Below, piece by piece: positions 1-64,000 of a DNA stretch of 64,000 nucleotides. The position numbers and the translations under genes are program-made. Source of the stretch: Demequina capsici (lineage in GTDB: Bacteria > Actinomycetota > Actinomycetes > Actinomycetales > Demequinaceae); the NCBI RefSeq assembly GCF_032102965.1, contig NZ_CP134880.1, positions 1,364,001-1,428,000 of the forward strand, written 5' to 3'. Position 1 is the first letter of the stretch. The number at the start of each line of letters is the position of its first letter. The notes below the pieces were generated by a model that had not been told where the DNA came from, ran no database searches, and saw only the letters and a list, made by a program, of their open reading frames with translations.

Positions 1-773
1 ATCGTGCCGCCTATCGTGCGCTCGGGCTCGACTGGGAGTACGACGCGTATGACGTGACCGAGGAGCAGCTGCCCGACTTCGTGCGCGGACTCGGCATTGA
101 GTGGGCGGGACTGTCGTTGACGATGCCGCTGAAGGTGGCGGCCATGCCCCTCATGGACTTCATCGAGCCCATGGCCAAGCTGGTGGGGGCCCTCAACACC
201 GTGGTGGTGCAGCATGTCGGGAGCACCCGACACCTGATCGGTGCGAACACCGATGTGCACGGGATCGTCGCAGCCTTGCGTGAGGCGGGAATCGAGAGGG
301 CAGAGTCCGCGGTCGTGATCGGTGCCGGTGCCACGGCGACATCCACGCTGGCGGCTCTGGGGCAGCTCGGCTGCACGGCGCCTGTGGTCGCTGCGCGCAG
401 CCGTGCGCGGGCGGGCGGTCTGGTGCGCGCCGCGTCCCGCATGGGTGTCTCGCCGAGCCTGGTGCCCTTGGGTGAACCGCAGGCGGACGCCGCGCTCGGC
501 GAGAGGCTGTCGCATGCGGATGTGGTGGTGTCCACCATTCCCGCATCCGCGGGCGCTGCTCTCGCGCCGTCGCTGCTCGACGCGTCGGGAGTGCTGCTCG
601 ACGTGGTGTACGACCCTCCGGTGACCCCTCTCGCCGCTGGCTGGATCAAGGCCGGCGGCACGTTCGTCGGTGGTCAAAGAATGCTTCTTCATCAGGCATC
701 CGAACAGGTTCGGTTGATAACCGGACAAAAGGGACCAATTGCCGCAATGGATGCGGCTTTGTCCCAAGTGTGA
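1..773 (+). CDS. aroE: Shikimate dehydrogenase, 5' end outside window
   Basis: Cytoplasmic enzyme reducing 3-dehydroshikimate to shikimate with NADPH, step four of chorismate synthesis. The frame is open from base 3 (AAYRALGLDWEY), so the start lies left of the window; about 256 residues are visible. The substrate site shows SLTMPLK with the catalytic lysine codon at 132-134 and GANTD at 240-254. The dinucleotide loop is GAGATAT near 322-342, and the C-terminal GGQRMLLHQA signature is present. The last 40 codons are clearly AT-richer than the rest, next to the pilB promoter region. The other aro genes resume at 14001, beyond the pilus locus. Identity is secure from motif order. Confidence 0.95.
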   Translation, partial: RAAYRALGLDWEYDAYDVTEEQLPDFVRGLGIEWAGLSLTMPLKVAAMPLMDFIEPMAKLVGALNTVVVQHVGSTRHLIGANTDVHGIVAALREAGIERAESAVVIGAGATATSTLAALGQLGCTAPVVAARSRARAGGLVRAASRMGVSPSLVPLGEPQADAALGERLSHADVVVSTIPASAGAALAPSLLDASGVLLDVVYDPPVTPLAAGWIKAGGTFVGGQRMLLHQASEQVRLITGQKGPIAAMDAALSQV

Positions 774-796
774 TTATTCCGACTCTGTTGTTCCCG

Positions 797-819
797 GCAT
801 TCTGTGCCGATGCTAAATT
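797..819 (+). promoter_or_regulatory. Candidate pilB promoter region
   Basis: An AT-rich gap holds GCATTCTG (797-804) and a -10-like TAAATT (814-819) about 50 bases before pilB. The octamer GCATTCTG recurs upstream of the major pilin gene (5533-5540), also followed by TAAAT. No good -35 is evident, so the assignment is tentative. Confidence 0.35.
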
Positions 820-869
820 CGCAGGGCGATACGCCTTCGTGTGCATCTGAGGGGCAGTAGGGAGTCACA

Positions 870-2525
870 GTGAAGCAGCTCGGGTCGATCCTCCTTGAGG
901 AGGGCATCCTGACCGAGGACCAGCTGATGGACGCGATCGACGCCCAGCAGCAGCGGGGTCAGTCCCTGGGACGCACCTTGGTCGAGCTCGGGATGATCAC
1001 GGAGGCCCAGCTGGTCCGGGCCCTCGCAAGTCAGGTCGGCATGCAGTTCGTCGAGCTCGCGGACTACCAGGTGGACCGGAGCGCGGTCGCGCTCGTGTCC
1101 GCACAGGTGTGCCGACGACATGTGGCGCTTCCGATCGGATTCGAGGACGGTCAGCTCAAGCTGGCGATGTCCAACCCGGGCAACGTGGTGGCCGTCGACG
1201 ACTTCCAGACGTTGACCAACATGAAGATCCTCCCGGTCGTCGCCACGCACGACGACCTGCAGCAGGCGATCGACAGGTACTGCCGCGCGGACCACGAGCT
1301 CGAGGACCTCCAGGGCTCCATGGAGGAGGAGGTCGTCGAGGACCTCTCCGACATGTCGGCGGTCATCGAGGACGACGCTCCGATCGTCCGCTTCGTGAAC
1401 CTCCTGATCACGCAGGCCATCCAGGACCGCGCCTCCGACATCCACATCGAGCCGGGAGAGAAGGACCTGAGGGTCCGCTACCGCATCGATGGCGTGCTGC
1501 ACGAGATGCAGCGTGCGGCCAAGTCGATCCAGAACGGCGTCATCTCCCGTCTGAAGATCATGGCGGACATGGACATCGCCGAGCGTCGCAAGCCTCAGGA
1601 CGGCCGCCTCTCGGTGACTCACCAGGGGCAGAAGATCGACCTCCGTGTCGCCGCGCTGCCCACGGTGTGGGGCGAGAAGATCGTCATGCGCGTGCTCGAC
1701 AACTCGACCGCGGCCATGGAGCTCGCGGACCTGGGCATCCGCGAGCACAACTATGAGATCTTCGCGGCGTCGTTCACCAAGCCCTACGGCATGATCCTCG
1801 TCACCGGTCCCACGGGTTCCGGCAAGTCGACCACCCTGTACGCGACGCTCAACCAGATCTCGCGGCCCGAGATCAATGTGATCACGGTCGAGGACCCGGT
1901 GGAGTACCGCATCGAGGGCATCAACCAGGTGCAGGTGAACGTCAAGGCCGGCCTGACCTTCGCAGGCGCACTGCGCTCCATCCTGCGAGCCGACCCGGAC
2001 GTGGTCCTGCTCGGTGAGATCCGCGACCACGAGACGGCGCAGATCGCGATCGAGGCCGCCCTCACCGGTCACCTGGTGCTCTCGACGCTGCACACCAACG
2101 ACGCGCCGTCGGCGATCACACGCTTGATCGAGATGGACATCGAGCCCTTCCTCGTTGGTTCCGCAGTGGACTGCGTGGTCGCCCAGCGACTCGCACGCCG
2201 CGTCTGCCAGAAGTGCTGCCAGCCTTACACGCCGCTGCCTGCCGAGATCGCGCGGTTCGGGTGGGAAGGCCCGCAGCCGCCGTCGCTCGTCAAGGCCGTG
2301 GGCTGCAACTCGTGCTCGAACACGGGCTACCGCGGTCGTGTGGCGCTTCACGAGATCATGCCCGTGAACGAGGAGATCGAGCGCCTTGCGGTGGAACGTG
2401 CATCGTCGGCATCGATCCAGCGGGCGGCTGAGGCCGCAGGGATGCAGACCTTGATCCAGGACGGCTGGGCCAAGGCCCAGGACGGCCTGACGACTGTCGA
2501 GGAGCTGCTGCGTGTGGTCAAGTGA
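870..2525 (+). CDS. pilB: Type IV pilus extension ATPase PilB
   Basis: Cytoplasmic secretion-family hexameric ATPase that powers pilin polymerisation. 551 residues: an MshEN-type N-terminal domain (about 1-140), then the ATPase core with Walker A GPTGSGKS at 313-320 and the Walker B region DPDVVLLGEIRD near 375-386. Four cysteines, C446/C449 and C479/C482, form the zinc-binding knuckle typical of PilB/GspE and absent from PilT. The GTG start at 870 is preceded by GGGAG (860-864). It opens the pilus locus and is followed by pilT after a 135-base gap that holds a TACTAT box (2539-2544). Family and role are clear. Confidence 0.95.
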   Translation: MKQLGSILLEEGILTEDQLMDAIDAQQQRGQSLGRTLVELGMITEAQLVRALASQVGMQFVELADYQVDRSAVALVSAQVCRRHVALPIGFEDGQLKLAMSNPGNVVAVDDFQTLTNMKILPVVATHDDLQQAIDRYCRADHELEDLQGSMEEEVVEDLSDMSAVIEDDAPIVRFVNLLITQAIQDRASDIHIEPGEKDLRVRYRIDGVLHEMQRAAKSIQNGVISRLKIMADMDIAERRKPQDGRLSVTHQGQKIDLRVAALPTVWGEKIVMRVLDNSTAAMELADLGIREHNYEIFAASFTKPYGMILVTGPTGSGKSTTLYATLNQISRPEINVITVEDPVEYRIEGINQVQVNVKAGLTFAGALRSILRADPDVVLLGEIRDHETAQIAIEAALTGHLVLSTLHTNDAPSAITRLIEMDIEPFLVGSAVDCVVAQRLARRVCQKCCQPYTPLPAEIARFGWEGPQPPSLVKAVGCNSCSNTGYRGRVALHEIMPVNEEIERLAVERASSASIQRAAEAAGMQTLIQDGWAKAQDGLTTVEELLRVVK

Positions 2526-2538
2526 TGGGCCGGACGCC

Positions 2539-2544
2539 TACTAT
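2539..2544 (+). promoter_or_regulatory. Candidate -10 box for pilT
   Basis: TACTAT in the 135-base gap between pilB and pilT fits the actinobacterial TANNNT -10 pattern and would give a leader of roughly 110 bases. No convincing -35 was found. Nothing else recognisable is seen in this gap. Confidence 0.3.
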
Positions 2545-2660
2545 GACGGTGCGTGCTCCGCGTTCACGGCGCCATTCCTTGTGAAGATGGGCAATGGTGC
2601 CGATATCCACCACGGAGTTTCGTTGCAGGACGTTCAAGGTCGTGCTGAGGGGAAGTGCCG

Positions 2661-4250
2661 ATGACGTCGTTCATGCCTGAGAATGTCCCGGGCCAGGGTC
2701 AGTCCGTGCCTGGGGCTCCCGCGTACGCGCCCCAGCCAGGCGCGGTCCCGCAGGGTCACTTCGACCCGGTGGTGCCGGGGCAGCCGCAGCCCCAGGCCGC
2801 GTACCAGGCGCCGAGCGCGCCGACGGGCCAGCCCGTGTTCGCGCCGACGCCCGCCGCGCCCGCGGTGCCCGTCGCGCAGCCCGTGGTGCAGCGTCAGCCG
2901 CTCATGCCGCAGAGCCAGCCTTCTGCATCCATGCCGCCGGTGCCCGGTCAGGTGCCCGGCGGCTACGTCCCCGCGGGACAGCCCGTGGCGCAGCCGCAGC
3001 AGCCGGCGTTGCCGCCGCAGGCGCCTCAGGCGCCCCAGGCCGGATCGGCGCCGCAGGCGGGACTCGCGAAGCCCTCGATGGTGAAGCACTCGGCTCAGCC
3101 CGGCCCCGCGCGCGTCGGCATGAGCAATGAGGTGCGCGGCGATGACCTGGACCTGGGCACCGCCCTGCGTGCGCTCCTCAAGGCGGGCGGTTCCGACCTG
3201 CACCTGACAGTGGGAGCGCCTCCGACCATCCGCGTCGACGGGGGGCTTACCCCGCTCGAGGGCTACGGCAAGCTCGGCGGAGACGAGCTGCAGCGCGTCA
3301 TCTATGCGATCCTCACCCAGAAGCAGCGTGAGGACTTCGAGACGGAGCTGGAGCTCGACCTGGCTTACTCGCTGGTGGGGGAGTCTCGCTTCCGCGTCAA
3401 CGTGTACATGCAGCGCGAGTCGATCGGCGCGGCCTTCCGCGTGATCCCGTACGAGATTCTACCGCTGGAGACGCTCGGCATCCCGCAGGTGGTGGGCACC
3501 TTCGCGGGTCTGCCTCGCGGGCTTGTGCTCGTCACGGGACCCACGGGATCGGGCAAGTCGACGACGCTCGCGTCGGTGATCGACATGGCGAACCGGTCGC
3601 GCGCGGACCACATCATGACGGTCGAGGACCCGATCGAGTTCCTCCACAAGCACAAGAAGTCGCTGGTGAACCAGCGCGAGGTGGGTACGGACACGTGGTC
3701 GTTCGCGAATGCGCTCAAGCACGTGCTGCGCCAGGACCCGGACATCATCCTGGTCGGCGAGATGCGCGACCTCGAGACCATCTCTGTGGCCCTGACGGCT
3801 GCGGAGACGGGCCACCTGGTGTTCGGCACCCTGCACACGCAGGATGCGGCGCAGACCATCGACCGAGTGATCGACGTCTTCCCCGCGCACCAGCAGGACC
3901 AGATCAGGGTGCAGCTCGCGACCGCGCTTCAGGGCGTGGTCTGCCAGACGCTGTGCAAGCGGGCCGACGGCCCCGGCCGTGCCGTGGCCACCGAGGTGAT
4001 GGTCGCGACGTCGGCTATCCGCAACCTGATCCGTGAGGGCAAGACGCACCAGATCTACTCGTCCATGCAGGCGGGCCAGAAGCAGGGCATGCACACCATG
4101 GACCAGCATCTGGCGAACCTCGTGAAGGCGGGCAAGATCTCCTACGAGACCGGCCTGGAGAAGTGCCACCACACCGAGGAGTTCAACCGCCTGAGCGGTC
4201 GTGCCGGCGGCACGACCCAGGGCGCCACGCTCGCCGGCGGATCGATGTGA
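2661..4250 (+). CDS. pilT: Type IV pilus retraction ATPase PilT with Pro/Gln-rich N-terminal extension
   Basis: ATPase that depolymerises pili, driving twitching or DNA uptake. 529 residues from ATG 2661, chosen because GAGGGGA (2647-2653) sits 7 bases ahead; a GTG at 2655 lies too close to it. Residues 1 to about 153 are low-complexity, rich in Pro, Gln, Ala and Gly. The PilT core begins near residue 154 (MSNEVRGDDLDL). It has Walker A GPTGSGKS at 293-300, the LRQDPDIILVGEMRDLET box, and the retraction-ATPase signature AIRNLIREGKTHQI near 452-465. The PilB cysteine knuckle is absent. A normal PilT has about 350-370 residues, so the extension is the odd feature. It precedes pilC by 17 bases. 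Confidence 0.93.
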   Translation: MTSFMPENVPGQGQSVPGAPAYAPQPGAVPQGHFDPVVPGQPQPQAAYQAPSAPTGQPVFAPTPAAPAVPVAQPVVQRQPLMPQSQPSASMPPVPGQVPGGYVPAGQPVAQPQQPALPPQAPQAPQAGSAPQAGLAKPSMVKHSAQPGPARVGMSNEVRGDDLDLGTALRALLKAGGSDLHLTVGAPPTIRVDGGLTPLEGYGKLGGDELQRVIYAILTQKQREDFETELELDLAYSLVGESRFRVNVYMQRESIGAAFRVIPYEILPLETLGIPQVVGTFAGLPRGLVLVTGPTGSGKSTTLASVIDMANRSRADHIMTVEDPIEFLHKHKKSLVNQREVGTDTWSFANALKHVLRQDPDIILVGEMRDLETISVALTAAETGHLVFGTLHTQDAAQTIDRVIDVFPAHQQDQIRVQLATALQGVVCQTLCKRADGPGRAVATEVMVATSAIRNLIREGKTHQIYSSMQAGQKQGMHTMDQHLANLVKAGKISYETGLEKCHHTEEFNRLSGRAGGTTQGATLAGGSM

Positions 4251-4267
4251 CGGGGGAGCGCTGACCG

Positions 4268-5497
4268 ATGGCAACGCAGACGCAGACGTACGAGTACCAG
4301 ATCCGTGACGCGGCGGGGAAGGTGCAGACGGGCAAGATCGAGGCGGTGAGCGAGGCGGCGGTGTCCGCACGCCTCAAGTCGATGGGCATGGCGCCCATCT
4401 CGATCAAGGCCGAGAAGACGGGCGGGCTCAACACCGAGCTCAAGATCCCGGGGCTCTCCGATCGGATCAGCCTGAAGGACATCGCGGTGATGGCGCGCCA
4501 GCTCGCGACCATGATCCAGGCCGGTCTGTCGCTGCTGCGCGCCATGACCATCCTGTCCGAGCAGACCGAGAACCAGGCGCTCGTGAAGGTGATCCGCGAG
4601 GTCCGCACGGACATCGAGACAGGCAACTCGCTCTCCGCATCTCTGGGCAAGCACCCCGAGGTCTTCCCGCCGCTGATGATCAACATGGTGCGCGCCGGTG
4701 AGGTCGGAGGCTTCCTGGACGACGTCCTGGTGTCCATCGCGGAGAACTTCGAGTCCTCGGTGAAGCTGCGCGGCAAGATCAAGTCGGCCATGACGTACCC
4801 GATCGTCGTGTTCGCCATCGCGGTGCTCGCGGTGATCGGCATGCTGCTCTTCATCGTGCCGGTGTTCGCGAAGATGTACACCGACCTGGGCGGCACGCTT
4901 CCCGCGCTGACGCAGTTCCTGGTGAACATGTCCACGGCGTTGAAGTACGGGTTCGTGCCCCTGGTGATCGGCATCGTCGTGCTGGTCGTGTGGTGGAACC
5001 GGAACAAGAACAACCGGAAGTTCCGCGAGGTGGTGGAGCCGCTGTACCTGAAGGCCCCCGTGTTCGGCAGCCTGGTGCAGAAGATCGCCATCGCGCGCTT
5101 CACCCGCAACTTCGGCGCGATGATCAAGGCCGGCGTGCCCATCCTCCAAGCCCTCGACATCGTGGGTGAGGCCTCGGGCAACGTGGTGATCGAGGATGCC
5201 TCCAAGGCGGTCAAGGAATCGGTGCGCACAGGCAACTCGCTGGCAGCGCCCTTGACGCAGCACCCGGTGTTCCCGCCGATGGTCGTGCAGATGATCGCAG
5301 TGGGTGAGGACACGGGTGCCCTGGACGAGATGCTGGCAAAGGTGGCGGATTTCTACGATCAAGAGGTGGAATCCACCACAGAGGCATTGACGTCGCTTAT
5401 CGAACCGCTCATGATTGCGGTGCTGGGCGGAATTGTCGGATTCATGGTGATCGCGCTCTACCTGCCGATCTTCGGTGTGTTCGACCTGATCAGCTAG
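4268..5497 (+). CDS. pilC: Type IV pilus inner-membrane platform protein PilC
   Basis: Polytopic membrane platform of the GspF family that couples the ATPases to pilin assembly. 409 residues carry two GspF repeats, with hydrophobic segments near 178-200 (VVFAIAVLAVIGMLLFIVPV), near 220-242, and at the C-terminus (MIAVLGGIVGFMVIALYLPI). The N-terminal YEYQIRDAAGKVQTGKIEA stretch is typical of the family. RBS GGGGGAG (4251-4257) lies ahead of the ATG. The last 40 codons become AT-rich next to the pilin promoter region. Confidence 0.95.
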   Translation: MATQTQTYEYQIRDAAGKVQTGKIEAVSEAAVSARLKSMGMAPISIKAEKTGGLNTELKIPGLSDRISLKDIAVMARQLATMIQAGLSLLRAMTILSEQTENQALVKVIREVRTDIETGNSLSASLGKHPEVFPPLMINMVRAGEVGGFLDDVLVSIAENFESSVKLRGKIKSAMTYPIVVFAIAVLAVIGMLLFIVPVFAKMYTDLGGTLPALTQFLVNMSTALKYGFVPLVIGIVVLVVWWNRNKNNRKFREVVEPLYLKAPVFGSLVQKIAIARFTRNFGAMIKAGVPILQALDIVGEASGNVVIEDASKAVKESVRTGNSLAAPLTQHPVFPPMVVQMIAVGEDTGALDEMLAKVADFYDQEVESTTEALTSLIEPLMIAVLGGIVGFMVIALYLPIFGVFDLIS

Positions 5498-5530
5498 TTC
5501 AAGAGAATAGGCTCGTCCGCGGTTGAGGGA

Positions 5531-5563
5531 TTGCATTCTGATCGCTCTTCCGGGACGTTAAAT
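5531..5563 (+). promoter_or_regulatory. Candidate promoter of major pilin gene
   Basis: The 125-base gap after pilC is AT-richer than its surroundings. It contains TTGCATTCTG (5531-5540) and TTAAAT (5558-5563), followed by a CCGCGG-N4-CCGCGG repeat (5564-5579). GCATTCTG is shared with the pilB upstream region. The exact -35/-10 pairing is uncertain. Confidence 0.35.
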
Positions 5564-5622
5564 CCGCGGTCCGCCGCGGGGTTCATATTGAAAACAATGC
5601 ACATAGAAATGGGGGAGCACGC

Positions 5623-6090
5623 ATGATCGCGCGCATCCGCAAGTCCATCGAGAACAAGGACCAGGGCTTCACCCTGATCGAGCTCCTCGTCGTCATGATC
5701 ATCATCGGCATCCTGGCGGCCATCGCCATCCCGATCTTCCTGAACCAGCGCAAGAAGGCCGAGGACTCGGCAGCCAAGGCTGACGTGTCGACCCTCGGCA
5801 AGGAGGTCGCAACGTGGTGGGTTGACGGTACCGTCGCCCCGACCATCGCGGTGAACGCCAATGGTTCGTACATGATCGGCACCGCTGGCGACATGACAAC
5901 GGTCGGCCAGGCATCGAACAACGTCGTCTTCGATGGCATCTCGACGCTTCCCGCCGGCGGGACCATGACCGGCACCAACTGGTGCGTCGCAGTCCACAAC
6001 GACTCGGGAGACAAGACGACCGCTGCCTCTGGCGGCGCCTCGTACTCGGCCGCCGGTGGCCTCCAGATCGGCGCCGACGCAGCCTGCTAA
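5623..6090 (+). CDS. pilA: Type IV major pilin (prepilin)
   Basis: Structural subunit of the pilus. The 155-residue precursor has a 15-residue basic leader ending in Gly15, cleaved before FTLIEL. Glu20 is the conserved Glu5 of the mature pilin, followed by the hydrophobic assembly helix (LLVVMIIIGILAAIAIPIF). The C-terminal globular part has one Cys in NWCVAV and one as the last residue, as expected for a disulfide-closed D-region. The strong RBS GGGGGAG precedes the ATG. The short form, and its position before a strong hairpin, suggest it is the major pilin. The prepilin-type genes downstream are likely minor pilins. Confidence 0.93.
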   Translation: MIARIRKSIENKDQGFTLIELLVVMIIIGILAAIAIPIFLNQRKKAEDSAAKADVSTLGKEVATWWVDGTVAPTIAVNANGSYMIGTAGDMTTVGQASNNVVFDGISTLPAGGTMTGTNWCVAVHNDSGDKTTAASGGASYSAAGGLQIGADAAC

Positions 6091-6118
6091 GCAGGTTCGC
6101 ATCTGGCAAGACTGAAGT

Positions 6119-6157
6119 GATCCGTGGGGCGGCATACTCGATGTCGCCCCACGGATC
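6119..6157 (+). terminator. Strong 17-bp hairpin after pilin gene
   Basis: Arms 6119-6135 and 6141-6157 pair over 17 bp with a single G-U pair around the 5-base loop ACTCG. There is no U-tract. It lies between the major pilin gene and the minor pilin genes, so it probably acts as a partial terminator or 3' stabiliser that keeps pilin mRNA in excess. Confidence 0.75.
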
Positions 6158-6206
6158 CGGGCCGTGAATCGGCCGAAGATGGATCACCAGACTGAGGGGA
6201 GAGACC

Positions 6207-8165
6207 GTGTTGCAGGCGTTGACTGCGCGACGGCGCGAGCTGAGTGAGCGAGACGATGGCTTCTCGCTCATTGAGCTCATCGTCGCGATGGTGATCATCG
6301 CCATCATCCTGGTGTTCCTGATCGGCGCTCAGTTGTCAGCGATGCGCACCGTCTCGGATGCGCGCAAGCGCGAGCAGGCCACGGCATTCGCGAACGAGGC
6401 CATGGAGCAGATGCGTGCCATCCCCTGGGCGGTGCTCGCAGGCGGCCTGGACACGAACTTCAACTCGGGCGGCTCGAACAATACCTCGAGCGACACCCCG
6501 GATGTCTCTGGCACCACGCTCCAGGTCGACGGCCAGTCCCGGCAGATCCGCACTTCGACGCATGTGTTCGCAAGTACAGACCCGACCGTCACGCTGGACC
6601 CGCTGTGGACTCCAATCTTCGTCACCACGGACGGTTCGAACGTCCAAACGCGCACCGATCCTTCCGTTGCCGGCACGGTCTTCACTGTCAAGGCCTACGT
6701 GCTTGAGCCGACCGTCCTCGACAGCTCGATCGTGTCGCTTGCGGCTGTGGTGGAGTGGTTGGACACCAGGGGTCACTGGCAGCAGACCGTGATGTGGTCG
6801 GAGGCTTTCCGCGGCGATGCGTGCAACAGCGCGCAAGAGTCAGTGCAGCCGTACCTGACAGGGTGCGAGGCCTACTACTCGTCCGAGTCGTCGTCGGGCA
6901 CCTACTCCAGCTCCGTCGACGCTGAGGTCGTCGACCCCCTCACCACGACGCACTCACGCACCAACCTGCTCTACCCGACGTCCAACATCTTCTATTCACT
7001 CTTCGTGAAGAGCGCCTCCACCTCATCGATCCTCGAGAGCCAACAGGTGACGAACACCACCGCGTACCTTCAATACGGTTCATCAAGCGTCGACGACAAC
7101 GTGGACTCGACTCAGGTTGGAGACATGGGTTGGCTCAACGGCGGCACCGCCTATCAGCTGTCTGCGTCAAACGACGTGGTATCGCCAACGCCGGCTGATC
7201 CGTCGGCGGTCACCGTCTCGTCCACGGACGTCTTGGAGTCCGAGCGTTCGTTGACGGCGTCGGGTGCCCTCGTGTCGTTCCGCGCAATGTCGGACAAGGG
7301 GCGGTCGGGTTCGCTGGACGCTGCCATGACCACAGGCTGCCTGGCGGGCATACCAGCCGACTCGGGCTGCAGCGTCGCCAAGCTCACCAACAACAGCACC
7401 ATTCAGAACGGCTCGACGTACCTGATGATGACCGTCAACGGCACCGACTTCCGGCTGTCGCGCAGGCTCTCGGAGTCGTCCCCGAACGTTGATCAGGCAT
7501 GGACGGCGCGCTTCCCGACCGCGCCAGCGAGCACTGGCGGTCTGGGATGCGCCGCCACCACTGACTCGGGGTGCGTGTCTGCGGGCGCGTCGCGCACGTC
7601 GGCGGACATCTCGGTCGGGAAGGTGCTTAGCGGCAACTGGACACGGATAGTCGGCGGTGTGCCCGATCCCGCGTCCTCCGCAGCGCACGACGGTCTGTTC
7701 GAGGTCACCGGCACGCCGGGGCAGTGCAGCGACTACACGGAGAGCGTGCTCGCCGAGCGCGGAGTCAGCCAGCCCAATGCCACCCCGCAGGCGTCCCGCT
7801 GCGGCACGCTGAGTTGGTGGACAGGTGACGGTCCGAACAGCGGCTATTCGAGCGTGAGCTTCGACGAGAACACGGACTTGAGTGACCTCGCCACGCAGAG
7901 CATCGAGCCCGTGATGTGGACGAGCGGCATCTACACCGTAAGCGCTACCGGGGGCTTCACTATCAGCGCGGCCCACCCGAGCGGGACGAGTTCCGACCCG
8001 ACCTGCGTGCTCGAGGCTTGCACCGGCACCATCGATGGCGGCACGATCTCCATCGTCGTGACCTACACGATCACCGATGGCGTGACGACCTACAACGTGA
8101 CATCCACCACCGTCCTGGGTGGGATGCGCGCCTCCGCGACCTACCTGGAGCCGAGCGATGCGTAG
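6207..8165 (+). CDS. Large prepilin-like minor pilin (652 residues)
   Basis: Prepilin with an 18-residue leader ending in Gly18, cleaved before FSLIEL, with Glu23 as mature Glu5 and a long hydrophobic helix (IVAMVIIAIILVFLIGAQL). The rest, about 600 residues, is Ser/Thr/Asp-rich and predicted extracellular, with scattered cysteines and a beta-rich C-terminus. Its size is far above a normal minor pilin (about 150-250). It may be an adhesive or priming subunit; this is inference. GTG start with AGGGGAGAG just ahead. The last 8 bases overlap the next prepilin gene. Confidence 0.8.
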   Translation: MLQALTARRRELSERDDGFSLIELIVAMVIIAIILVFLIGAQLSAMRTVSDARKREQATAFANEAMEQMRAIPWAVLAGGLDTNFNSGGSNNTSSDTPDVSGTTLQVDGQSRQIRTSTHVFASTDPTVTLDPLWTPIFVTTDGSNVQTRTDPSVAGTVFTVKAYVLEPTVLDSSIVSLAAVVEWLDTRGHWQQTVMWSEAFRGDACNSAQESVQPYLTGCEAYYSSESSSGTYSSSVDAEVVDPLTTTHSRTNLLYPTSNIFYSLFVKSASTSSILESQQVTNTTAYLQYGSSSVDDNVDSTQVGDMGWLNGGTAYQLSASNDVVSPTPADPSAVTVSSTDVLESERSLTASGALVSFRAMSDKGRSGSLDAAMTTGCLAGIPADSGCSVAKLTNNSTIQNGSTYLMMTVNGTDFRLSRRLSESSPNVDQAWTARFPTAPASTGGLGCAATTDSGCVSAGASRTSADISVGKVLSGNWTRIVGGVPDPASSAAHDGLFEVTGTPGQCSDYTESVLAERGVSQPNATPQASRCGTLSWWTGDGPNSGYSSVSFDENTDLSDLATQSIEPVMWTSGIYTVSATGGFTISAAHPSGTSSDPTCVLEACTGTIDGGTISIVVTYTITDGVTTYNVTSTTVLGGMRASATYLEPSDA

Positions 8166-8841
8166 ATACCGCAGACCCGGCCCGGTTGACGCCGGCATGA
8201 CGCTGACCGAGCTGCTCGTGTCAATGCTGATCTTCGGGATCCTCATGGGCATCGTCTTCTCGGTGCTCATCTCGATCACCTATCTCTCCAAGGACACGTT
8301 GGCGCAGACACGCGCCATCGAGGAGGCGCGCTTGGGCGTGTCACAGATCGACAGGCAAATCCGCTCGGGAAACGTCATCTTGGATCCTGCCAGCGAGGAC
8401 GAGAACACGTCGGGCGTGAAGGCGTATTTCTCCATGCGAATCAACACGCAGGAAAACGGCAAGGACATGTGCGTCCAGTGGCGCGTCATCGACGCCGACG
8501 GTGATGGGTTCGGCGACCTCCAGTTCCGTTCGTGGGAGCCGGGGAACACCGGCGGTGCCACCGACTGGGGCGTAGTCGCGCGCAATCTCGTCGAGATGGA
8601 TGTCAACCCGGTGTCCTCGGCGGACATCGATCCGACCGATCCGACCACGTGGCCGCCGTTCTGGGTCGATGACAGCAATACCGGTACGACGACGGCGCAG
8701 TTCGTTCGTGTGACTCTCCGGCTCAAGGATCCATCGGCCAGAGAGTCCGCGAAAGCTGTCTCGGTGTCAACTGTCGTGACCGGCCGCAACAGCGTGATCG
8801 GATATCCCGAGTCCAAGTGCCAGGCCTACCCGGCGCCCTAG
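8158..8841 (+). CDS. Prepilin-like minor pilin (PilW/PulJ type)
   Basis: 227-residue minor pilin. The leader MRRYRRPGPVDAG ends at Gly13, followed by MTLTELLVSMLIFGILMGIV, the class III methylation signature with mature Glu5 at residue 18. A central region suggests a globular domain. The ATG at 8158 overlaps the upstream stop by 8 bases and has GGAG at 8147-8150, so it is preferred over the upstream in-frame ATG at 8119. PulJ/PilW-type proteins help form the initiating tip complex; that role is inferred from size and gene order. Confidence 0.85.
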   Translation: MRRYRRPGPVDAGMTLTELLVSMLIFGILMGIVFSVLISITYLSKDTLAQTRAIEEARLGVSQIDRQIRSGNVILDPASEDENTSGVKAYFSMRINTQENGKDMCVQWRVIDADGDGFGDLQFRSWEPGNTGGATDWGVVARNLVEMDVNPVSSADIDPTDPTTWPPFWVDDSNTGTTTAQFVRVTLRLKDPSARESAKAVSVSTVVTGRNSVIGYPESKCQAYPAP

Positions 8842-8863
8842 AGAGATGCAGCAGGAGCAGACG

Positions 8864-10501
8864 ATGAGAGAGCACCAGCACTACGGCCCAGTCGATCGCG
8901 GCAGCGCGCTCGTCGCGGCCGTGGGCGTCGCGATCATCGGCATGATGCTTGTGGCCGTGGTCGTTACCCAGGCGGTGGTCGTGACGAACGACTCCCAGCG
9001 CGATCGTGTGCGTACCACCGAGGTTCACTCTGCTGAGGCCGCGGTGGACGCGACGCTCGCGTCGCTTCGCACGGGCGCGGTGTGCTCACAGACTTACACG
9101 TACGGCGCGGGCACCACCGCGACGACGGTCAACGTGACCCTGAAGTACTACGACGACACGACCGAGCTCACCTGCACCAATGGTGCCCTCACCGGTGCTT
9201 CCGGCGCCGTCGCCGCCACGAAGGCGGTTGTCACGGCTACATCGGATCCTGTTGCTCCGGGCGTGGGCGTCCAGCCCGAACGAATCGTCGAGGCGACGGT
9301 GAACCTGCAGGCCATCGCGACCTCGATCCCCGGTGCCGCACTGTTCAGCGGCGGCACGATCAACCCGGGCGGCGGCTACAACGTGAGCGCAGCGGCGGAC
9401 TCCGAGGCCGCGGCAGTCTGGCAGGACTCGGGCGACTGGCTCTGCAACCCGAACAACACCAGCATCGACGGTTCCGTCTTCGTCCCCAACGGCAGCGCGA
9501 CGTTCCAGAGCCAGGGCTGCTACGTCACCGGCAACGTGTATGCGAAGACGTTCATCCAGGCCCAGGTGAAGGCAGCCAACGGCGGCTATCACATCGGCGG
9601 CAACGCTGTCGCGTTCAGCGGCAACCTGATCCTCAACAACCCGATCACCATCAAGGGCAACCTGGCGGTGGGCGGCAACGTGCCGCTCGGTACCGTGCAG
9701 TGGACCGGCTCATCGATCAGCGGCACCATCTGCTCTGCGAACACCACCGTGTGCCCGGGCCTCGAGTACTACACCCCGGTAGGGCTTCCTGAGATCGACT
9801 ACTACCCGGTCGACTGGACGGGCTGGACCCCCTCGAACAAGGCCGGATTCGCGACGCAGGTGGAGAACGCCTGGTACCCGACGTTCACCAAGTCGTGGCA
9901 GAACACCAACCTTGCGACTGATCTGGGTAATTGCACGGTCCCGGCGAACATGTCCGACGCGATAGTCAACTTCCCGAGCAACAAGTCGAACACCAAGACC
10001 GTCTACGACATGCGTGACTGCGCGCTCAAGATCCAGAGCCACTCGGGTAACACATACTTCACCATGAACCTCTGGGCCGACACGGTGCTCTTCGTCAAGT
10101 CCTTGGACGTGACCAACGGTCTCGTGGTCCAGTCCGGCGACGGGAAGGAGCACCAGTTCGCGATCATCGTCGCCGACGGTGGTACCCAGAACAACGGCGT
10201 CGCAGAGTGCACCACTCGCTCGTCGACGGGATACACACCGGGCAACATCTCGCTGAGCTCCGCGGCGATCACGGTTGCTCCTGAGATCACCATCTTCATG
10301 TACTCGCCATGCACCATCGGGTTCCAGAACAAGTCGACCAGCTACGGCCAAGTCTACGGCGGCACGGTGACCGTGGGTCAGACCGGTACGGAGTTCATCT
10401 ACAAGGCCGTGGATCTTCCGGGAGTCGAGCTGCAGATCGATCAGTCGTCCGCGTCGTCCGGCTACTACGTGCAGATCGCCAGCAAGCGCGAGATGCGCTG
10501 A
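8864..10501 (+). CDS. PilX-like pilus-associated surface protein
   Basis: 545 residues with a short basic N-terminus, then one hydrophobic helix (ALVAAVGVAIIGMMLVAVVV) resembling PilX-type minor pilins but without a Gly-Phe prepilin cleavage site. The exported part contains bactofilin/beta-helix-like short repeats around residues 190-280 (GSVFVPNGSATF, GNVYAKTF, GNLILNNPITIKGNLAVGGN). Several cysteine pairs follow. ATG 8864 is chosen because AGGAG (8853-8857) is spaced correctly; ATG 8846 is an in-frame alternative. A tip adhesin or assembly subunit is plausible, but I cannot assign a specific function. Confidence 0.75.
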   Translation: MREHQHYGPVDRGSALVAAVGVAIIGMMLVAVVVTQAVVVTNDSQRDRVRTTEVHSAEAAVDATLASLRTGAVCSQTYTYGAGTTATTVNVTLKYYDDTTELTCTNGALTGASGAVAATKAVVTATSDPVAPGVGVQPERIVEATVNLQAIATSIPGAALFSGGTINPGGGYNVSAAADSEAAAVWQDSGDWLCNPNNTSIDGSVFVPNGSATFQSQGCYVTGNVYAKTFIQAQVKAANGGYHIGGNAVAFSGNLILNNPITIKGNLAVGGNVPLGTVQWTGSSISGTICSANTTVCPGLEYYTPVGLPEIDYYPVDWTGWTPSNKAGFATQVENAWYPTFTKSWQNTNLATDLGNCTVPANMSDAIVNFPSNKSNTKTVYDMRDCALKIQSHSGNTYFTMNLWADTVLFVKSLDVTNGLVVQSGDGKEHQFAIIVADGGTQNNGVAECTTRSSTGYTPGNISLSSAAITVAPEITIFMYSPCTIGFQNKSTSYGQVYGGTVTVGQTGTEFIYKAVDLPGVELQIDQSSASSGYYVQIASKREMR

Positions 10502-10504
10502 CGC

Positions 10505-11278
10505 GTGGGAATGTTCATCGTCGCGGTCCTCGGACTGCTGTGGGGGTCCTTCACGAACGTGCTCATCGCACGTGTGCCGCAGGGCATGAAGTGGGCGAAC
10601 GACACGAGCCGCTGCCCTCGCTGCGGGGCTGACATCAAGTGGTACGACAACGTCCCGCTCGTCTCCTACGTGGTGCTTCGCGGACGCTGCCGTTCCTGCA
10701 AGGAGCGAATCTCGCTCAGATACCCCCTGGTGGAGGCGCTCGTCGCCGCTCTCTGGGTCGCCGTCTACCTGATGTGGGGCATCTCCGTCACCTCGCTGGT
10801 CTTCGCATATCTGGCGGTGATCTCGGTGGCGCTGGTCTTCATCGACCTCGATGTGCGACGGCTGCCGTTCTCGATCGTGCTGCCCAGCTACGGCGTCGTC
10901 GCCGTCCTGCTCGCGATCGCGCTCCTGCTCGGGGAGGGTGGGGCCTGGTGGATGCCGCTCGCGGGCATGGGCGTGCTCGGTGGGTTCTACGGGCTTCTCT
11001 GGGTGGTCTATCCGGCAGGGATGGGCCTTGGCGATGTCGTGGCAGCGGGCCTGCTGGGCCTTGCAGCCGGATTCCTGGGGTGGCCCGTCCTGGCGGTGGC
11101 CGCGATCGCGGGGCCGCTCCTGGGCGGGATCGTCGTCGCGGTGGGCGTGCTCTCGGGCCGTCTGGGGAGAAAGACCGCGGTGCCTTACGGACCCATGCTC
11201 ATCACCGGAGCGTGGATTGGATTCCTCGCTGGCGAAGCCATTTCGAATGCATATCTGGGAATGCTCGGGGTCGTGTAA
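10505..11278 (+). CDS. pilD: Prepilin leader peptidase / N-methyltransferase
   Basis: Integral-membrane aspartic protease that cleaves the prepilins encoded upstream after Gly and methylates the new N-terminus. 257 residues. The zinc-binding cytoplasmic loop is complete (C37, C40, C62, C65). The catalytic aspartates are D114 in FIDLDVRRLP and D177 in GLGDVV. About seven hydrophobic segments follow the N-terminal helix with the GSFTNVLIARVP signature. The GTG start at 10505 lies just after the previous stop, consistent with coupled translation. Confidence 0.94.
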   Translation: MGMFIVAVLGLLWGSFTNVLIARVPQGMKWANDTSRCPRCGADIKWYDNVPLVSYVVLRGRCRSCKERISLRYPLVEALVAALWVAVYLMWGISVTSLVFAYLAVISVALVFIDLDVRRLPFSIVLPSYGVVAVLLAIALLLGEGGAWWMPLAGMGVLGGFYGLLWVVYPAGMGLGDVVAAGLLGLAAGFLGWPVLAVAAIAGPLLGGIVVAVGVLSGRLGRKTAVPYGPMLITGAWIGFLAGEAISNAYLGMLGVV

Positions 11279-11358
11279 GACAAACAGGGGGAAACGGGCG
11301 AGTCCCGTGAATGGGAGAAATCTCACGCAAGACTTGAGGGCGGCGAAGCTGCTGCCGA

Positions 11359-11364
11359 TATTCT
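11359..11364 (+). promoter_or_regulatory. Candidate -10 box for pilM-pilN-pilO
   Basis: TATTCT, with TTGAGG at 11334-11339 as a loosely spaced (19 bp) -35. It would start a short leader that carries the AAGGAG ribosome site at 11381-11386. It lies in an AT-rich gap after pilD. Confidence 0.45.
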
Positions 11365-11390
11365 GGTAGCAATTCTTGGGAAGGAGCACC

Positions 11391-12452
11391 GTGGCGACAC
11401 GTGCGATTGGCGTCGATATCGGAACGACGCAGGTGAGGGTGGCCGAGCTCGAGCTGTCCGGGAAGGGCCCCGGCGGTGGCGGACGCGCGTCATTGGTGAA
11501 CTTCGCGTCGGCTCCGCTGCCTGCGGGCGTGGTCGGCGACGGCGAGGTGCTCGATGCAGGCGCTCTGGCGGCAGTGCTCAAGAACCTCTGGGCCGGCGCC
11601 AAGTTCTCGGAGAAGAAGGTCATCGTGGGGTTCGGCAATCAGCGGACCGTCCTGCGTGAGCTCGACCTGCCGGCGATGACGATGAAGGACCTCCGTTCCT
11701 CGCTGCCGTTCCAGGTGTCGGATCTGCTCCCGATGCCCGTGGACGACGCTCTCCTGGACTTCTACCCGACGGCGGAGGTCGAAGAGGACGGTGTCAAGCA
11801 GCTTCGGGGTATCCTCGTGGCGGCGAACAAGAACGCGGTCGCGAACACCGTGGCCGCCATCGAGGCTGCAGGCCTGCAGCCGGTGGCAGTGGATCTCACG
11901 TCGCTCGCGCTCATCCGCGCGCTCGTGTTCGGCGAGTGGGCGCAGCAGGTGGTGGCGCTCGTCGACGTCGGCGCACGCACCACGGAGGTGGTGGTGGTGC
12001 AGAACGGGATGCCTCGCTTCATCCGCGTGATCCCGTCCGGAGGCGCCGAGGCCACCGATGCCGTGATGAGCGCGATGAAGGTCTCCGCTACCGACGCCGA
12101 GGGCATCAAGCGTGCGACCGGCATGGGCAACGAGGTCGCCCCGGAGCTTCAGCCTGCGAAGGACGCGATCGGCAACTCCACCAGGACGTTGGTGGACGGC
12201 ATCCGCAACACGTTCGTGTACTACGCCGGCAACAACCCGGGTGCCCCGATCCAGCGCATCCTCATCACCGGTGGCGGCTCACACCTGGCCGGCTTCGGCC
12301 AGTACCTCGCGAGCGCGTGCCGGCTCCCGGTGAGCTTCGGAGACGGCTTCTCCAGGGTCGCGGTGGGCGGCAAGCTCGCGCAGACGGTCAACGGTCAGCA
12401 GACGCTCGCGGCGGTCGCGGTGGGCCTGGGCATGATGGAGGTCGAGTCGTGA
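11391..12452 (+). CDS. pilM: Pilus assembly ATPase-like protein PilM
   Basis: Actin/FtsA-fold cytoplasmic protein that binds the N-terminal tail of PilN and links the ATPases to the membrane alignment complex. 353 residues from GTG 11391, which has AAGGAG 4 bases ahead; an earlier TTG at 11376 is not favoured. The N-terminal phosphate-1 motif is IGVDIGTTQVRVAEL, a second is VDVGARTTEVVVV, and the adenosine motif is ILITGGGSHLAGF. It overlaps pilN by GTGA. Confidence 0.92.
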   Translation: MATRAIGVDIGTTQVRVAELELSGKGPGGGGRASLVNFASAPLPAGVVGDGEVLDAGALAAVLKNLWAGAKFSEKKVIVGFGNQRTVLRELDLPAMTMKDLRSSLPFQVSDLLPMPVDDALLDFYPTAEVEEDGVKQLRGILVAANKNAVANTVAAIEAAGLQPVAVDLTSLALIRALVFGEWAQQVVALVDVGARTTEVVVVQNGMPRFIRVIPSGGAEATDAVMSAMKVSATDAEGIKRATGMGNEVAPELQPAKDAIGNSTRTLVDGIRNTFVYYAGNNPGAPIQRILITGGGSHLAGFGQYLASACRLPVSFGDGFSRVAVGGKLAQTVNGQQTLAAVAVGLGMMEVES

Positions 12453-13207
12453 ACCCGGTTCCCGCGTCAGTGAAGGCGCCCACGCTCCCTCAGGTCAACC
12501 TGATCCCACCGGAGGTAGGTCAGCGGCGTGAGCGTGCGCGTGCCATGCGCGCCGCCATCGCGTTGGTGATCGGCTTCCTTCTTCTGCTCGCGGCAGGCGC
12601 CGTCGGTCTCAACATGCTGAAGGCGTCCGCGGAGAGCGATCTTGCCGATGCGCAGCAGAAGCAGTCGGACCTCAACACCCAGATCGCGCAGTACCAGTAC
12701 GTCGCGGACCTGAAGACGGAGCTCAACGACGTCACCCAAGCACGACAGTTCGTCGGCGCGACCGACGTGGTCCGCGCGAAGGTGCTCGGCGACCTCATGG
12801 GCGCCATGCCCGAGGGGTCGTACCTCACGGACGCGGTCTTCGGTCTCACCACGTTCGACAGCGCCGCCGGCGCCTCGACCGACGCGTTCGCGCGCGCCGA
12901 TGTCGGCCAGATCACCTTCACGGCGATCACCCCTGACCTCGTCACTGCCAACGACATCCAGTTGGGCCTTTCGGGCTATCCGGCGTTCTCGCAGGTGCGT
13001 GTCACCGAAGCCACGAACCTGGCAGTCGAGGGTGCCGCGGTGGAGGGCGAGCCCACCACCGGGTACCGCATCACTGGAACCATCCGGGTGACCTACGACG
13101 TCTACAGTGAGCGGTTCTCGGACGCCTGGTTCGGCGACGACAGCACGCCGGGGCTGGCGGACCAGTACACAGGTCTGCTTCAGGCAGCACAGGGAATGAG
13201 GGGTTGA
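12449..13207 (+). CDS. pilN: Pilus assembly protein PilN
   Basis: Bitopic membrane protein of the alignment subcomplex. 252 residues. The conserved cytoplasmic motif VNLIPPEV near residues 16-23 is the PilM-binding tail. It is followed by one membrane helix at about 35-56 and a heptad-rich stretch (DLADAQQKQSDLNTQIAQ). The GTG start overlaps the pilM stop. No pilP or secretin pilQ follows, as expected for a single-membrane cell. Confidence 0.9.
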   Translation: MNPVPASVKAPTLPQVNLIPPEVGQRRERARAMRAAIALVIGFLLLLAAGAVGLNMLKASAESDLADAQQKQSDLNTQIAQYQYVADLKTELNDVTQARQFVGATDVVRAKVLGDLMGAMPEGSYLTDAVFGLTTFDSAAGASTDAFARADVGQITFTAITPDLVTANDIQLGLSGYPAFSQVRVTEATNLAVEGAAVEGEPTTGYRITGTIRVTYDVYSERFSDAWFGDDSTPGLADQYTGLLQAAQGMRG

Positions 13208-13208
13208 C

Positions 13209-13916
13209 GTGAGGCGCTCGAACACCGACATTACGATCGGCACGCTCTTCATCGCGCTCTTGCTTGCCATCGGCGCGTGGTTCCTCATCTTCTCTCCGGC
13301 GTTGGACGCGCGCGCGTTCGCCATCGAGCAAACGTCGGCGACCAACGATCAGAACGAGCTTCTACAGACCCAACTCGACGGACTGCTCGCCGACTATGCG
13401 CGGCTCGACGAGATCAATGCGGATCTCGCGGCGGTGCGCGTCGACCTCCCGGTCCGCGAGGACCTGGAGTCGGTCCGCAGCACGATCAATGACACCGCCA
13501 ACGCGTACGGGATCACGGTCGTCGATCTGAGCGCTTCGGCGCCGGCTGTCGTCGATCCTTCGCACCTGGTGCTGGCTGACGCCGCGGCGGCGGTGGGGAA
13601 GGAGTCGGTGGTTGACGGGCTCACCTTCACGTCGCTTGTCGCGACCCCCATGCAGCTCACGGTCGAAGGCGATTACGCGAAGGTCCTTGGCGCCCTGACC
13701 GACCTGCAGCTGGGCGACCACCGGTTCGTCTACGTGGCAACATCGCAGATCACTGAGACTGAGGTGGGCTCAGGGGTGTACGACGGCGTCTTCGGGTTGG
13801 ACGTCTTCACCTACGTGACCGCTGACGTCGACCCCACGCTCCCTGAGTCGCTCGTGGACAGCACGGAGACGCCGTCGTCGGCGAACCCGTTCACCGGCAC
13901 GGCTGGCACGGAGTAG
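13209..13916 (+). CDS. pilO: Pilus assembly protein PilO
   Basis: Partner of PilN: 235 residues with one membrane helix (about 11-31), a coiled-coil segment (about 38-75, TNDQNELLQTQLDGLLADYA) and a ferredoxin-like extracytoplasmic domain. GTG start 2 bases after pilN. It ends the pilus locus before a strong terminator. The sequence is divergent, so assignment relies on topology and gene order. Confidence 0.85.
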   Translation: MRRSNTDITIGTLFIALLLAIGAWFLIFSPALDARAFAIEQTSATNDQNELLQTQLDGLLADYARLDEINADLAAVRVDLPVREDLESVRSTINDTANAYGITVVDLSASAPAVVDPSHLVLADAAAAVGKESVVDGLTFTSLVATPMQLTVEGDYAKVLGALTDLQLGDHRFVYVATSQITETEVGSGVYDGVFGLDVFTYVTADVDPTLPESLVDSTETPSSANPFTGTAGTE

Positions 13917-13937
13917 CACCCGCTCGGATGCGGTGGT

Positions 13938-13968
13938 CGGCCCCGGGGAGTCACGCTCCCCGGGGCCG
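13938..13968 (+). terminator. Terminator hairpin after pilO
   Basis: Perfect 13-bp stem (13938-13950 with 13956-13968) around the loop TCACG, placed between the pilus locus and aroC. It lacks a U-tract, as is common in high-GC actinobacteria. Confidence 0.8.
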
Positions 13969-14000
13969 AGCCGCGTCCTGACCATGGAAGAATGACCACC

Positions 14001-15185
14001 ATGCTGAGATGGCTCACCGCAGGCGAATCGCACGGACCCGCCCTCGTGGGCACGTTGGAGGGGCTCCCCTCCGGTGTCGAGGTCACCACCGCTGACGTGC
14101 AGTCGGCACTCGCGCGCAGGCGCCTGGGCTATGGACGCGGCGCGCGGATGGCCTTCGAGCAGGACCAGGTGACGTTCCTGGGCGGCGTCCGTCACGGCAT
14201 GAGCCAGGGCGGTCCCGTCGCGATCATGGTGGGCAACACGGAGTGGCCCAAGTGGCAGACCGTCATGAGCGCCGACCCGGTGGACCCGGAGGAGCTCGGC
14301 GGCGCTCGCGCGGCGGCGCTCACGCGCCCGCGTCCCGGACACGCCGACCTGGTCGGCATGACCAAGTACGGCTTCGACGACGCCCGGCCTGTGCTGGAGC
14401 GCGCCTCGGCCCGCGAGACGGCCTCACGGGTCGCGCTGGGCGAGGTGGCCGAGCGGTTCCTCGCTCAGGCCGCAGGGATCCGGCTGGTGGCGCACACGGT
14501 GCAGGTGGGCCCGATCGCGGTCCCCGACGACGCGGTCCTTCCGCCCGCCGACGCGACGGAGGAGCTCGACGCCGATCCGATCCGCTGCTACGACGCAGAG
14601 ACGTCCGCGCTCATGGTCGCCGAGATCGACGCCTGCCAGAAGGACGGCGACACGCTCGGCGGCGTGGTCGAGGTGGTGGCGTACGGCGTGCCCGTCGGGC
14701 TTGGGAGCCATGTCCACGGCGATCGTCGCCTCGACGCGAGGCTCGCCGGTGCGTTGATGGGGATCCAGGCGATCAAGGGCGTCGAGGTCGGCGACGGCTT
14801 CCGCACCGCCGCGCGGCGCGGCTCGCAGGCGCACGACGAGATCGAGTACCGTGACGGTGCCGTCACGCGGCGCACGAACCGCGCAGGCGGTCTCGAAGGC
14901 GGCATGACGAACGGCGAGCCTCTGCGGGTACGCGCGGCGATGAAGCCGATCAGCACCGTTCCCCGCGCGCTCGACACGATCGACACCGCCACGGGGGAGC
15001 CGGCCAAGGCGATCCACCAGCGCAGCGACGTCTGCGCGGTGGCTCCTGCCGCTGTCGTGGCGCAGGCGATGGTCGCGCTCACGCTCGCGGACGCCGTGCT
15101 GGAGAAGTTCGGCGGAGACTCGGTCGACGAGGTGCGGCGCAACATCGCGTCCTACGTCGCCGCGATCCCTGAGCACCTGCGGTGA
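14001..15185 (+). CDS. aroC: Chorismate synthase
   Basis: Converts 5-enolpyruvylshikimate-3-phosphate to chorismate using reduced FMN; the last common step to aromatic amino acids. 394 residues from ATG 14001, which gives the family N-terminus [12 protein letters not shown]; an in-frame ATG 9 bases upstream is possible. The signature [18 protein letters not shown] is present, along with the conserved [17 protein letters not shown] and [20 protein letters not shown]. It overlaps aroK and belongs to an aroC-aroK-aroB operon. Confidence 0.96.
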
Positions 15186-15709
15186 TGGCCGCCCCCCGCG
15201 TCGTCCTCATCGGACCCCCCGGAAGCGGCAAGTCCTCGGTCGGGAAGCGTCTGGCCTCCCTCCTTGAGGTGACGTGGCGCGACACGGACGACGACATCGC
15301 CACGACGGCAGGCAAGTCCATCCCCGACATCTTCCTCGAGGACGGCGAGCCCCGATTCCGCGAGCTCGAGGCACAAGCCGTGGCCGTAGCGCTCGCCGAG
15401 CACGACGGAGTCCTCTCGTTGGGCGGGGGAGCGGTGCTCGATCCACGCACCGAGGGGCTGCTGGCCACGTACGTCGCGCAGGGGGGCGAGGTGGTCTTCC
15501 TCGACGTCTCGCTGGCCAAGGCCGCCCCACGCGTAGGTCTCAACGCCGCCCGGCCCCTGCTCGCGGGCAATCCGCGTGCGCGCTGGCAGGAGCTCATGGC
15601 CGCCCGTCGTCCCGTCTACGAGCGCGTGGCGAGCAGACGCATCGACACCGATGCACTGACGCCTGCGCAGGCCGCCGCGTGGATCGCCGGCCTGGAGGCC
15701 GACGCATGA
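15185..15709 (+). CDS. aroK: Shikimate kinase
   Basis: Phosphorylates shikimate with ATP. 174 residues with Walker A GPPGSGKS at 10-17, the DTDDDI shikimate/Mg motif near 33-38, FRELEAQA, and the LGGGAV loop. The start is ATG 15185 in a TGATG overlap with aroC (GTG 15182 is equally in frame). It overlaps aroB by ATGA. Usual length for the family. Confidence 0.95.
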   Translation: MAAPRVVLIGPPGSGKSSVGKRLASLLEVTWRDTDDDIATTAGKSIPDIFLEDGEPRFRELEAQAVAVALAEHDGVLSLGGGAVLDPRTEGLLATYVAQGGEVVFLDVSLAKAAPRVGLNAARPLLAGNPRARWQELMAARRPVYERVASRRIDTDALTPAQAAAWIAGLEADA

Positions 15710-16794
15710 GCACCGTGGTGAACGTCGCCTCAGGCGCCCCGTACGACGTCACCGTGGGCTCCGGGCTGCTCGAGCGGGCCATCACGAGCCTTCCTCCTGG
15801 GTCCCGCAAGGCGCTGGTGGTGCACTCCGCTCCCATGCGGCAGGTGGCGGACATCCTCCGTGCACGCATCGAGGCGACCGGGCGTGAGGCCGTGCTGGCC
15901 GAGGTGCCCGACGCCGAGGCCGGCAAGACCGCCGAGGTCGCCGCGTTCTGCTGGCAGGTGCTTGGGCGTTCCGACTTCACCCGCTCGGATGTCGTGATCG
16001 GGCTCGGCGGAGGAGCGGTCACCGACCTGGCGGGCTTCGTCGCCGCCACGTGGACCCGCGGCATCGCTGTGGTGCAGATCCCCACCACGGTGCTCGCGAT
16101 GGTCGATGCCGCTGTGGGCGGCAAGACCGGCATCAACACCGCCGAGGGCAAGAACCTCGTAGGCGCCTTCCACGAGCCTCATGCGGTCTGGTGCGATGTG
16201 GACATGCTCGCGACGCTGCCTGCCTACGACCGAGTCGCGGGGTTGGCCGAGGTGGTCAAGGGCGGCTTCATCCGTGACGGCGTGATCCTGGACCTGGTGG
16301 AGCAGCACGCCGACGCCCTTCGTGCGGATGTGCTGACGCCGGCCTCGCTCGAGGTGCTCGAGGAGCTCATCACCCGCAAGGTGCGCGTCAAGGCAGAGGT
16401 GGTCGCCGCAGATCTCAAGGAGTCGCACCTGCGGGAGATCCTCAACTACGGCCACACCTTCGGGCACGCGATCGAATACACCGAGCGCTACCGGTGGCGG
16501 CATGGCTCGGCCGTCAGCGTCGGCATGGTGTTCGCCGCGGAGCTTGCACGTCTGGCCGGGAGGCTCGATGACGCCGCTGTCGATCGGCATCGTTCGATCC
16601 TCACATCGCTCGGTCTGCCGGTGACCTACCCTGCAGGTCGCTGGGATGCGTTGCTCACCGCGATGCGGCGCGACAAGAAGACTCGCGGCGACCTGCTTCG
16701 CTTCGTGATCCTGCAGGGGATCGGCAACCCGGTGAGGCTCGAAGGTCCCGATCCCGCGCTGCTGCTCGGCGCGTACGACGCTGTCAGCGGCTGA
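15706..16794 (+). CDS. aroB: 3-Dehydroquinate synthase
   Basis: NAD- and zinc-dependent cyclisation of DAHP to 3-dehydroquinate. 362 residues. NAD loop GLGGGAVTDLAGF (about 99-111); VDAAVGGKTGIN (about 133-144); the zinc/active-site region AEVVKGGFI, NYGHTFGHAIEY (about 247-258) and HGSAVSVGM. ATGA overlap with aroK. All key motifs are intact. Confidence 0.96.
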   Translation: MSTVVNVASGAPYDVTVGSGLLERAITSLPPGSRKALVVHSAPMRQVADILRARIEATGREAVLAEVPDAEAGKTAEVAAFCWQVLGRSDFTRSDVVIGLGGGAVTDLAGFVAATWTRGIAVVQIPTTVLAMVDAAVGGKTGINTAEGKNLVGAFHEPHAVWCDVDMLATLPAYDRVAGLAEVVKGGFIRDGVILDLVEQHADALRADVLTPASLEVLEELITRKVRVKAEVVAADLKESHLREILNYGHTFGHAIEYTERYRWRHGSAVSVGMVFAAELARLAGRLDDAAVDRHRSILTSLGLPVTYPAGRWDALLTAMRRDKKTRGDLLRFVILQGIGNPVRLEGPDPALLLGAYDAVSG

Positions 16795-16803
16795 CACCCC
16801 CGC

Positions 16804-16809
16804 TAGCCT
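16804..16809 (+). promoter_or_regulatory. Leaderless -10 box of aroQ
   Basis: TAGCCT ends 6 bases before the aroQ ATG (16816), and no ribosome site lies between. This is the spacing expected for a leaderless transcript. Confidence 0.6.
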
Positions 16810-16815
16810 GGGCGC

Positions 16816-17259
16816 ATGACGCGCGTCCTCATCGCCAACGGCCCCAACCTCGGACGGCTCGGCTCCCGGGAGCCCGAGAAGTACGGCAGCACCGCATACG
16901 CGGAGCTCGTGACCCTCGCGCACGAGTGGGGCGGCGAGCTCGCGCTGGACGTCGACGTGCGCCAGACCGATGACGAGTCCGAGCTGGTGGCCTGGATGCA
17001 CGCCGCGGTCGACGAGGGCGTGCAGGTGGTGCTCAACCCAGCAGCGTTCACGCACTACTCGTACGCGCTGCGCGATGCGTGCGCGATGGTCACCGCAGCC
17101 GGCCTGCTGCTGGTCGAGGTGCACCTCACGAATCCGCATGCGCGAGAGGATTTCAGGCACACCTCGGTGATCTCAGGGGTGGCGACAGGCACCATCGCCG
17201 GGTTCGGCGTCGACTCCTACAGGCTGGCACTCAGCGCGATCGCCACGCGGCTGGGCTAG
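16816..17259 (+). CDS. aroQ: 3-Dehydroquinate dehydratase, type II
   Basis: Dehydrates 3-dehydroquinate to 3-dehydroshikimate. 147 residues, a normal dodecameric type II enzyme. NGPNLGRLGSREPEKYG carries the catalytic Tyr, NPAAFTHYS the substrate loop, and EVHLTN the catalytic His, followed by FRHTSVIS. It sits just after aroB but has its own -10 box, so it can be transcribed separately. Its TAG stop is also the start of the efp -10 box. Confidence 0.95.
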   Translation: MTRVLIANGPNLGRLGSREPEKYGSTAYAELVTLAHEWGGELALDVDVRQTDDESELVAWMHAAVDEGVQVVLNPAAFTHYSYALRDACAMVTAAGLLLVEVHLTNPHAREDFRHTSVISGVATGTIAGFGVDSYRLALSAIATRLG

Positions 17260-17262
17260 AAT
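17257..17262 (+). promoter_or_regulatory. -10 box of efp, overlapping aroQ stop
   Basis: TAGAAT, whose first three bases are the aroQ stop codon. It lies about 64 bases before the efp GTG, giving a leader of roughly 57 bases with AAGGA near 17313-17317. Confidence 0.55.
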
Positions 17263-17325
17263 CGTCGGCGGCCCGTCGCGCCCTCGGAGCGCGATCATCA
17301 GACGCTCATACCGAAGGACAGACAA

Positions 17326-17889
17326 GTGGCGACCTCGAACGACATCAAGAACGGCTCCGTGCTCAACCTCGACGGCAACCTGTGGGCTGTCATCGAGTTC
17401 CAGCACGTCAAGCCGGGCAAGGGCGGCGCCTTCGTCCGGACCAAGATGAAGAACGTCCTCACCGGCAAGGTCGTCGACAAGACGTTCAACGCCGGAGCCA
17501 AGGTGGAGTTCGAGACGGTCGACCGCCGTTCCATGCAGTACCTCTACTTCGACGGCACGTCCTACGTGTTCATGGACCCCGACACCTTCGACCAGATCAA
17601 CGTGACCGCAGAGGTCATGGGCGACGCGACCGACTACCTGCTGGAGAACGAGACCGCCACGATCGGCTCGAACAACGGCAACCCGATCTTCCTCGAGCTG
17701 CCTGCCTCGGTGGTGCTCGAGGTCACCTACACCGAGCCTGGCCTTCAGGGCGACCGTTCCTCGGGTGGCACCAAGCCCGCGACGCTCGAGACCGGCAAGG
17801 AGATCCAGGTGCCGCTCTTCCTCGAGGCCGGCGTCAAGGTCAAGGTCAACACCGGCACCGGCGAGTACCTGGGTCGCGTCAACGACTGA
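17326..17889 (+). CDS. efp: Translation elongation factor P
   Basis: Relieves ribosome stalling at polyproline stretches; several window proteins (for example the PilT N-terminus) are proline-rich. 187 residues, three beta-barrel domains. The tip loop [10 protein letters not shown] carries Lys32 at the usual modification position; no EpmA/B-type modification gene is nearby. GTG start after AAGGA. Followed by a strong hairpin terminator. Confidence 0.96.
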
Positions 17890-17907
17890 TCGTCCTCTGA
17901 CTTCGTC

Positions 17908-17939
17908 GCACCCGTTCCTCTCGCGCGAGGGGCGGGTGC
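17908..17939 (+). terminator. Terminator after efp
   Basis: 13-bp stem (17908-17920 with 17927-17939) including two G-U pairs, loop TCGCGC, followed by TGTCGTT. It separates efp from the membrane-protein gene downstream. Confidence 0.75.
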
Positions 17940-17983
17940 TGTCGTTCGCGGCGTGGACGTCGTGAGGTGGACCGCACCGCTGA

Positions 17984-17989
17984 TACGGT
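17984..17989 (+). promoter_or_regulatory. Leaderless -10 box of membrane-protein gene
   Basis: TACGGT ends 7 bases before ATG 17997, with no ribosome site between them. This decides the start in favour of 17997 over the in-frame GTG at 17967. Confidence 0.5.
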
Positions 17990-17996
17990 CCCGTGC

Positions 17997-19757
17997 ATGA
18001 CCGTCCTCTCTCCCGTGGACCACGCGCGTCGGCCCCGAACCAGGTGGTGGGGCCGCCGACCAGACTTCCACTGGAACCCGAGCCCGAAGCTGGCCGTCGC
18101 CGCAGTGGCGATCGCCATCCTCACCTACATTCTTGTCGCCTGGAACGCCCGGTATCCGGTCGTCGCCTTGGACGAGATCGTCATGGTCGGCAACTCGCGT
18201 GTGCTCGCGGGACTACCGGCCACCTGGCACCTGATCGGGGCGGGATTCATGCCGGGGCTCGCGGTGCTGATGGCACCCGCGTGGTGGCTCACGGACGACC
18301 CGGTGACGGTCTATCGCATGGGGATCGGGGTATCGGCAGTCATGGGCCTGCTGGCGATCTGGCCGTTGTCGCGCATCGCGATCAGGTTCGGTGCGAGCCG
18401 GAATCTGTCCGTGATCGTCGCAAGCCTCGTTGCGGTGGCCCCGGCACGGTCTCTGTTCGGCGACTTCCTCTTCGCGGAGCACTTGTACTTCTTGATGACC
18501 GTGTGCGTCATCCTGTCCGGCGCCCGACTTGCGGAACGACCCGACGTCGCGAGAGCTCTTGTCTTCGGAGTTGCTGTCGGAGGTGCGGTACTTGCTCATG
18601 GTCGCGGAGCGGGACTCGCGCTCGCTGGCGGCATCTGGTGTCTCACCTTGTTGCGCCGCGCTCGGTGGCATGCGGTGATCGCAGCGTCTACGGCACTGGT
18701 GCTCTCGTTCGGCGCCTTCTTGATGTATCGGTGGGTGACATCCCTGGTCATTCAGGACGATCCCAGAGTGTCGAGCACCTTCGGGCAGACCGCAGGCGCC
18801 ACAATCCACTCTGTGGTCGCTGTCCTGATCGGTCAGACCTGGTACAGCGTTCTCGCGTGGGCGGGGACTTCCATCGTCGGCGCAATGTGGGTGGCTCGGC
18901 ACCTGCGGGCGTCTCCGTTGGCGCGGCTCATCGGACTCGCCGTTGTCGCCTCGCTCGCGCTGTCGATCGTGCAGAGTGCCCCGTGGTCAGAGACGCCTCG
19001 CTTCGACCTATGGTTCTACGGTCGCTACAACGACAATCTGTGGGCGGTGCTCGCAACACTCGGCGTCGTCATTACGGTGAGGTTGAGATGGCCTCTCGTG
19101 TCCGTGCTCACGGTTGCCGTCGCAGCGGCGACGTCCGGTCTGATGCTTTGGGTGACTGCACCGTTGGTGGGAGCGACCGGTCGGTGGGCTGAGATGCATG
19201 TGCTCGGCGTGGCACCGTGGTTGAGCATCGACGACTTCCTCGAAGGGCGTCCACAGCCGTGGGTATCGATCATGGCATGGACGGTTGGCCTGACCTTCCT
19301 GACCGTGGTCACCGCCTGGTGGCGGGGGCTGGTCGTGCCAATGCTGTTGATCGGGGGCGCGGCGCTCTCGCTGTGGTACGACACCCTGCACATCGACATC
19401 ATCCTCGCTCGCACGCAGAGCGCCGATGCGGCTACCCCCTTCGAACAGCTGCCCGACGGCGCTCAGGTGGCCTTCGATTCCGCGCTGCAGCAGCGGGTCA
19501 ACATGTTGTACTTCCAGGCTGGTTCGCGACCGGTGGCCCTCTTGGACGTGGGGTCTGACCCTCTGCACGGCTATGACATCATCTTCTCGCGTCGGGTATC
19601 GCCTGCACTGGAGTCTGCAGGCGCCGAGGTCTTCGCACCGCTGTCGCAGGGCGTGACGGTCGCATGGGTGCTGCCGGGCAGGGTCTTCGACGAGCTAGAG
19701 AGATCGGGAGATCTGCTCACAGCTCAGGAGGTCGCGGGCAACCCGATCACCGACTGA
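17997..19757 (+). CDS. Polytopic membrane protein, probable GT-C glycosyltransferase
   Basis: 586 residues. A short basic cytoplasmic N-terminus precedes roughly 10-12 hydrophobic segments, then an outside C-terminal domain of about 120 residues. An acidic pair D59-E60 (VALDE) lies in the loop after the first membrane helix, the position of the catalytic acid in GT-C (Dol-P-mannose-dependent) glycosyltransferases. No other family signature is obvious, so donor and acceptor are unknown. The ppm1 gene at 50047 could supply a polyprenol-phosphate-mannose donor; this link is speculative. It lies between a terminator and nusB, interrupting the common efp-nusB adjacency. Its codons look less GC-biased than its neighbours (frequent TTG, GTA, CTT), which may point to transfer. 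Confidence 0.6.
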   Translation: MTVLSPVDHARRPRTRWWGRRPDFHWNPSPKLAVAAVAIAILTYILVAWNARYPVVALDEIVMVGNSRVLAGLPATWHLIGAGFMPGLAVLMAPAWWLTDDPVTVYRMGIGVSAVMGLLAIWPLSRIAIRFGASRNLSVIVASLVAVAPARSLFGDFLFAEHLYFLMTVCVILSGARLAERPDVARALVFGVAVGGAVLAHGRGAGLALAGGIWCLTLLRRARWHAVIAASTALVLSFGAFLMYRWVTSLVIQDDPRVSSTFGQTAGATIHSVVAVLIGQTWYSVLAWAGTSIVGAMWVARHLRASPLARLIGLAVVASLALSIVQSAPWSETPRFDLWFYGRYNDNLWAVLATLGVVITVRLRWPLVSVLTVAVAAATSGLMLWVTAPLVGATGRWAEMHVLGVAPWLSIDDFLEGRPQPWVSIMAWTVGLTFLTVVTAWWRGLVVPMLLIGGAALSLWYDTLHIDIILARTQSADAATPFEQLPDGAQVAFDSALQQRVNMLYFQAGSRPVALLDVGSDPLHGYDIIFSRRVSPALESAGAEVFAPLSQGVTVAWVLPGRVFDELERSGDLLTAQEVAGNPITD

Positions 19758-19762
19758 CCGCG

Positions 19763-19768
19763 TATCCT
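19763..19768 (+). promoter_or_regulatory. -10 box and leader of nusB
   Basis: TATCCT, about 70 bases before the nusB ATG. The leader contains a small hairpin (GCCGCC 19782-19787 with GGCGGC 19797-19802) and then AGGAGG at 19822-19827. Confidence 0.5.
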
Positions 19769-19837
19769 TGTGAGTCGCATCGCCGCCGCTCCCGAGGGCG
19801 GCTCGCAGATCTCTCACCTCCAGGAGGACACCCGCCC

Positions 19838-20305
19838 ATGGCCGCCCGCACCAAGGCACGCAAGCGCGCGCTCGACATCCTCTTCGAGGCCGACCAGCGC
19901 GGTGCGAACGTCACCGAGGTGCTCGAGGCCCGCCTGGCGGACTCGGGCCGTGAGACGCCGCTCCCGCCGTATTCCGAGGAGCTCGTCAGGGGAGTGGTCT
20001 CCCGGTGGATCGAGATCTCCGCGCTGGTGCAGGAGGCATCCCCCGAGTGGGAGCTCACCCGCATGCCTGCCGTGGACAGGGCGCTGCTGCGCCTGGCCAC
20101 GTGGGAGATCCTCTTCAACCCGTCCGTGCCCACCGCGGTGGCGATCGACGAGGCGCTCGAGCTGGCGACGGACCTGTCCACGGACGACTCGCCGCGTTTC
20201 ATCAACGGCGTACTCGGACGCATCGCGCGTGAGGCGCCTGCGTTCCCGTCGGACGTGGCCCCCGAGGTCGACCTCGACGCCGAGGCCGCACCTTCCGCCG
20301 ACTGA
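19838..20305 (+). CDS. nusB: Transcription antitermination factor NusB
   Basis: RNA-binding all-helical factor for rRNA antitermination together with NusE. 155 residues: N-terminal ARTKARKRALDILFEADQRG motif and C-terminal INGVLGRIAREA. The start is ATG 19838 because of the near-perfect AGGAGG 10 bases ahead. It precedes the pyr operon, separated by a hairpin. Confidence 0.94.
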   Translation: MAARTKARKRALDILFEADQRGANVTEVLEARLADSGRETPLPPYSEELVRGVVSRWIEISALVQEASPEWELTRMPAVDRALLRLATWEILFNPSVPTAVAIDEALELATDLSTDDSPRFINGVLGRIAREAPAFPSDVAPEVDLDAEAAPSAD

Positions 20306-20315
20306 ACCCCGTGCG

Positions 20316-20337
20316 GCGCCGCGACGTGTCGCGGCGC
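20316..20337 (+). terminator. Hairpin after nusB
   Basis: 10-bp inverted repeat (20316-20325 with 20328-20337) enclosing only GT, so the real loop is at least 4 bases. Located 11 bases after the nusB stop; no U-tract. Confidence 0.55.
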
Positions 20338-20371
20338 GCCTCGTCTGACCGCACCACCCGGCCTCGTCGGC

Positions 20372-20377
20372 TACCCT
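20372..20377 (+). promoter_or_regulatory. -10 box of pyr operon
   Basis: TACCCT, about 50 bases before the pyrR GTG. Transcription from about 20384 would place the PyrR-binding motif (20402-20412) near the 5' end of a 45-base leader. Confidence 0.55.
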
Positions 20378-20395
20378 TGTCCCGACACCCTTTAA

Positions 20396-21938
<1,543 letters not shown>

Positions 21939-21942
<4 letters not shown>

Positions 21943-23282
21943 GCGCCACAATCCCGTACGTCGCCCCGAGCGAGTCCATGCCCTTCGTCATCACGGGTGC
22001 GTCCGTCTACGGCGAGGAGGTGCGTGAGATCGCCGTCGTGGACGGCCTGATCGTGGACCCTGCCGAGGCACCCGCCGACGCGGTCCGAGTCGACGCCTCC
22101 GGCTGCGTCCTGCTTCCCGGCCTCGTGGACCTGCACACGCATCTGCGCGAGCCCGGACGCGAGGACGCCGAGACGATCGAGACAGGCTCGCGCGCCGCGG
22201 CCAGGGGCGGCTGGACCGCCGTGCACGCCATGGCGAACACCAACCCCGTGTCCGACACGGCGGGCGTGGTGGAGCAGGTCTGGTCACGCGGACGCGAGAT
22301 CGGCCTGGTGGATGTGTTCCCGGTGGGCGCGGTCACCGTGGGCCTCAAGGGCGAGCACCTGTCGGAGATGGGCGCGATGGCCCACTCGAAGGCCCGCGTG
22401 CGTGCCTTCTCCGACGACGGCGTCTGCGTCTACGACCCGGTGATCATGCGGCGGGCGCTCGAGTACGTGAAGACGTTCGACGGTGTGATCATCCAGCACG
22501 CCCAGGACCTGCGCCTCACCGAGGGCTCGCAGATGCATGAGGGCGACGTCTCCGCCGAGCTCGGCTTGGCAGGGTGGCCCGCGGTCGCCGAGGAGTCGAT
22601 CGTGGTGCGCGACGCGCTTCTCGCCGGCCACGTCGGCTCGCGGGTGCACATCCAGCACCTGTCCACCGCAGGCGCCGTCGACATCGTCCGGTGGGCCAAG
22701 GCCAAGGGCTACGACGTCACCGCGGAGGCCACGCCGCACCACCTGAACCTCACCCATGAGGAGGCGCGTTCGTACGACCCGCGCTTCAAGGTGAACCCGC
22801 CGTTGCGCACCCAGGAGGACGTGCAGGCGCTCCGTGAGGGGCTCGCCGACGGCACGATCGACATCATCGCCACCGACCACGCCCCCCATGCATCCGAGAA
22901 CAAGGACTGCGAGTGGGCGGCGGCCTCGTTCGGGATGACCGGGCTGGAGACCGCGGTGGGCGCCGTGCAGGCGGCGATGGTGGACACTGGACTCATGACC
23001 TGGAGGGATGTCGCGCGAGTGATGTCCGAGGTGCCCGCCCGGATCGGGCGGGTCGACCACCTCCACGGTCGCCCCATCGCCGTGGGCGAGCCGGCGAACC
23101 TCGTGCTCGTCGATCCCCAGGCCAAGCACACCGTCGACCCCGCGACGCAGGCGAGCCGCTCCCGCAACACCCCGTTCGCGGGGCGCGAGCTGCCCGGAAG
23201 AGCGGTCGGCACGTTCCTGCGCGGCGTCCCCACGTATCTGGACCCGCGCTTCGACCAGACCTTCGAAGGAGTCCCCGCGTGA
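21939..23282 (+). CDS. pyrC: Dihydroorotase
   Basis: Zinc amidohydrolase closing carbamoyl aspartate to dihydroorotate. 447 residues, class I type. Metal ligands H66 and H68 lie in [11 protein letters not shown]313 in ATDHAPH is the catalytic/metal aspartate. Family signature [14 protein letters not shown] is present. GTG start overlaps pyrB; the stop overlaps carA (GTGA). Confidence 0.95.
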
Positions 23283-24400
23283 CCGACACGGCACTGCTCG
23301 TCCTCGAGGACGGACAGGTCTTCCAGGGCAAGCGCTACGGCGCGGCCGGGCAGACGCTCGGCGAGATCGTCTTCAACACCGGCATGACCGGCTACCAGGA
23401 GACCCTGACCGACCCCAGCTACCACCGCCAGATCGTCGTGATGACGGCACCGCACATCGGCAACACCGGCGTCAACGACGAGGACGACGAGTCGACCCAG
23501 ATCTGGGTCGCGGGCTACGTGGTGCGGGACCCTGCGCGCGTCCCGTCGAGCTGGCGCGCGACGCGCAGCCTGGACGACATGCTCGAGAGCCAGGGCATCG
23601 TCGGCATCTCCGGCATCGACACGCGTCAGCTGACCCGCATCCTGCGCGAGGGCGTGATGCGTGCAGGCATCTTCTCCGGTGACGCGCTGGCAGACGTGCC
23701 CGAGCTCGTCGCCCGCGTCAAGGCAGGGGAGGAGATGGCCGGCGCCCACCTGGCCGACGCCGTCTCGGTCGCCGAGCCCTACGAGATCGCGCCCAAGGGC
23801 GAGGACCTCGGACTCCACGTCGTCGCCGTCGACCTCGGCATCAAGGCCATGACGCCCGAGCGGATGGCCGAGCGCGGGCTGCGCGTCACAGTCGTACCGT
23901 CGTCCACCACCGGCGAGCAGATCCTCGCCATGCAGCCCGACGGCGTGTTCTTCTCCAACGGCCCTGGTGACCCTGCCGCAGCGGACCGTTCCGTCGGCGA
24001 CCTGCGCAAGGTGCTCGACCAGAAGGTGCCCTTCTTCGGCATCTGCTTCGGCAACCAGCTCCTGGGCCGCGCGCTCGGATACGGCACGTACAAGCTGCCG
24101 TTCGGCCACCGCGGCATCAACCAGCCCGTCATGGATCGCACCACCAACAAGGTGGAGATCACGGCGCACAACCACGGCTTCGCCGTCGACGCACCTCTGG
24201 ACGGAGAGAGCGACGCACCCGCCGGCTACGGCCGGGTGAAGGTGAGCCACGTGTGCCTCAACGACGACGTCGTCGAGGGCCTCGAGTGCCTCGACATCCC
24301 CGCCTTCTCGGTCCAGTACCACCCGGAAGCGGCCGCGGGTCCCCACGACGCCGCCTACCTGTTCGACCGGTTCATCGACCTCATGAAGGGGGAGCGCTGA
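23279..24400 (+). CDS. carA: Carbamoyl-phosphate synthase, small (glutaminase) chain
   Basis: Supplies ammonia from glutamine to CarB. 373 residues: the N-terminal CPSase domain with [16 protein letters not shown], then the class I amidotransferase with nucleophile C256 in [10 protein letters not shown] and the His-Glu pair in [18 protein letters not shown] is the oxyanion strand. GTG start overlaps pyrC by 4 bases; carB follows after 2 bases. Confidence 0.96.
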
Positions 24401-24402
24401 CG

Positions 24403-27696
<3,294 letters not shown>

Positions 27697-27722
27697 TCCC
27701 TGCAAGGTGGCTGTGACATGGG

Positions 27723-27728
27723 TACGAT
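27723..27728 (+). promoter_or_regulatory. -10 box of pyrF
   Basis: TACGAT in the 82-base gap after carB. A start near 27735 would give a 44-base leader carrying AGGAGGAG just before the pyrF ATG. Confidence 0.5.
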
Positions 27729-27778
27729 GAGGGAGATCGCGACGGCGGGCGACGGGTCCGCCGATCAGGAGGAGCAGC

Positions 27779-28636
27779 ATGGCATTCGGTGAACGGCTGG
27801 CCGCGGCGATGGACGAGGCCGGTCCGCTCTGCGTGGGCATCGACCCGCACCCTGAGCTTCTGGCGCGCTGGGGGCTGAACGATTCGGCGGAGAGCCTCGC
27901 GGCCTTCGGTGAGACGGTGCTCGAGGCCTGTGTGCGTTCCGCGGCGGCCGTGAAGCCGAACGCAGCGTTCTTCGAGCGTCACGGCGCACGGGGCGTGGCC
28001 GCGCTCGAGCACATCCTCGGCAGGGCCCGCGAGCTGGAGATCCTGACCATCCTGGACGCGAAGCGCGGTGACATCGGCTCCACCATGGAGGGCTACGCGG
28101 ACGCGTACCTGTCGGAGGGCGTGCCCCTCGAGGCCGACGCGATCACCGTGTCCCCGTACCTCGGCTTCGGCTCGCTTCAGCCGGCCTTCGACCTTGCGAA
28201 GCACACCGGCAAGGGTGTCTTCGTGCTCGCGCTCACCTCGAATCCCGAGGGTGCGGAGGTGCAGCACGCGCGCACCCCCGACGGCGAGTCCGTGGCTGGC
28301 GCGATCGTGCGCCAGGCCAACGCCCTCAACGAAGGCGCGGAGCGCATGGGTGACGTCGGCCTGGTGGTCGGCGCGACCGTGGGCGACGCCGTCAAGGACC
28401 TGGGGATCGATCTCGGGTCGTTCAACGGACCGATCCTCGCGCCCGGAGTGGGCGCGCAGGGTGCGGGACCTCAGCAGCTGCTGCAGGTATTCGGCAACGC
28501 CCGCGGGCGTGTGCTTGTCAACCAGTCGCGAGGGGTGCTCAACGCGGGCCCCTTCGTGGAGAAGCTGCGCGGCGCGATCCAGGCTGCGGCCGGCGCGGCG
28601 CAGTACACCCTGCAGTCGTTCGACGTGCAGGACTAG
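27779..28636 (+). CDS. pyrF: Orotidine-5'-phosphate decarboxylase, type 2
   Basis: Decarboxylates OMP to UMP. 285 residues, the longer type 2 subfamily common in actinobacteria. Catalytic signature ILDAKRGDIGST with D93, K95 and D98; phosphate side GPILAPGVGAQG. Strong RBS AGGAGGAG. It has its own -10 box but may also be read from the pyr operon. pyrD and pyrE are not in the window. Confidence 0.95.
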   Translation: MAFGERLAAAMDEAGPLCVGIDPHPELLARWGLNDSAESLAAFGETVLEACVRSAAAVKPNAAFFERHGARGVAALEHILGRARELEILTILDAKRGDIGSTMEGYADAYLSEGVPLEADAITVSPYLGFGSLQPAFDLAKHTGKGVFVLALTSNPEGAEVQHARTPDGESVAGAIVRQANALNEGAERMGDVGLVVGATVGDAVKDLGIDLGSFNGPILAPGVGAQGAGPQQLLQVFGNARGRVLVNQSRGVLNAGPFVEKLRGAIQAAAGAAQYTLQSFDVQD

Positions 28637-28655
28637 CGACGAGGAGGGAAGGTCC

Positions 28656-28970
28656 ATGGCCACTCCGGAGCTGTCCCAGGAGCAGCGTGCCGAGGCGCTG
28701 GTGAAGGCCACCGCCGTCCGTTCGGCCCGACGCGTGTTCAAGGAGGATCTTGCACGCGGCGGCATGACGCTTGAGAAGGCGATCGCGCAGGCCAAGGCGG
28801 ACGAGGCGCTCGCCGGGATCCGAGTCAAGGATCTTCTGCAGTGCCTGCCGGGCATCGGTCCCAAGCGGGCGATCGTCGTGATGGACGACATCGGCATCTC
28901 GCATGCGCGACGCATCCGCGGACTCGGCACCCATCAGGTGGAGGCGCTGCTCGCGCGCGAGCGCCAGTGA
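28656..28970 (+). CDS. mihF: Actinobacterial integration host factor
   Basis: Small helical DNA-binding nucleoid protein, unrelated to HU-type IHF. 104 residues. A basic N-terminal helix ([12 protein letters not shown]) leads to the helix-two-turn-helix region [16 protein letters not shown] and the C-terminal [17 protein letters not shown] 28656 is set by GAGGAGGGAAGG ahead. Linkage to gmk and rpoZ is conserved in actinobacteria. Overlaps gmk by GTGA. Confidence 0.95.
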
Positions 28971-29521
28971 GTCGACTCGTCGTGCTGGCGGGCCCTACGG
29001 CCGTCGGCAAGGGCACGGTCGTGCGCGCGTTGAGCGAGGCGCGCCCAGAGATCTGGGTGTCGGTCTCGGCGACGACGCGCACGCCGCGTCCGGGCGAGAT
29101 CGACGGCGTCCACTACTTCTTCGTGTCGGACGAGGAGTTCGACCGGATGATCGCCGACGGCGAGCTGCTCGAATGGGCTGTGGTCCACGGCGCGCACCGG
29201 TACGGCACGCCGCGTCGGCCGGTCGAGGAGCGTCTGGCGGACGACGTGCCCTGCGTGCTCGAGATCGACCTTCAGGGCGCGCGCCAGGTGCGCGCGACGA
29301 TGCCGGAGGCGCTGTTCGTCTTCCTCGCTCCACCCTCGTGGGACGAGCTGGTGCGTCGGCTCGTGGGTCGCGGCACCGAGTCGGAGGAGGAGCGGGAGCG
29401 TCGCCTGCAGACGGCCCGCGATGAGCTTGCAGCCGTCTCGGAGTTCGACGAGGAGCTCGTCAATGACGATCTGGAGACCACCGTGGCGGGCCTCGCAGCC
29501 CTGGTCGACGCCGCACGGTAG
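28967..29521 (+). CDS. gmk: Guanylate kinase
   Basis: Phosphorylates GMP to GDP. 184 residues. The P-loop is GPTAVGKGT (the usual serine/glycine positions replaced by T and V). The GMP-binding signature [22 protein letters not shown] is intact, as is the lid [18 protein letters not shown] start overlaps mihF. Its TAG stop forms the first bases of the rpoZ -10 box. Confidence 0.95.
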
Positions 29522-29524
29522 ACT
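29519..29524 (+). promoter_or_regulatory. -10 box of rpoZ, overlapping gmk stop
   Basis: TAGACT begins with the gmk stop codon. The predicted leader (about 29531-29581) carries AGGAG at 29571-29575. Confidence 0.5.
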
Positions 29525-29581
29525 GATGCGGGTTTGCGGGGCGAGCGCCCCCGCATGGAAACGCTAAGCAAGGAGCATGAC

Positions 29582-29848
29582 GTGGCTGGAACTGTGGCCG
29601 ATCCCCAGGGCATCACCAACCCGCCCATCGACGAGCTGCTGGAGAAGGTGGACTCGAAGTACGCGCTGGTGATCTACAGCTCGAAGCGTGCACGCCAGAT
29701 CAACTCGTACTACGAGGTGCTCGGCGAGGGTCACTTCGACAACGTGGGCCCGCTCGTCGAGGCCGACCAGACCGACAAGCCGCTGTCCGTGGCCCTGCGC
29801 GAGATCAACGCGGGCGGCCTGCTGGAGCTCGGCGACTCCGCCGAGTAG
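29582..29848 (+). CDS. rpoZ: RNA polymerase omega subunit
   Basis: Assembly and stability subunit of RNA polymerase that clamps beta-prime. 88 residues from GTG 29582, chosen because AGGAG sits 6 bases upstream. [20 protein letters not shown] and [12 protein letters not shown] are the family signatures, with the actinobacterial acidic/Gly C-terminus. Sits between gmk and coaBC. Confidence 0.94.
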
Positions 29849-29859
29849 TCCCGCGACGC

Positions 29860-31095
29860 ATGCGCGTCCTCCTGGGGGTGACCGGCGGCATCGCCGCATA
29901 CAAGGTCGCACTCGTGCTGCGTCGGCTCACCGAGGACGGCCACTCCGTCAGGGTGATCCCCACGGCGGCATCGCTCCAGTTCGTGGGACGCGCCACCTGG
30001 GAGGCGCTGTCCGGACACCCTGCGCCGACGGATACGTTCGAGGACGTGCCGTCGGTGCAGCATGTACGGCTCGGTCAGCGGGCGGACGTGGTGCTGGTGG
30101 CCCCCGCCACCGCCGACTTCCTCGCCTCCATGGCGCGCGGAGAGGCCCGTGACCTCCTGGGCAACGCGCTGCTCGCAACCGCCGCGCCTGTGGTGGTCGC
30201 ACCCGCGATGCACACGGAGATGTGGCAGAACCCCGCCACCCGCGCCAACGTGCAGACGCTTCGCGACCGGGGCGTCCACGTCATCGAGCCCGCCATCGGC
30301 CGACTCACCGGACCCGACTCGGGGCCCGGACGGCTGCCGGATCCCGCCCAGATCGTCGACGCGCTCTACGGCGTCGTGCGTGGGACCGGGCTCACCACGG
30401 CACCGAACGCGGACGCCGACGCGTGGGGGGATCTTGAGGGGTTGAACGTCGTGGTCAGCGCCGGAGGCACGCGCGAGCCGCTCGACTCGGTCAGGTTCCT
30501 CGGCAACCGATCATCTGGGCGCCAGGGCTTCGCGATCGCCGAGGCGGCCCGAGAACGGGGTGCCCAGGTGACGGTCGTGGCGGCGCACGTGGCGCTTCCG
30601 CTCGGCGAGGGGATACGGCGCGTCGAGGTGTCGTCCACCGAGTCGCTGGGCGTGGCCATGCGAGCGGCCGCCGAGACCGCGGACGTCGTCATCATGGCCG
30701 CAGCGGTCGCGGACTTCCGCCCGGCGAAGGTCGCGGACCACAAGATCAAGAAGGACGGCGACGGCACGCTGACGCTGACGTTGTTGCCCACGGAGGATGT
30801 CCTCGCCGGCCTGGTGCGTTCGCGCAGGCCAGGCCAGACCGTCATCGGCTTCGCAGCCGAGACCGGCGACTCGGGTGCGACAGTCCTCGAGCACGGGGCC
30901 GCCAAGGCACGCCGCAAGGGTGCGGACCTCCTGTGCGTCAACGAGGTGGGCGTCGACAGAGGGTTCGGCGATCGTCCGAACGAGGTACGGATGCTCGCCT
31001 CCGACGGTGCCGAGGTCGCGCATGCTGCGGGTTCCAAGATCGAGGTCGCGCACCGCATCCTCGACCAGGTCGTGCGGCTGAGGCACCAGGTGTGA
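29860..31095 (+). CDS. coaBC: Bifunctional phosphopantothenoylcysteine decarboxylase / synthetase
   Basis: Two steps of CoA synthesis in one 411-residue protein. The N-terminal flavoprotein CoaC domain (about 1-185) starts [11 protein letters not shown] and has [16 protein letters not shown]. The C-terminal CoaB domain has [20 protein letters not shown], the AAAVADFRP loop and the DHKIKK motif. ATG 29860 is 11 bases after rpoZ, consistent with one transcript. Confidence 0.95.
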
Positions 31096-31134
31096 CGCTC
31101 GCCGCTCCGTGAAGGCCACGTCAGTCGCGGGTCG

Positions 31135-31140
31135 TACGAT
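31135..31140 (+). promoter_or_regulatory. Leaderless -10 box of metK
   Basis: TACGAT ends 7 bases before ATG 31148, with no ribosome site between. With no leader, there is no room for a SAM riboswitch. Confidence 0.6.
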
Positions 31141-31147
31141 GGTCGCC

Positions 31148-32314
31148 ATGACCGACCTGAGGCTGTTCACGTCCGAGTCCGTGACCGAGGGCCACCCCGA
31201 CAAGGTGTGCGACCAGGTGTCCGACGCCATCCTGGACGAGATGCTCCGGCAGGATCCCTCCTCGCGCGTCGCCGTCGAGACGATGGTCACGACCGGCCTG
31301 GTGCACGTGGCGGGCGAGGTCACGACCGAGGCCTATGTGGACATCCCAGGCGTCATCCGCGAGGTGGTCAAGTCGATCGGCTACACCTCCTCCAAGATCG
31401 GGTTCGACGGCGACTCGTGCGGCGTGTCGGTCTCGATCGGCGAGCAGAGCGCCGACATCTGGATGGGCGTCGGACACGCGACGGACGTCGACGGCGAGGA
31501 CCTCGGTGCGGGGGACCAGGGCCTGATGTTCGGCTACGCGTGCAACGACACCGAGTCGCTGATGCCGTTGCCCATCGCCATCGCGCACCGCATGACCCAG
31601 CAGCTCGCGGCGGTGCGTCGCTCCGGTGCGGTCGCGGGCCTCAGGCCTGACGGCAAGAGCCAGGTCACCATCGGCTACGAGGGCGAGGCCGCAAAGACGG
31701 TCGACACGGTCGTCATGTCAAGCCAGCACGACGAGGGCATCGACATGGCCGAGCTTCGGGAGGCGCTCGAGTCAGCGGTGATCGAGCCCGTGCTCGAGGA
31801 GTTCGCGCTCGACTACTCGGGGCATCGCAGCCTGATCAATCCGACCGGCAGGTTCGAGATCGGCGGGCCCAAGGGCGATGCCGGGCTCACGGGTCGCAAG
31901 ATCATCGTCGACACGTACGGCGGCATGGCACGGCACGGCGGCGGAGCCTTCTCTGGCAAGGACCCGTCCAAGGTGGATCGCTCGGCGGCGTACGCGATGC
32001 GATGGGTGGCCAAGAACGTGGTCGCTGCCGAGCTCGCCGACCGCTGCGAGGTTCAGGTGGCCTACGCGATCGGCACGGCGCATCCCGTCGGACTGTACGT
32101 GGAGACGTTCGGCACCGAGCAGGTGGCGCCAGAGCGGATCGCCGCCGCGGTCCGCGAGGTGTTCGATCTGCGTCCGGCAGCGATCATCGAGGCGCTCGAT
32201 CTGCGCCGGCCGATCTACCGGCAGACGGCCGCCTACGGTCACTTCGGCCGGGAGCTTCCCGACTTCACGTGGGAGCGGACGGACCGCGTCGGCGATCTGC
32301 GCGCCGCGATCTGA
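31148..32314 (+). CDS. metK: S-adenosylmethionine synthetase
   Basis: Forms SAM from methionine and ATP. 388 residues. [10 protein letters not shown] with H16 and D18, [12 protein letters not shown], and [19 protein letters not shown] are all intact. ATG 31148 is supported by the canonical N-terminus and by the -10 box just ahead. priA follows after 8 bases. Confidence 0.97.
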
Positions 32315-32322
32315 CAGCCACG

Positions 32323-34320
32323 GTGCCTGAGAGCGACAAGCCCGCGAATCGCGTGGCGCGCGTCGTCATCGACTCGCCGCTGCCGCACCTCGATCGTCCC
32401 TTCGACTACCTGCTGCCGGAGCGGCTCGCGCGGGTCGAGTCCGGGTACAGGGTGCGGGTGCCGTTCGCCGGGCGGCTCGTAAGCGGCGTCGTGATGGACG
32501 TCGTCCGGCAGAGCGAGTTCTCCGGAAGTCTGCGTGAGGTGCGGTCCGCGGCGCATGCTGCCTCGTACACGCCCGAGTCCCTGGCGCTGGCGCACGCGCT
32601 TGCGCGGCGTGCGTGCGGATCGACGTGGGACGTGCTGCGACTCATGGCGCCGCCTCGTGTCGCCGCTGTCGAGAAGCGCCCGCCCGAGGGCGAGGTCGAC
32701 CTGCGACGCCTTGTCGACGCCGCGCGCGCCCTTGGCGACGCCCGCGGCACGCACGCGACCGGAGCAAGCAGCGGCGCCGTGGCTCAGGCACGGACCACGC
32801 TCGCGGCGGGTCAACGGAGGCCGATGCGCACCGTGAGACAGATGCTTCCCGACGACGACAGCCCCAGCGCGACACCGGCCCGGTCGCTCGCGAAGGAGGC
32901 CGCCGAGGCTGCGGGTGAGGGCCGCGGCTCGGTGATCGTCGTCGTGCCGGACGCCAGGGCCGCAGCGGCGGTCGCGCGCGCCTGGCGCGCGGCCGGGTTG
33001 GAGCGGTGGACGCCGCGTGGGGGCGGAGACTTCGTCGCCCTCGACGCAGACGACGGGCCGAACGTGCGGTACGGCCAGTACCTGGCGGCGCTGCGAGGCG
33101 AGGTGCGCCTCGTCGTCGGCACCAGACCCGCGGCGCTGCAACCCGTGCCCCGACTCGGGCTGCTGCTCCTGTGGGACGACGGGCATTCCGCCTACGAGGA
33201 CCCCCACGCGCCGTATCTGCACGCGCGAACAGTCGCGAGCGTCCGCGCGGAACGTGAGGACTGCGATCTGATCATGGCGGCGTACGCCCCCTCGATCGAG
33301 GCGGTCGCGCTCGCCCAACATGGGTGGTGCACGCTCGAGCGTCCCTCGGTGGCACAGATCCGCGCCGCCACGCCGGTGATCGACCTCTGGGACGACTCCC
33401 GGCGTGCAGCCGAGGGCCCGGCGGGCCGTCATTGGATGCCGCCGGGGGTGTGGAGGAGGGTCCGCGCCGCGCTCGAGCATGGACCGGTCGCCGTCGTGGT
33501 GCCACGTGCCGGATACGTGGCGGCTACCGCCTGCGCGGGTTGCGACACGTGGGCGCAGTGCCGAGAGTGCGGCGGCTCCCTGAGCCTCCCCGGACGGCAG
33601 GGGGACCCGTCGTGCGTGGCCTGCGGAACGGTGCAGGTCGATTGGCATTGTCCTGACTGTCACAGCCGTCGGCTCGCACACCGACGACAGGGCGTGCAGC
33701 GGGTCGCGGAGCAGCTCGAGGCGATGGCGTCAGGAACGGCCGTGGCTGTCTCGTCAGGCGCGACCGGCGTGCTCGACGACGGCGCGGCTGCGTCAGGCAT
33801 CGTCGTCGCCACCCCTGGCGCGATACCGGCCATCGAGGGCGGCTATGCCCACGTGGTGGTGCTCGACGCCGCAGCGCCCGCGGGCGGCCTCGGCGGAGAG
33901 ATCGTCGCGCTCAGGCACTGGCTCGTCGCCGCGGCGCACGCGAGGTCGCGCGCAGCTCACGGAGGTGTCTCGGTGGTGGGTGAGCTGCCCGCCTTGACCG
34001 CCCGCGCGCTCAGCTCGTGGCGGGCCGCCGATGCGGCACAGGAGGCATACGAGGAGCGGCTCGCGCTGGGGCTTCCGCCGGCGACCAGGCACATTCGGAT
34101 CGACGGTGAGCCACAGCCGGTGCACGCCGCGCTCGTACGCGTCGGAGCCGACCGCGGCGGTGCAGTCGTGGCGCCCGACCACCAGGGCGCGTCGCTCCTG
34201 CTGACGCGCGCCTCCGCACAGGCCTGCGTGGACGCGTTGCGCGAGGTCTGCAGCGAGCAGTCGAAGGCCGGGGCCGCTCCCATCCGGGTCCGTGTGGATG
34301 GGCCGCTGCGCCTGGCCTGA
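32323..34320 (+). CDS. priA: Degenerate primosomal protein N' (PriA), helicase motifs lost
   Basis: 665 residues. The N-terminal 3' DNA-binding domain (ARVVIDSPLPHLDRPFDYLLPE) is clear, and zinc-binding cysteine pairs begin at C404 (CAGC, CREC, CVAC, CPDC). The helicase core lacks a Walker A GKT motif. The DEEH box is replaced by DDGH, so ATPase activity is unlikely. Such degenerate PriA proteins are the norm in actinobacteria, where they may act only as a fork-binding platform. GTG start just after metK; fmt follows with its own promoter. Confidence 0.88.
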   Translation: MPESDKPANRVARVVIDSPLPHLDRPFDYLLPERLARVESGYRVRVPFAGRLVSGVVMDVVRQSEFSGSLREVRSAAHAASYTPESLALAHALARRACGSTWDVLRLMAPPRVAAVEKRPPEGEVDLRRLVDAARALGDARGTHATGASSGAVAQARTTLAAGQRRPMRTVRQMLPDDDSPSATPARSLAKEAAEAAGEGRGSVIVVVPDARAAAAVARAWRAAGLERWTPRGGGDFVALDADDGPNVRYGQYLAALRGEVRLVVGTRPAALQPVPRLGLLLLWDDGHSAYEDPHAPYLHARTVASVRAEREDCDLIMAAYAPSIEAVALAQHGWCTLERPSVAQIRAATPVIDLWDDSRRAAEGPAGRHWMPPGVWRRVRAALEHGPVAVVVPRAGYVAATACAGCDTWAQCRECGGSLSLPGRQGDPSCVACGTVQVDWHCPDCHSRRLAHRRQGVQRVAEQLEAMASGTAVAVSSGATGVLDDGAAASGIVVATPGAIPAIEGGYAHVVVLDAAAPAGGLGGEIVALRHWLVAAAHARSRAAHGGVSVVGELPALTARALSSWRAADAAQEAYEERLALGLPPATRHIRIDGEPQPVHAALVRVGADRGGAVVAPDHQGASLLLTRASAQACVDALREVCSEQSKAGAAPIRVRVDGPLRLA

Positions 34321-34358
34321 CGGGCGAGCGATCGCCACGGCGGCGCGAGCAGTCCACC

Positions 34359-34364
34359 TACGAT
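34359..34364 (+). promoter_or_regulatory. Leaderless -10 box of fmt
   Basis: TACGAT ends 6 bases before the fmt ATG at 34371. Confidence 0.6.
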
Positions 34365-34370
34365 GGGGGC

Positions 34371-35306
34371 ATGCGTCTCCTCTTCGCCGGCACCCCCGAG
34401 GTGGCCGTCCCGAGCCTTGAGGCGTTGCTCGCCTCCGACCACGAGGTGGTCGCCGTGATCACCCAGCCCGACGCGCGCGGTCGCCGCGGTCGCACGCTCC
34501 ATCCGTCCCCGGTGAAGGAGTTCGCGCTGGCCCGCGGCCTGGACGTCCTGACGCCCGAGCGCGCCTCCGCGCCCAACTTCATCGCGCAGATCGAGGCGTG
34601 CGAGGCCGATGCCGCCGCTGTCGTGGCCTACGGGCAGATCCTTCGACCCCGACTGCTCGCAGCCACGAGGCTCGGCTGGGTGAACCTGCACTTCTCGGTG
34701 CTGCCCGCCTGGCGCGGCGCCGCGCCGGTGCAGCGCGCGCTGATGGGCGGTGACGACGTGACCGGCGCCACCACCTTCCTGCTGGACAAGGGGATGGACA
34801 CCGGTCCCGTGCTCGGCGTGCTCACCGAGACGATCCGGCCGAACGACACGGCGGGCGACCTGCTGGACCGGCTCGCGCATGCAGGTGCGCCCCTGCTGGT
34901 GCAGACCCTCACGGCGATGGAGGCGGGTGCGCTCGTGCCGGAGCCGCAGAGCACGGAGGGCGTCTCGTACGCGCCCAAGCTCACACGAGAGGACGCCTAC
35001 GTGCGGTGGGAGCTTCCGGCGCACACGGTGGATCGGCAGATCCGTGGGTGCACGCCCTCACCGGGTGCATGGACCACGCTCCCCGACGGTCAGGTGGCGA
35101 AGCTCGGTCCCGTGTCGCCGCGTCCCCATGCTGCGGGAACCGTGCCGGGACAGTTGCGCGGCGAGGACGGCGAGGTGCTGGTGGGCACGGGGACGCACCC
35201 GGTGGCCCTGACCTGGATCGCACCCGCCGGGCGCAGGTCGATGTCTGCCGTGGACTGGTGGCGGGGTGCGCGCCTTCCTGAGGGCTCGGCGTTGGGAGAG
35301 GCATGA
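34371..35306 (+). CDS. fmt: Methionyl-tRNA formyltransferase
   Basis: Formylates initiator Met-tRNA using 10-formyl-THF. 311 residues: the N-terminal catalytic domain RLLFAGTPEVAVPSLEAL, the active-site motif NLHFSVLPAWRGAAPVQ (N105, H107) and the C-terminal OB domain. The rsmB gene overlaps by ATGA, a common actinobacterial pairing. Confidence 0.95.
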   Translation: MRLLFAGTPEVAVPSLEALLASDHEVVAVITQPDARGRRGRTLHPSPVKEFALARGLDVLTPERASAPNFIAQIEACEADAAAVVAYGQILRPRLLAATRLGWVNLHFSVLPAWRGAAPVQRALMGGDDVTGATTFLLDKGMDTGPVLGVLTETIRPNDTAGDLLDRLAHAGAPLLVQTLTAMEAGALVPEPQSTEGVSYAPKLTREDAYVRWELPAHTVDRQIRGCTPSPGAWTTLPDGQVAKLGPVSPRPHAAGTVPGQLRGEDGEVLVGTGTHPVALTWIAPAGRRSMSAVDWWRGARLPEGSALGEA

Positions 35307-36667
35307 GCCGCCGCGACCCCGCGCGTGAGGCCGCGCTCGAGTGCATCGATGCAGTCGACGCCGAGGGCGGCTACGCGAACCTGGTGATGCCTCGGATCCT
35401 GGCGGCGCACCGCCTCTCCGGGCGCGATGCGGCCTTCGCCACCGAGCTGGCGTACGGGGCTCTTCGCATGCATGGCCTGTACGACGCGGTGATCGGCTCG
35501 GCCGCAGGCCGTCCGATAGGCAAGGTCGATCCCGAGGTGCGGCGCGTCCTGTGGCTCGGCGTGCACCAGCTGCTCGGGATGCGGGTCGCGACCCACGCGG
35601 CCGTCAGCGAGACGGTGTCGCTGGCGCGCGCACGCGTCGGGGTCGGGCCGTCGAAGTTCGTCAACGCCGTCCTCAGGCGCGTCTCAGAGGTGTCTCGTGA
35701 CGCGTGGATCGCGAGGGTCGCTCCGGGTTCGGGCCGCGACGCTGTGGCGCTGCAGCAGTCGCATCCTGCGTGGGTCGCCGCGGAGCTGGACCGTGCGCTG
35801 TCCGCCGACGGACGCGCCGGTCAGCTGGAATCGCTCCTCGTATCCGACAACGAGCCCGCACGCGTCGCGCTCGTGGCGCGCCCTGGTCTCGTCGATCGTG
35901 AGGCCCTCGTCGCATCGGCGCCTGGGGCGGTCCCTGGCACCCTGGCGCCGACCGCCGTCGTCCTCGCTGAAGGAGGCGATCCGGGATCGCTCGCAGAGGT
36001 GCGGGACCGCCGCGCCGCGGTGCAGGACGAGGGGAGCCAGGTGGTGGCGGCTGCGCTCGTCGCCGCCGCCCCGATGGCCTCAGGCGAGCGTTGGATCGAT
36101 CTGTGCGCCGGTCCGGGCGGCAAGGCCGCGCTGCTGGGCGCCCACGCCGCCCTCGGAGGCGCCACTGTCGATGCGCTCGAGCTTCATCCGCATCGTGCAC
36201 GCCTGGTGGAGGACTCCGTCAAGGCGATCCCGCAGGGCACGGTCTCCGTGTCGGTGGGTGACGGCACCGTATGGGGCGAACCCGGCTCCTACGATCGGGT
36301 GCTGCTCGACGCGCCGTGCACGGGCCTGGGTGCTCTGCGCCGCCGTCCCGAGGCACGGTGGCGCAAGGACCCGAGCGACGTGCCCGCCCTGCAGCAGCTG
36401 CAGGCGCAGCTCCTCGATCGGGCTCTCGCGCTCGTGCGGCCGGGAGGTCTGGTCGCCTACATCACGTGCTCGCCGCTGCTCGGCGAGACGCGGGACATCG
36501 TCTCCACGGCTCGCGGCGCCACCGTCCTCGACGCGCGCGAGGCGGTCGCGACGGTCACCGGCACCGACGTCGACGGGTGGGGGCGAGGCCCGCATGTGCA
36601 GCTGTGGACGCACGCGCACGGCACCGACAGCATGTTCCTCGCGCTGCTGCGTCGGGATGGGACCTGA
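35303..36667 (+). CDS. rsmB: 16S rRNA m5C967 methyltransferase (RsmB/Sun)
   Basis: SAM-dependent methylation of C967 in 16S rRNA. 454 residues: an N-terminal NusB-like RNA-binding domain (about 1-140), then the Rossmann methyltransferase with LCAGPGGKAALLGA. The two cysteines of the mechanism are C339 in DAPCTG and C389 in TCSPL. RRRPEARW is typical of the family. Probably cotranscribed with fmt. Confidence 0.93.
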   Translation: MSRRDPAREAALECIDAVDAEGGYANLVMPRILAAHRLSGRDAAFATELAYGALRMHGLYDAVIGSAAGRPIGKVDPEVRRVLWLGVHQLLGMRVATHAAVSETVSLARARVGVGPSKFVNAVLRRVSEVSRDAWIARVAPGSGRDAVALQQSHPAWVAAELDRALSADGRAGQLESLLVSDNEPARVALVARPGLVDREALVASAPGAVPGTLAPTAVVLAEGGDPGSLAEVRDRRAAVQDEGSQVVAAALVAAAPMASGERWIDLCAGPGGKAALLGAHAALGGATVDALELHPHRARLVEDSVKAIPQGTVSVSVGDGTVWGEPGSYDRVLLDAPCTGLGALRRRPEARWRKDPSDVPALQQLQAQLLDRALALVRPGGLVAYITCSPLLGETRDIVSTARGATVLDAREAVATVTGTDVDGWGRGPHVQLWTHAHGTDSMFLALLRRDGT

Positions 36668-36685
36668 CCGCCTCCACGAGGGCGT

Positions 36686-36691
36686 TAGGTT
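36686..36691 (+). promoter_or_regulatory. Leaderless -10 box of rpe-rib operon
   Basis: TAGGTT ends 6 bases before the rpe ATG (36698). The gap from rsmB is only 30 bases, so no FMN riboswitch precedes this riboflavin operon. Confidence 0.55.
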
Positions 36692-36697
36692 GATCCC

Positions 36698-37363
36698 ATG
36701 GGTATCCAGATCGCCCCGTCCATCCTGTCAGCCGACTTCGCCAACCTCGAGCGGGACATCGTCGCCGTGTCGGACGCGGACTGGCTGCACGTCGACGTGA
36801 TGGACGGCCACTTCGTCCCGAACCTGACGCTCGGGCTGCCCGTGCTCGAACGGCTGGCCGAGGTGTCGCCGCTCCCTGTCGACGCCCACCTGATGATCGA
36901 GGACCCCGACCGTTGGGCGCCACGGTACGCGGAGGCGGGCGCGACGTCGGTGACCTTCCATCTCGAGGCCGCCGCGGACCCCGTGCGCATCGCGCGCGAT
37001 CTGCGCGCCCTGGGAGCGCGCTCGTCCGTCGCTCTCAAGCCCGGCACCCCGGTGGAGCACGTGATCGACGTGCTCGTCGAGTTCGACATGGTGCTCGTGA
37101 TGACCGTCGAGCCTGGCTTCGGCGGCCAGGCCTTCATGCCGGAGACGATGCCGAAGGTGCGCGCGCTGCGGGACGCCGCCCGGGCTGCAGGTCACCCGCT
37201 GCGCATCGAGGTAGACGGCGGCATAGCCCGCGACACGGTGCAGGCCGTCGTGCAGGCCGGAGCGGACATGCTCGTCGCGGGCTCCGCGATCTACAGCGCT
37301 GACGACAGGGCTGCGGCGATAGCCGAGCTGCGCCGCATCGCCAGTCAGGCGGCTGTCGGATGA
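36698..37363 (+). CDS. rpe: Ribulose-phosphate 3-epimerase
   Basis: Interconverts ribulose-5-phosphate and xylulose-5-phosphate; ribulose-5-phosphate is also the RibB substrate. 221 residues, TIM barrel: [30 protein letters not shown], the metal and phosphate motif [13 protein letters not shown], and EVDGGI. ATGA overlap with ribD couples pentose phosphate flux to riboflavin synthesis. Confidence 0.96.
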
Positions 37364-38382
37364 CCGGCGAGGTCCTGGGCGCGCCCGAGGCCATGGCGCG
37401 AGCCGTGTCCCTGGCGGCGCGGGGGCCCGCGTGGGGGCCCAATCCTCGCGTCGGCTGCGTCATCACCGCACCGACCGGCGAGGTGCTGGTGGAGGGCTGG
37501 CACCGTGGTGCAGGAACCGCTCATGCCGAGGCGCACGCGCTCGCCACGGCCGCGGAAGCAGGCGTCGACGTGGCGGGCGCGACGGCGTATGTCACGCTCG
37601 AGCCCTGTACCCACACAGGACGCACCGGTCCGTGCGCGGATGCGCTCACTGTCGCCGGCATCGGCCGAGTGATCTACGCAGTCGAGGATCCCAACCCGCA
37701 GGCAGCCGGCGGGGGAGAGGTGCTCAGAGGGCGAGGGATCGAGGCCGAGTTCGTGCCCGACGCAGCAGCTCGGGCCCTCAACTCCCGCTGGCTGCGGGCC
37801 ATGGAGCTCGGCAGGCCGTACGTGATCGCCAAGTGGGCGCAGACGTTGGACGGCCGCACCGCGGCGGCGGACGGCACGAGCTTCTGGATCACCGGTGAGG
37901 AGGCGCGAGCCCACACCCACGGCACCCGCGCGGAGGTCGACGCGATCCTGGTGGGCACCGGGACCGTGCGCGCCGACGATCCCTCCCTCAGCGCCCGCCC
38001 ACCGCACGTCGCCGACCCCCACCAGCCTCTGCGCGTCGTGATGGGCATGGGCGACACGAGCGGCGCGCGCGTCTGGCGCGACGGCAACGCCGTGGCGATC
38101 AGGACGCACGATCCACGCGAGGTGCTCGACATGCTGTGGCGGCGGGACGTGCGCACGCTGGTCGTGGAGGGCGGTTCCGTCGTCACGTCGGCCTTCTTCC
38201 GGAGCGGGCTCGTCGACGAGGTGCACGCCTACATCGCTCCGGCGTTGCTGGGTGCAGGCACCACCGTCGTCTCCGACCTGGGAATCCACACCATGACCGA
38301 CGTGTTGAGAGGCTCGGACGTGACCACGACGCAGCTCGGCGCCGATACCCTGGTCACAGCAGCGTTCACGAAAGGACCTTGA
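37360..38382 (+). CDS. ribD: Bifunctional riboflavin deaminase/reductase
   Basis: Deaminates and reduces the pyrimidine intermediate of riboflavin synthesis. 340 residues. N-terminal deaminase with zinc site H55-A-E57, C83 and C92 ([11 protein letters not shown]). C-terminal reductase begins around residue 147 ([20 protein letters not shown]) and includes VEGGS. Overlaps rpe and ribE. Confidence 0.95.
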
Positions 38383-38975
38383 TGTTCACCGGCATCGTCG
38401 AGTCGGTCGGCACGATCACGGCCGTCACCGACAGCGGCGCCCAGTCTCAGATCGCGATCTCCTCTCCGGGGTTCGGCGACGACTTCGTCCACGGTGAGTC
38501 GATCGCCGTGGACGGCGTCTGCCTCACGGTCGCGAAGCACTCGGGCGACACCTGGATCGCGGACGTCATGCGCGTCACCCGCGAGACCACCACGCTCGCG
38601 GACCTGCACGTCGGTCAGCGCGTCAACCTGGAGCGCGCGATGCGCCCGGACGGCCGCCTGGGCGGTCACATGATGCAGGGGCACGTGGACGGCGTGGCCG
38701 AGCTCGTGTCCCGTGACTCGCAGCCAGACTGGACGGACCTGACGTTCCGGATCCCGGCCGACCTGGAGCGGTACGTGGTGGTGAAGGGATCCATCGCGCT
38801 GAACGGCGTGTCGCTCACGGTCGCGGCGCTCGAGGGCGACCTCGCGACGGTGTCGCTGATCCCGACGACCCTGACCGAGACCGGATTCGGCGAGATGGCG
38901 GTGGGGGCTCGTGCCAATGTGGAGGTCGACGTGATCGGAAAGTACGTCGAGAAGATGCTGGAGGCCCGCTCGTGA
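38382..38975 (+). CDS. ribE: Riboflavin synthase, alpha chain
   Basis: Dismutates two 6,7-dimethyl-8-ribityllumazines to riboflavin. 197 residues made of two lumazine-binding repeats, each with a SIAVDGVCLTV / SIALNGVSLTV motif. N-terminal [12 protein letters not shown] is diagnostic. TGATG overlap with ribD, GTGA with ribBA. Confidence 0.96.
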   Translation: MFTGIVESVGTITAVTDSGAQSQIAISSPGFGDDFVHGESIAVDGVCLTVAKHSGDTWIADVMRVTRETTTLADLHVGQRVNLERAMRPDGRLGGHMMQGHVDGVAELVSRDSQPDWTDLTFRIPADLERYVVVKGSIALNGVSLTVAALEGDLATVSLIPTTLTETGFGEMAVGARANVEVDVIGKYVEKMLEARS

Positions 38976-40213
38976 GCGCCGATCTGGTGGCCCTGGTGGA
39001 GCGCGCGTTGGACGACATCCGCGCGGGCAAGCCGGTGCTGGTGGCCGACTCGCATGACCGCGAGGACGAGGCGGACTTCATCATGTCCGCCGAGCGGGCG
39101 ACCGTCGAGTGGGTCGCGTGGGGCATCCGGCACTCGTCCGGCTACCTCTGCGCGCCGATGACCGGGGACCGTGCCGACGCGCTGAACCTGCCGCTCATGG
39201 TGCCCGCGAGCCAGGACCCGCGCCGCACGGCCTACACCGTGTCGGTGGACGCGGCCTCGGGCGTCAGCACGGGGATCTCCGCCGCTGACCGTCATCACAC
39301 GCTCCAGCTGCTCGCGGATCCGACCGCGGGAGCGGAGGCGTTCATCCGGCCCGGTCACGTGCTGCCGCTGCGTGCGGTCGCCGGTGGTGTCCTGCACCGC
39401 GCAGGTCACACCGAGGCCGCGGTGGACCTGTGCCGTCTGGCGGGAGTCTCGGCGGTGGCTGTCATCGCCGAGCTGGTCAACGACGACGGCACGATGATGC
39501 GTCAGGGCGACTCGTCGGCGCTGGCGGACAAGGACGGGCTGGTCTTCCTCACGATCGCCGACCTGATCGCGTACCGCAGGCTGATCGACGACCTTCCTGA
39601 GCCCGCCACGCCGCAGCCGCATCGGGTGCTGTTCGAGGGCGAGGCACGGCTTCCCACCGTGCACGGCGAGGTCACCGTGCGCGGCTACCGTGACGCACGC
39701 ACCGGCGACGAGCACGTCGCGCTGACGGTGCCGCCCAAGGAGGGCATCGTCCCGATCGTGCGCGTGCATTCGGAGTGCCTGACGGGCGACGCGTTCGGGT
39801 CGCTGCGGTGCGACTGCGGACCCCAGCTCGACGCGGCGATCTCGCGAGTGGTCGAGGAGGGCGGCGCAGTCATCTATCTCACGGGTCACGAGGGTCGCGG
39901 GATCGGGATCCTCGCCAAGATCAAGGCCTACGGGCTGCAGGATCAGGGGCTCGACACCGTGGACGCGAACACCGAGCTCGGTCTGCCCGTCGACCGCCGC
40001 GAGTACGGTGCGGCCGCGGCGATCCTTGCCGACCTGGGCCTGACCGAGGTGCGGCTGCTGACGAACAACCCGGCCAAGGTCGAGGGTCTGCGCGCTTCGG
40101 GCATCACCTGTGTGGAGCGCGTGCCGCATCACGTCGGCGCGCATCCGGAGAACGAGTTCTATCGCCTTACCAAGGTGGAGCGCATGGGCCACCTGCTGGG
40201 AGAGGAATCATGA
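38972..40213 (+). CDS. ribBA: Bifunctional DHBP synthase / GTP cyclohydrolase II
   Basis: Feeds both branches of riboflavin synthesis. 413 residues. The N-terminal RibB half (about 1-205) has [13 protein letters not shown] and [10 protein letters not shown]. The C-terminal RibA half has the zinc cysteines C269, C280 and C282 (HSEC, LRCDCG) and the GHEGRGIGI loop. Overlaps ribE (GTGA) and ribH (ATGA). Confidence 0.96.
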
Positions 40214-40674
40214 GCGGAGCGGGAGCACCCCAGATCACCGTCGAGGCCGCCGGCCTGACCGTGGAGATCGTCGCCTCGTCGTGGCACACCGAGGTCATGG
40301 ACGGCCTGGTAGCAGGAGCGATCCGTGCCGCCGAGGCCGCGGGCGCCCAGCACCGGGTCACCCGCGTCGCTGGTGCGGTCGAGCTCACGGTCGTCGCGGA
40401 GGCGCTCGCCCGCCGCGGCGCCGACGCGATCGCATGCCTGGGCGTTGTCATCCGAGGCGGTACGCCCCATTTCGAGTACGTGTGCCAGTCCGTCACCCAG
40501 GGACTCACCGACGTCTCCCGGGAGCACTGCGTGCCCGTGGGCTTCGGAGTGCTCACCGTCGACACCGAGGAGCAGGCGCTCAACCGGGCCGGCCTGCCGG
40601 GCTCGGACGAGGACAAGGGCGCTGAGGCTGTCGAGGCGGCGCTTCAGACCGCGCTGACGCTCCGGTCGCTCTGA
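40210..40674 (+). CDS. ribH: 6,7-Dimethyl-8-ribityllumazine synthase
   Basis: Penultimate riboflavin step; forms icosahedral or pentameric shells. 154 residues. [40 protein letters not shown] with the active-site His, and [12 protein letters not shown] are all present. Last gene of the rib operon; a weak hairpin (40702-40717) follows. Confidence 0.95.
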
Positions 40675-40740
40675 GATCGGGGAGCCGCGCGCACGGCGCG
40701 AACACCGCACGCGGTGTCGCAGGTGCAGGCACGGCCCCGC

Positions 40741-40746
40741 TAGGGT
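40741..40746 (+). promoter_or_regulatory. Leaderless -10 box of hisE
   Basis: TAGGGT ends 6 bases before the hisE GTG at 40753; no ribosome site between. Confidence 0.55.
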
Positions 40747-40752
40747 GGTCGC

Positions 40753-41016
40753 GTGAAGACTTTCGAAGAGCTTTTCGCTGAGCTGAGCGCCCGTGCCGCC
40801 GAGCGTCCGGAGGGGTCGGGAACCGTCGCCTTGCTGGACAAGGGCGTCCATGCCATCGGCAAGAAGCTCGTCGAGGAGGCCGCCGAGTCTTGGATGGCGG
40901 CCGAGTTCCAGTCGGACGACGAGGCCGCCGAGGAGATCTCGCAGCTGCTCTATCACGCGCAGGTGATGATGATCGCCAAGGGGCTGACGCTCCAGGACGT
41001 GTACCGCTACCTGTAA
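40753..41016 (+). CDS. hisE: Phosphoribosyl-ATP pyrophosphatase
   Basis: Second histidine step: hydrolyses PR-ATP to PR-AMP. 87 residues, all-helical MazG-like fold with [14 protein letters not shown] (the Glu cluster binding Mg) and [18 protein letters not shown]. In actinobacteria HisE is separate from HisI and paired with hisG, as here. Confidence 0.94.
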
Positions 41017-41030
41017 GCCACGGAGGCACA

Positions 41031-41873
41031 GTGCTTCGCATCGCAGTTCCCAACAAGGGCTCCCTGTCCGAGCCCGCCACGCAGCTCCTGAGGGAGGCCG
41101 GCTACAAGCAGCGCCACGACCCTCGTGAGCTGGTGCTCGTCGACACGCGCAACGACGTCGAGTTCTTCTTCCTGCGGCCGCGCGATGTGGCTGTCTACGT
41201 AGGCTCAGGCACGGTGCAGGCCGGCATCACCGGCCGGGACCTGCTGCTCGACTCGGGCGCGCCCGCGACGGAGCACCTGGAGCTCGGCTTCGGTGGCTCC
41301 ACCTTCCGCTACGCGGCCGCCCCCGGCGTGGCCTCCGCGGTGGAGGACGTGCACGGCAAGCGCGTCGCGACCTCGTACCCGCGCCTCGTCAAGCACCACC
41401 TGAAGTCCTTCGGTGTGGAGGCCGACGTGGTGAGGCTCGACGGCGCGGTGGAGTCGTCGGTCCGCCTGGGAGTCGCCGACGTGGTGGCGGACGTGGTCTC
41501 CACAGGCACCACGCTCAAGGCGGCCGGCCTGGAGATCTTCGGAGAGCCGATCCTCAAGTCCGAGGCGATCCTCATCAAGGGCCCGGACACCACGGACGAC
41601 GAGATCGCCGTGCTCGTGGGCCGCCTGCGTGGCGTGCTCATGGCGCGCCAGTACGTGCTGGTGGACTACGACGTCCCGGCCGACAAGCTCGAGGAGGCGC
41701 TGGCCGTCACCCCGGGCTTCGAAGGTCCCACCGTCGCACCGCTGCACGGCTCCAGCTGGTCGGCGGTGCGCGTCATGGTGCCGCGCATCGAGATGAACCA
41801 CATCATGGATCAGCTGTATGCGGTGGGCGCTCGTGCGATCCTCACCACGGAGCTGCTGGCGGTGCGCGTCTAG
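41031..41873 (+). CDS. hisG: ATP phosphoribosyltransferase, long form
   Basis: First, feedback-regulated histidine step. 280 residues, the HisG-long type with a C-terminal ACT-like regulatory domain, so HisZ is not needed. LRIAVPNKGSLSEPATQLL and the PRPP loop DVVADVVSTGTTLKAAGL are clear. GTG 41031 with CGGAGG 4 bases ahead. Its stop abuts the pafB ATG directly. Confidence 0.95.
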   Translation: MLRIAVPNKGSLSEPATQLLREAGYKQRHDPRELVLVDTRNDVEFFFLRPRDVAVYVGSGTVQAGITGRDLLLDSGAPATEHLELGFGGSTFRYAAAPGVASAVEDVHGKRVATSYPRLVKHHLKSFGVEADVVRLDGAVESSVRLGVADVVADVVSTGTTLKAAGLEIFGEPILKSEAILIKGPDTTDDEIAVLVGRLRGVLMARQYVLVDYDVPADKLEEALAVTPGFEGPTVAPLHGSSWSAVRVMVPRIEMNHIMDQLYAVGARAILTTELLAVRV

Positions 41874-42839
41874 ATGGCCGACGCGACGGCGCGGCTGCTG
41901 AACCTCATCGTCGCGCTCTCCGACACCCGGCGACGGATGACGCGTGAGACGATCCGCGCCACCGTCGAGGGCTACGAACCCGTGCCGACAGGCGCGTCGC
42001 CCTCCGAGCTCAAGAGGTCGGACGTCGCGTTCGAGCGCATGTTCGAGCGCGACAAGGACGACCTGCGGCGGCTCGGGATTCCCTTGCAGACCATTCAGGA
42101 CGCTGTCCACGGTGACGACATCGGCTATCGGATCGACAGCGCTCGCGCGGCGCTCCCCGTGCTCGACCTCACCTCGGCCGAGCTCGCCGCGCTCTCCGTC
42201 GCGGGAGCGTACTGGAGCGATGCGACGCTCGAGGCGGATGCGCGCCAGGCGTTGACCAAGGTCGCGGCGTCCACGTCTGAGCGACCCGCCGAGGCGGTGC
42301 TTGCCGGTGGGCGGTCGCAGACTGCGGAAGGCACCGTGTCCGCGCTGCTCGAGGCGCGCCAGGAGCGCCGCGCGGTGCGGTTCGACTACTCGTCGTCCAA
42401 CTCGGGCGTGCAGCGACGTTCCGTGCAGCCGTGGCGCCTGCTTACCCGCGGCGGCGCGCTGTACCTGCAGGCGTTCGACGTCGACCGCGCTGCCGCCCGC
42501 ACCTTCCGACTGTCACGGATCCAGGGCCGCGTCGGCGCCACGGGGGAACCCGGCGCGTACGACATCCCCCACGACCTGCCGCCCGCGTTCTCGCCCTCGC
42601 AGGGGGGCATCGCGGTCGTGGCAGTGCGGCCTGAGGCGGGGCACTCGCTGCGTTCTCGGGGTGAGACCATCGCACATCGCGAGGGCTGGGACCTCGTGAG
42701 GGTCGACTTCCGCCACGCCGATGCGCTGCGCGACGAGGTGCTCGCGCTCGGCGGCGCCGCACGGGTCGTCGAGCCGATGGAGATCGCCACGCAGGTCAGC
42801 GACTATGCCCGCAACGCGCTGGAGGTCGCCGGTGGCTGA
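41874..42839 (+). CDS. pafB: WYL-domain regulator PafB
   Basis: Half of the PafBC transcription activator that controls the LexA/RecA-independent DNA damage response in mycobacteria. 321 residues: N-terminal winged helix, then a WYL domain around 160-235 (AVRFDYSSSNSGVQRRSVQPWRL) and a WCX tail. ATG 41874 begins right after the hisG stop. The 8-base overlap with pafC indicates the usual paired expression. The proteasome and Pup-ligase genes often nearby are not in the window. Confidence 0.92.
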   Translation: MADATARLLNLIVALSDTRRRMTRETIRATVEGYEPVPTGASPSELKRSDVAFERMFERDKDDLRRLGIPLQTIQDAVHGDDIGYRIDSARAALPVLDLTSAELAALSVAGAYWSDATLEADARQALTKVAASTSERPAEAVLAGGRSQTAEGTVSALLEARQERRAVRFDYSSSNSGVQRRSVQPWRLLTRGGALYLQAFDVDRAAARTFRLSRIQGRVGATGEPGAYDIPHDLPPAFSPSQGGIAVVAVRPEAGHSLRSRGETIAHREGWDLVRVDFRHADALRDEVLALGGAARVVEPMEIATQVSDYARNALEVAGG

Positions 42840-43755
42840 GAAGGCGCTCGCACGTGTCACGCGGCTGCTCAGCATCCTGTCGGTGCTGCAGCATCAGGAG
42901 GAGGCGACGTTCGCCGAGCTCGGAGAACGCTTCGGCGTCAGCGCACGTCAGATCGAGCAGGACGTGTTCCTGCTGTTCACGACAGGCAAGCCGGGCGGGA
43001 TGCCGGACGACTACGTGGACTTCGACCCGGATGCGCTCGACGAGGGCATCGCGCGGCTGCGCGACGCACAGGGCCTCACCCAGGTGAAGCTCAGCGCGCG
43101 CGAGGCGGTGGCGCTGATCGGCTCGCTCGGGACCCTCGTGGCTGCCGGAGTCGCGCCTCAGGCCGCGGAGACGGCCCTCGCGAAGCTCCGAGCGGCGATC
43201 GATTCGAATCCGATCGAGGTCGTCGCCGACGAGGCGGTGGACCGCGCACGGATGTCCCCTCTGACCGACGGCCTCGCACGGGGGCTCGCCGTGGAGCTCA
43301 CCTACGTCGACGCCTCGGATAGACGCACGGTCCGGGTGGTGGAGCCGCATCGGCTGGTGGCGATCGACGGAATCGGGTATGTCGAGTGCTGGTGCCGCAG
43401 GGCTCAGGACTATCGGACGCTCAGGCTCGACCGCATCGTCAGCGCGACGCCCACGGACTCCCCGGTCACGACAGCCCCGATGGAGCAACGCGGGTTCAGT
43501 CTCGAGCCCAGGTTCGCGGCCCAGGTCACGGCCCACGTGAGCGCGCGGTGGCTGCTCGAGTCGATGCAGGACGTCGTCATCTCCGACGAGGGCGACGCGG
43601 TCACGGCGACCTTCCCCGTCGCGGACGTGGAGTGGGCGGCTGGCAGGCTGCTCGCAGTCGGTCCGGCGCTCCGAACGATCGGCCCGGCGCTCCTCGCCGA
43701 CGCGGTGGCACGACGCGCCCTGCGCGTGCTCGAAGCACAGGACGGTGCCGCCTGA
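42832..43755 (+). CDS. pafC: WYL-domain regulator PafC
   Basis: Partner of PafB. 307 residues: N-terminal winged helix (ARVTRLLSILSVLQHQEEA, FGVSARQIEQDVFLL), then a WYL domain (VELTYVDASDRRTVRVVEPHRL) and a C-terminal extension. GTG 42832 is chosen for the short overlap with pafB. The tatA promoter follows. Confidence 0.92.
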   Translation: MAEKALARVTRLLSILSVLQHQEEATFAELGERFGVSARQIEQDVFLLFTTGKPGGMPDDYVDFDPDALDEGIARLRDAQGLTQVKLSAREAVALIGSLGTLVAAGVAPQAAETALAKLRAAIDSNPIEVVADEAVDRARMSPLTDGLARGLAVELTYVDASDRRTVRVVEPHRLVAIDGIGYVECWCRRAQDYRTLRLDRIVSATPTDSPVTTAPMEQRGFSLEPRFAAQVTAHVSARWLLESMQDVVISDEGDAVTATFPVADVEWAAGRLLAVGPALRTIGPALLADAVARRALRVLEAQDGAA

Positions 43756-43764
43756 TCGGGCGGC

Positions 43765-43770
43765 TACACT
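43765..43770 (+). promoter_or_regulatory. -10 box of tatA-tatC
   Basis: TACACT, 27 bases before the tatA ATG, leaving a short leader with AAGGGAG (43786-43792). Confidence 0.5.
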
Positions 43771-43797
43771 TGAGCGGCACAAGACAAGGGAGATCTC

Positions 43798-44010
43798 ATG
43801 GGCAGTTTCGGTGCGAGAGAGTGGATCATCATCGCGGTGATCGTCCTGATCCTGTTCGGGGCTCCGAAGCTTCCTGAGTTCGCGCGCTCGCTGGGAAAGT
43901 CGATGCGCATCCTCAAGGAGGAGACCAAGTCGCTCACCTCGGACGACTCGTCCGAGGGCAAGTCGAGCAAGGGCACCGAAGCCGGCGACGGCGAGGCCAG
44001 TGACAAGTAG
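43798..44010 (+). CDS. tatA: Twin-arginine translocase subunit TatA
   Basis: Pore-forming component for export of folded proteins. 70 residues: one N-terminal membrane helix (WIIIAVIVLILF), the hinge FGAPKLPEFARSLG, an amphipathic helix, and an acidic/Ser tail. Overlaps tatC by 11 bases. No tatB-like gene is adjacent. Confidence 0.94.
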   Translation: MGSFGAREWIIIAVIVLILFGAPKLPEFARSLGKSMRILKEETKSLTSDDSSEGKSSKGTEAGDGEASDK

Positions 44011-44812
44011 GCGCGTGCGCCGGAAGTCCAATCCCGACGCGCGCATGCCTGTGCGCGCCCACCTGGTGGAGCTGCGCAAGCGTCTGTTCCTCTCTGCCAT
44101 CGGAATCGTCCTCGCGATGGTCGTCGGCTGGTTCCTGTACACGCCCGTGTACGAGGCCGTACAGAGGCCGGTGCTCGACCTCGCCGCGCGTGACGACGCG
44201 CTCGTCACGGTCAACTTCAGCGGCCTCGCCACCGCGCTCGACCTCCAGTTGAAGGTCGCAGCGATCCTCGGCGTCATCCTGTCCTCACCGTGGTGGCTCT
44301 ACCAGCTGTGGGCGTTCGTCGCGCCCGGCATGCGCAAGGTCGAGCGCCGCTACACGATCGGCTTCATGTCGGCAGCCATCCCGTTGTTCTTCGCCGGGAT
44401 CGCCTTCGCGTGGTGGATCCTGCCGCAGGCCGTGGGAATCCTGGTCGGATTCACGCCGGACGGCGCCGCGAACGTGCTCGATGCCCAGATGTACCTCACC
44501 TTCGCGATGCGGCTGCTGCTCGCGTTCGGCCTGGCCTTCGTGTTCCCCGTGCTGATGGTGGCCCTGTCATGGGCCAGGATCGTGCCCGCGCGCGTCTGGC
44601 TTCGCGGATGGCGGTGGGCGGTGGTCATCATCGCGGTCGCCGCCGCTGTGCTCACCCCGACGCCGGACGCCATCACCATGCTGATACTGCAGACGCCGAT
44701 GACGGTGCTGTACTTCGCGGCGATCGGCGTGGCGGTGCTCCGGGAGCGCGCCGTGTCGCGCAGACCCCAGGATCCCGCGGACGCGGAGGAAGGGCTCGAG
44801 GCGGAGGCGTGA
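44000..44812 (+). CDS. tatC: Twin-arginine translocase subunit TatC
   Basis: Signal-peptide receptor of the Tat system. 270 residues, six membrane helices. MPVRAHLVELRKRLFLSAIG is the conserved N-terminal motif; the SPWWLYQLWAFVAPGM loop and FALLVAL-type helices follow. The start is GTG 44000 within tatA. The gene downstream overlaps by GTGA. Confidence 0.95.
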   Translation: MTSRRVRRKSNPDARMPVRAHLVELRKRLFLSAIGIVLAMVVGWFLYTPVYEAVQRPVLDLAARDDALVTVNFSGLATALDLQLKVAAILGVILSSPWWLYQLWAFVAPGMRKVERRYTIGFMSAAIPLFFAGIAFAWWILPQAVGILVGFTPDGAANVLDAQMYLTFAMRLLLAFGLAFVFPVLMVALSWARIVPARVWLRGWRWAVVIIAVAAAVLTPTPDAITMLILQTPMTVLYFAAIGVAVLRERAVSRRPQDPADAEEGLEAEA

Positions 44813-45744
44813 GCACGCTCGGGGTCGTGACGAACCCCACCTCAGGGTCGGGCAGAGGAGCCCGGTGGGGAGCTGAGGCACTGGCCGCGCTCGCCGCGCG
44901 CGGGCACCGGCTGCGTGACCTGTCGGCGGGATCCTGGGCCGCATCTCTCGAGTCAGCCATCGCGCATCGTGACGACCTCGACGCGCTCGTGGTGGTCGGC
45001 GGCGACGGCATGGTCCACCTGGGCGTGCAGGCGTGCGCCGCGCATCGCCTTCCGCTCGGCATCGTCGCTGCAGGCTCCGGGAACGACAGCGCCACGGCGC
45101 TGGACCTGCCGGTGCGGGACGTCGACGCTGCTGTCGCTCGGATCGACCTGGCGCTGCGCACCGACAGCTCTGCGGAGGTCGACGTCGCTGCGGTGGTCGG
45201 GCCCGCGGTGGAGCATCCCGCCCAGCCCCGGTATGCGCTGGCGATCGTCTCCGCCGGCATCGATGCCGCGGTGTCCGCGCGCGCCAGGACGATGCGACGG
45301 CCACGCGGACCGCTCAAGTACAGGCTGGCGATCGCGCAGGAGCTGCCTCGGTTCACTCCCTACGGCGTCACGGTCGAGATCGACGGCGAAAGCGTGTCGC
45401 AGACGTGCACCCTGGTCGCAGTGGCGAACGGCCCACTGATCGGCGGGGGACTGCCCCTGTCACCCCACTCGTCGTTGACAGACGGACTTCTCGAGTTGGT
45501 CCTCGCCGACGGGCTCGCGCCGACTCAGATCGTCCCGCTGTTCGCCGCCCTCACGAAGGGCAGACACCTCGAGGACCCGCGCGTGCGCGTCATGCAGGTG
45601 CGCGAGGTGTCGGTGCGGCACGACCCCTCGGTCGGCCGGCCGCTACCACCCGCATTCGCAGACGGTGAGCTGGTCGGCGCGGGCCCCCTCACTGTCTCGG
45701 TGGTGCCGCGCGGTCTGCGCGTTCTCGGTGCCTCGCCTCGGTAG
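44809..45744 (+). CDS. Diacylglycerol/lipid kinase family protein
   Basis: Phosphorylates a lipid alcohol, probably diacylglycerol, at the membrane face. 311 residues: N-terminal GVVTNPTSGSGRGA, nucleotide motif VVVGGDGMVHLG, GIVAAGSGNDSATAL, and C-terminal NGPLIGGGLPLSPHSSLTDG. Exact substrate (DAG, or another lipid as in YegS/BmrU relatives) cannot be fixed. Tight packing between tatC and helY is common in actinobacteria. Its TAG stop overlaps the helY -10 box. Confidence 0.85.
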   Translation: MSTLGVVTNPTSGSGRGARWGAEALAALAARGHRLRDLSAGSWAASLESAIAHRDDLDALVVVGGDGMVHLGVQACAAHRLPLGIVAAGSGNDSATALDLPVRDVDAAVARIDLALRTDSSAEVDVAAVVGPAVEHPAQPRYALAIVSAGIDAAVSARARTMRRPRGPLKYRLAIAQELPRFTPYGVTVEIDGESVSQTCTLVAVANGPLIGGGLPLSPHSSLTDGLLELVLADGLAPTQIVPLFAALTKGRHLEDPRVRVMQVREVSVRHDPSVGRPLPPAFADGELVGAGPLTVSVVPRGLRVLGASPR

Positions 45745-45747
45745 CCT
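45742..45747 (+). promoter_or_regulatory. Leaderless -10 box of helY, overlapping upstream stop
   Basis: TAGCCT ends 6 bases before ATG 45754. Its first three bases are the stop codon of the lipid-kinase gene. Confidence 0.6.
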
Positions 45748-45753
45748 GAGAGT

Positions 45754-48489
45754 ATGAGCACACCGGCGGAACGCTATGCCGCCTCGCGACGCAGGAATCG
45801 TCACGGCGACCTCGTCGAGTTCGAGGAGTCCCTGTCGTTCCCGTTGGACCAGTTCCAGCGCGAGGCGTGCGAGGCGGTCGCGGAAGGTCGCTCTGTCCTG
45901 GTCGCGGCCCCCACCGGAGCAGGCAAGACCGTCGTCGGCGAGTACGCGATCCGCCATGCCCACAATCAGGGCCTCAAAGCGTTCTACACGACTCCGATCA
46001 AGGCGCTGTCGAACCAGAAGTACCAGGACCTTCGCGCCGTCTACGGCGACTCCGCCGTGGGGCTGCTCACGGGTGACACCTCCGTCAACCCGAACGCGGA
46101 CATCGTCGTGATGACCACCGAGGTCGTTCGGAACATGATCTACTCGGGATCCACCACGCTGGAACGGCTGGGCGTCGTGGTGCTCGATGAGGTGCACTAC
46201 CTGGCCGACCGGTTCCGCGGGTCGGTCTGGGAGGAGGTCATCATCCATCTGGATCAGATGACCTCGATCGTCGCGCTGTCGGCCACGGTGTCGAACGCGG
46301 AGGAGTTCGGCGCATGGCTCTCCGAGGTGCGAGGCGACACGCGGGTGGTGGTGAGCGAGCATCGTCCTGTCCCGCTGTGGCCGCACGTGCTGATCCGTGA
46401 GGGCATGTTCGATCTGTACGCGCCCGGTGTCAATGCTCAGGAGCCTGGGCCCAATCCGCGCCTCAACCCGGAGGTCGAGGCCATCCTGAAGCGGCACGCG
46501 CAGGTGGACTCACAGGGGAGGGGGCATCGCGTCGCAGGCGGCCGCCGCCCGCGCGCACGGCGCAGCCCTCCGCGCTTCGCCGTGGTCGACGTGCTGGACC
46601 GGCAGGGCCTGCTGCCCGCGATCGTGTTCGTCTTCTCCCGCGCGGGGTGCGAGGACGCGGTGGATCAGGTGCGCGCCTCGGGACTGGTCCTCACGACGGA
46701 CGAGGAACGGACCCAGATCGCCGCGCTGATCGAGGAGCGCTGCGCGGGAGTGCCGTCCGAGGATCTCGGCGCGCTCGGATATCTGCATTGGCGCGACCAT
46801 CTCGAGGCGGGGATCGCCGCTCACCACGCGGGCATGATCCCCCTGTTCAAGGAGGTCGTGGAGGAGCTGTTCCGGCGTGGGCTGATCAAGGTCGTGTACG
46901 CGACCGAGACGCTCGCGCTCGGCATCAACATGCCGGCACGCTCGGTGGTCCTCGAGAAGCTCGTGAAGTGGGACGGTCAGGGTCACAAGGACCTGACCGC
47001 CGGCGAGTACACGCAGCTCACCGGACGGGCAGGCAGGCGTGGCATCGACGTCGAGGGCCATGCGGTCGTGGTCGAGCATCCGGGCCTGGACGTCGGCCAG
47101 CTGGGTCGCCTCGCATCCCGCCGCACCTATCCGCTCATCAGCTCGTTCCAGCCCTCGTACAACATGGCGGTGAACCTCGTGCACACCGTGGGCGTGGCCC
47201 GCGCTCGTGAGGTGCTCGAGATGTCCTTCGCGCAGTTCCAGGCCGATCAGTCGGTGGTGGGCAAGGCACGGCGCGCGCAGGAGCTGGAGCGGACGCTCGA
47301 GGGCTATCGCGAGGCCGTCGCCTGCGATCGCGGAGACTTCATGGACTACGCGCGCATGCGACACGATCTCAATCGTCTCCAGAAGGGCCAGTCGAAGGCT
47401 GCGAGCCGTCAACGCCGCGAGGCGACCACCGAGACCCTGTCAGGCTTGCGGCGCGGCGACGTGGTCCGCATCGGCGGTGGCAGGCGCGCGGGCATCGCTG
47501 CGGTCGTGGTTCCCGATGACAGGGCCGATGCGCCGCGCCCGGTGGTGGTCACCGATGAGGGACGCGAGTTCCGGCTCGCGATCGCGGAGCTGCAGCACGG
47601 CGTCGACGTCGTCGGCGCCATACGTGTGCCCAAGCGTTTCGACCACCGCAACCCGCGTCAGCGGCGCGAGCTCGCGCAGGTGATCGAGGACGCGAAGCCT
47701 TCCTTCGAGGCGCCCAGCCGGCGTCGGCACGGCGCAGCGCCGCACACACCCGACGCGGAGATCACCCGTCTGCGCCAGCGGATGCAGGGCCACCCGTGCC
47801 ATGCCTGCCCCGAGCGAGAGGACCACGCCCGCTGGGCCGAGCGCTACTTCCGCACGCTGCGAGACAAGGACCGCGTCGTCGGCGAGATCCAGCGTGCGAC
47901 CGGCTCCATCGCACGCGTCTTCGACCATCGCTGCGACGTGCTCGGCGAGCTGGGCTACCTGGTCCGCGAAGGGGACGAATGGGAGGTCTCGCCGACCGGC
48001 GAGATGATGCGCACCCTGTACAGCGAGAACGACCTGGTGATCGCGGAGTGCCTCCGCACGGGCGTGTGGAGCGAGCTGCAGGCGCCCGCGCTCGCTGCTG
48101 CCGTCTCGAGCCTCGTGTACAACGGCCGTCGGGATGACGAGCTGCGTTCGCCCCAGGTGCCGGGCGGGCCTCACGGCGCTCTCGGACGCGCCCTGCAGGA
48201 GACGGTGCGCACATGGTCGCGCGTATCCGAGCTGCAGGAGGAGCACCGCCTCGGTGAGCTTCCGGCTCCGGAGTGGGGGATCGTGGGCCCCATCCACGGG
48301 TGGGCGCAGGGCCGCAGCCTCGACGCAGTGCTCACGGGGTCCGAGATCGCGCCCGGCGACATGGTCCGCTGGAGCAAGCAGGTGATCGACGCGTTGGACC
48401 AGATCGCAGATGTCGCGCCGAACGAGACGCTGAGAGCCAGGGCTCGCACTGCCATCGCCGCGATGCGGCGAGGCGTGGTCGCGTACTGA
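45754..48489 (+). CDS. helY: Ski2-like RNA helicase HelY
   Basis: DExH-box helicase related to eukaryotic Mtr4/Ski2, thought to act in RNA turnover. 911 residues. Q-motif PLDQFQREACEA, Walker A APTGAGKT (52-59), DEVH at 145-148, SAT motif near 170 (VALSATVSN), QLTGRAGRRGID (motif VI), and the C-terminal DSHCT-type domain after about residue 760. A basic insert (GGRRPRARRSPPRF) lies between the two RecA domains. Located after tatAC as in most actinobacteria. Confidence 0.94.
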   Translation: MSTPAERYAASRRRNRHGDLVEFEESLSFPLDQFQREACEAVAEGRSVLVAAPTGAGKTVVGEYAIRHAHNQGLKAFYTTPIKALSNQKYQDLRAVYGDSAVGLLTGDTSVNPNADIVVMTTEVVRNMIYSGSTTLERLGVVVLDEVHYLADRFRGSVWEEVIIHLDQMTSIVALSATVSNAEEFGAWLSEVRGDTRVVVSEHRPVPLWPHVLIREGMFDLYAPGVNAQEPGPNPRLNPEVEAILKRHAQVDSQGRGHRVAGGRRPRARRSPPRFAVVDVLDRQGLLPAIVFVFSRAGCEDAVDQVRASGLVLTTDEERTQIAALIEERCAGVPSEDLGALGYLHWRDHLEAGIAAHHAGMIPLFKEVVEELFRRGLIKVVYATETLALGINMPARSVVLEKLVKWDGQGHKDLTAGEYTQLTGRAGRRGIDVEGHAVVVEHPGLDVGQLGRLASRRTYPLISSFQPSYNMAVNLVHTVGVARAREVLEMSFAQFQADQSVVGKARRAQELERTLEGYREAVACDRGDFMDYARMRHDLNRLQKGQSKAASRQRREATTETLSGLRRGDVVRIGGGRRAGIAAVVVPDDRADAPRPVVVTDEGREFRLAIAELQHGVDVVGAIRVPKRFDHRNPRQRRELAQVIEDAKPSFEAPSRRRHGAAPHTPDAEITRLRQRMQGHPCHACPEREDHARWAERYFRTLRDKDRVVGEIQRATGSIARVFDHRCDVLGELGYLVREGDEWEVSPTGEMMRTLYSENDLVIAECLRTGVWSELQAPALAAAVSSLVYNGRRDDELRSPQVPGGPHGALGRALQETVRTWSRVSELQEEHRLGELPAPEWGIVGPIHGWAQGRSLDAVLTGSEIAPGDMVRWSKQVIDALDQIADVAPNETLRARARTAIAAMRRGVVAY

Positions 48490-48500
48490 TCAGGCCTACG

Positions 48501-48506
48501 TAGGCT
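48501..48506 (+). promoter_or_regulatory. Leaderless -10 box of lnt
   Basis: TAGGCT ends 8 bases before GTG 48515. No ribosome site is seen, so this box supports GTG 48515 over the ATG 6 bases later. Confidence 0.5.
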
Positions 48507-48514
48507 GTGCGCTT

Positions 48515-50053
48515 GTGAGAATGCAGTGGAACATCCTCGTCGCCGTCGCGTCCGGGCTGCTGCTTGCGGCAGCGTTCCCCGACGTCGGCTGGTGGCCGTT
48601 CGCCTTCGTATCTCTCGCCGGACTGTGGTGGGCGCTCCGTGACGTCGGCGCCTGGGGCGGTCTTCTGCTCGGCTGGCTCTACGGCGTCGCATTCTTCGCA
48701 CCTCACGTGTGGTGGGCCTACGTCGCGACCGAGATCACGCCATGGGCCGCCTTGTCGGTCGCCGAGGGACTCGCCTGGGGCCTCCTCGGGGTGATCTGGG
48801 CGCACGTGCGGCGTTCGGGCATGCTGGGTGAGGGACTGCTCGCAGGTCCGGTGGCGTTCGGCCTGCTCTGGGCCGGTGTGGAGCAGCTACGGTCGATCAT
48901 GCCGTTCGAGGGGTTCCCGTGGGGTCGGCTGGCGTTCGCGATGGCGGACTCGCCGATCGCCGGTCTTGCCTGGGTGGGGGGAGTACCGTTCCTCGGTTTC
49001 GCGGTCGCGACCGCAGGAGCCTTCCTGGGACTCGCGTTCGAGCGAGGCGTGCAGCGTCGACCCGTGCAGGCCGCGGCGGCACCGGCGCTCGCGCTGGTGA
49101 TCGTCTTCTCAGGCGCGCTCGTGCCGCTCGACTCCCGGGCGACCGATGGCGAGCTCTCCGTCGCCGTGATCCAGGGCAACGTGCCCGACCGTGGCCTGGA
49201 CTCGTTCTCGCAGGCGCGCGAGGTGCTGCGCAACCACGCCGCCGAGTCCTCGGTGGCCGTGTCCGACGCACAGGCGCAGGGCCGTGCCATCGACCTCATG
49301 ATCTGGCCGGAGAACGCCGCGGACGTGGACCCCCGAGTCGACGACCAGGCATATCAGCTGGTCACGACCGCGGCCCAGGAGGCGGACGCCCCCCTCCTGC
49401 TGGGCACCGTCGACTACACGCCTGTCAATGGGCGCTACAACACATCGCTCCTGTGGTCGCCTGAAGGTGTGGTGCTCGACACGTACAGCAAGCAGCGCCC
49501 CGTGCCGTTCGCCGAGTACATCCCCATGCGCACCTTCGCACGCCACTTCTCGCCCGACGTGGACCGGGTGAGCGTGGACATGCTCGCCGGCACCGAGCCG
49601 GCGGTCATGCAGGTTGCGATCGACTCGCAGGAACGGGCGGTCACGCTTGCGACGGTCATCTGCTTCGAGGTGGCGGTCGACGACATCGTGCGCGAGGCCG
49701 TCGCGCTCGGCGGTGAGCTGCTGGTCGTGCAGACGAACAATGCGACGTTCGGTCACACCGCCGAGAGCACGCAACAGCTGCAGATGACGAGGATCAAGGC
49801 CATCGAGACCGGGCGCTATGCGATCCAGGACTCGACCGTCGGCGTGTCCGCGATCGTCGCGCCCGACGGGCGCGTGCTGCAGGAGACGGAGCTGTTCACC
49901 GCCGCCCACATGCTCGCCGACGTGGGCCTGCGCACCGATCTCACGCCCGCCGTCAGGTTCGGCGGATGGATAGCATGGGGCGTCCTGATCGGCACGGGCG
50001 TCCTCGCCGTGAGCGCGGTAGGACGACGACTGAGGGAGAGGTACGAATGGTGA
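48515..50053 (+). CDS. lnt: Apolipoprotein N-acyltransferase
   Basis: N-acylates mature lipoproteins at the outer face of the membrane. 512 residues: about six N-terminal membrane helices, then a carbon-nitrogen hydrolase domain with the triad E266 (WPEN), K326 (YSKQ) and C383 (ICFEVAVDD), and one last membrane helix. In mycobacteria this domain is fused to Ppm1; here ppm1 is a separate gene that overlaps by 7 bases. Confidence 0.93.
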
Positions 50054-50799
50054 GCACGCTGGTGATCATCCCCACCTACAACGAGCGTGAGTCGTTGCCG
50101 GTGCAGATCTCCGGCGTCCGCGCGTACGCGCCCGACGTCGACATCCTCGTCGTGGACGACTCGTCCCCGGATGGCACGGGGGAGTGGGCGGACGAGGCAG
50201 CCCTCGCCGACCCGCACGTCAACGTGCTGCATCGTCCTGGCAAGCAAGGCCTGGGAGTGGCCTACCGTGCGGGCTTCGCCTGGGGCCTGAAGCATGGCTA
50301 CGAGGTCCTGGTCGAGATGGACGCCGATGGTTCTCATCAGCCGCGTGACCTCCCGCGGCTGCTCGCGAGCGCAGGTGACGGCGACCTGGTGATCGGCTCG
50401 CGCTGGGTGCCGGGCGGATCTGTGAAGAACTGGCCGCGCCATCGCAAGCTGCTGTCCACGGGCGCCAACACCTATGTTCGCCTGGCGCTCGGAATCCACG
50501 TGAAGGACGCGACCGCGGGCTTCCGAGCCTACACGGCAGACATGCTGCGCGCCTTGGATCTCGACTCCGTCGAGTCCCAGGGATACTGCTTCCAGATCGA
50601 CATGTGCTGGCACGTGCTGCGCGCGGGCGGCACGGTGGTGGAGGTGCCGATCGAGTTCGTCGAGCGCGTGCAAGGCGCCTCCAAGATGAGTGGCGCCATC
50701 ATCCGCGAGGCGCTGCTCAAGACCACCGTGTGGGGCGTGACGCGGCGCTGGCGCCAGGTGACCGGCGCGGAGCGACGGGAGCGCCAGTCGGGCGCGTGA
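50047..50799 (+). CDS. ppm1: Polyprenol-phosphate mannose synthase
   Basis: Family 2 glycosyltransferase that makes polyprenyl-phosphate-mannose for GT-C mannosyltransferases. 250 residues. [24 protein letters not shown] and the DAD motif ([10 protein letters not shown]) are intact, and the C-terminal [12 protein letters not shown] is typical. ATG 50047 follows GAGGGAGAGG inside lnt; GTG 50050 is an alternative. lnt-ppm1-rbpA is a conserved block. Confidence 0.92.
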
Positions 50800-50865
50800 C
50801 CCGGCGCGACAGTCGCGAGAGATGAGGAGCCTCACGGACGTGCAGACGCGTCACCCGTGAAACGA

Positions 50866-50902
50866 GACGAGCGGCACCGCCCGTGGGGCGACGCCGCTCG
50901 TC
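50866..50902. terminator. Bidirectional terminator between ppm1 and rbpA
   Basis: 10-bp arms 50866-50875 and 50893-50902, plus an inner 5-bp stem (50878-50882 with 50886-50890) around GTG. It lies between convergent genes. On the minus strand it is followed by TCGTTT. Confidence 0.75.
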
Positions 50903-50915
50903 CTTGACGCGGGTG

Positions 50916-51251
50916 TCAGCTCGCGCGCATGCTGCGCAGGTACTCCAGGCGCTCCTCCAGGAGCTCCTCGAGCTCAGGGATGGTGCGACGCTCGAGCAGC
51001 ATGTCCCAGTGCGTCCGCGCCGCCTTCTCCTCCTTGGCCTCGGGCTGATCGCCGTCCCTGAGGAGTGCGAGAGCGCCGCAATGGCACTCCCACGAGAGCG
51101 GCACATCAGCCTCGACGGAGAAGGGGAACGTCAGGATGTGCCCGTTGGGGCAGTCGTAGTGGACGTCACGACGAGCCGCGAGCTCCGCATGCTCGATTGA
51201 CTCCAGCGACTGGGTTCCCAGTCGCATGCCGCGTAGTGCTCGATCGGCCAT
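50916..51251 (-). CDS. rbpA: RNA polymerase-binding protein RbpA
   Basis: Actinobacterial transcription activator that binds RNA polymerase and the principal sigma factor and stabilises the open complex. 111 residues: the N-terminal tail (ALRGMRLGTQSLE), the beta-barrel core with YDCPNGH and WECHCG cysteines, the basic linker, and the C-terminal sigma-interaction helices (RTHWDMLLERRTIPELEELL). RBS GGGAGG ahead of the ATG. Confidence 0.96.
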   Translation of the reverse strand: MADRALRGMRLGTQSLESIEHAELAARRDVHYDCPNGHILTFPFSVEADVPLSWECHCGALALLRDGDQPEAKEEKAARTHWDMLLERRTIPELEELLEERLEYLRSMRAS

Positions 51252-51308
51252 GTCAGCCTCCCTCTCCAGCAGGCGGGGTGGTGCCTGCTCACCCCATCAA
51301 CGTCCGTG

Positions 51309-52343
51309 TCAGGGCCTTTGTTCCAATCTGCGCGCGGGTGCTCGGCACACTCCCATGGTGGCAGAAGCGGGGGTCCGAGGCGCGGCGACCGGGCGGCTCG
51401 AGCCGTGCTCGTCGGCCGTTGCGGCTGTGCCGCCGGAGATGGCGCGGGTCAGGGGTCCACTTGGCCCGGGTGCCGAGTCCGAAGATGCTGGACGCGCGCC
51501 CACGCGCGCCCTGAAGGACAGCGTCACGGAGCCCGCGATCACGGCCGCGCCTACGAGCTGCACCCACGTGAGGCGCTCGCCGAGCACCGCCCAGCCGAGC
51601 ATCACGGCGGTGAGGGGGGTCAAAAAGACGAGGATGCTCACCTCTCCGGCGGGCAGAGACTGGATGCCGCGGAACCACAGCAGCTGCGCGACGACGGTGC
51701 CTGCAAGTCCGATCCACGCGTAGCCCGCCAGGTTCGCCCCGGTGAGGCCGGCGGGCGCACCTTCGATGGCCAGCGCCCACGGCGCGAGCATCACGCCGCC
51801 CCAGATGAGCTGCCATGCGGTGAACGGGAGCAGCCCGACGGGGCGTCCCCAGCGTTTGATCAGCACGACCCCGGCAGCACTCGATGCGCCCGCGCCGACC
51901 GCCGCCAGCGCTCCCCAGGGATCGAGCTGAGCGTCAGGGCCGAGCACGAGCAATGCCACGCCGCCCAGTCCGAGGAACGCACCCCACAAGCGTCGTCGGC
52001 TCCACGCCTCATGCAGTACCACGGCCGCGAGGACGGCTACGGAGATGGGGTGGGTCGCGCTCAGGGTCGAGGCCACCCCGCCTGGCAGGCGGTAGGCGGA
52101 CACGAAGAGCAGCCCGAAGAACAACCCGATGTTGGCCGCGCCGAGCACGGCGGAGCGCCACCACCAACGACCGTGCGGAAGGGCAGGGGAGAGGGCGAGC
52201 AGGGCCACGCCTGCAGGCAGGGCTCGAACGGCCGCGGCGGTGAGCGGGCGGTCGGCGGGCAGCAGTGTCGCGGTGGCGAGGTAGGTGGTGCCCCAGAGTG
52301 CCGGCGCGATCGCTGTGACGACGAGCATGCGGGTGCGGTTCAT
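51309..52343 (-). CDS. EamA-family (DMT) transporter
   Basis: Ten-helix inner-membrane permease of the drug/metabolite transporter superfamily with two EamA repeats. 344 residues. The first repeat starts ALWGTTYLATATLL and the second ALAAVGAGASSAAGVVLIKRWG; LTPLTAVMLGWAVLGERLT is the classic end of the second repeat. Substrate unknown. A 60-residue Ala/Pro/Ser-rich cytoplasmic tail after the last helix is unusual. ATG 52343 is set by AGGGAG. Divergent from a MarR gene and sharing its double operator, so probably repressed by it; efflux of a toxic or signalling metabolite is a fair guess. Confidence 0.85.
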   Translation of the reverse strand: MNRTRMLVVTAIAPALWGTTYLATATLLPADRPLTAAAVRALPAGVALLALSPALPHGRWWWRSAVLGAANIGLFFGLLFVSAYRLPGGVASTLSATHPISVAVLAAVVLHEAWSRRRLWGAFLGLGGVALLVLGPDAQLDPWGALAAVGAGASSAAGVVLIKRWGRPVGLLPFTAWQLIWGGVMLAPWALAIEGAPAGLTGANLAGYAWIGLAGTVVAQLLWFRGIQSLPAGEVSILVFLTPLTAVMLGWAVLGERLTWVQLVGAAVIAGSVTLSFRARVGARPASSDSAPGPSGPLTRAISGGTAATADEHGSSRPVAAPRTPASATMGVCRAPARRLEQRP

Positions 52344-52357
52344 CGGTCTCCCTAGTG

Positions 52358-52398
52358 TCTTGATGTCAAGATAAATAGGGTGATACCTTGATGTCAAG
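52358..52398. promoter_or_regulatory. Double palindromic operator between EamA and MarR genes
   Basis: Two copies of the 12-bp palindrome CTTGATGTCAAG (52359-52370 and 52387-52398), centres 28 bp apart; the first extends to TCTTGA-TG-TCAAGA. On the minus strand a TTGACA (in the second copy) and TTATCT 17 bp away (next to the first) form a good promoter for the transporter. MarR binding would therefore block it. Confidence 0.8.
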
Positions 52399-52429
52399 AT
52401 AATTCTACGGCGCTGAAAGCGAGGCACTG

Positions 52430-52951
52430 ATGGACGCGGTCGAGCACTTCCTGACGCAATGGCGGACCGAGGCGCCATCGATCGACGTGACGCCCATGGC
52501 GACGATCGGCCGCCTGAACCGGCTGTCGGGCCTGGTCCAGACGCGTATCGATGCAGTGTTCGACGAGCTCGGGCTCCAGTCATGGGAGTTCGACGTGCTT
52601 GCGACGCTGACGCGCCAAGGTGCGCCGTACGCGATGACCGCCGGCGATCTGGAGCGTCAGATGATGATCACGTCAGGAACGACCACGCATCGGATCGGGC
52701 GCCTTGAGCAACGCGGATTCGTCGAGCGCCGCAAGGACGATGACGATCGGCGCGTCGTGTGGGTGACGCTCACCGACGCCGGTCGTCAGGCTTGCCTCGA
52801 GGCATATCCGGTGCACCTGGAGAACGAGCGCCGGATTCTCGCGTCGATGGACGCGGAAGACGTCGCCGCGCTGACCCGAGGATTGGTGGCCCTGGCCGCA
52901 GCGCTCAGGGACGCACCAGCGCTCCCACGCACACCCGTGTTACGCCGATAA
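52430..52951 (+). CDS. MarR-family transcriptional regulator
   Basis: 173 residues: winged-helix domain with MTAGDLERQMMITSGTTTHRIGRLEQRGFVERR and the beta-wing DDDRRVVWVTLTDAG. Dimerisation helices lie at both ends. Ligand unknown. ATG 52430 with GAGG 5 bases ahead. The tandem palindromes upstream are the likely autoregulatory sites and also control the divergent EamA permease. Confidence 0.9.
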   Translation: MDAVEHFLTQWRTEAPSIDVTPMATIGRLNRLSGLVQTRIDAVFDELGLQSWEFDVLATLTRQGAPYAMTAGDLERQMMITSGTTTHRIGRLEQRGFVERRKDDDDRRVVWVTLTDAGRQACLEAYPVHLENERRILASMDAEDVAALTRGLVALAAALRDAPALPRTPVLRR

Positions 52952-52961
52952 TGCACATTAT
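52948..52961. repeat. AT-rich perfect palindrome at marR 3' end
   Basis: ATAATG-CA-CATTAT, 6-bp arms, overlapping the marR stop in the 40-base gap before a convergent gene. It could be a metal-regulator-type operator or part of a weak terminator; no role can be fixed. Confidence 0.45.
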
Positions 52962-52991
52962 GACAAATGGGCTTGAGGCGGGCGTTCCGCA

Positions 52992-53363
52992 TCACTCCTC
53001 CGGAGCGAGCACCTCGACCGCTGTACCCGTGCTGCCGTCGATCACTGAGCGGTCACCAAGGTTCTGGTCGAGCGTCAGATTGTCGACCGCCTCGTTGGTA
53101 GGACAGTCAAGCTTCGTGGTCCAGTCCAGACGGACGGTGACGGTGACCGTCGTGGCGCTCTCATCGACATGAACGTCGGCTTCGCGGCTGCAGTCGCCGA
53201 AGCTGACCTGAAGGACGTTCGACGAGGACTTGCCGTGCACCGTCGTGAGCGGCACCTCCGTGGTGCTGTCAGCGCGAGGCAGGAAGTACCACACGGCACC
53301 CGCGATGGCACCGATCACCACCAGGCCACCAAGCCGCCGCCACGACGCGTCAGTCATCACCAT
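52992..53363 (-). CDS. Membrane-anchored extracytoplasmic protein, unknown function
   Basis: 123 residues. A short basic N-terminus (TDASWRR) is followed by one membrane helix (about 11-28, LGGLVVIGAIAGAVWYFL) and an exported domain of about 90 residues. The domain has two cysteines (FGDCS, LDCPT) that could form a disulfide, and alternating hydrophobic residues suggesting beta strands. I do not recognise the family. A TATGCT -10 box (53397-53402, minus) and GAGGGGA support expression from ATG 53363. Confidence 0.65.
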   Translation of the reverse strand: MVMTDASWRRLGGLVVIGAIAGAVWYFLPRADSTTEVPLTTVHGKSSSNVLQVSFGDCSREADVHVDESATTVTVTVRLDWTTKLDCPTNEAVDNLTLDQNLGDRSVIDGSTGTAVEVLAPEE

Positions 53364-53396
53364 GGCTGGTACATCCCCTCACTAGTGGAGGATCCG

Positions 53397-53402
53397 AGCA
53401 TA
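53397..53402 (-). promoter_or_regulatory. Candidate -10 box of anchored-protein gene
   Basis: TATGCT on the minus strand, about 34 bases before ATG 53363; the rest of this 128-base gap holds nothing recognisable. Confidence 0.4.
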
Positions 53403-53491
53403 GCGTCGCAAACCGGCGAATCGACAGATTCCGCGCAACGGACCACCCGACCGTGTGGCCAATCGCACTCATGTGGGCTACGCCGCCACGG

Positions 53492-53989
53492 TCAGGCGAA
53501 GGAGAGCTCCTCGAGCCGCTGCACGATCTCGGAGGTCCAGTCGCGCACTGCCTCGAAGTCGCGGAAGTCGCCGCGCGGCGGGTTCAGCGCGGTGATCAGC
53601 GCCTTCTCCCCCACGTTCAGCCGGTCGTAGTCGAGCGCGCCGGGGAACCGTGCATGGTCGTGGGCCCCGACGAGCTCCTTGAAGCCATCGGACTCGTCGA
53701 GGGGCTGGCCAGGCTTGATGACGGTCTCCATGCCGACCGAGAACAGCCAGACGTCCTTCTTCTGAAGCTCCTCGGTGTTCTGCCGCAGCAGGTTCGACGC
53801 GTCCCGGCGCCAGAGGCCGCCATACACCGCCGACCCGAGCACGACAGCGTCATAGAAGTGAAGGCCCTGCACGTCGCAGGCGTCCGCGAAGTCCACGTCG
53901 AAGCCGCGCTCCGCGATCTGGTCGGCGATGTGCTTCGCGACCTCGCGAGTGGCGCCGTACTTGGAACCGACCGCAACCAGGATCTTCAT
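53492..53989 (-). CDS. Flavodoxin-domain protein
   Basis: 165 residues, FMN-binding flavodoxin fold of the HemG/'flavodoxin domain' type. N-terminal phosphate loop VAVGSKYGATREVAKHIA, and the second loop VVLGSAVYGGLWRRDA. HemG relatives oxidise protoporphyrinogen, but many actinobacterial members are uncharacterised electron-transfer proteins, so the substrate is open. Very strong RBS (GAAGGAGGAG). Followed on the same strand by the anchored-protein gene; preceded by pyc. Confidence 0.8.
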   Translation of the reverse strand: MKILVAVGSKYGATREVAKHIADQIAERGFDVDFADACDVQGLHFYDAVVLGSAVYGGLWRRDASNLLRQNTEELQKKDVWLFSVGMETVIKPGQPLDESDGFKELVGAHDHARFPGALDYDRLNVGEKALITALNPPRGDFRDFEAVRDWTSEIVQRLEELSFA

Positions 53990-54083
53990 CGTCTCCTCCT
54001 TCTACCGGGGTGTAGGTCAATGGTCCACCGCAGGGCCTTCGAACGCGCGGGACGAGGGTCCCGGAGGATCGAGGACCAGTCCC

Positions 54084-57000
54084 CTACTCCCCCGTCGCCG
54101 TGGGCTCCTCGTCCGCCGGTTCGGGCCCCGCACCAGGCTCGACGACGACCACCAGATCGCCGCCCGACAGCTGCTCGGTCCCGCCGATGGCGATGCGGCT
54201 GACGGTGCCCGCGACCGAGGTCGTGATCGAGGACTCCATCTTCATCGCCTCGATCACGGCGACGGTCTGACCGGCCTTGACCTTCGCGCCCACCTCGACA
54301 GAGGCCGTCACGGCACCGGTGAACGGCGCAGGCACATGACCGGGGTTGTTCTTGTCGGCACGCTCACGGGAGACGACGTCGACCTTCACGGCGAGGTCGC
54401 GGATCTGGATCGGACGCATCGTCCCGTTGTACGCGAAGATCGCAGTGCGCTCACCGTGCTCGTCAGGCTCGCCGAGCGCCTCGAGCGCGACGATCATGCG
54501 CACGCCCTCGGACACGTCGACATTCGCCTCCTCACCGCTTCCCACAGTGAGCCCGTACAGGTAGTGGTAGGTGTCGATGACAGAGATGTCTCCGTACTTC
54601 TCGATCGCCTCGTCGAACTCCTTCGCCGGCCCAGGGAACAACAGGTGGTTGAGCCTGCGCTGCCTGTCCGCACCGGAGTACCGCAGCATCGTGCGGTCGT
54701 CCTCCGTGAGCTCCGCCGTGGGCTTCGCCTCGCTGCGGCCCTCGAGCGCCTTCGTACGGAACGGCTCGGGCCATCCGCCGGGCGGGTCACCGAGATCGCC
54801 ACGCAGGAAGCCGATCACCGAGTCGGGAACGTCGTACTTGCCGGGGTTCTCCGCGAAGTCGGCGGGATCGGCATCGTTGGCCACGAGGTGCAGCGCCAGA
54901 TCCCCCACGACCTTCGACGACGGGGTGACCTTGACGAGGTGTCCCAGGATCCGGTCCGCCGCGGCGTACATGTCCTCGATCGCCTCGAACCGGTCGGCGA
55001 GGCCGAGCGAGATCGCCTGCTGACGCAGGTTCGACAGCTGCCCGCCCGGGATCTCATGACGGTACACACGGCCGGTCGGTCCAGGCAGCCCCGACTCGAA
55101 CGGAGCGTAGAGGTGGCGCACGGCCTCCCAGTACGGTTCCAGGTCCTGCGCTGCCGCGAGCGACAGCCCCGTGTCACGAGTCGTGTGCTCGAGCGCCGCG
55201 ATCAAGGCCGACATGGGAGGCTGCGACGTGGTGCCCGCCATCGCGGCGTTCGCGACGTCGACAGCGTCCACGCCGGCCTCAGCCGCCGCGAGCAGCGTGC
55301 CGAGCTGACCGCCCGCCGTGTCGTGAGTATGAAGGTGGACAGGCAGGTCGAAGCGTTCCCTCAGGGCGGATACCAGGGTATATGCCGCTGCGGGGCGCAG
55401 CAGGCCTGCCATGTCCTTGATCGCGAGGATGTGCGCGCCTGCCTCGACAAGCTGGTCGGCCAGCCGGAGGTAGTAGTCGAGCGTGTACAGCTTCTCGCCG
55501 GGGTCGATCATGTTCGACGTGTAGCAGAGAGTCGCCTCGGCGACCGCCTGACCGGTGCCACGCACCGCCTCGATGGCGGGACGCATCTGGTCGACGTCGT
55601 TGAGGGCGTCGAAGATGCGGAAGATGTCGATGCCCACCTCCGTCGCCTCCTCGACGAATGCGTGCGCGACCTCGTCGGGGTAAGGCGTGTAGCCGACCGT
55701 GTTGCGACCGCGCAGCAGCATCTGGAGCGCGATGTTCGGCATCGCCTCGCGAAGACGGGACAGGCGCAGCCACGGATCCTCCGAGAGGAAGCGCATCGCG
55801 ACGTCGTAGGTCGCGCCACCCCAGCACTCGACCGAGAACAGCTCTGGCGTGAGGCGCGCGGTATGGCCTGCGGCCGCCAGCAGGTCGAAGGTGCGCACCC
55901 GTGTGGCCAGCAGCGACTGATGCGCATCGCGCATGGTCGTCTCGGTCACTGCCAGAGCAGTCTGATCGCGCAGGTGGCGCGCGAAGCCCTCGGGGCCCTT
56001 CTCCAGCAGGAGCTGACGAGTGCCCGCCGGCGCCGGAACGTCAAGGTCGACCGGAGGGAGCTTCTCCCCCGGCCGCAGCACCTTCTCGCCGTGCTCGCCG
56101 TTCGGCCTGTTGACCGACACGTGGCCCAGGTATTGCAGGACCTTGGTGGAACGCGCCTTGTCCTCACCCACGTCGAGCAGGTAAGGCCGCTGGTCGATGA
56201 AGGAGGTGGTGACTCCGCCCTTGCGGAAGTCGGGGTCCTCGAGCACGGCGCGCAGGAAACGGATGTTGTTGGTGACGCCGCGGATGCGGAACTCGGCGAG
56301 CGCGCGCGAGGCGCGGCGCGCCGCCGTGTCGAAGTCGTGCCCGCGGCAGATGAGCTTCACGAGCATGGAGTCGAAGTGGCCGAGGATGCGGTTGCCCGCG
56401 AGGCCGGTCGCGCCGTCGAGGCGGATGCCGGCACCTCCTGGCGAGCGGTATGCGATGATGCGCCCCGTGTCCGGCAGGAATCCGTTGGTGGGGTCCTCGG
56501 TGGTGATCCTGGTCTGGATGGCGAAGCCACGGACCTCGATCGCCTCCTGTCGGATGCCGATCTCCTCGAGCGTCTCCCCGGAGGCGATACGCATCTGCGC
56601 CGCGACGAGGTCGACGTCGGTGACCTCCTCCGTGATGGTGTGCTCCACCTGGATGCGTGGGTTCATCTCGATGAACACGTGCTGGCCGGCGCGCTCGCCT
56701 TCGGTGGCGACCAGGAACTCGACCGTTCCGGCATTCACATACCCGAGCGACTTCGCGAACTTGACGGCGTCGGCGCACAGCGCATCCCGGATCGCCGGGT
56801 CGAGGTTGGGCGCGGGGGCGATCTCGACGACCTTCTGGTGACGTCGCTGAACCGAGCAGTCACGCTCGTAGAGGTGGACGACGTTGCCTTCGGCGTCGGC
56901 GAGGATCTGCACCTCGATGTGGCGCGGTCCGAGCACCGCCTGCTCAAGGAAGACAGTCGGATCGCCGAAGGCGTTCTGAGCCTCACGCATCGCCGCGCCG

Positions 57001-57542
57001 AGGGCCTCGGGGAGCAGATCTCGGGACTCCACGCGACGCATGCCGCGTCCGCCGCCGCCCGCCACCGCCTTCACGAAGATGGGGAAGCCGATCTTGTCCG
57101 CCTCGGCGATGAGCCACTCGGTGTCCTTGGAAGGCTCCGACGACTGCAGCACCGGCACGCCCGCCTGACGTGCGGCCTTGAGCGCTGCGACCTTGTCACC
57201 CGCCTGCTGCAACACCTCCGGCGGTGGGCCGATGAAGATGAGGCCCGCCTCGGCGACTCGGCGCGCGAACTCGACGTTCTCCGAGAGGAACCCGTAGCCG
57301 GGGTAGATCGCATCGGCGCCCGCGTGCTTGGCGACCCGGATCATCTCGTCGATGTCGAGATATGCCTTCACCGGCTCCCCGACCGTACCGATCTGGTAGG
57401 CCTCCGCCGCCTTCAGCCGGTGCTCCGACATTCGGTCCTCGTGCGGGAACACGGCGACGGACTGGGCCCCGAGCTCATATGCGGCGCGGAAGGCCCGCAC
57501 TGCGATCTCGGCACGGTTGGCGACGAGCACCTTGGAGAACAT
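54084..57542 (-). CDS. pyc: Pyruvate carboxylase
   Basis: Anaplerotic, biotin- and ATP-dependent conversion of pyruvate to oxaloacetate. 1,152 residues in the usual single-chain order: biotin carboxylase (about 1-460; GGGGRGMRRVES, EMNPRIQVEHTITEEV), carboxyltransferase (about 540-840; TTMRDAHQSLLATRVRT, KDMAGLLRP, HTHDTAGG), a linking domain, and the biotinyl domain with K1101 in EAMKMES. Start ATG 57542 gives the family N-terminus MFSKVLVANRAEIAVR and has AAGGGAAG ahead. Confidence 0.96.
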   Translation of the reverse strand: MFSKVLVANRAEIAVRAFRAAYELGAQSVAVFPHEDRMSEHRLKAAEAYQIGTVGEPVKAYLDIDEMIRVAKHAGADAIYPGYGFLSENVEFARRVAEAGLIFIGPPPEVLQQAGDKVAALKAARQAGVPVLQSSEPSKDTEWLIAEADKIGFPIFVKAVAGGGGRGMRRVESRDLLPEALGAAMREAQNAFGDPTVFLEQAVLGPRHIEVQILADAEGNVVHLYERDCSVQRRHQKVVEIAPAPNLDPAIRDALCADAVKFAKSLGYVNAGTVEFLVATEGERAGQHVFIEMNPRIQVEHTITEEVTDVDLVAAQMRIASGETLEEIGIRQEAIEVRGFAIQTRITTEDPTNGFLPDTGRIIAYRSPGGAGIRLDGATGLAGNRILGHFDSMLVKLICRGHDFDTAARRASRALAEFRIRGVTNNIRFLRAVLEDPDFRKGGVTTSFIDQRPYLLDVGEDKARSTKVLQYLGHVSVNRPNGEHGEKVLRPGEKLPPVDLDVPAPAGTRQLLLEKGPEGFARHLRDQTALAVTETTMRDAHQSLLATRVRTFDLLAAAGHTARLTPELFSVECWGGATYDVAMRFLSEDPWLRLSRLREAMPNIALQMLLRGRNTVGYTPYPDEVAHAFVEEATEVGIDIFRIFDALNDVDQMRPAIEAVRGTGQAVAEATLCYTSNMIDPGEKLYTLDYYLRLADQLVEAGAHILAIKDMAGLLRPAAAYTLVSALRERFDLPVHLHTHDTAGGQLGTLLAAAEAGVDAVDVANAAMAGTTSQPPMSALIAALEHTTRDTGLSLAAAQDLEPYWEAVRHLYAPFESGLPGPTGRVYRHEIPGGQLSNLRQQAISLGLADRFEAIEDMYAAADRILGHLVKVTPSSKVVGDLALHLVANDADPADFAENPGKYDVPDSVIGFLRGDLGDPPGGWPEPFRTKALEGRSEAKPTAELTEDDRTMLRYSGADRQRRLNHLLFPGPAKEFDEAIEKYGDISVIDTYHYLYGLTVGSGEEANVDVSEGVRMIVALEALGEPDEHGERTAIFAYNGTMRPIQIRDLAVKVDVVSRERADKNNPGHVPAPFTGAVTASVEVGAKVKAGQTVAVIEAMKMESSITTSVAGTVSRIAIGGTEQLSGGDLVVVVEPGAGPEPADEEPTATGE

Positions 57543-57670
57543 TGACTTCCCTTCGACGGTGTCTTTATCTTGCCAGGTTTGCAGGGAAGGACAAAGCACA
57601 CCGAAGTCGTCAACGCATGGGGCTCAGGGCCTAGGTGCTCCCCGCAAGAGTCGCGACGGGCGCGAGAGGT

Positions 57671-58249
57671 TCAACCGACCTGCGTGTGGCGCGCACGCCT
57701 CGCAGCGAGCTCGTCGACCGTGTCAGGGTCCGCCTGCGGGCCCGGCTCACCTCGGTCGGTCGGAAGCGCGGAAAGCGAACCCTCGAGCTCACGCCACACC
57801 TTCCCGAGAGCGATGCCGAACACTCCTTGACCGCCCTGCACCAGGTCGATCACCTCGTCATCGGAGGTGCATTCGTAGACTGAGGCGCCATCCGACATCA
57901 GGGTGATGCGCGAGAGGTCCTCGACACCACGATCCCTCAGGTGCTGCACGGCGAGCCGAATCTGCTGCAGCGAGACGCCGGAGTCGAGAAGGCGCTTCAC
58001 CACACGGAGCACGAGGATGTCCCTGAAGCCGTACAGCCGCTGGGTTCCCGAACCGGTCGCGGTGCGGACAGTCGGCTCCACCAGACCAGTGCGAGCCCAG
58101 TAGTCGAGCTGACGGTAGGTGATGCCCGCCGCCTTGCACGCTATGGGCCCGCGATACCCGGCGTTCTCGTCGAGGTCGGCGATGCCGTCCGCGAACAGCA
58201 CGCCCTGGTCGACGATGACGGGAAACCTCTGCTCGTCGTTCTTCGCCAT
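57671..58249 (-). CDS. MerR-family regulator, Rv1830-like
   Basis: 192 residues. N-terminal HTH with YRGPIACKAAGITYRQLDYW and SGTQRLYGFRDILVLRVVKRLLD, then a conserved C-terminal tail with YECTSDDEVIDLVQGGQGVF that is typical of the actinobacterial Rv1830-type protein (recognised by motif, not searched). Function in division or growth control has been proposed for this family. Strong RBS GGGGAGG. In mycobacteria a bifunctional nuclease gene lies between this gene and the FtsR gene; it is absent here. A near-palindrome (58268-58285) lies 19 bases upstream. Confidence 0.85.
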   Translation of the reverse strand: MAKNDEQRFPVIVDQGVLFADGIADLDENAGYRGPIACKAAGITYRQLDYWARTGLVEPTVRTATGSGTQRLYGFRDILVLRVVKRLLDSGVSLQQIRLAVQHLRDRGVEDLSRITLMSDGASVYECTSDDEVIDLVQGGQGVFGIALGKVWRELEGSLSALPTDRGEPGPQADPDTVDELAARRARHTQVG

Positions 58250-58267
58250 CGTTCCTCCCCCGGCTTC

Positions 58268-58285
58268 AACCTTGACTTCAACGTT
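58268..58285. promoter_or_regulatory. Candidate MerR operator
   Basis: AACCTTG-ACTT-CAACGTT, 7-bp arms with one mismatch, 19 bases ahead of the MerR start. On the minus strand TTGAAG also occurs twice 12 bp apart. Placement fits autoregulation by one of the two adjacent MerR proteins. Confidence 0.4.
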
Positions 58286-58376
58286 AGGGCCTGCAGCTGC
58301 CAGAGCCAACGACATCCGCGTTTCACGGTACCGCGTGTCGCGCCGGCGCGGTCGATGCCACGCGGCACCCTCGCCT

Positions 58377-59123
58377 CTAGCCTCGCGCAGCCCTGCGCAC
58401 GCAGGACGCGAAGAATGCGACCGCGGCCTCGGCCATCGCCGTCGCCGCAGCGTCCGCGCCGTCCGCGTCTCCTCGCGCGCGACGGGGTGCCGCGATCGAC
58501 CGAGCCAGCTCGCCCTCACGGTCTGCGGCGCGGGTGAGCGCCCGCAGCGTGCGCACGTCGCCGCCGGCCTCCACATAGGCGCGCGCCGCGACAACGGCCT
58601 CGACGCGCTCGGACTCGAATCCAGCGGTGGTCTCCTCACCCAGCAGGCCCGCCTCGACGCATGCGTCCACGAGCTGCGGCTCGGCACCGGCTGCGTCGGC
58701 GACCTGCGCACGATCGAGGTACGCGGGCGTGGCATCGTCGGCGGCACGCGGGGTGACGACCTCATGCATGGTGCCGGCATCGAGTGCGGCGAGCCGGTCG
58801 GCGATCACCGCCAGGGGCCGGAAGTGGTCCCGCTGTTGACGCAGGACGAACCGGACCCGCTCCACGTCCGCCGGCGAGTATTGGCGGTAGCCCGAGCTCG
58901 TACGGACCGGGGACACCAGTCCGTGGGAGTCGAGGAACCTCAGCTTGGACGGCGTGAGCGTGGGGAACTCCGGCTGCACGAGAGCCAGCACATCCGACAC
59001 GCGCAGCAGGGGCTCATGGGACAGCTGATGCGGCCATGCGGGCCCCGCTTCTCCCGGCTTCCCGCGGACGGCGGCGCTCGGTGACGGGACGCCGTCGTCG
59101 GCGGAACGGGCTGGAAGGGCCAT
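58377..59123 (-). CDS. ftsR: MerR-family regulator FtsR-like
   Basis: 248 residues. A 40-residue flexible N-terminus precedes the MerR HTH (LRVSDVLALVQPEFPTLTPSKLRFLDSHGLVSPVRTSSGYRQY). The conserved DVERVRFVLRQQRDHFRPLAVI helix and an Ala-rich C-terminal domain follow. Next to the FHA (GarA/OdhI) gene, it matches FtsR, the activator of ftsZ in corynebacteria; that role here is inferred from context. ATG 59123 lies 7 bases after the FHA gene, with a weak RBS. Confidence 0.85.
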   Translation of the reverse strand: MALPARSADDGVPSPSAAVRGKPGEAGPAWPHQLSHEPLLRVSDVLALVQPEFPTLTPSKLRFLDSHGLVSPVRTSSGYRQYSPADVERVRFVLRQQRDHFRPLAVIADRLAALDAGTMHEVVTPRAADDATPAYLDRAQVADAAGAEPQLVDACVEAGLLGEETTAGFESERVEAVVAARAYVEAGGDVRTLRALTRAADREGELARSIAAPRRARGDADGADAAATAMAEAAVAFFASCVRRAARG

Positions 59124-59130
59124 CGGCAGA

Positions 59131-59556
59131 TCAGGCCGGGCGTCCGGGGTAGAAGGTCAGCCGGTACTTGCCGATCTGGACCTCGTCACCCTCGTGCAGC
59201 TGTGCCTCGGTCACCAGCTCCCGGTTCACGTACGTGCCGTTCAGCGAGCCGGAGTCCCGTACCAGGAACGTGCTTCCGTCACGAACGAACTGCGCGTGCT
59301 CTCGGCTGACGGTCACGTCGTCCAGGAAGATGTCCCCGGACACCGACCGGCCGGCGGTCGTCACGTCCACGTCGAGAAGGAACCGCGCGCCCGCGTTCGG
59401 GCCGTGGTGAACGATCAGGAGGGCGTGGTCGTCGGAGAGCGCGTCGACCGCGGCCTGGTCCTGGGGGGACAGACGGTAGGGGCCGGTGTCGTCGGTCGCG
59501 GGGATCCCCGCGCCGAGCGCCATGGTGCGCTCCACGGGGCTCTCGTCGTAGGTCAT
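59131..59556 (-). CDS. garA: FHA-domain protein, GarA/OdhI-like
   Basis: 141 residues. The FHA domain spans about 48-125 with G69-R70, S84, H87, N106-G-T and N111 all intact. GarA/OdhI proteins inhibit 2-oxoglutarate dehydrogenase and are switched off when a Ser/Thr kinase phosphorylates an N-terminal ETTS motif. That motif is not visible: the region reads SPVERTMALG, with a lone Thr11. So the mode of control may differ. Neighbour ftsR supports the family call. Confidence 0.85.
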   Translation of the reverse strand: MTYDESPVERTMALGAGIPATDDTGPYRLSPQDQAAVDALSDDHALLIVHHGPNAGARFLLDVDVTTAGRSVSGDIFLDDVTVSREHAQFVRDGSTFLVRDSGSLNGTYVNRELVTEAQLHEGDEVQIGKYRLTFYPGRPA

Positions 59557-59586
59557 GGTCTCTCCAGCGGTCGAGGGGACATCATC

Positions 59587-59592
59587 ATTCTA
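59587..59592 (-). promoter_or_regulatory. -10 box of garA-ftsR, overlapping upstream stop
   Basis: TAGAAT on the minus strand, starting with the TAG stop of the phosphatidyltransferase gene (59590-59592), about 30 bases before the garA ATG. Confidence 0.55.
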
Positions 59593-60177
59593 GGCAGTGG
59601 GCTCGTCAGGGTCCGGGGTGGCGCGCGCAGCTCCGCGGACCCGGGCGAGCACATCGCGCACGTATCCGAGCCCGGCCCACCAGTACAGCACCGCAGCGAC
59701 GCACGCGCCGATGACGGCAAGCGCGTGCACGGGGTTCCACCGCGCGAAAGCCAGATAGGCGAGCGGCAGGAACACGTAGAGGAGCGCCGTCGCGACCTTC
59801 CCGATGAACGTGACCTGAGGTGTGACGACCCCGCGCGAGCGTCCGACGAGCAGCGCCGCGCCGACGGCGGCGTCGCGGAGCAGGAGTATCACCACCAGCC
59901 ACCACGGGATGATCGTGCGCAACGCGAGGCCGAGGACGACGACGATGGTCAGCAGCCTGTCGGCCGTGGGATCGAGGATCCGGCCCAGCGCCGTCACCTG
60001 GCCCCACCTGCGGGCCAGGTATCCGTCGAGGAAGTCCGACACCCCTGCTGCTGCGAGCGCGGCGATCGCCCAGCCGTCGTGGTGGGTGACGAGCAGCGCT
60101 CCGAACGCGAAGACCAGGCCGATCCGCACCATGCTGATGAGGTTCGGGACCGTCCAGACTTCACGCGAGGGCTCCAC
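59590..60177 (-). CDS. CDP-alcohol phosphatidyltransferase
   Basis: Membrane enzyme of phospholipid head-group synthesis. 195 residues, about five to six helices. The signature is complete: D48, D51-G52, A55-R56, G65, D69 and D73. Probably PgsA-type (phosphatidylglycerophosphate synthase) or cardiolipin synthase; motif alone cannot decide. The GTG start at 60177 is preceded by TAGACT with a 7-base gap, indicating a leaderless mRNA. Confidence 0.88.
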   Translation of the reverse strand: MEPSREVWTVPNLISMVRIGLVFAFGALLVTHHDGWAIAALAAAGVSDFLDGYLARRWGQVTALGRILDPTADRLLTIVVVLGLALRTIIPWWLVVILLLRDAAVGAALLVGRSRGVVTPQVTFIGKVATALLYVFLPLAYLAFARWNPVHALAVIGACVAAVLYWWAGLGYVRDVLARVRGAARATPDPDEPTA

Positions 60178-60184
60178 CCCGCAG

Positions 60185-60190
60185 AGTCTA
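60185..60190 (-). promoter_or_regulatory. Leaderless -10 box of phosphatidyltransferase gene
   Basis: TAGACT on the minus strand, 7 bases before the GTG start at 60177. Confidence 0.55.
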
Positions 60191-60213
60191 GACGTGCATG
60201 GCTGCCAGCGACG

Positions 60214-60363
60214 TCAGTCCTTGAGACCCTTCTCGGCCATCACCTTGTCGACCGTCTCGGCAGCCACCCGCGCGGCCTCGTCCTCGGTGGCGCCACGCGC
60301 GAGCTCCTTGGCACGGATCTGCTCGAAGGTGTACCGACGGGTGTCTGTGGCCTTGCCGTCCAT
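60214..60363 (-). CDS. 49-residue small protein, unknown function
   Basis: Short gene between the phosphatidyltransferase and methyltransferase genes. The protein is highly charged and predicted helical: it opens MDGKATDTRRYTFEQIRAKE and has an ELARGATEDEAARVAAETVD segment and a KGLKD end. GGAG lies 7 bases before the ATG and TAGGCT (60409-60414, minus) about 45 bases before it, so it looks expressed. Similar short YTFEQIRAKELARGA proteins are known in actinobacteria as far as I recall; no function is established. No membrane segment or signal peptide. Confidence 0.7.
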   Translation of the reverse strand: MDGKATDTRRYTFEQIRAKELARGATEDEAARVAAETVDKVMAEKGLKD

Positions 60364-60408
60364 GAGAGTCTCCGTTCGTCGAGCGCGAACCTCGTCGTCC
60401 GCCTCTCC

Positions 60409-60414
60409 AGCCTA
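60409..60414 (-). promoter_or_regulatory. Candidate -10 box of small gene
   Basis: TAGGCT on the minus strand in the gap after the methyltransferase gene, giving a leader of about 40 bases with GGAG. Confidence 0.4.
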
Positions 60415-60452
60415 GCCGCGAGGGTGCGCGGGGGTGCGTCGACCTGTCTCCG

Positions 60453-61109
60453 TCACGGCGACGGGGCCGTGGCCACCAGCACGGTGTCGAGGCGGTCGAC
60501 AGGGATGCCCTGCCTGACGGAGACGCGCGGCCTGGTAGAAGTCTGCACGCGCCACCCCTCAGCAAGTCTGGACGAGGCGGCGAGCTCCTCGGCGCGGAAC
60601 CTCGTGTGCCGCCGAGGACCCGCCAGCTCCTCGGGCTCGTCCGGGTGATGGCCGACGAACAGCAGAGTGCCTCCCGGCGCGACCGCGTCGATCGCCGCGG
60701 ACAGGACTCGTTCCCGCAGGACCGCGTCCTCGTGCAGGTAGTGGCACGCCACCAGGTCCCAGGCGCGGTCGGGCTGCCAGCGCGCGAGCTCGGCCTCGAT
60801 CAGGTCGCACCTTGCCGTGAGGCCGCGCCGCCCCGCCTCGCGCCGGGCCCTGTCGAGCGCCGGTGCGGCACCGTCCAGACCGGTCGCATGCCATCCGTGC
60901 TCGGCGAGCCACAGCACGTCGCCGCCCTCACCGCATCCGAGGTCGAGCGCGGTCCCGGGCTCGAGCGTCGACGCTACCTCCGCGAGCGCCGGGTTGACGT
61001 GCCCCGACCACGCGCTGCCTTCGGCGTAGCGGTCGTGCCAGAAGGCGCGACGCGCGAGGTCTGGAGGGACTGGCAGCGGCGAGGCGTGCGACGGCGATTC
61101 GTGCTCCAC
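60453..61109 (-). CDS. SAM-dependent class I methyltransferase
   Basis: 218 residues, single Rossmann domain. Motif I LDLGCGEGGDVLWLA, motif II ending HATGLDGAAPALDRA, then DLVACHYLHE and APGGTLLFVGHHP. The closest character is that of small-molecule methyltransferases of the TehB/thiopurine-like kind; substrate unknown. GTG 61109 with TATCCT 6 bases upstream, so leaderless. The N-terminal FWHDRYAEGSAWSG segment is common in this subfamily. Confidence 0.85.
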   Translation of the reverse strand: MEHESPSHASPLPVPPDLARRAFWHDRYAEGSAWSGHVNPALAEVASTLEPGTALDLGCGEGGDVLWLAEHGWHATGLDGAAPALDRARREAGRRGLTARCDLIEAELARWQPDRAWDLVACHYLHEDAVLRERVLSAAIDAVAPGGTLLFVGHHPDEPEELAGPRRHTRFRAEELAASSRLAEGWRVQTSTRPRVSVRQGIPVDRLDTVLVATAPSP

Positions 61110-61115
61110 GGGCCC

Positions 61116-61121
61116 AGGATA
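61116..61121 (-). promoter_or_regulatory. Leaderless -10 box of methyltransferase gene
   Basis: TATCCT on the minus strand ends 6 bases before GTG 61109. It lies back to back with the -10 box of the next plus-strand gene (61163-61168). Confidence 0.55.
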
Positions 61122-61162
61122 GGCGCGGCGCGCCGCGAATCCCGGTCCCGGGTGCCGCTCGG

Positions 61163-61168
61163 TAGTCT
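61163..61168 (+). promoter_or_regulatory. Leaderless -10 box of MarR-type gene
   Basis: TAGTCT ends 6 bases before ATG 61175; divergent from the methyltransferase promoter. Confidence 0.6.
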
Positions 61169-61174
61169 TATCGC

Positions 61175-61633
61175 ATGACGGAGAACCCGCTGGACGAGCG
61201 TGAATGGGCCCTGTGGCGATCGTTCGCCCTGATGTCCCGTCAACTGTGGAACCGTGTCGAGCAGCGGCTGCAGGCGGAGGCGGGCATCTCGGCGGCCGAC
61301 TTCGAGATCCTTCACGCGCTCTGGACCGCGGACCAGCATCGGGTTCGCGTAGGCGCGCTCGGCGAGATGCTCATGTGGGAGAAGTCCCGCATCTCGCATC
61401 AGGTCTCCCGCATGGAGCGCCGGGGGCTGGTCGAGCGCGTGGTCTGCGAGGAGGACCTCCGCGGCACGTGGGTGGGGCTCACCTCGGAAGGCTCCGAGGT
61501 GCTGGCGCCGGCCCTTCTCGTCTTCGCGAGGGCGGTGCGCGAGGCCTACACCTCGCGCCTGACCCCTGACATCGCGCCGCAGTTCGCGGCGACGATGATG
61601 CGGGTCGTCATGGCGACCGATCCCACCGCCTGA
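61175..61633 (+). CDS. MarR-family transcriptional regulator
   Basis: 152 residues, winged helix with VGALGEMLMWEKSRISHQVSRMERRGLVERVV and the wing EEDLRGTWVGLTSEG. N-terminal WALWRSFALMSRQLWNRVEQ is the dimerisation helix. It lies 3 bases before an FAD oxidoreductase gene, so the two are probably cotranscribed and functionally linked. No obvious palindrome was found in the divergent spacer. Confidence 0.88.
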   Translation: MTENPLDEREWALWRSFALMSRQLWNRVEQRLQAEAGISAADFEILHALWTADQHRVRVGALGEMLMWEKSRISHQVSRMERRGLVERVVCEEDLRGTWVGLTSEGSEVLAPALLVFARAVREAYTSRLTPDIAPQFAATMMRVVMATDPTA

Positions 61634-61636
61634 CCT

Positions 61637-62719
61637 GTGGACGTCGCCGTCATCGGCGCAGGTCAGGCCGGGCTGGCAGTCGCCTTCCACCTGAGGGACC
61701 TCGGCGCGCGGCTGGCCGTGCTCGACGCGGGCCCCACGGCAGGCGGTGCGTGGCAGCATCGGTGGCCGTCCCTGACGCTCGGACGGACCCACCGGCTCGC
61801 AGACCTGCCGGGGATGCGCGAGCTCGGCCTCTCGTTCGACGACGTGCCTTCCGGCCTCCCTGCTCGCGATGCCGTCCCCGGGGTGCTCGCGCAATACGAG
61901 CGTGCGTACGGGCTCCCCGTCGCGAGACCTGTGCGCGTCACCCGGGTGACGAGGACGCAGGGCGTGTTCTTGCTCGAGGCGGCGCCGGGCAGTGAGGTCC
62001 CGGTGCTCGAGTCACGGGTCGTCGTCAGCGCCACAGGCACCTGGACCAGGCCTCGTCAGCCTGTCGTCCCTGGCATCGACATGTTTCAGGGCTCACAGCT
62101 CACCACCCCCGAGTATCCCGGCGCTGGGGCGTTCGCAGGGATGCGCGTCGCCGTCATCGGTGGTGGGCTCTCAGCGCTGGGGTTCATGGACGAGCTGGCA
62201 GGTACCGCGTCCGAGATCCGCTGGTACACGCGTCGACCGCCCCAGATCATCGAGGACGCCTCGTCGGAGCTGGGCCTCGCCCGTGGGCGCGCCGCCGTGG
62301 CAGCGCAGGACGCCGCCGCGTCGGCCGGCCTGCCCCTGCCGTCGATCGTGTCCGCCACGGGGATCCCTCTCACCCCGCCCGTACGCAGGCTGCGCGCGCG
62401 AGGTCTGCTGCATGCGCATCCGATGCCGGTGCGCCTGTCCCCCGTCGGCCTCGTCAGCGCCGACGGCACGACCTGGGAGGCCGACGCGATCATCTGGGCT
62501 ATCGGGTTCGAGCCCGCGCTGGACCATCTGCGCCCGCTCGGCGTACCCGGCACAGGGGGTGGGCTCCGCGTGGACAAGGGCCGGGTCGCGGGCATGCCGG
62601 GCCTCATGCTTGCCGGCTACGCGGGACAGGCCTCCACCATCTCCGCATCACGAGCTGCCCGAGCGACGGCGGCCTTCGCACGTGCCTACCTCGCGGGTTC
62701 CACCGACTGGCCGGTCTGA
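61637..62719 (+). CDS. FAD-dependent NAD(P)-binding oxidoreductase
   Basis: 360 residues, flavin-monooxygenase/thioredoxin-reductase-like. FAD loop GAGQAGLA at 7-14, the middle ATGTWTRPRQP segment, the NAD(P) loop VIGGGLSALG, and the C-terminal ATG-like WAIGFEP. The related proteins oxidise small molecules or act as dithiol/flavin reductases; no specific substrate is visible. GTG start 3 bases after the MarR gene. Confidence 0.82.
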   Translation: MDVAVIGAGQAGLAVAFHLRDLGARLAVLDAGPTAGGAWQHRWPSLTLGRTHRLADLPGMRELGLSFDDVPSGLPARDAVPGVLAQYERAYGLPVARPVRVTRVTRTQGVFLLEAAPGSEVPVLESRVVVSATGTWTRPRQPVVPGIDMFQGSQLTTPEYPGAGAFAGMRVAVIGGGLSALGFMDELAGTASEIRWYTRRPPQIIEDASSELGLARGRAAVAAQDAAASAGLPLPSIVSATGIPLTPPVRRLRARGLLHAHPMPVRLSPVGLVSADGTTWEADAIIWAIGFEPALDHLRPLGVPGTGGGLRVDKGRVAGMPGLMLAGYAGQASTISASRAARATAAFARAYLAGSTDWPV

Positions 62720-62742
62720 CAGGATTCGTCGTCGCACGGCAT

Positions 62743-62763
62743 GCGCAGGTGCGGGCACTGCGC
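62743..62763. terminator. Weak hairpin between convergent genes
   Basis: GCGCAG (62743-62748) pairs with CTGCGC (62758-62763) over 6 bp. It is the only hairpin in the 54-base convergent gap, and short for a terminator. Confidence 0.35.
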
Positions 62764-62773
62764 GGGACACGGT

Positions 62774-64000
62774 TCAGAGCGAGTCGGCCACCCGCCGCGC
62801 CGCCTCGAAGTGCGTGCCGTAGCGGTGAGCGGTGATCGACACCGCCTGCTCGCGCAGGAACGGGGTGAGCTCCAGATGAGGCGAGGCCGTCACCGTGTGG
62901 TCGAACACCGAGACGACGGTGTTCCCCACGAGCCGACCGACCGCGCGTACACGGGTCCCCTGGTGCGCCGAGGCCCGCAGGATGCACATCGCGTCGTCCT
63001 CGAGCCTCAACTCCACGTCGAGCTCGTCGAGCGCGAGCGCGAGCGGCCCTGGCAACGGGATCGGGGCCGACACCACGCCCTCGCCGCCGGTGACGAAGTG
63101 AGCGGCGCACGCCCTGATGAGCTCGTCGGTCGATGCCTCCCCATCCCACCGGATGTCCACCTCCGCAGGCCGGTACCGAAGCGCGTCGATCTCGCAGGCG
63201 AGCGCGGTACGGTCGAGCGCCGTGCCGTACTGCTCAGCCCATGCACGCTCGTCCGCTGCGACGGCGCTGCGCACCCACGCGGGCGCCTGCGCGCGGTCGA
63301 GGAAGGCGCGGAGTCGAGGCGAGGTCGGTTCGGCGTCCTCGATCTCGGTGCGCTCCCAGTCGACGAGCGCGGACAGGTAATGCGGTCCGCCCGCCTTGAA
63401 CGTCGGCCCGACCACGGAGCGCTTCCAGCCGCCGAACGGCTGACGCTGCACGATCGCACCGGTGATGCCACGGTTCACGTACGCGTTGCCCGCCTCGACG
63501 CGGTCGAGCCAATGCGACACCTCTGCAGGGTCCAGGGAGTGGATGCCTGCGGTGAGGCCGTAGTCCACGGCGTTCTGCAGATGGATCGCGTCGTCGAGCG
63601 TGGCGACCGCGAGCACGGAGAGCACGGGCCCGAAGCACTCCGTCATGTGGAAGAACGAGCCCGGCCGCGTGCCTGCCTTCAGGGCCGGAGTCCAGGCGCG
63701 TCCCGTCTCGTCAAGGGGGGTGGGCTCCACGATCCACCGCTCCCCCGGCTCGAGGGCCGTGAGCGCGCGGCGCAGCTTGCCCGAGGCGGGCTCGATCAGC
63801 GGCCCCATCTGAGTGCGGGGCTCGTCGGCCGGCCCTGCGGTGAGGGACCGGACCGCGTCCTCGAGCTGGGTGAGGAACCGATGCGAGGTGGCGACCGTGC
63901 CGACGGCGATTACGAGCGACGCTGCAGAGCACTTCTGGCCGGCGTGACCGTAGGCGGATGCGACGATGTCCTTCACCGCGAGGTCGAGGTCCGCGGATGG
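62774..64000 (-). CDS. Delta-1-pyrroline-5-carboxylate dehydrogenase (PutA-type), N-terminal part outside window
   Basis: Second step of proline catabolism, NAD-dependent oxidation of glutamate semialdehyde to glutamate. About 408 residues of the C-terminal part are visible and the frame stays open to the right edge. Catalytic cysteine in GHAGQKCSAAS (codon 63929-63931), MTECFGPVLSV, and NAYVNRGITGAIVQRQPFGG match class 4 aldehyde dehydrogenases of the PutA type. After the ALDH core a 170-residue C-terminal domain follows, as in large bifunctional PutA proteins. Whether an N-terminal proline dehydrogenase domain is fused cannot be seen. Confidence 0.88.
   Translation of the reverse strand, partial: PSADLDLAVKDIVASAYGHAGQKCSAASLVIAVGTVATSHRFLTQLEDAVRSLTAGPADEPRTQMGPLIEPASGKLRRALTALEPGERWIVEPTPLDETGRAWTPALKAGTRPGSFFHMTECFGPVLSVLAVATLDDAIHLQNAVDYGLTAGIHSLDPAEVSHWLDRVEAGNAYVNRGITGAIVQRQPFGGWKRSVVGPTFKAGGPHYLSALVDWERTEIEDAEPTSPRLRAFLDRAQAPAWVRSAVAADERAWAEQYGTALDRTALACEIDALRYRPAEVDIRWDGEASTDELIRACAAHFVTGGEGVVSAPIPLPGPLALALDELDVELRLEDDAMCILRASAHQGTRVRAVGRLVGNTVVSVFDHTVTASPHLELTPFLREQAVSITAHRYGTHFEAARRVADSL

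Follow-up and report, generated by a model that had tools for sequence, protein, structure and literature searches.

The divergent eamA and marR genes in the window, the 64,000-nucleotide stretch of Demequina capsici DNA analysed here, very probably form an autorepressed efflux pair of the PecS/PecM type, which is a known kind of system. This assignment is made because two operator-like dyads between the genes are conserved and linked to the MarR homolog in related genomes, because the regulator carries the tryptophan and urate-pocket residues, and because a Klebsiella pneumoniae pair has the same layout and finds its best matches at this locus. The original prediction, of a tandem operator controlling a divergent transporter and regulator, is partly supported: its sequence observation was correct and its general idea right, and it had missed the known PecS/PecM arrangement.

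Table 1 Features of the eamA/marR locus, in window positions
Feature	Position	Strand	Remarks
rbpA	50916-51251		PF13397
GGAAC-N18-GTT element upstream of rbpA	51299-51324	-	overlaps last eamA codons
eamA, PecM-like EamA/DMT-family permease, 344 aa	51309-52343	-	PF00892, 1e-36; two EamA stretches
Operator dyad 1 (predicted), TGTCTTGATGTCAAGATA	52356-52373	.	1 mismatch to TATCTTGANNTCAAGATA
Candidate marR promoter, TTGATG-18-TACCTT	52360-52389	+	weak, tentative; 7/12 consensus matches
Predicted eamA promoter, TTGACA-18-TATCTT	52368-52397	-	10/12 consensus matches
Operator dyad 2 (predicted), TACCTTGATGTCAAGATA	52384-52401	.	1 mismatch to TATCTTGANNTCAAGATA
marR, PecS-like MarR-family repressor (predicted), 173 aa	52430-52951	+	PF01047, 5.3e-13

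Dyads, promoters and permease of the eamA/marR locus

The two identical 12-bp copies that had been noted between the genes, CTTGATGTCAAG, are present exactly, at 52359-52370 and 52387-52398. The 3,083,245-base genome contains no other exact copy, and a control pattern read backwards gave none. The 12-mer had been described as a palindrome repeated 28 bp apart. Dyad symmetry is indeed present but imperfect, with 5-bp arms (CTTGA/TCAAG) flanking TG, and the distance of 28 bp holds from start to start, the gap between the copies being 16 bp. The full exact repeat is 16 nt long (CTTGATGTCAAGATAA), and the conserved unit is an 18-bp dyad, TATCTTGA-NN-TCAAGATA, from which each window copy departs at 1 of 16 positions. 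Both dyads lie inside the 86-bp spacer. Dyad 1 is 12 bp from the eamA start codon and overlaps the predicted eamA -10 hexamer, while dyad 2 is 28 bp from the marR start codon and includes the predicted -35 hexamer.

The transporter promoter had been read as TTGACA-17-TTATCT; the site is the same and does overlap the dyads, but that reading was shifted by one base, the minus-strand hexamers being TTGACA (52397-52392) and TATCTT (52373-52368) with 18 bp between them. Shuffled sequences contained 0.1 +/- 0.3 sites as good as this one. The candidate marR promoter, which is absent from the output of the consensus scan, faces the eamA promoter head-on and overlaps it. Among the 23 eamA/marR pairs of the genus, 19 have as their best-scoring promoter on the eamA strand a combination of TTGAC- from dyad 2 with TATCTT from dyad 1 at a separation of 15-18 bp; the exceptions are loci L004, L011, L012 and L014, and L027 carries TAGTTT instead of TATCTT. 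If each dyad gives hexamers on both strands, two dyads at 25-28 bp would make two fully overlapping head-on promoters. It is possible, if rather doubtful, that operators and promoters are one and the same in this genus, in which case the repressor and two opposing polymerases would be mutually exclusive in a one-locus device. A dyad spacing fixed by the best promoter geometry was also considered, an idea weakened by the 11 loci with dyads at 25 bp, which leave a 15-bp promoter spacer.

The eamA product matched TIGR00950 with an E-value of 6.6e-51, below the curated cut-off of that model. The unusual Ala/Pro-rich tail ascribed to this permease is a real, modest enrichment (A+P 34% of the last 67 residues, versus 24% of the rest) but is not conserved: in relatives, the region past the last EamA domain can be anything between a few and about 90 residues long. 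A conserved tail function was rejected since both length and sequence differ among the tails of 24 EamA homologs, namely 23 of the genus, with that of the window, and one from another family; reading starts in this set were taken from blast matches or by hand, and some N-termini are not true starts. The GGAAC-N18-GTT element, presumably a promoter of the SigR/SigH type, has similar counterparts before rbpA in 6 of 13 loci scanned (L004, L005, L013, L015, L016 and L017). Because the element overlaps the last eamA codons and recurs in relatives, the alike tail ends of the window eamA and that of L005 may stem from the promoter rather than the protein. On the other side of the pair, a 123-aa protein encoded convergently with marR (52992-53363, minus strand) has no Pfam or NCBIfam match.

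The regulator among characterised MarR systems

The regulator belongs to the MarR winged-helix proteins (PF01047, 49.1 bits against a cut-off of 24.6). No NCBIfam model scored above its cut-off and none names PecS. The closest solved relatives were PDB entries 8ylh (3.1e-41) and 8ylf (3.2e-33), followed by 2fbk (1.4e-16). We take 2fbk to be HucR, and 8ylf may be MftR; a literature search with the codes 8ylf, 8ylh and 8ylm found no match. The urate pocket of HucR is assumed here to consist of W20, D73, R106 and R118. Residues D55, R88 and R100 of the window protein align with D73, R106 and R118, and W11, which falls outside the HucR alignment, was equated with W20 by motif only. W11, R88 and R100 are each conserved in 32/32 aligned proteins, and the position of D55 is Asp in 30 of the 32 and Glu in L026 and L028. 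The Asp and two Arg of this presumed pocket are common to HucR (Deinococcus) and MftR (Burkholderia), both sequence relatives, of which MftR has other targets.

The locus is alike in layout to the PecS/PecM systems of Dickeya dadantii, Agrobacterium fabrum, Vibrio vulnificus, K. pneumoniae and Streptomyces coelicolor, in that a MarR regulator with an N-terminal Trp is divergent from a pump with two EamA domains and two 18-bp dyads occupy the spacer. V. vulnificus PecS is described as a MarR protein with a Trp in its N-terminal helix, encoded divergently from the two-EamA-domain pump PecM; it binds two 18-bp spacer sites (TATCTTTATATTAAGATA), whose distances to the start codons are 29 and 6 bp, and is released by xanthine and urate (PMC6391409). 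Urate is also bound by PecS of K. pneumoniae and S. coelicolor according to the same paper (PMC6391409), and the same divergent, autorepressed layout is described for A. fabrum PecS/PecM (PMC12288460). The start-codon distances of 28 and 12 bp are similar to those in V. vulnificus. There, however, 57 bp are given between the dyad centres (PMC6391409), whereas the dyads here are only 28 bp apart and therefore both lie on one promoter stretch. The pair also differs from those of the listed hosts in belonging to an actinobacterial genus (probably Demequina) and in having no further sites found.

In a K. pneumoniae record, EamA and MarR genes are divergent, with TATCTTCACTTCAAGGTA and TATCTTGATATCAAGACA between them; this pair is presumably the PecS system of the literature. 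Its proteins are 44% (MarR) and 41% (EamA, over 279 aa) identical to those of the window, and both find their best match in the D. capsici genome, with much to spare, at the eamA/marR locus (6.9e-37 vs 3.9e-12 and 8.7e-55 vs 4.3e-5).

The repeat had further been proposed as a regulon motif, to be sought by a genome scan. When TATCTTGANNTCAAGATA was searched in the whole genome with up to 3 mismatches, only the two spacer sites were found, with the backwards-read control pattern giving one chance match per strand. As no further site appeared at this threshold, and as all but 1 of the 47 sites in the genus adjoin a MarR homolog, the regulon claim is not supported and a wider regulon was rejected. 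PecS of Dickeya is wide-acting; in this genome, in contrast, high-scoring sites occur nowhere but in the promoter region of the regulator itself. A literature search with the motif letters returned nothing on PecS or MarR as judged by title or abstract start, and its matches were probably primers.

Other members of the group were compared by their targets. TamR is a citrate/trans-aconitate sensor that represses aconitase, and HucR controls uricase (PMC5487221). The TamR/tam/acn system of Streptomyces represents a related MarR branch, and the target here is an EamA transporter instead: the neighbour is neither tam nor an aconitase gene, and no further dyad was found at up to 3 mismatches. Nor is the neighbour a divergent uricase gene as for HucR. 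A uricase search of the genome gave no match, so urate from the cell's own metabolism was set aside as ligand source; a molybdenum-hydroxylase domain (PF20256) was found in a 976-aa frame, which may or may not encode a xanthine dehydrogenase.

The dyad itself reaches beyond the genus. An order-wide scan covered 396 genomes, sampled evenly from a larger set. Exact tandem cores whose starts lie 22-48 bp from each other were found in 11 of them, 8 of the genus and 3 others, with none in the control. Near-identical tandem dyads precede an aconitase gene in one genome outside the genus (L087, G335) and lie between a methyltransferase gene and a MarR gene in another (L088, G173). Both arrangements resemble the TamR system, the methyltransferase being called Tam by resemblance only. 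Since dyads also occur at these loci, the motif by itself is not diagnostic of PecS; it appears to be common to a group of related regulators, and alone is no proof of PecS. These dyads, with the lack of a uricase match in the genome, speak for a regulator that falls elsewhere in the urate/TamR-like MarR group, be it TamR-like, MftR-like or lineage-specific, and that would sense a non-purine ligand and act on the pump in the same way. We consider such an origin unlikely, given that the neighbour is an EamA pump rather than tam or acn, that both K. pneumoniae proteins match best at the window locus, and that the genome's dyads (up to 3 mismatches) are all at eamA/marR.

Several more distant loci were also recorded. 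In the third of the genomes outside the genus with tandem cores (G098), dyads TGTCTTGACGTCAAGCTA lie 48 bp apart at 1498-1563 of L089. The homolog on an Agrobacterium plasmid (L091) has no adjacent EamA annotated and only a 4-mismatch site, and the Nonomuraea homolog (L092), in a record without annotation, has only 5-mismatch sites. On a Pseudomonas silvicola plasmid (L093, 1718-1772), a MarR gene and two dyads accompany a divergent 113-aa hypothetical gene, possibly a truncated pump.

Linkage of the dyads to the MarR homolog

MarR homologs were sought in 99 genomes, 97 of which had some MarR match, and the analysis covers the 30 loci returned: 29 of the same genus (probably Demequina; L003-L031, including the window, 45-100% identical) and one of another family (L032). 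A divergent eamA match adjoins marR in 23 of the 29 same-genus loci and is absent beside the close MarR homolog in 6. All 23 same-genus pairs examined carry two dyads, each with at most 4/16 mismatches. Among control windows, which overlap, come from the outer parts of loci and include some DNA fetched twice, 0/2,764 had a site when up to 3 mismatches were allowed. L032 has eamA, and the best site there has 5 mismatches. Start-to-start spacing of the dyads was 25 bp in 11 loci, 26 bp in 3, 27 bp in 1, 28 bp in 5, 30 bp in 1 and 45 bp in 2. The idea that repressor dimers touch each other at a constant helical phase was rejected, as spacings of 25-45 bp keep no phase.

A search of 44 genomes of the genus that allowed up to 2 mismatches gave 47 sites, spread over 27 genomes, with no match to the control pattern in any. 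Dyad genomes were matched by hand to the list of MarR homologs: the dyad is present in 27 of 29 genomes with a close homolog and in 0 of 15 without. Of the sites, 46 adjoin a MarR homolog, which for two sites in G028 is a fragmentary match located where a contig ends, and the sole exception is G035:C6:305796. The two genomes with a homolog and no site, G018 and G032, have AMTNRID instead of TTTHRI in the recognition-helix region, together with altered dyads such as TATTTCAATGTCAAGA, as expected if the MarR protein reads the dyad motif. The loci concerned are L030 in G018 and L029 in G032; in L029, the gene divergent from the related MarR gene encodes a glyoxalase-family protein.

A separate case is G021 (L013, 1992-2480), where marR and one perfect dyad are kept and no eamA match lies between marR and a gene for an RbpA-like protein, the latter recognised by eye in the plus-strand reading. 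This is a natural case of pump loss in which the regulator has stayed.

Taken at the level of sequence comparison, the 23/23 pairs and the 27/29 against 0/15 distribution support the predicted role of the dyads as operators of the adjacent MarR protein that overlap the transporter promoter. That they instead serve a different, unlinked regulator, with MarR a bystander, is very improbable, because the dyad tracks the MarR homolog and persists in G021 where eamA is gone. A chance repeat without function, conceivable only in that the core is merely a 12-mer, is refuted by conservation: across 3.08 Mb the 12-mer has just the two spacer copies, and the two dyads persist in all 23 same-genus pairs examined while the bases between them vary.

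Proposed switch and significance

In the PecS/PecM-type reading, a dimer of the PecS-like MarR protein would bind the two 18-bp dyads, which sit where the divergent promoters overlap, so that the eamA -35 falls under one dyad and its -10/start region under the other. Occupied dyads would exclude RNA polymerase and so keep expression of pump and regulator alike low. By analogy with characterised PecS proteins, whose ligand is urate or xanthine, a small molecule may free the repressor, and the EamA pump would then export a toxic or signalling metabolite.

Demequina was not mentioned among the best-ranked 10 of 1,386 matches of a PecS search in the open-licence literature. The analysis places a PecS/PecM-type switch in this genus (probably Demequina), where it is otherwise an ordinary new example of its kind, and provides a clean, predicted 18-bp operator that is usable for annotation.
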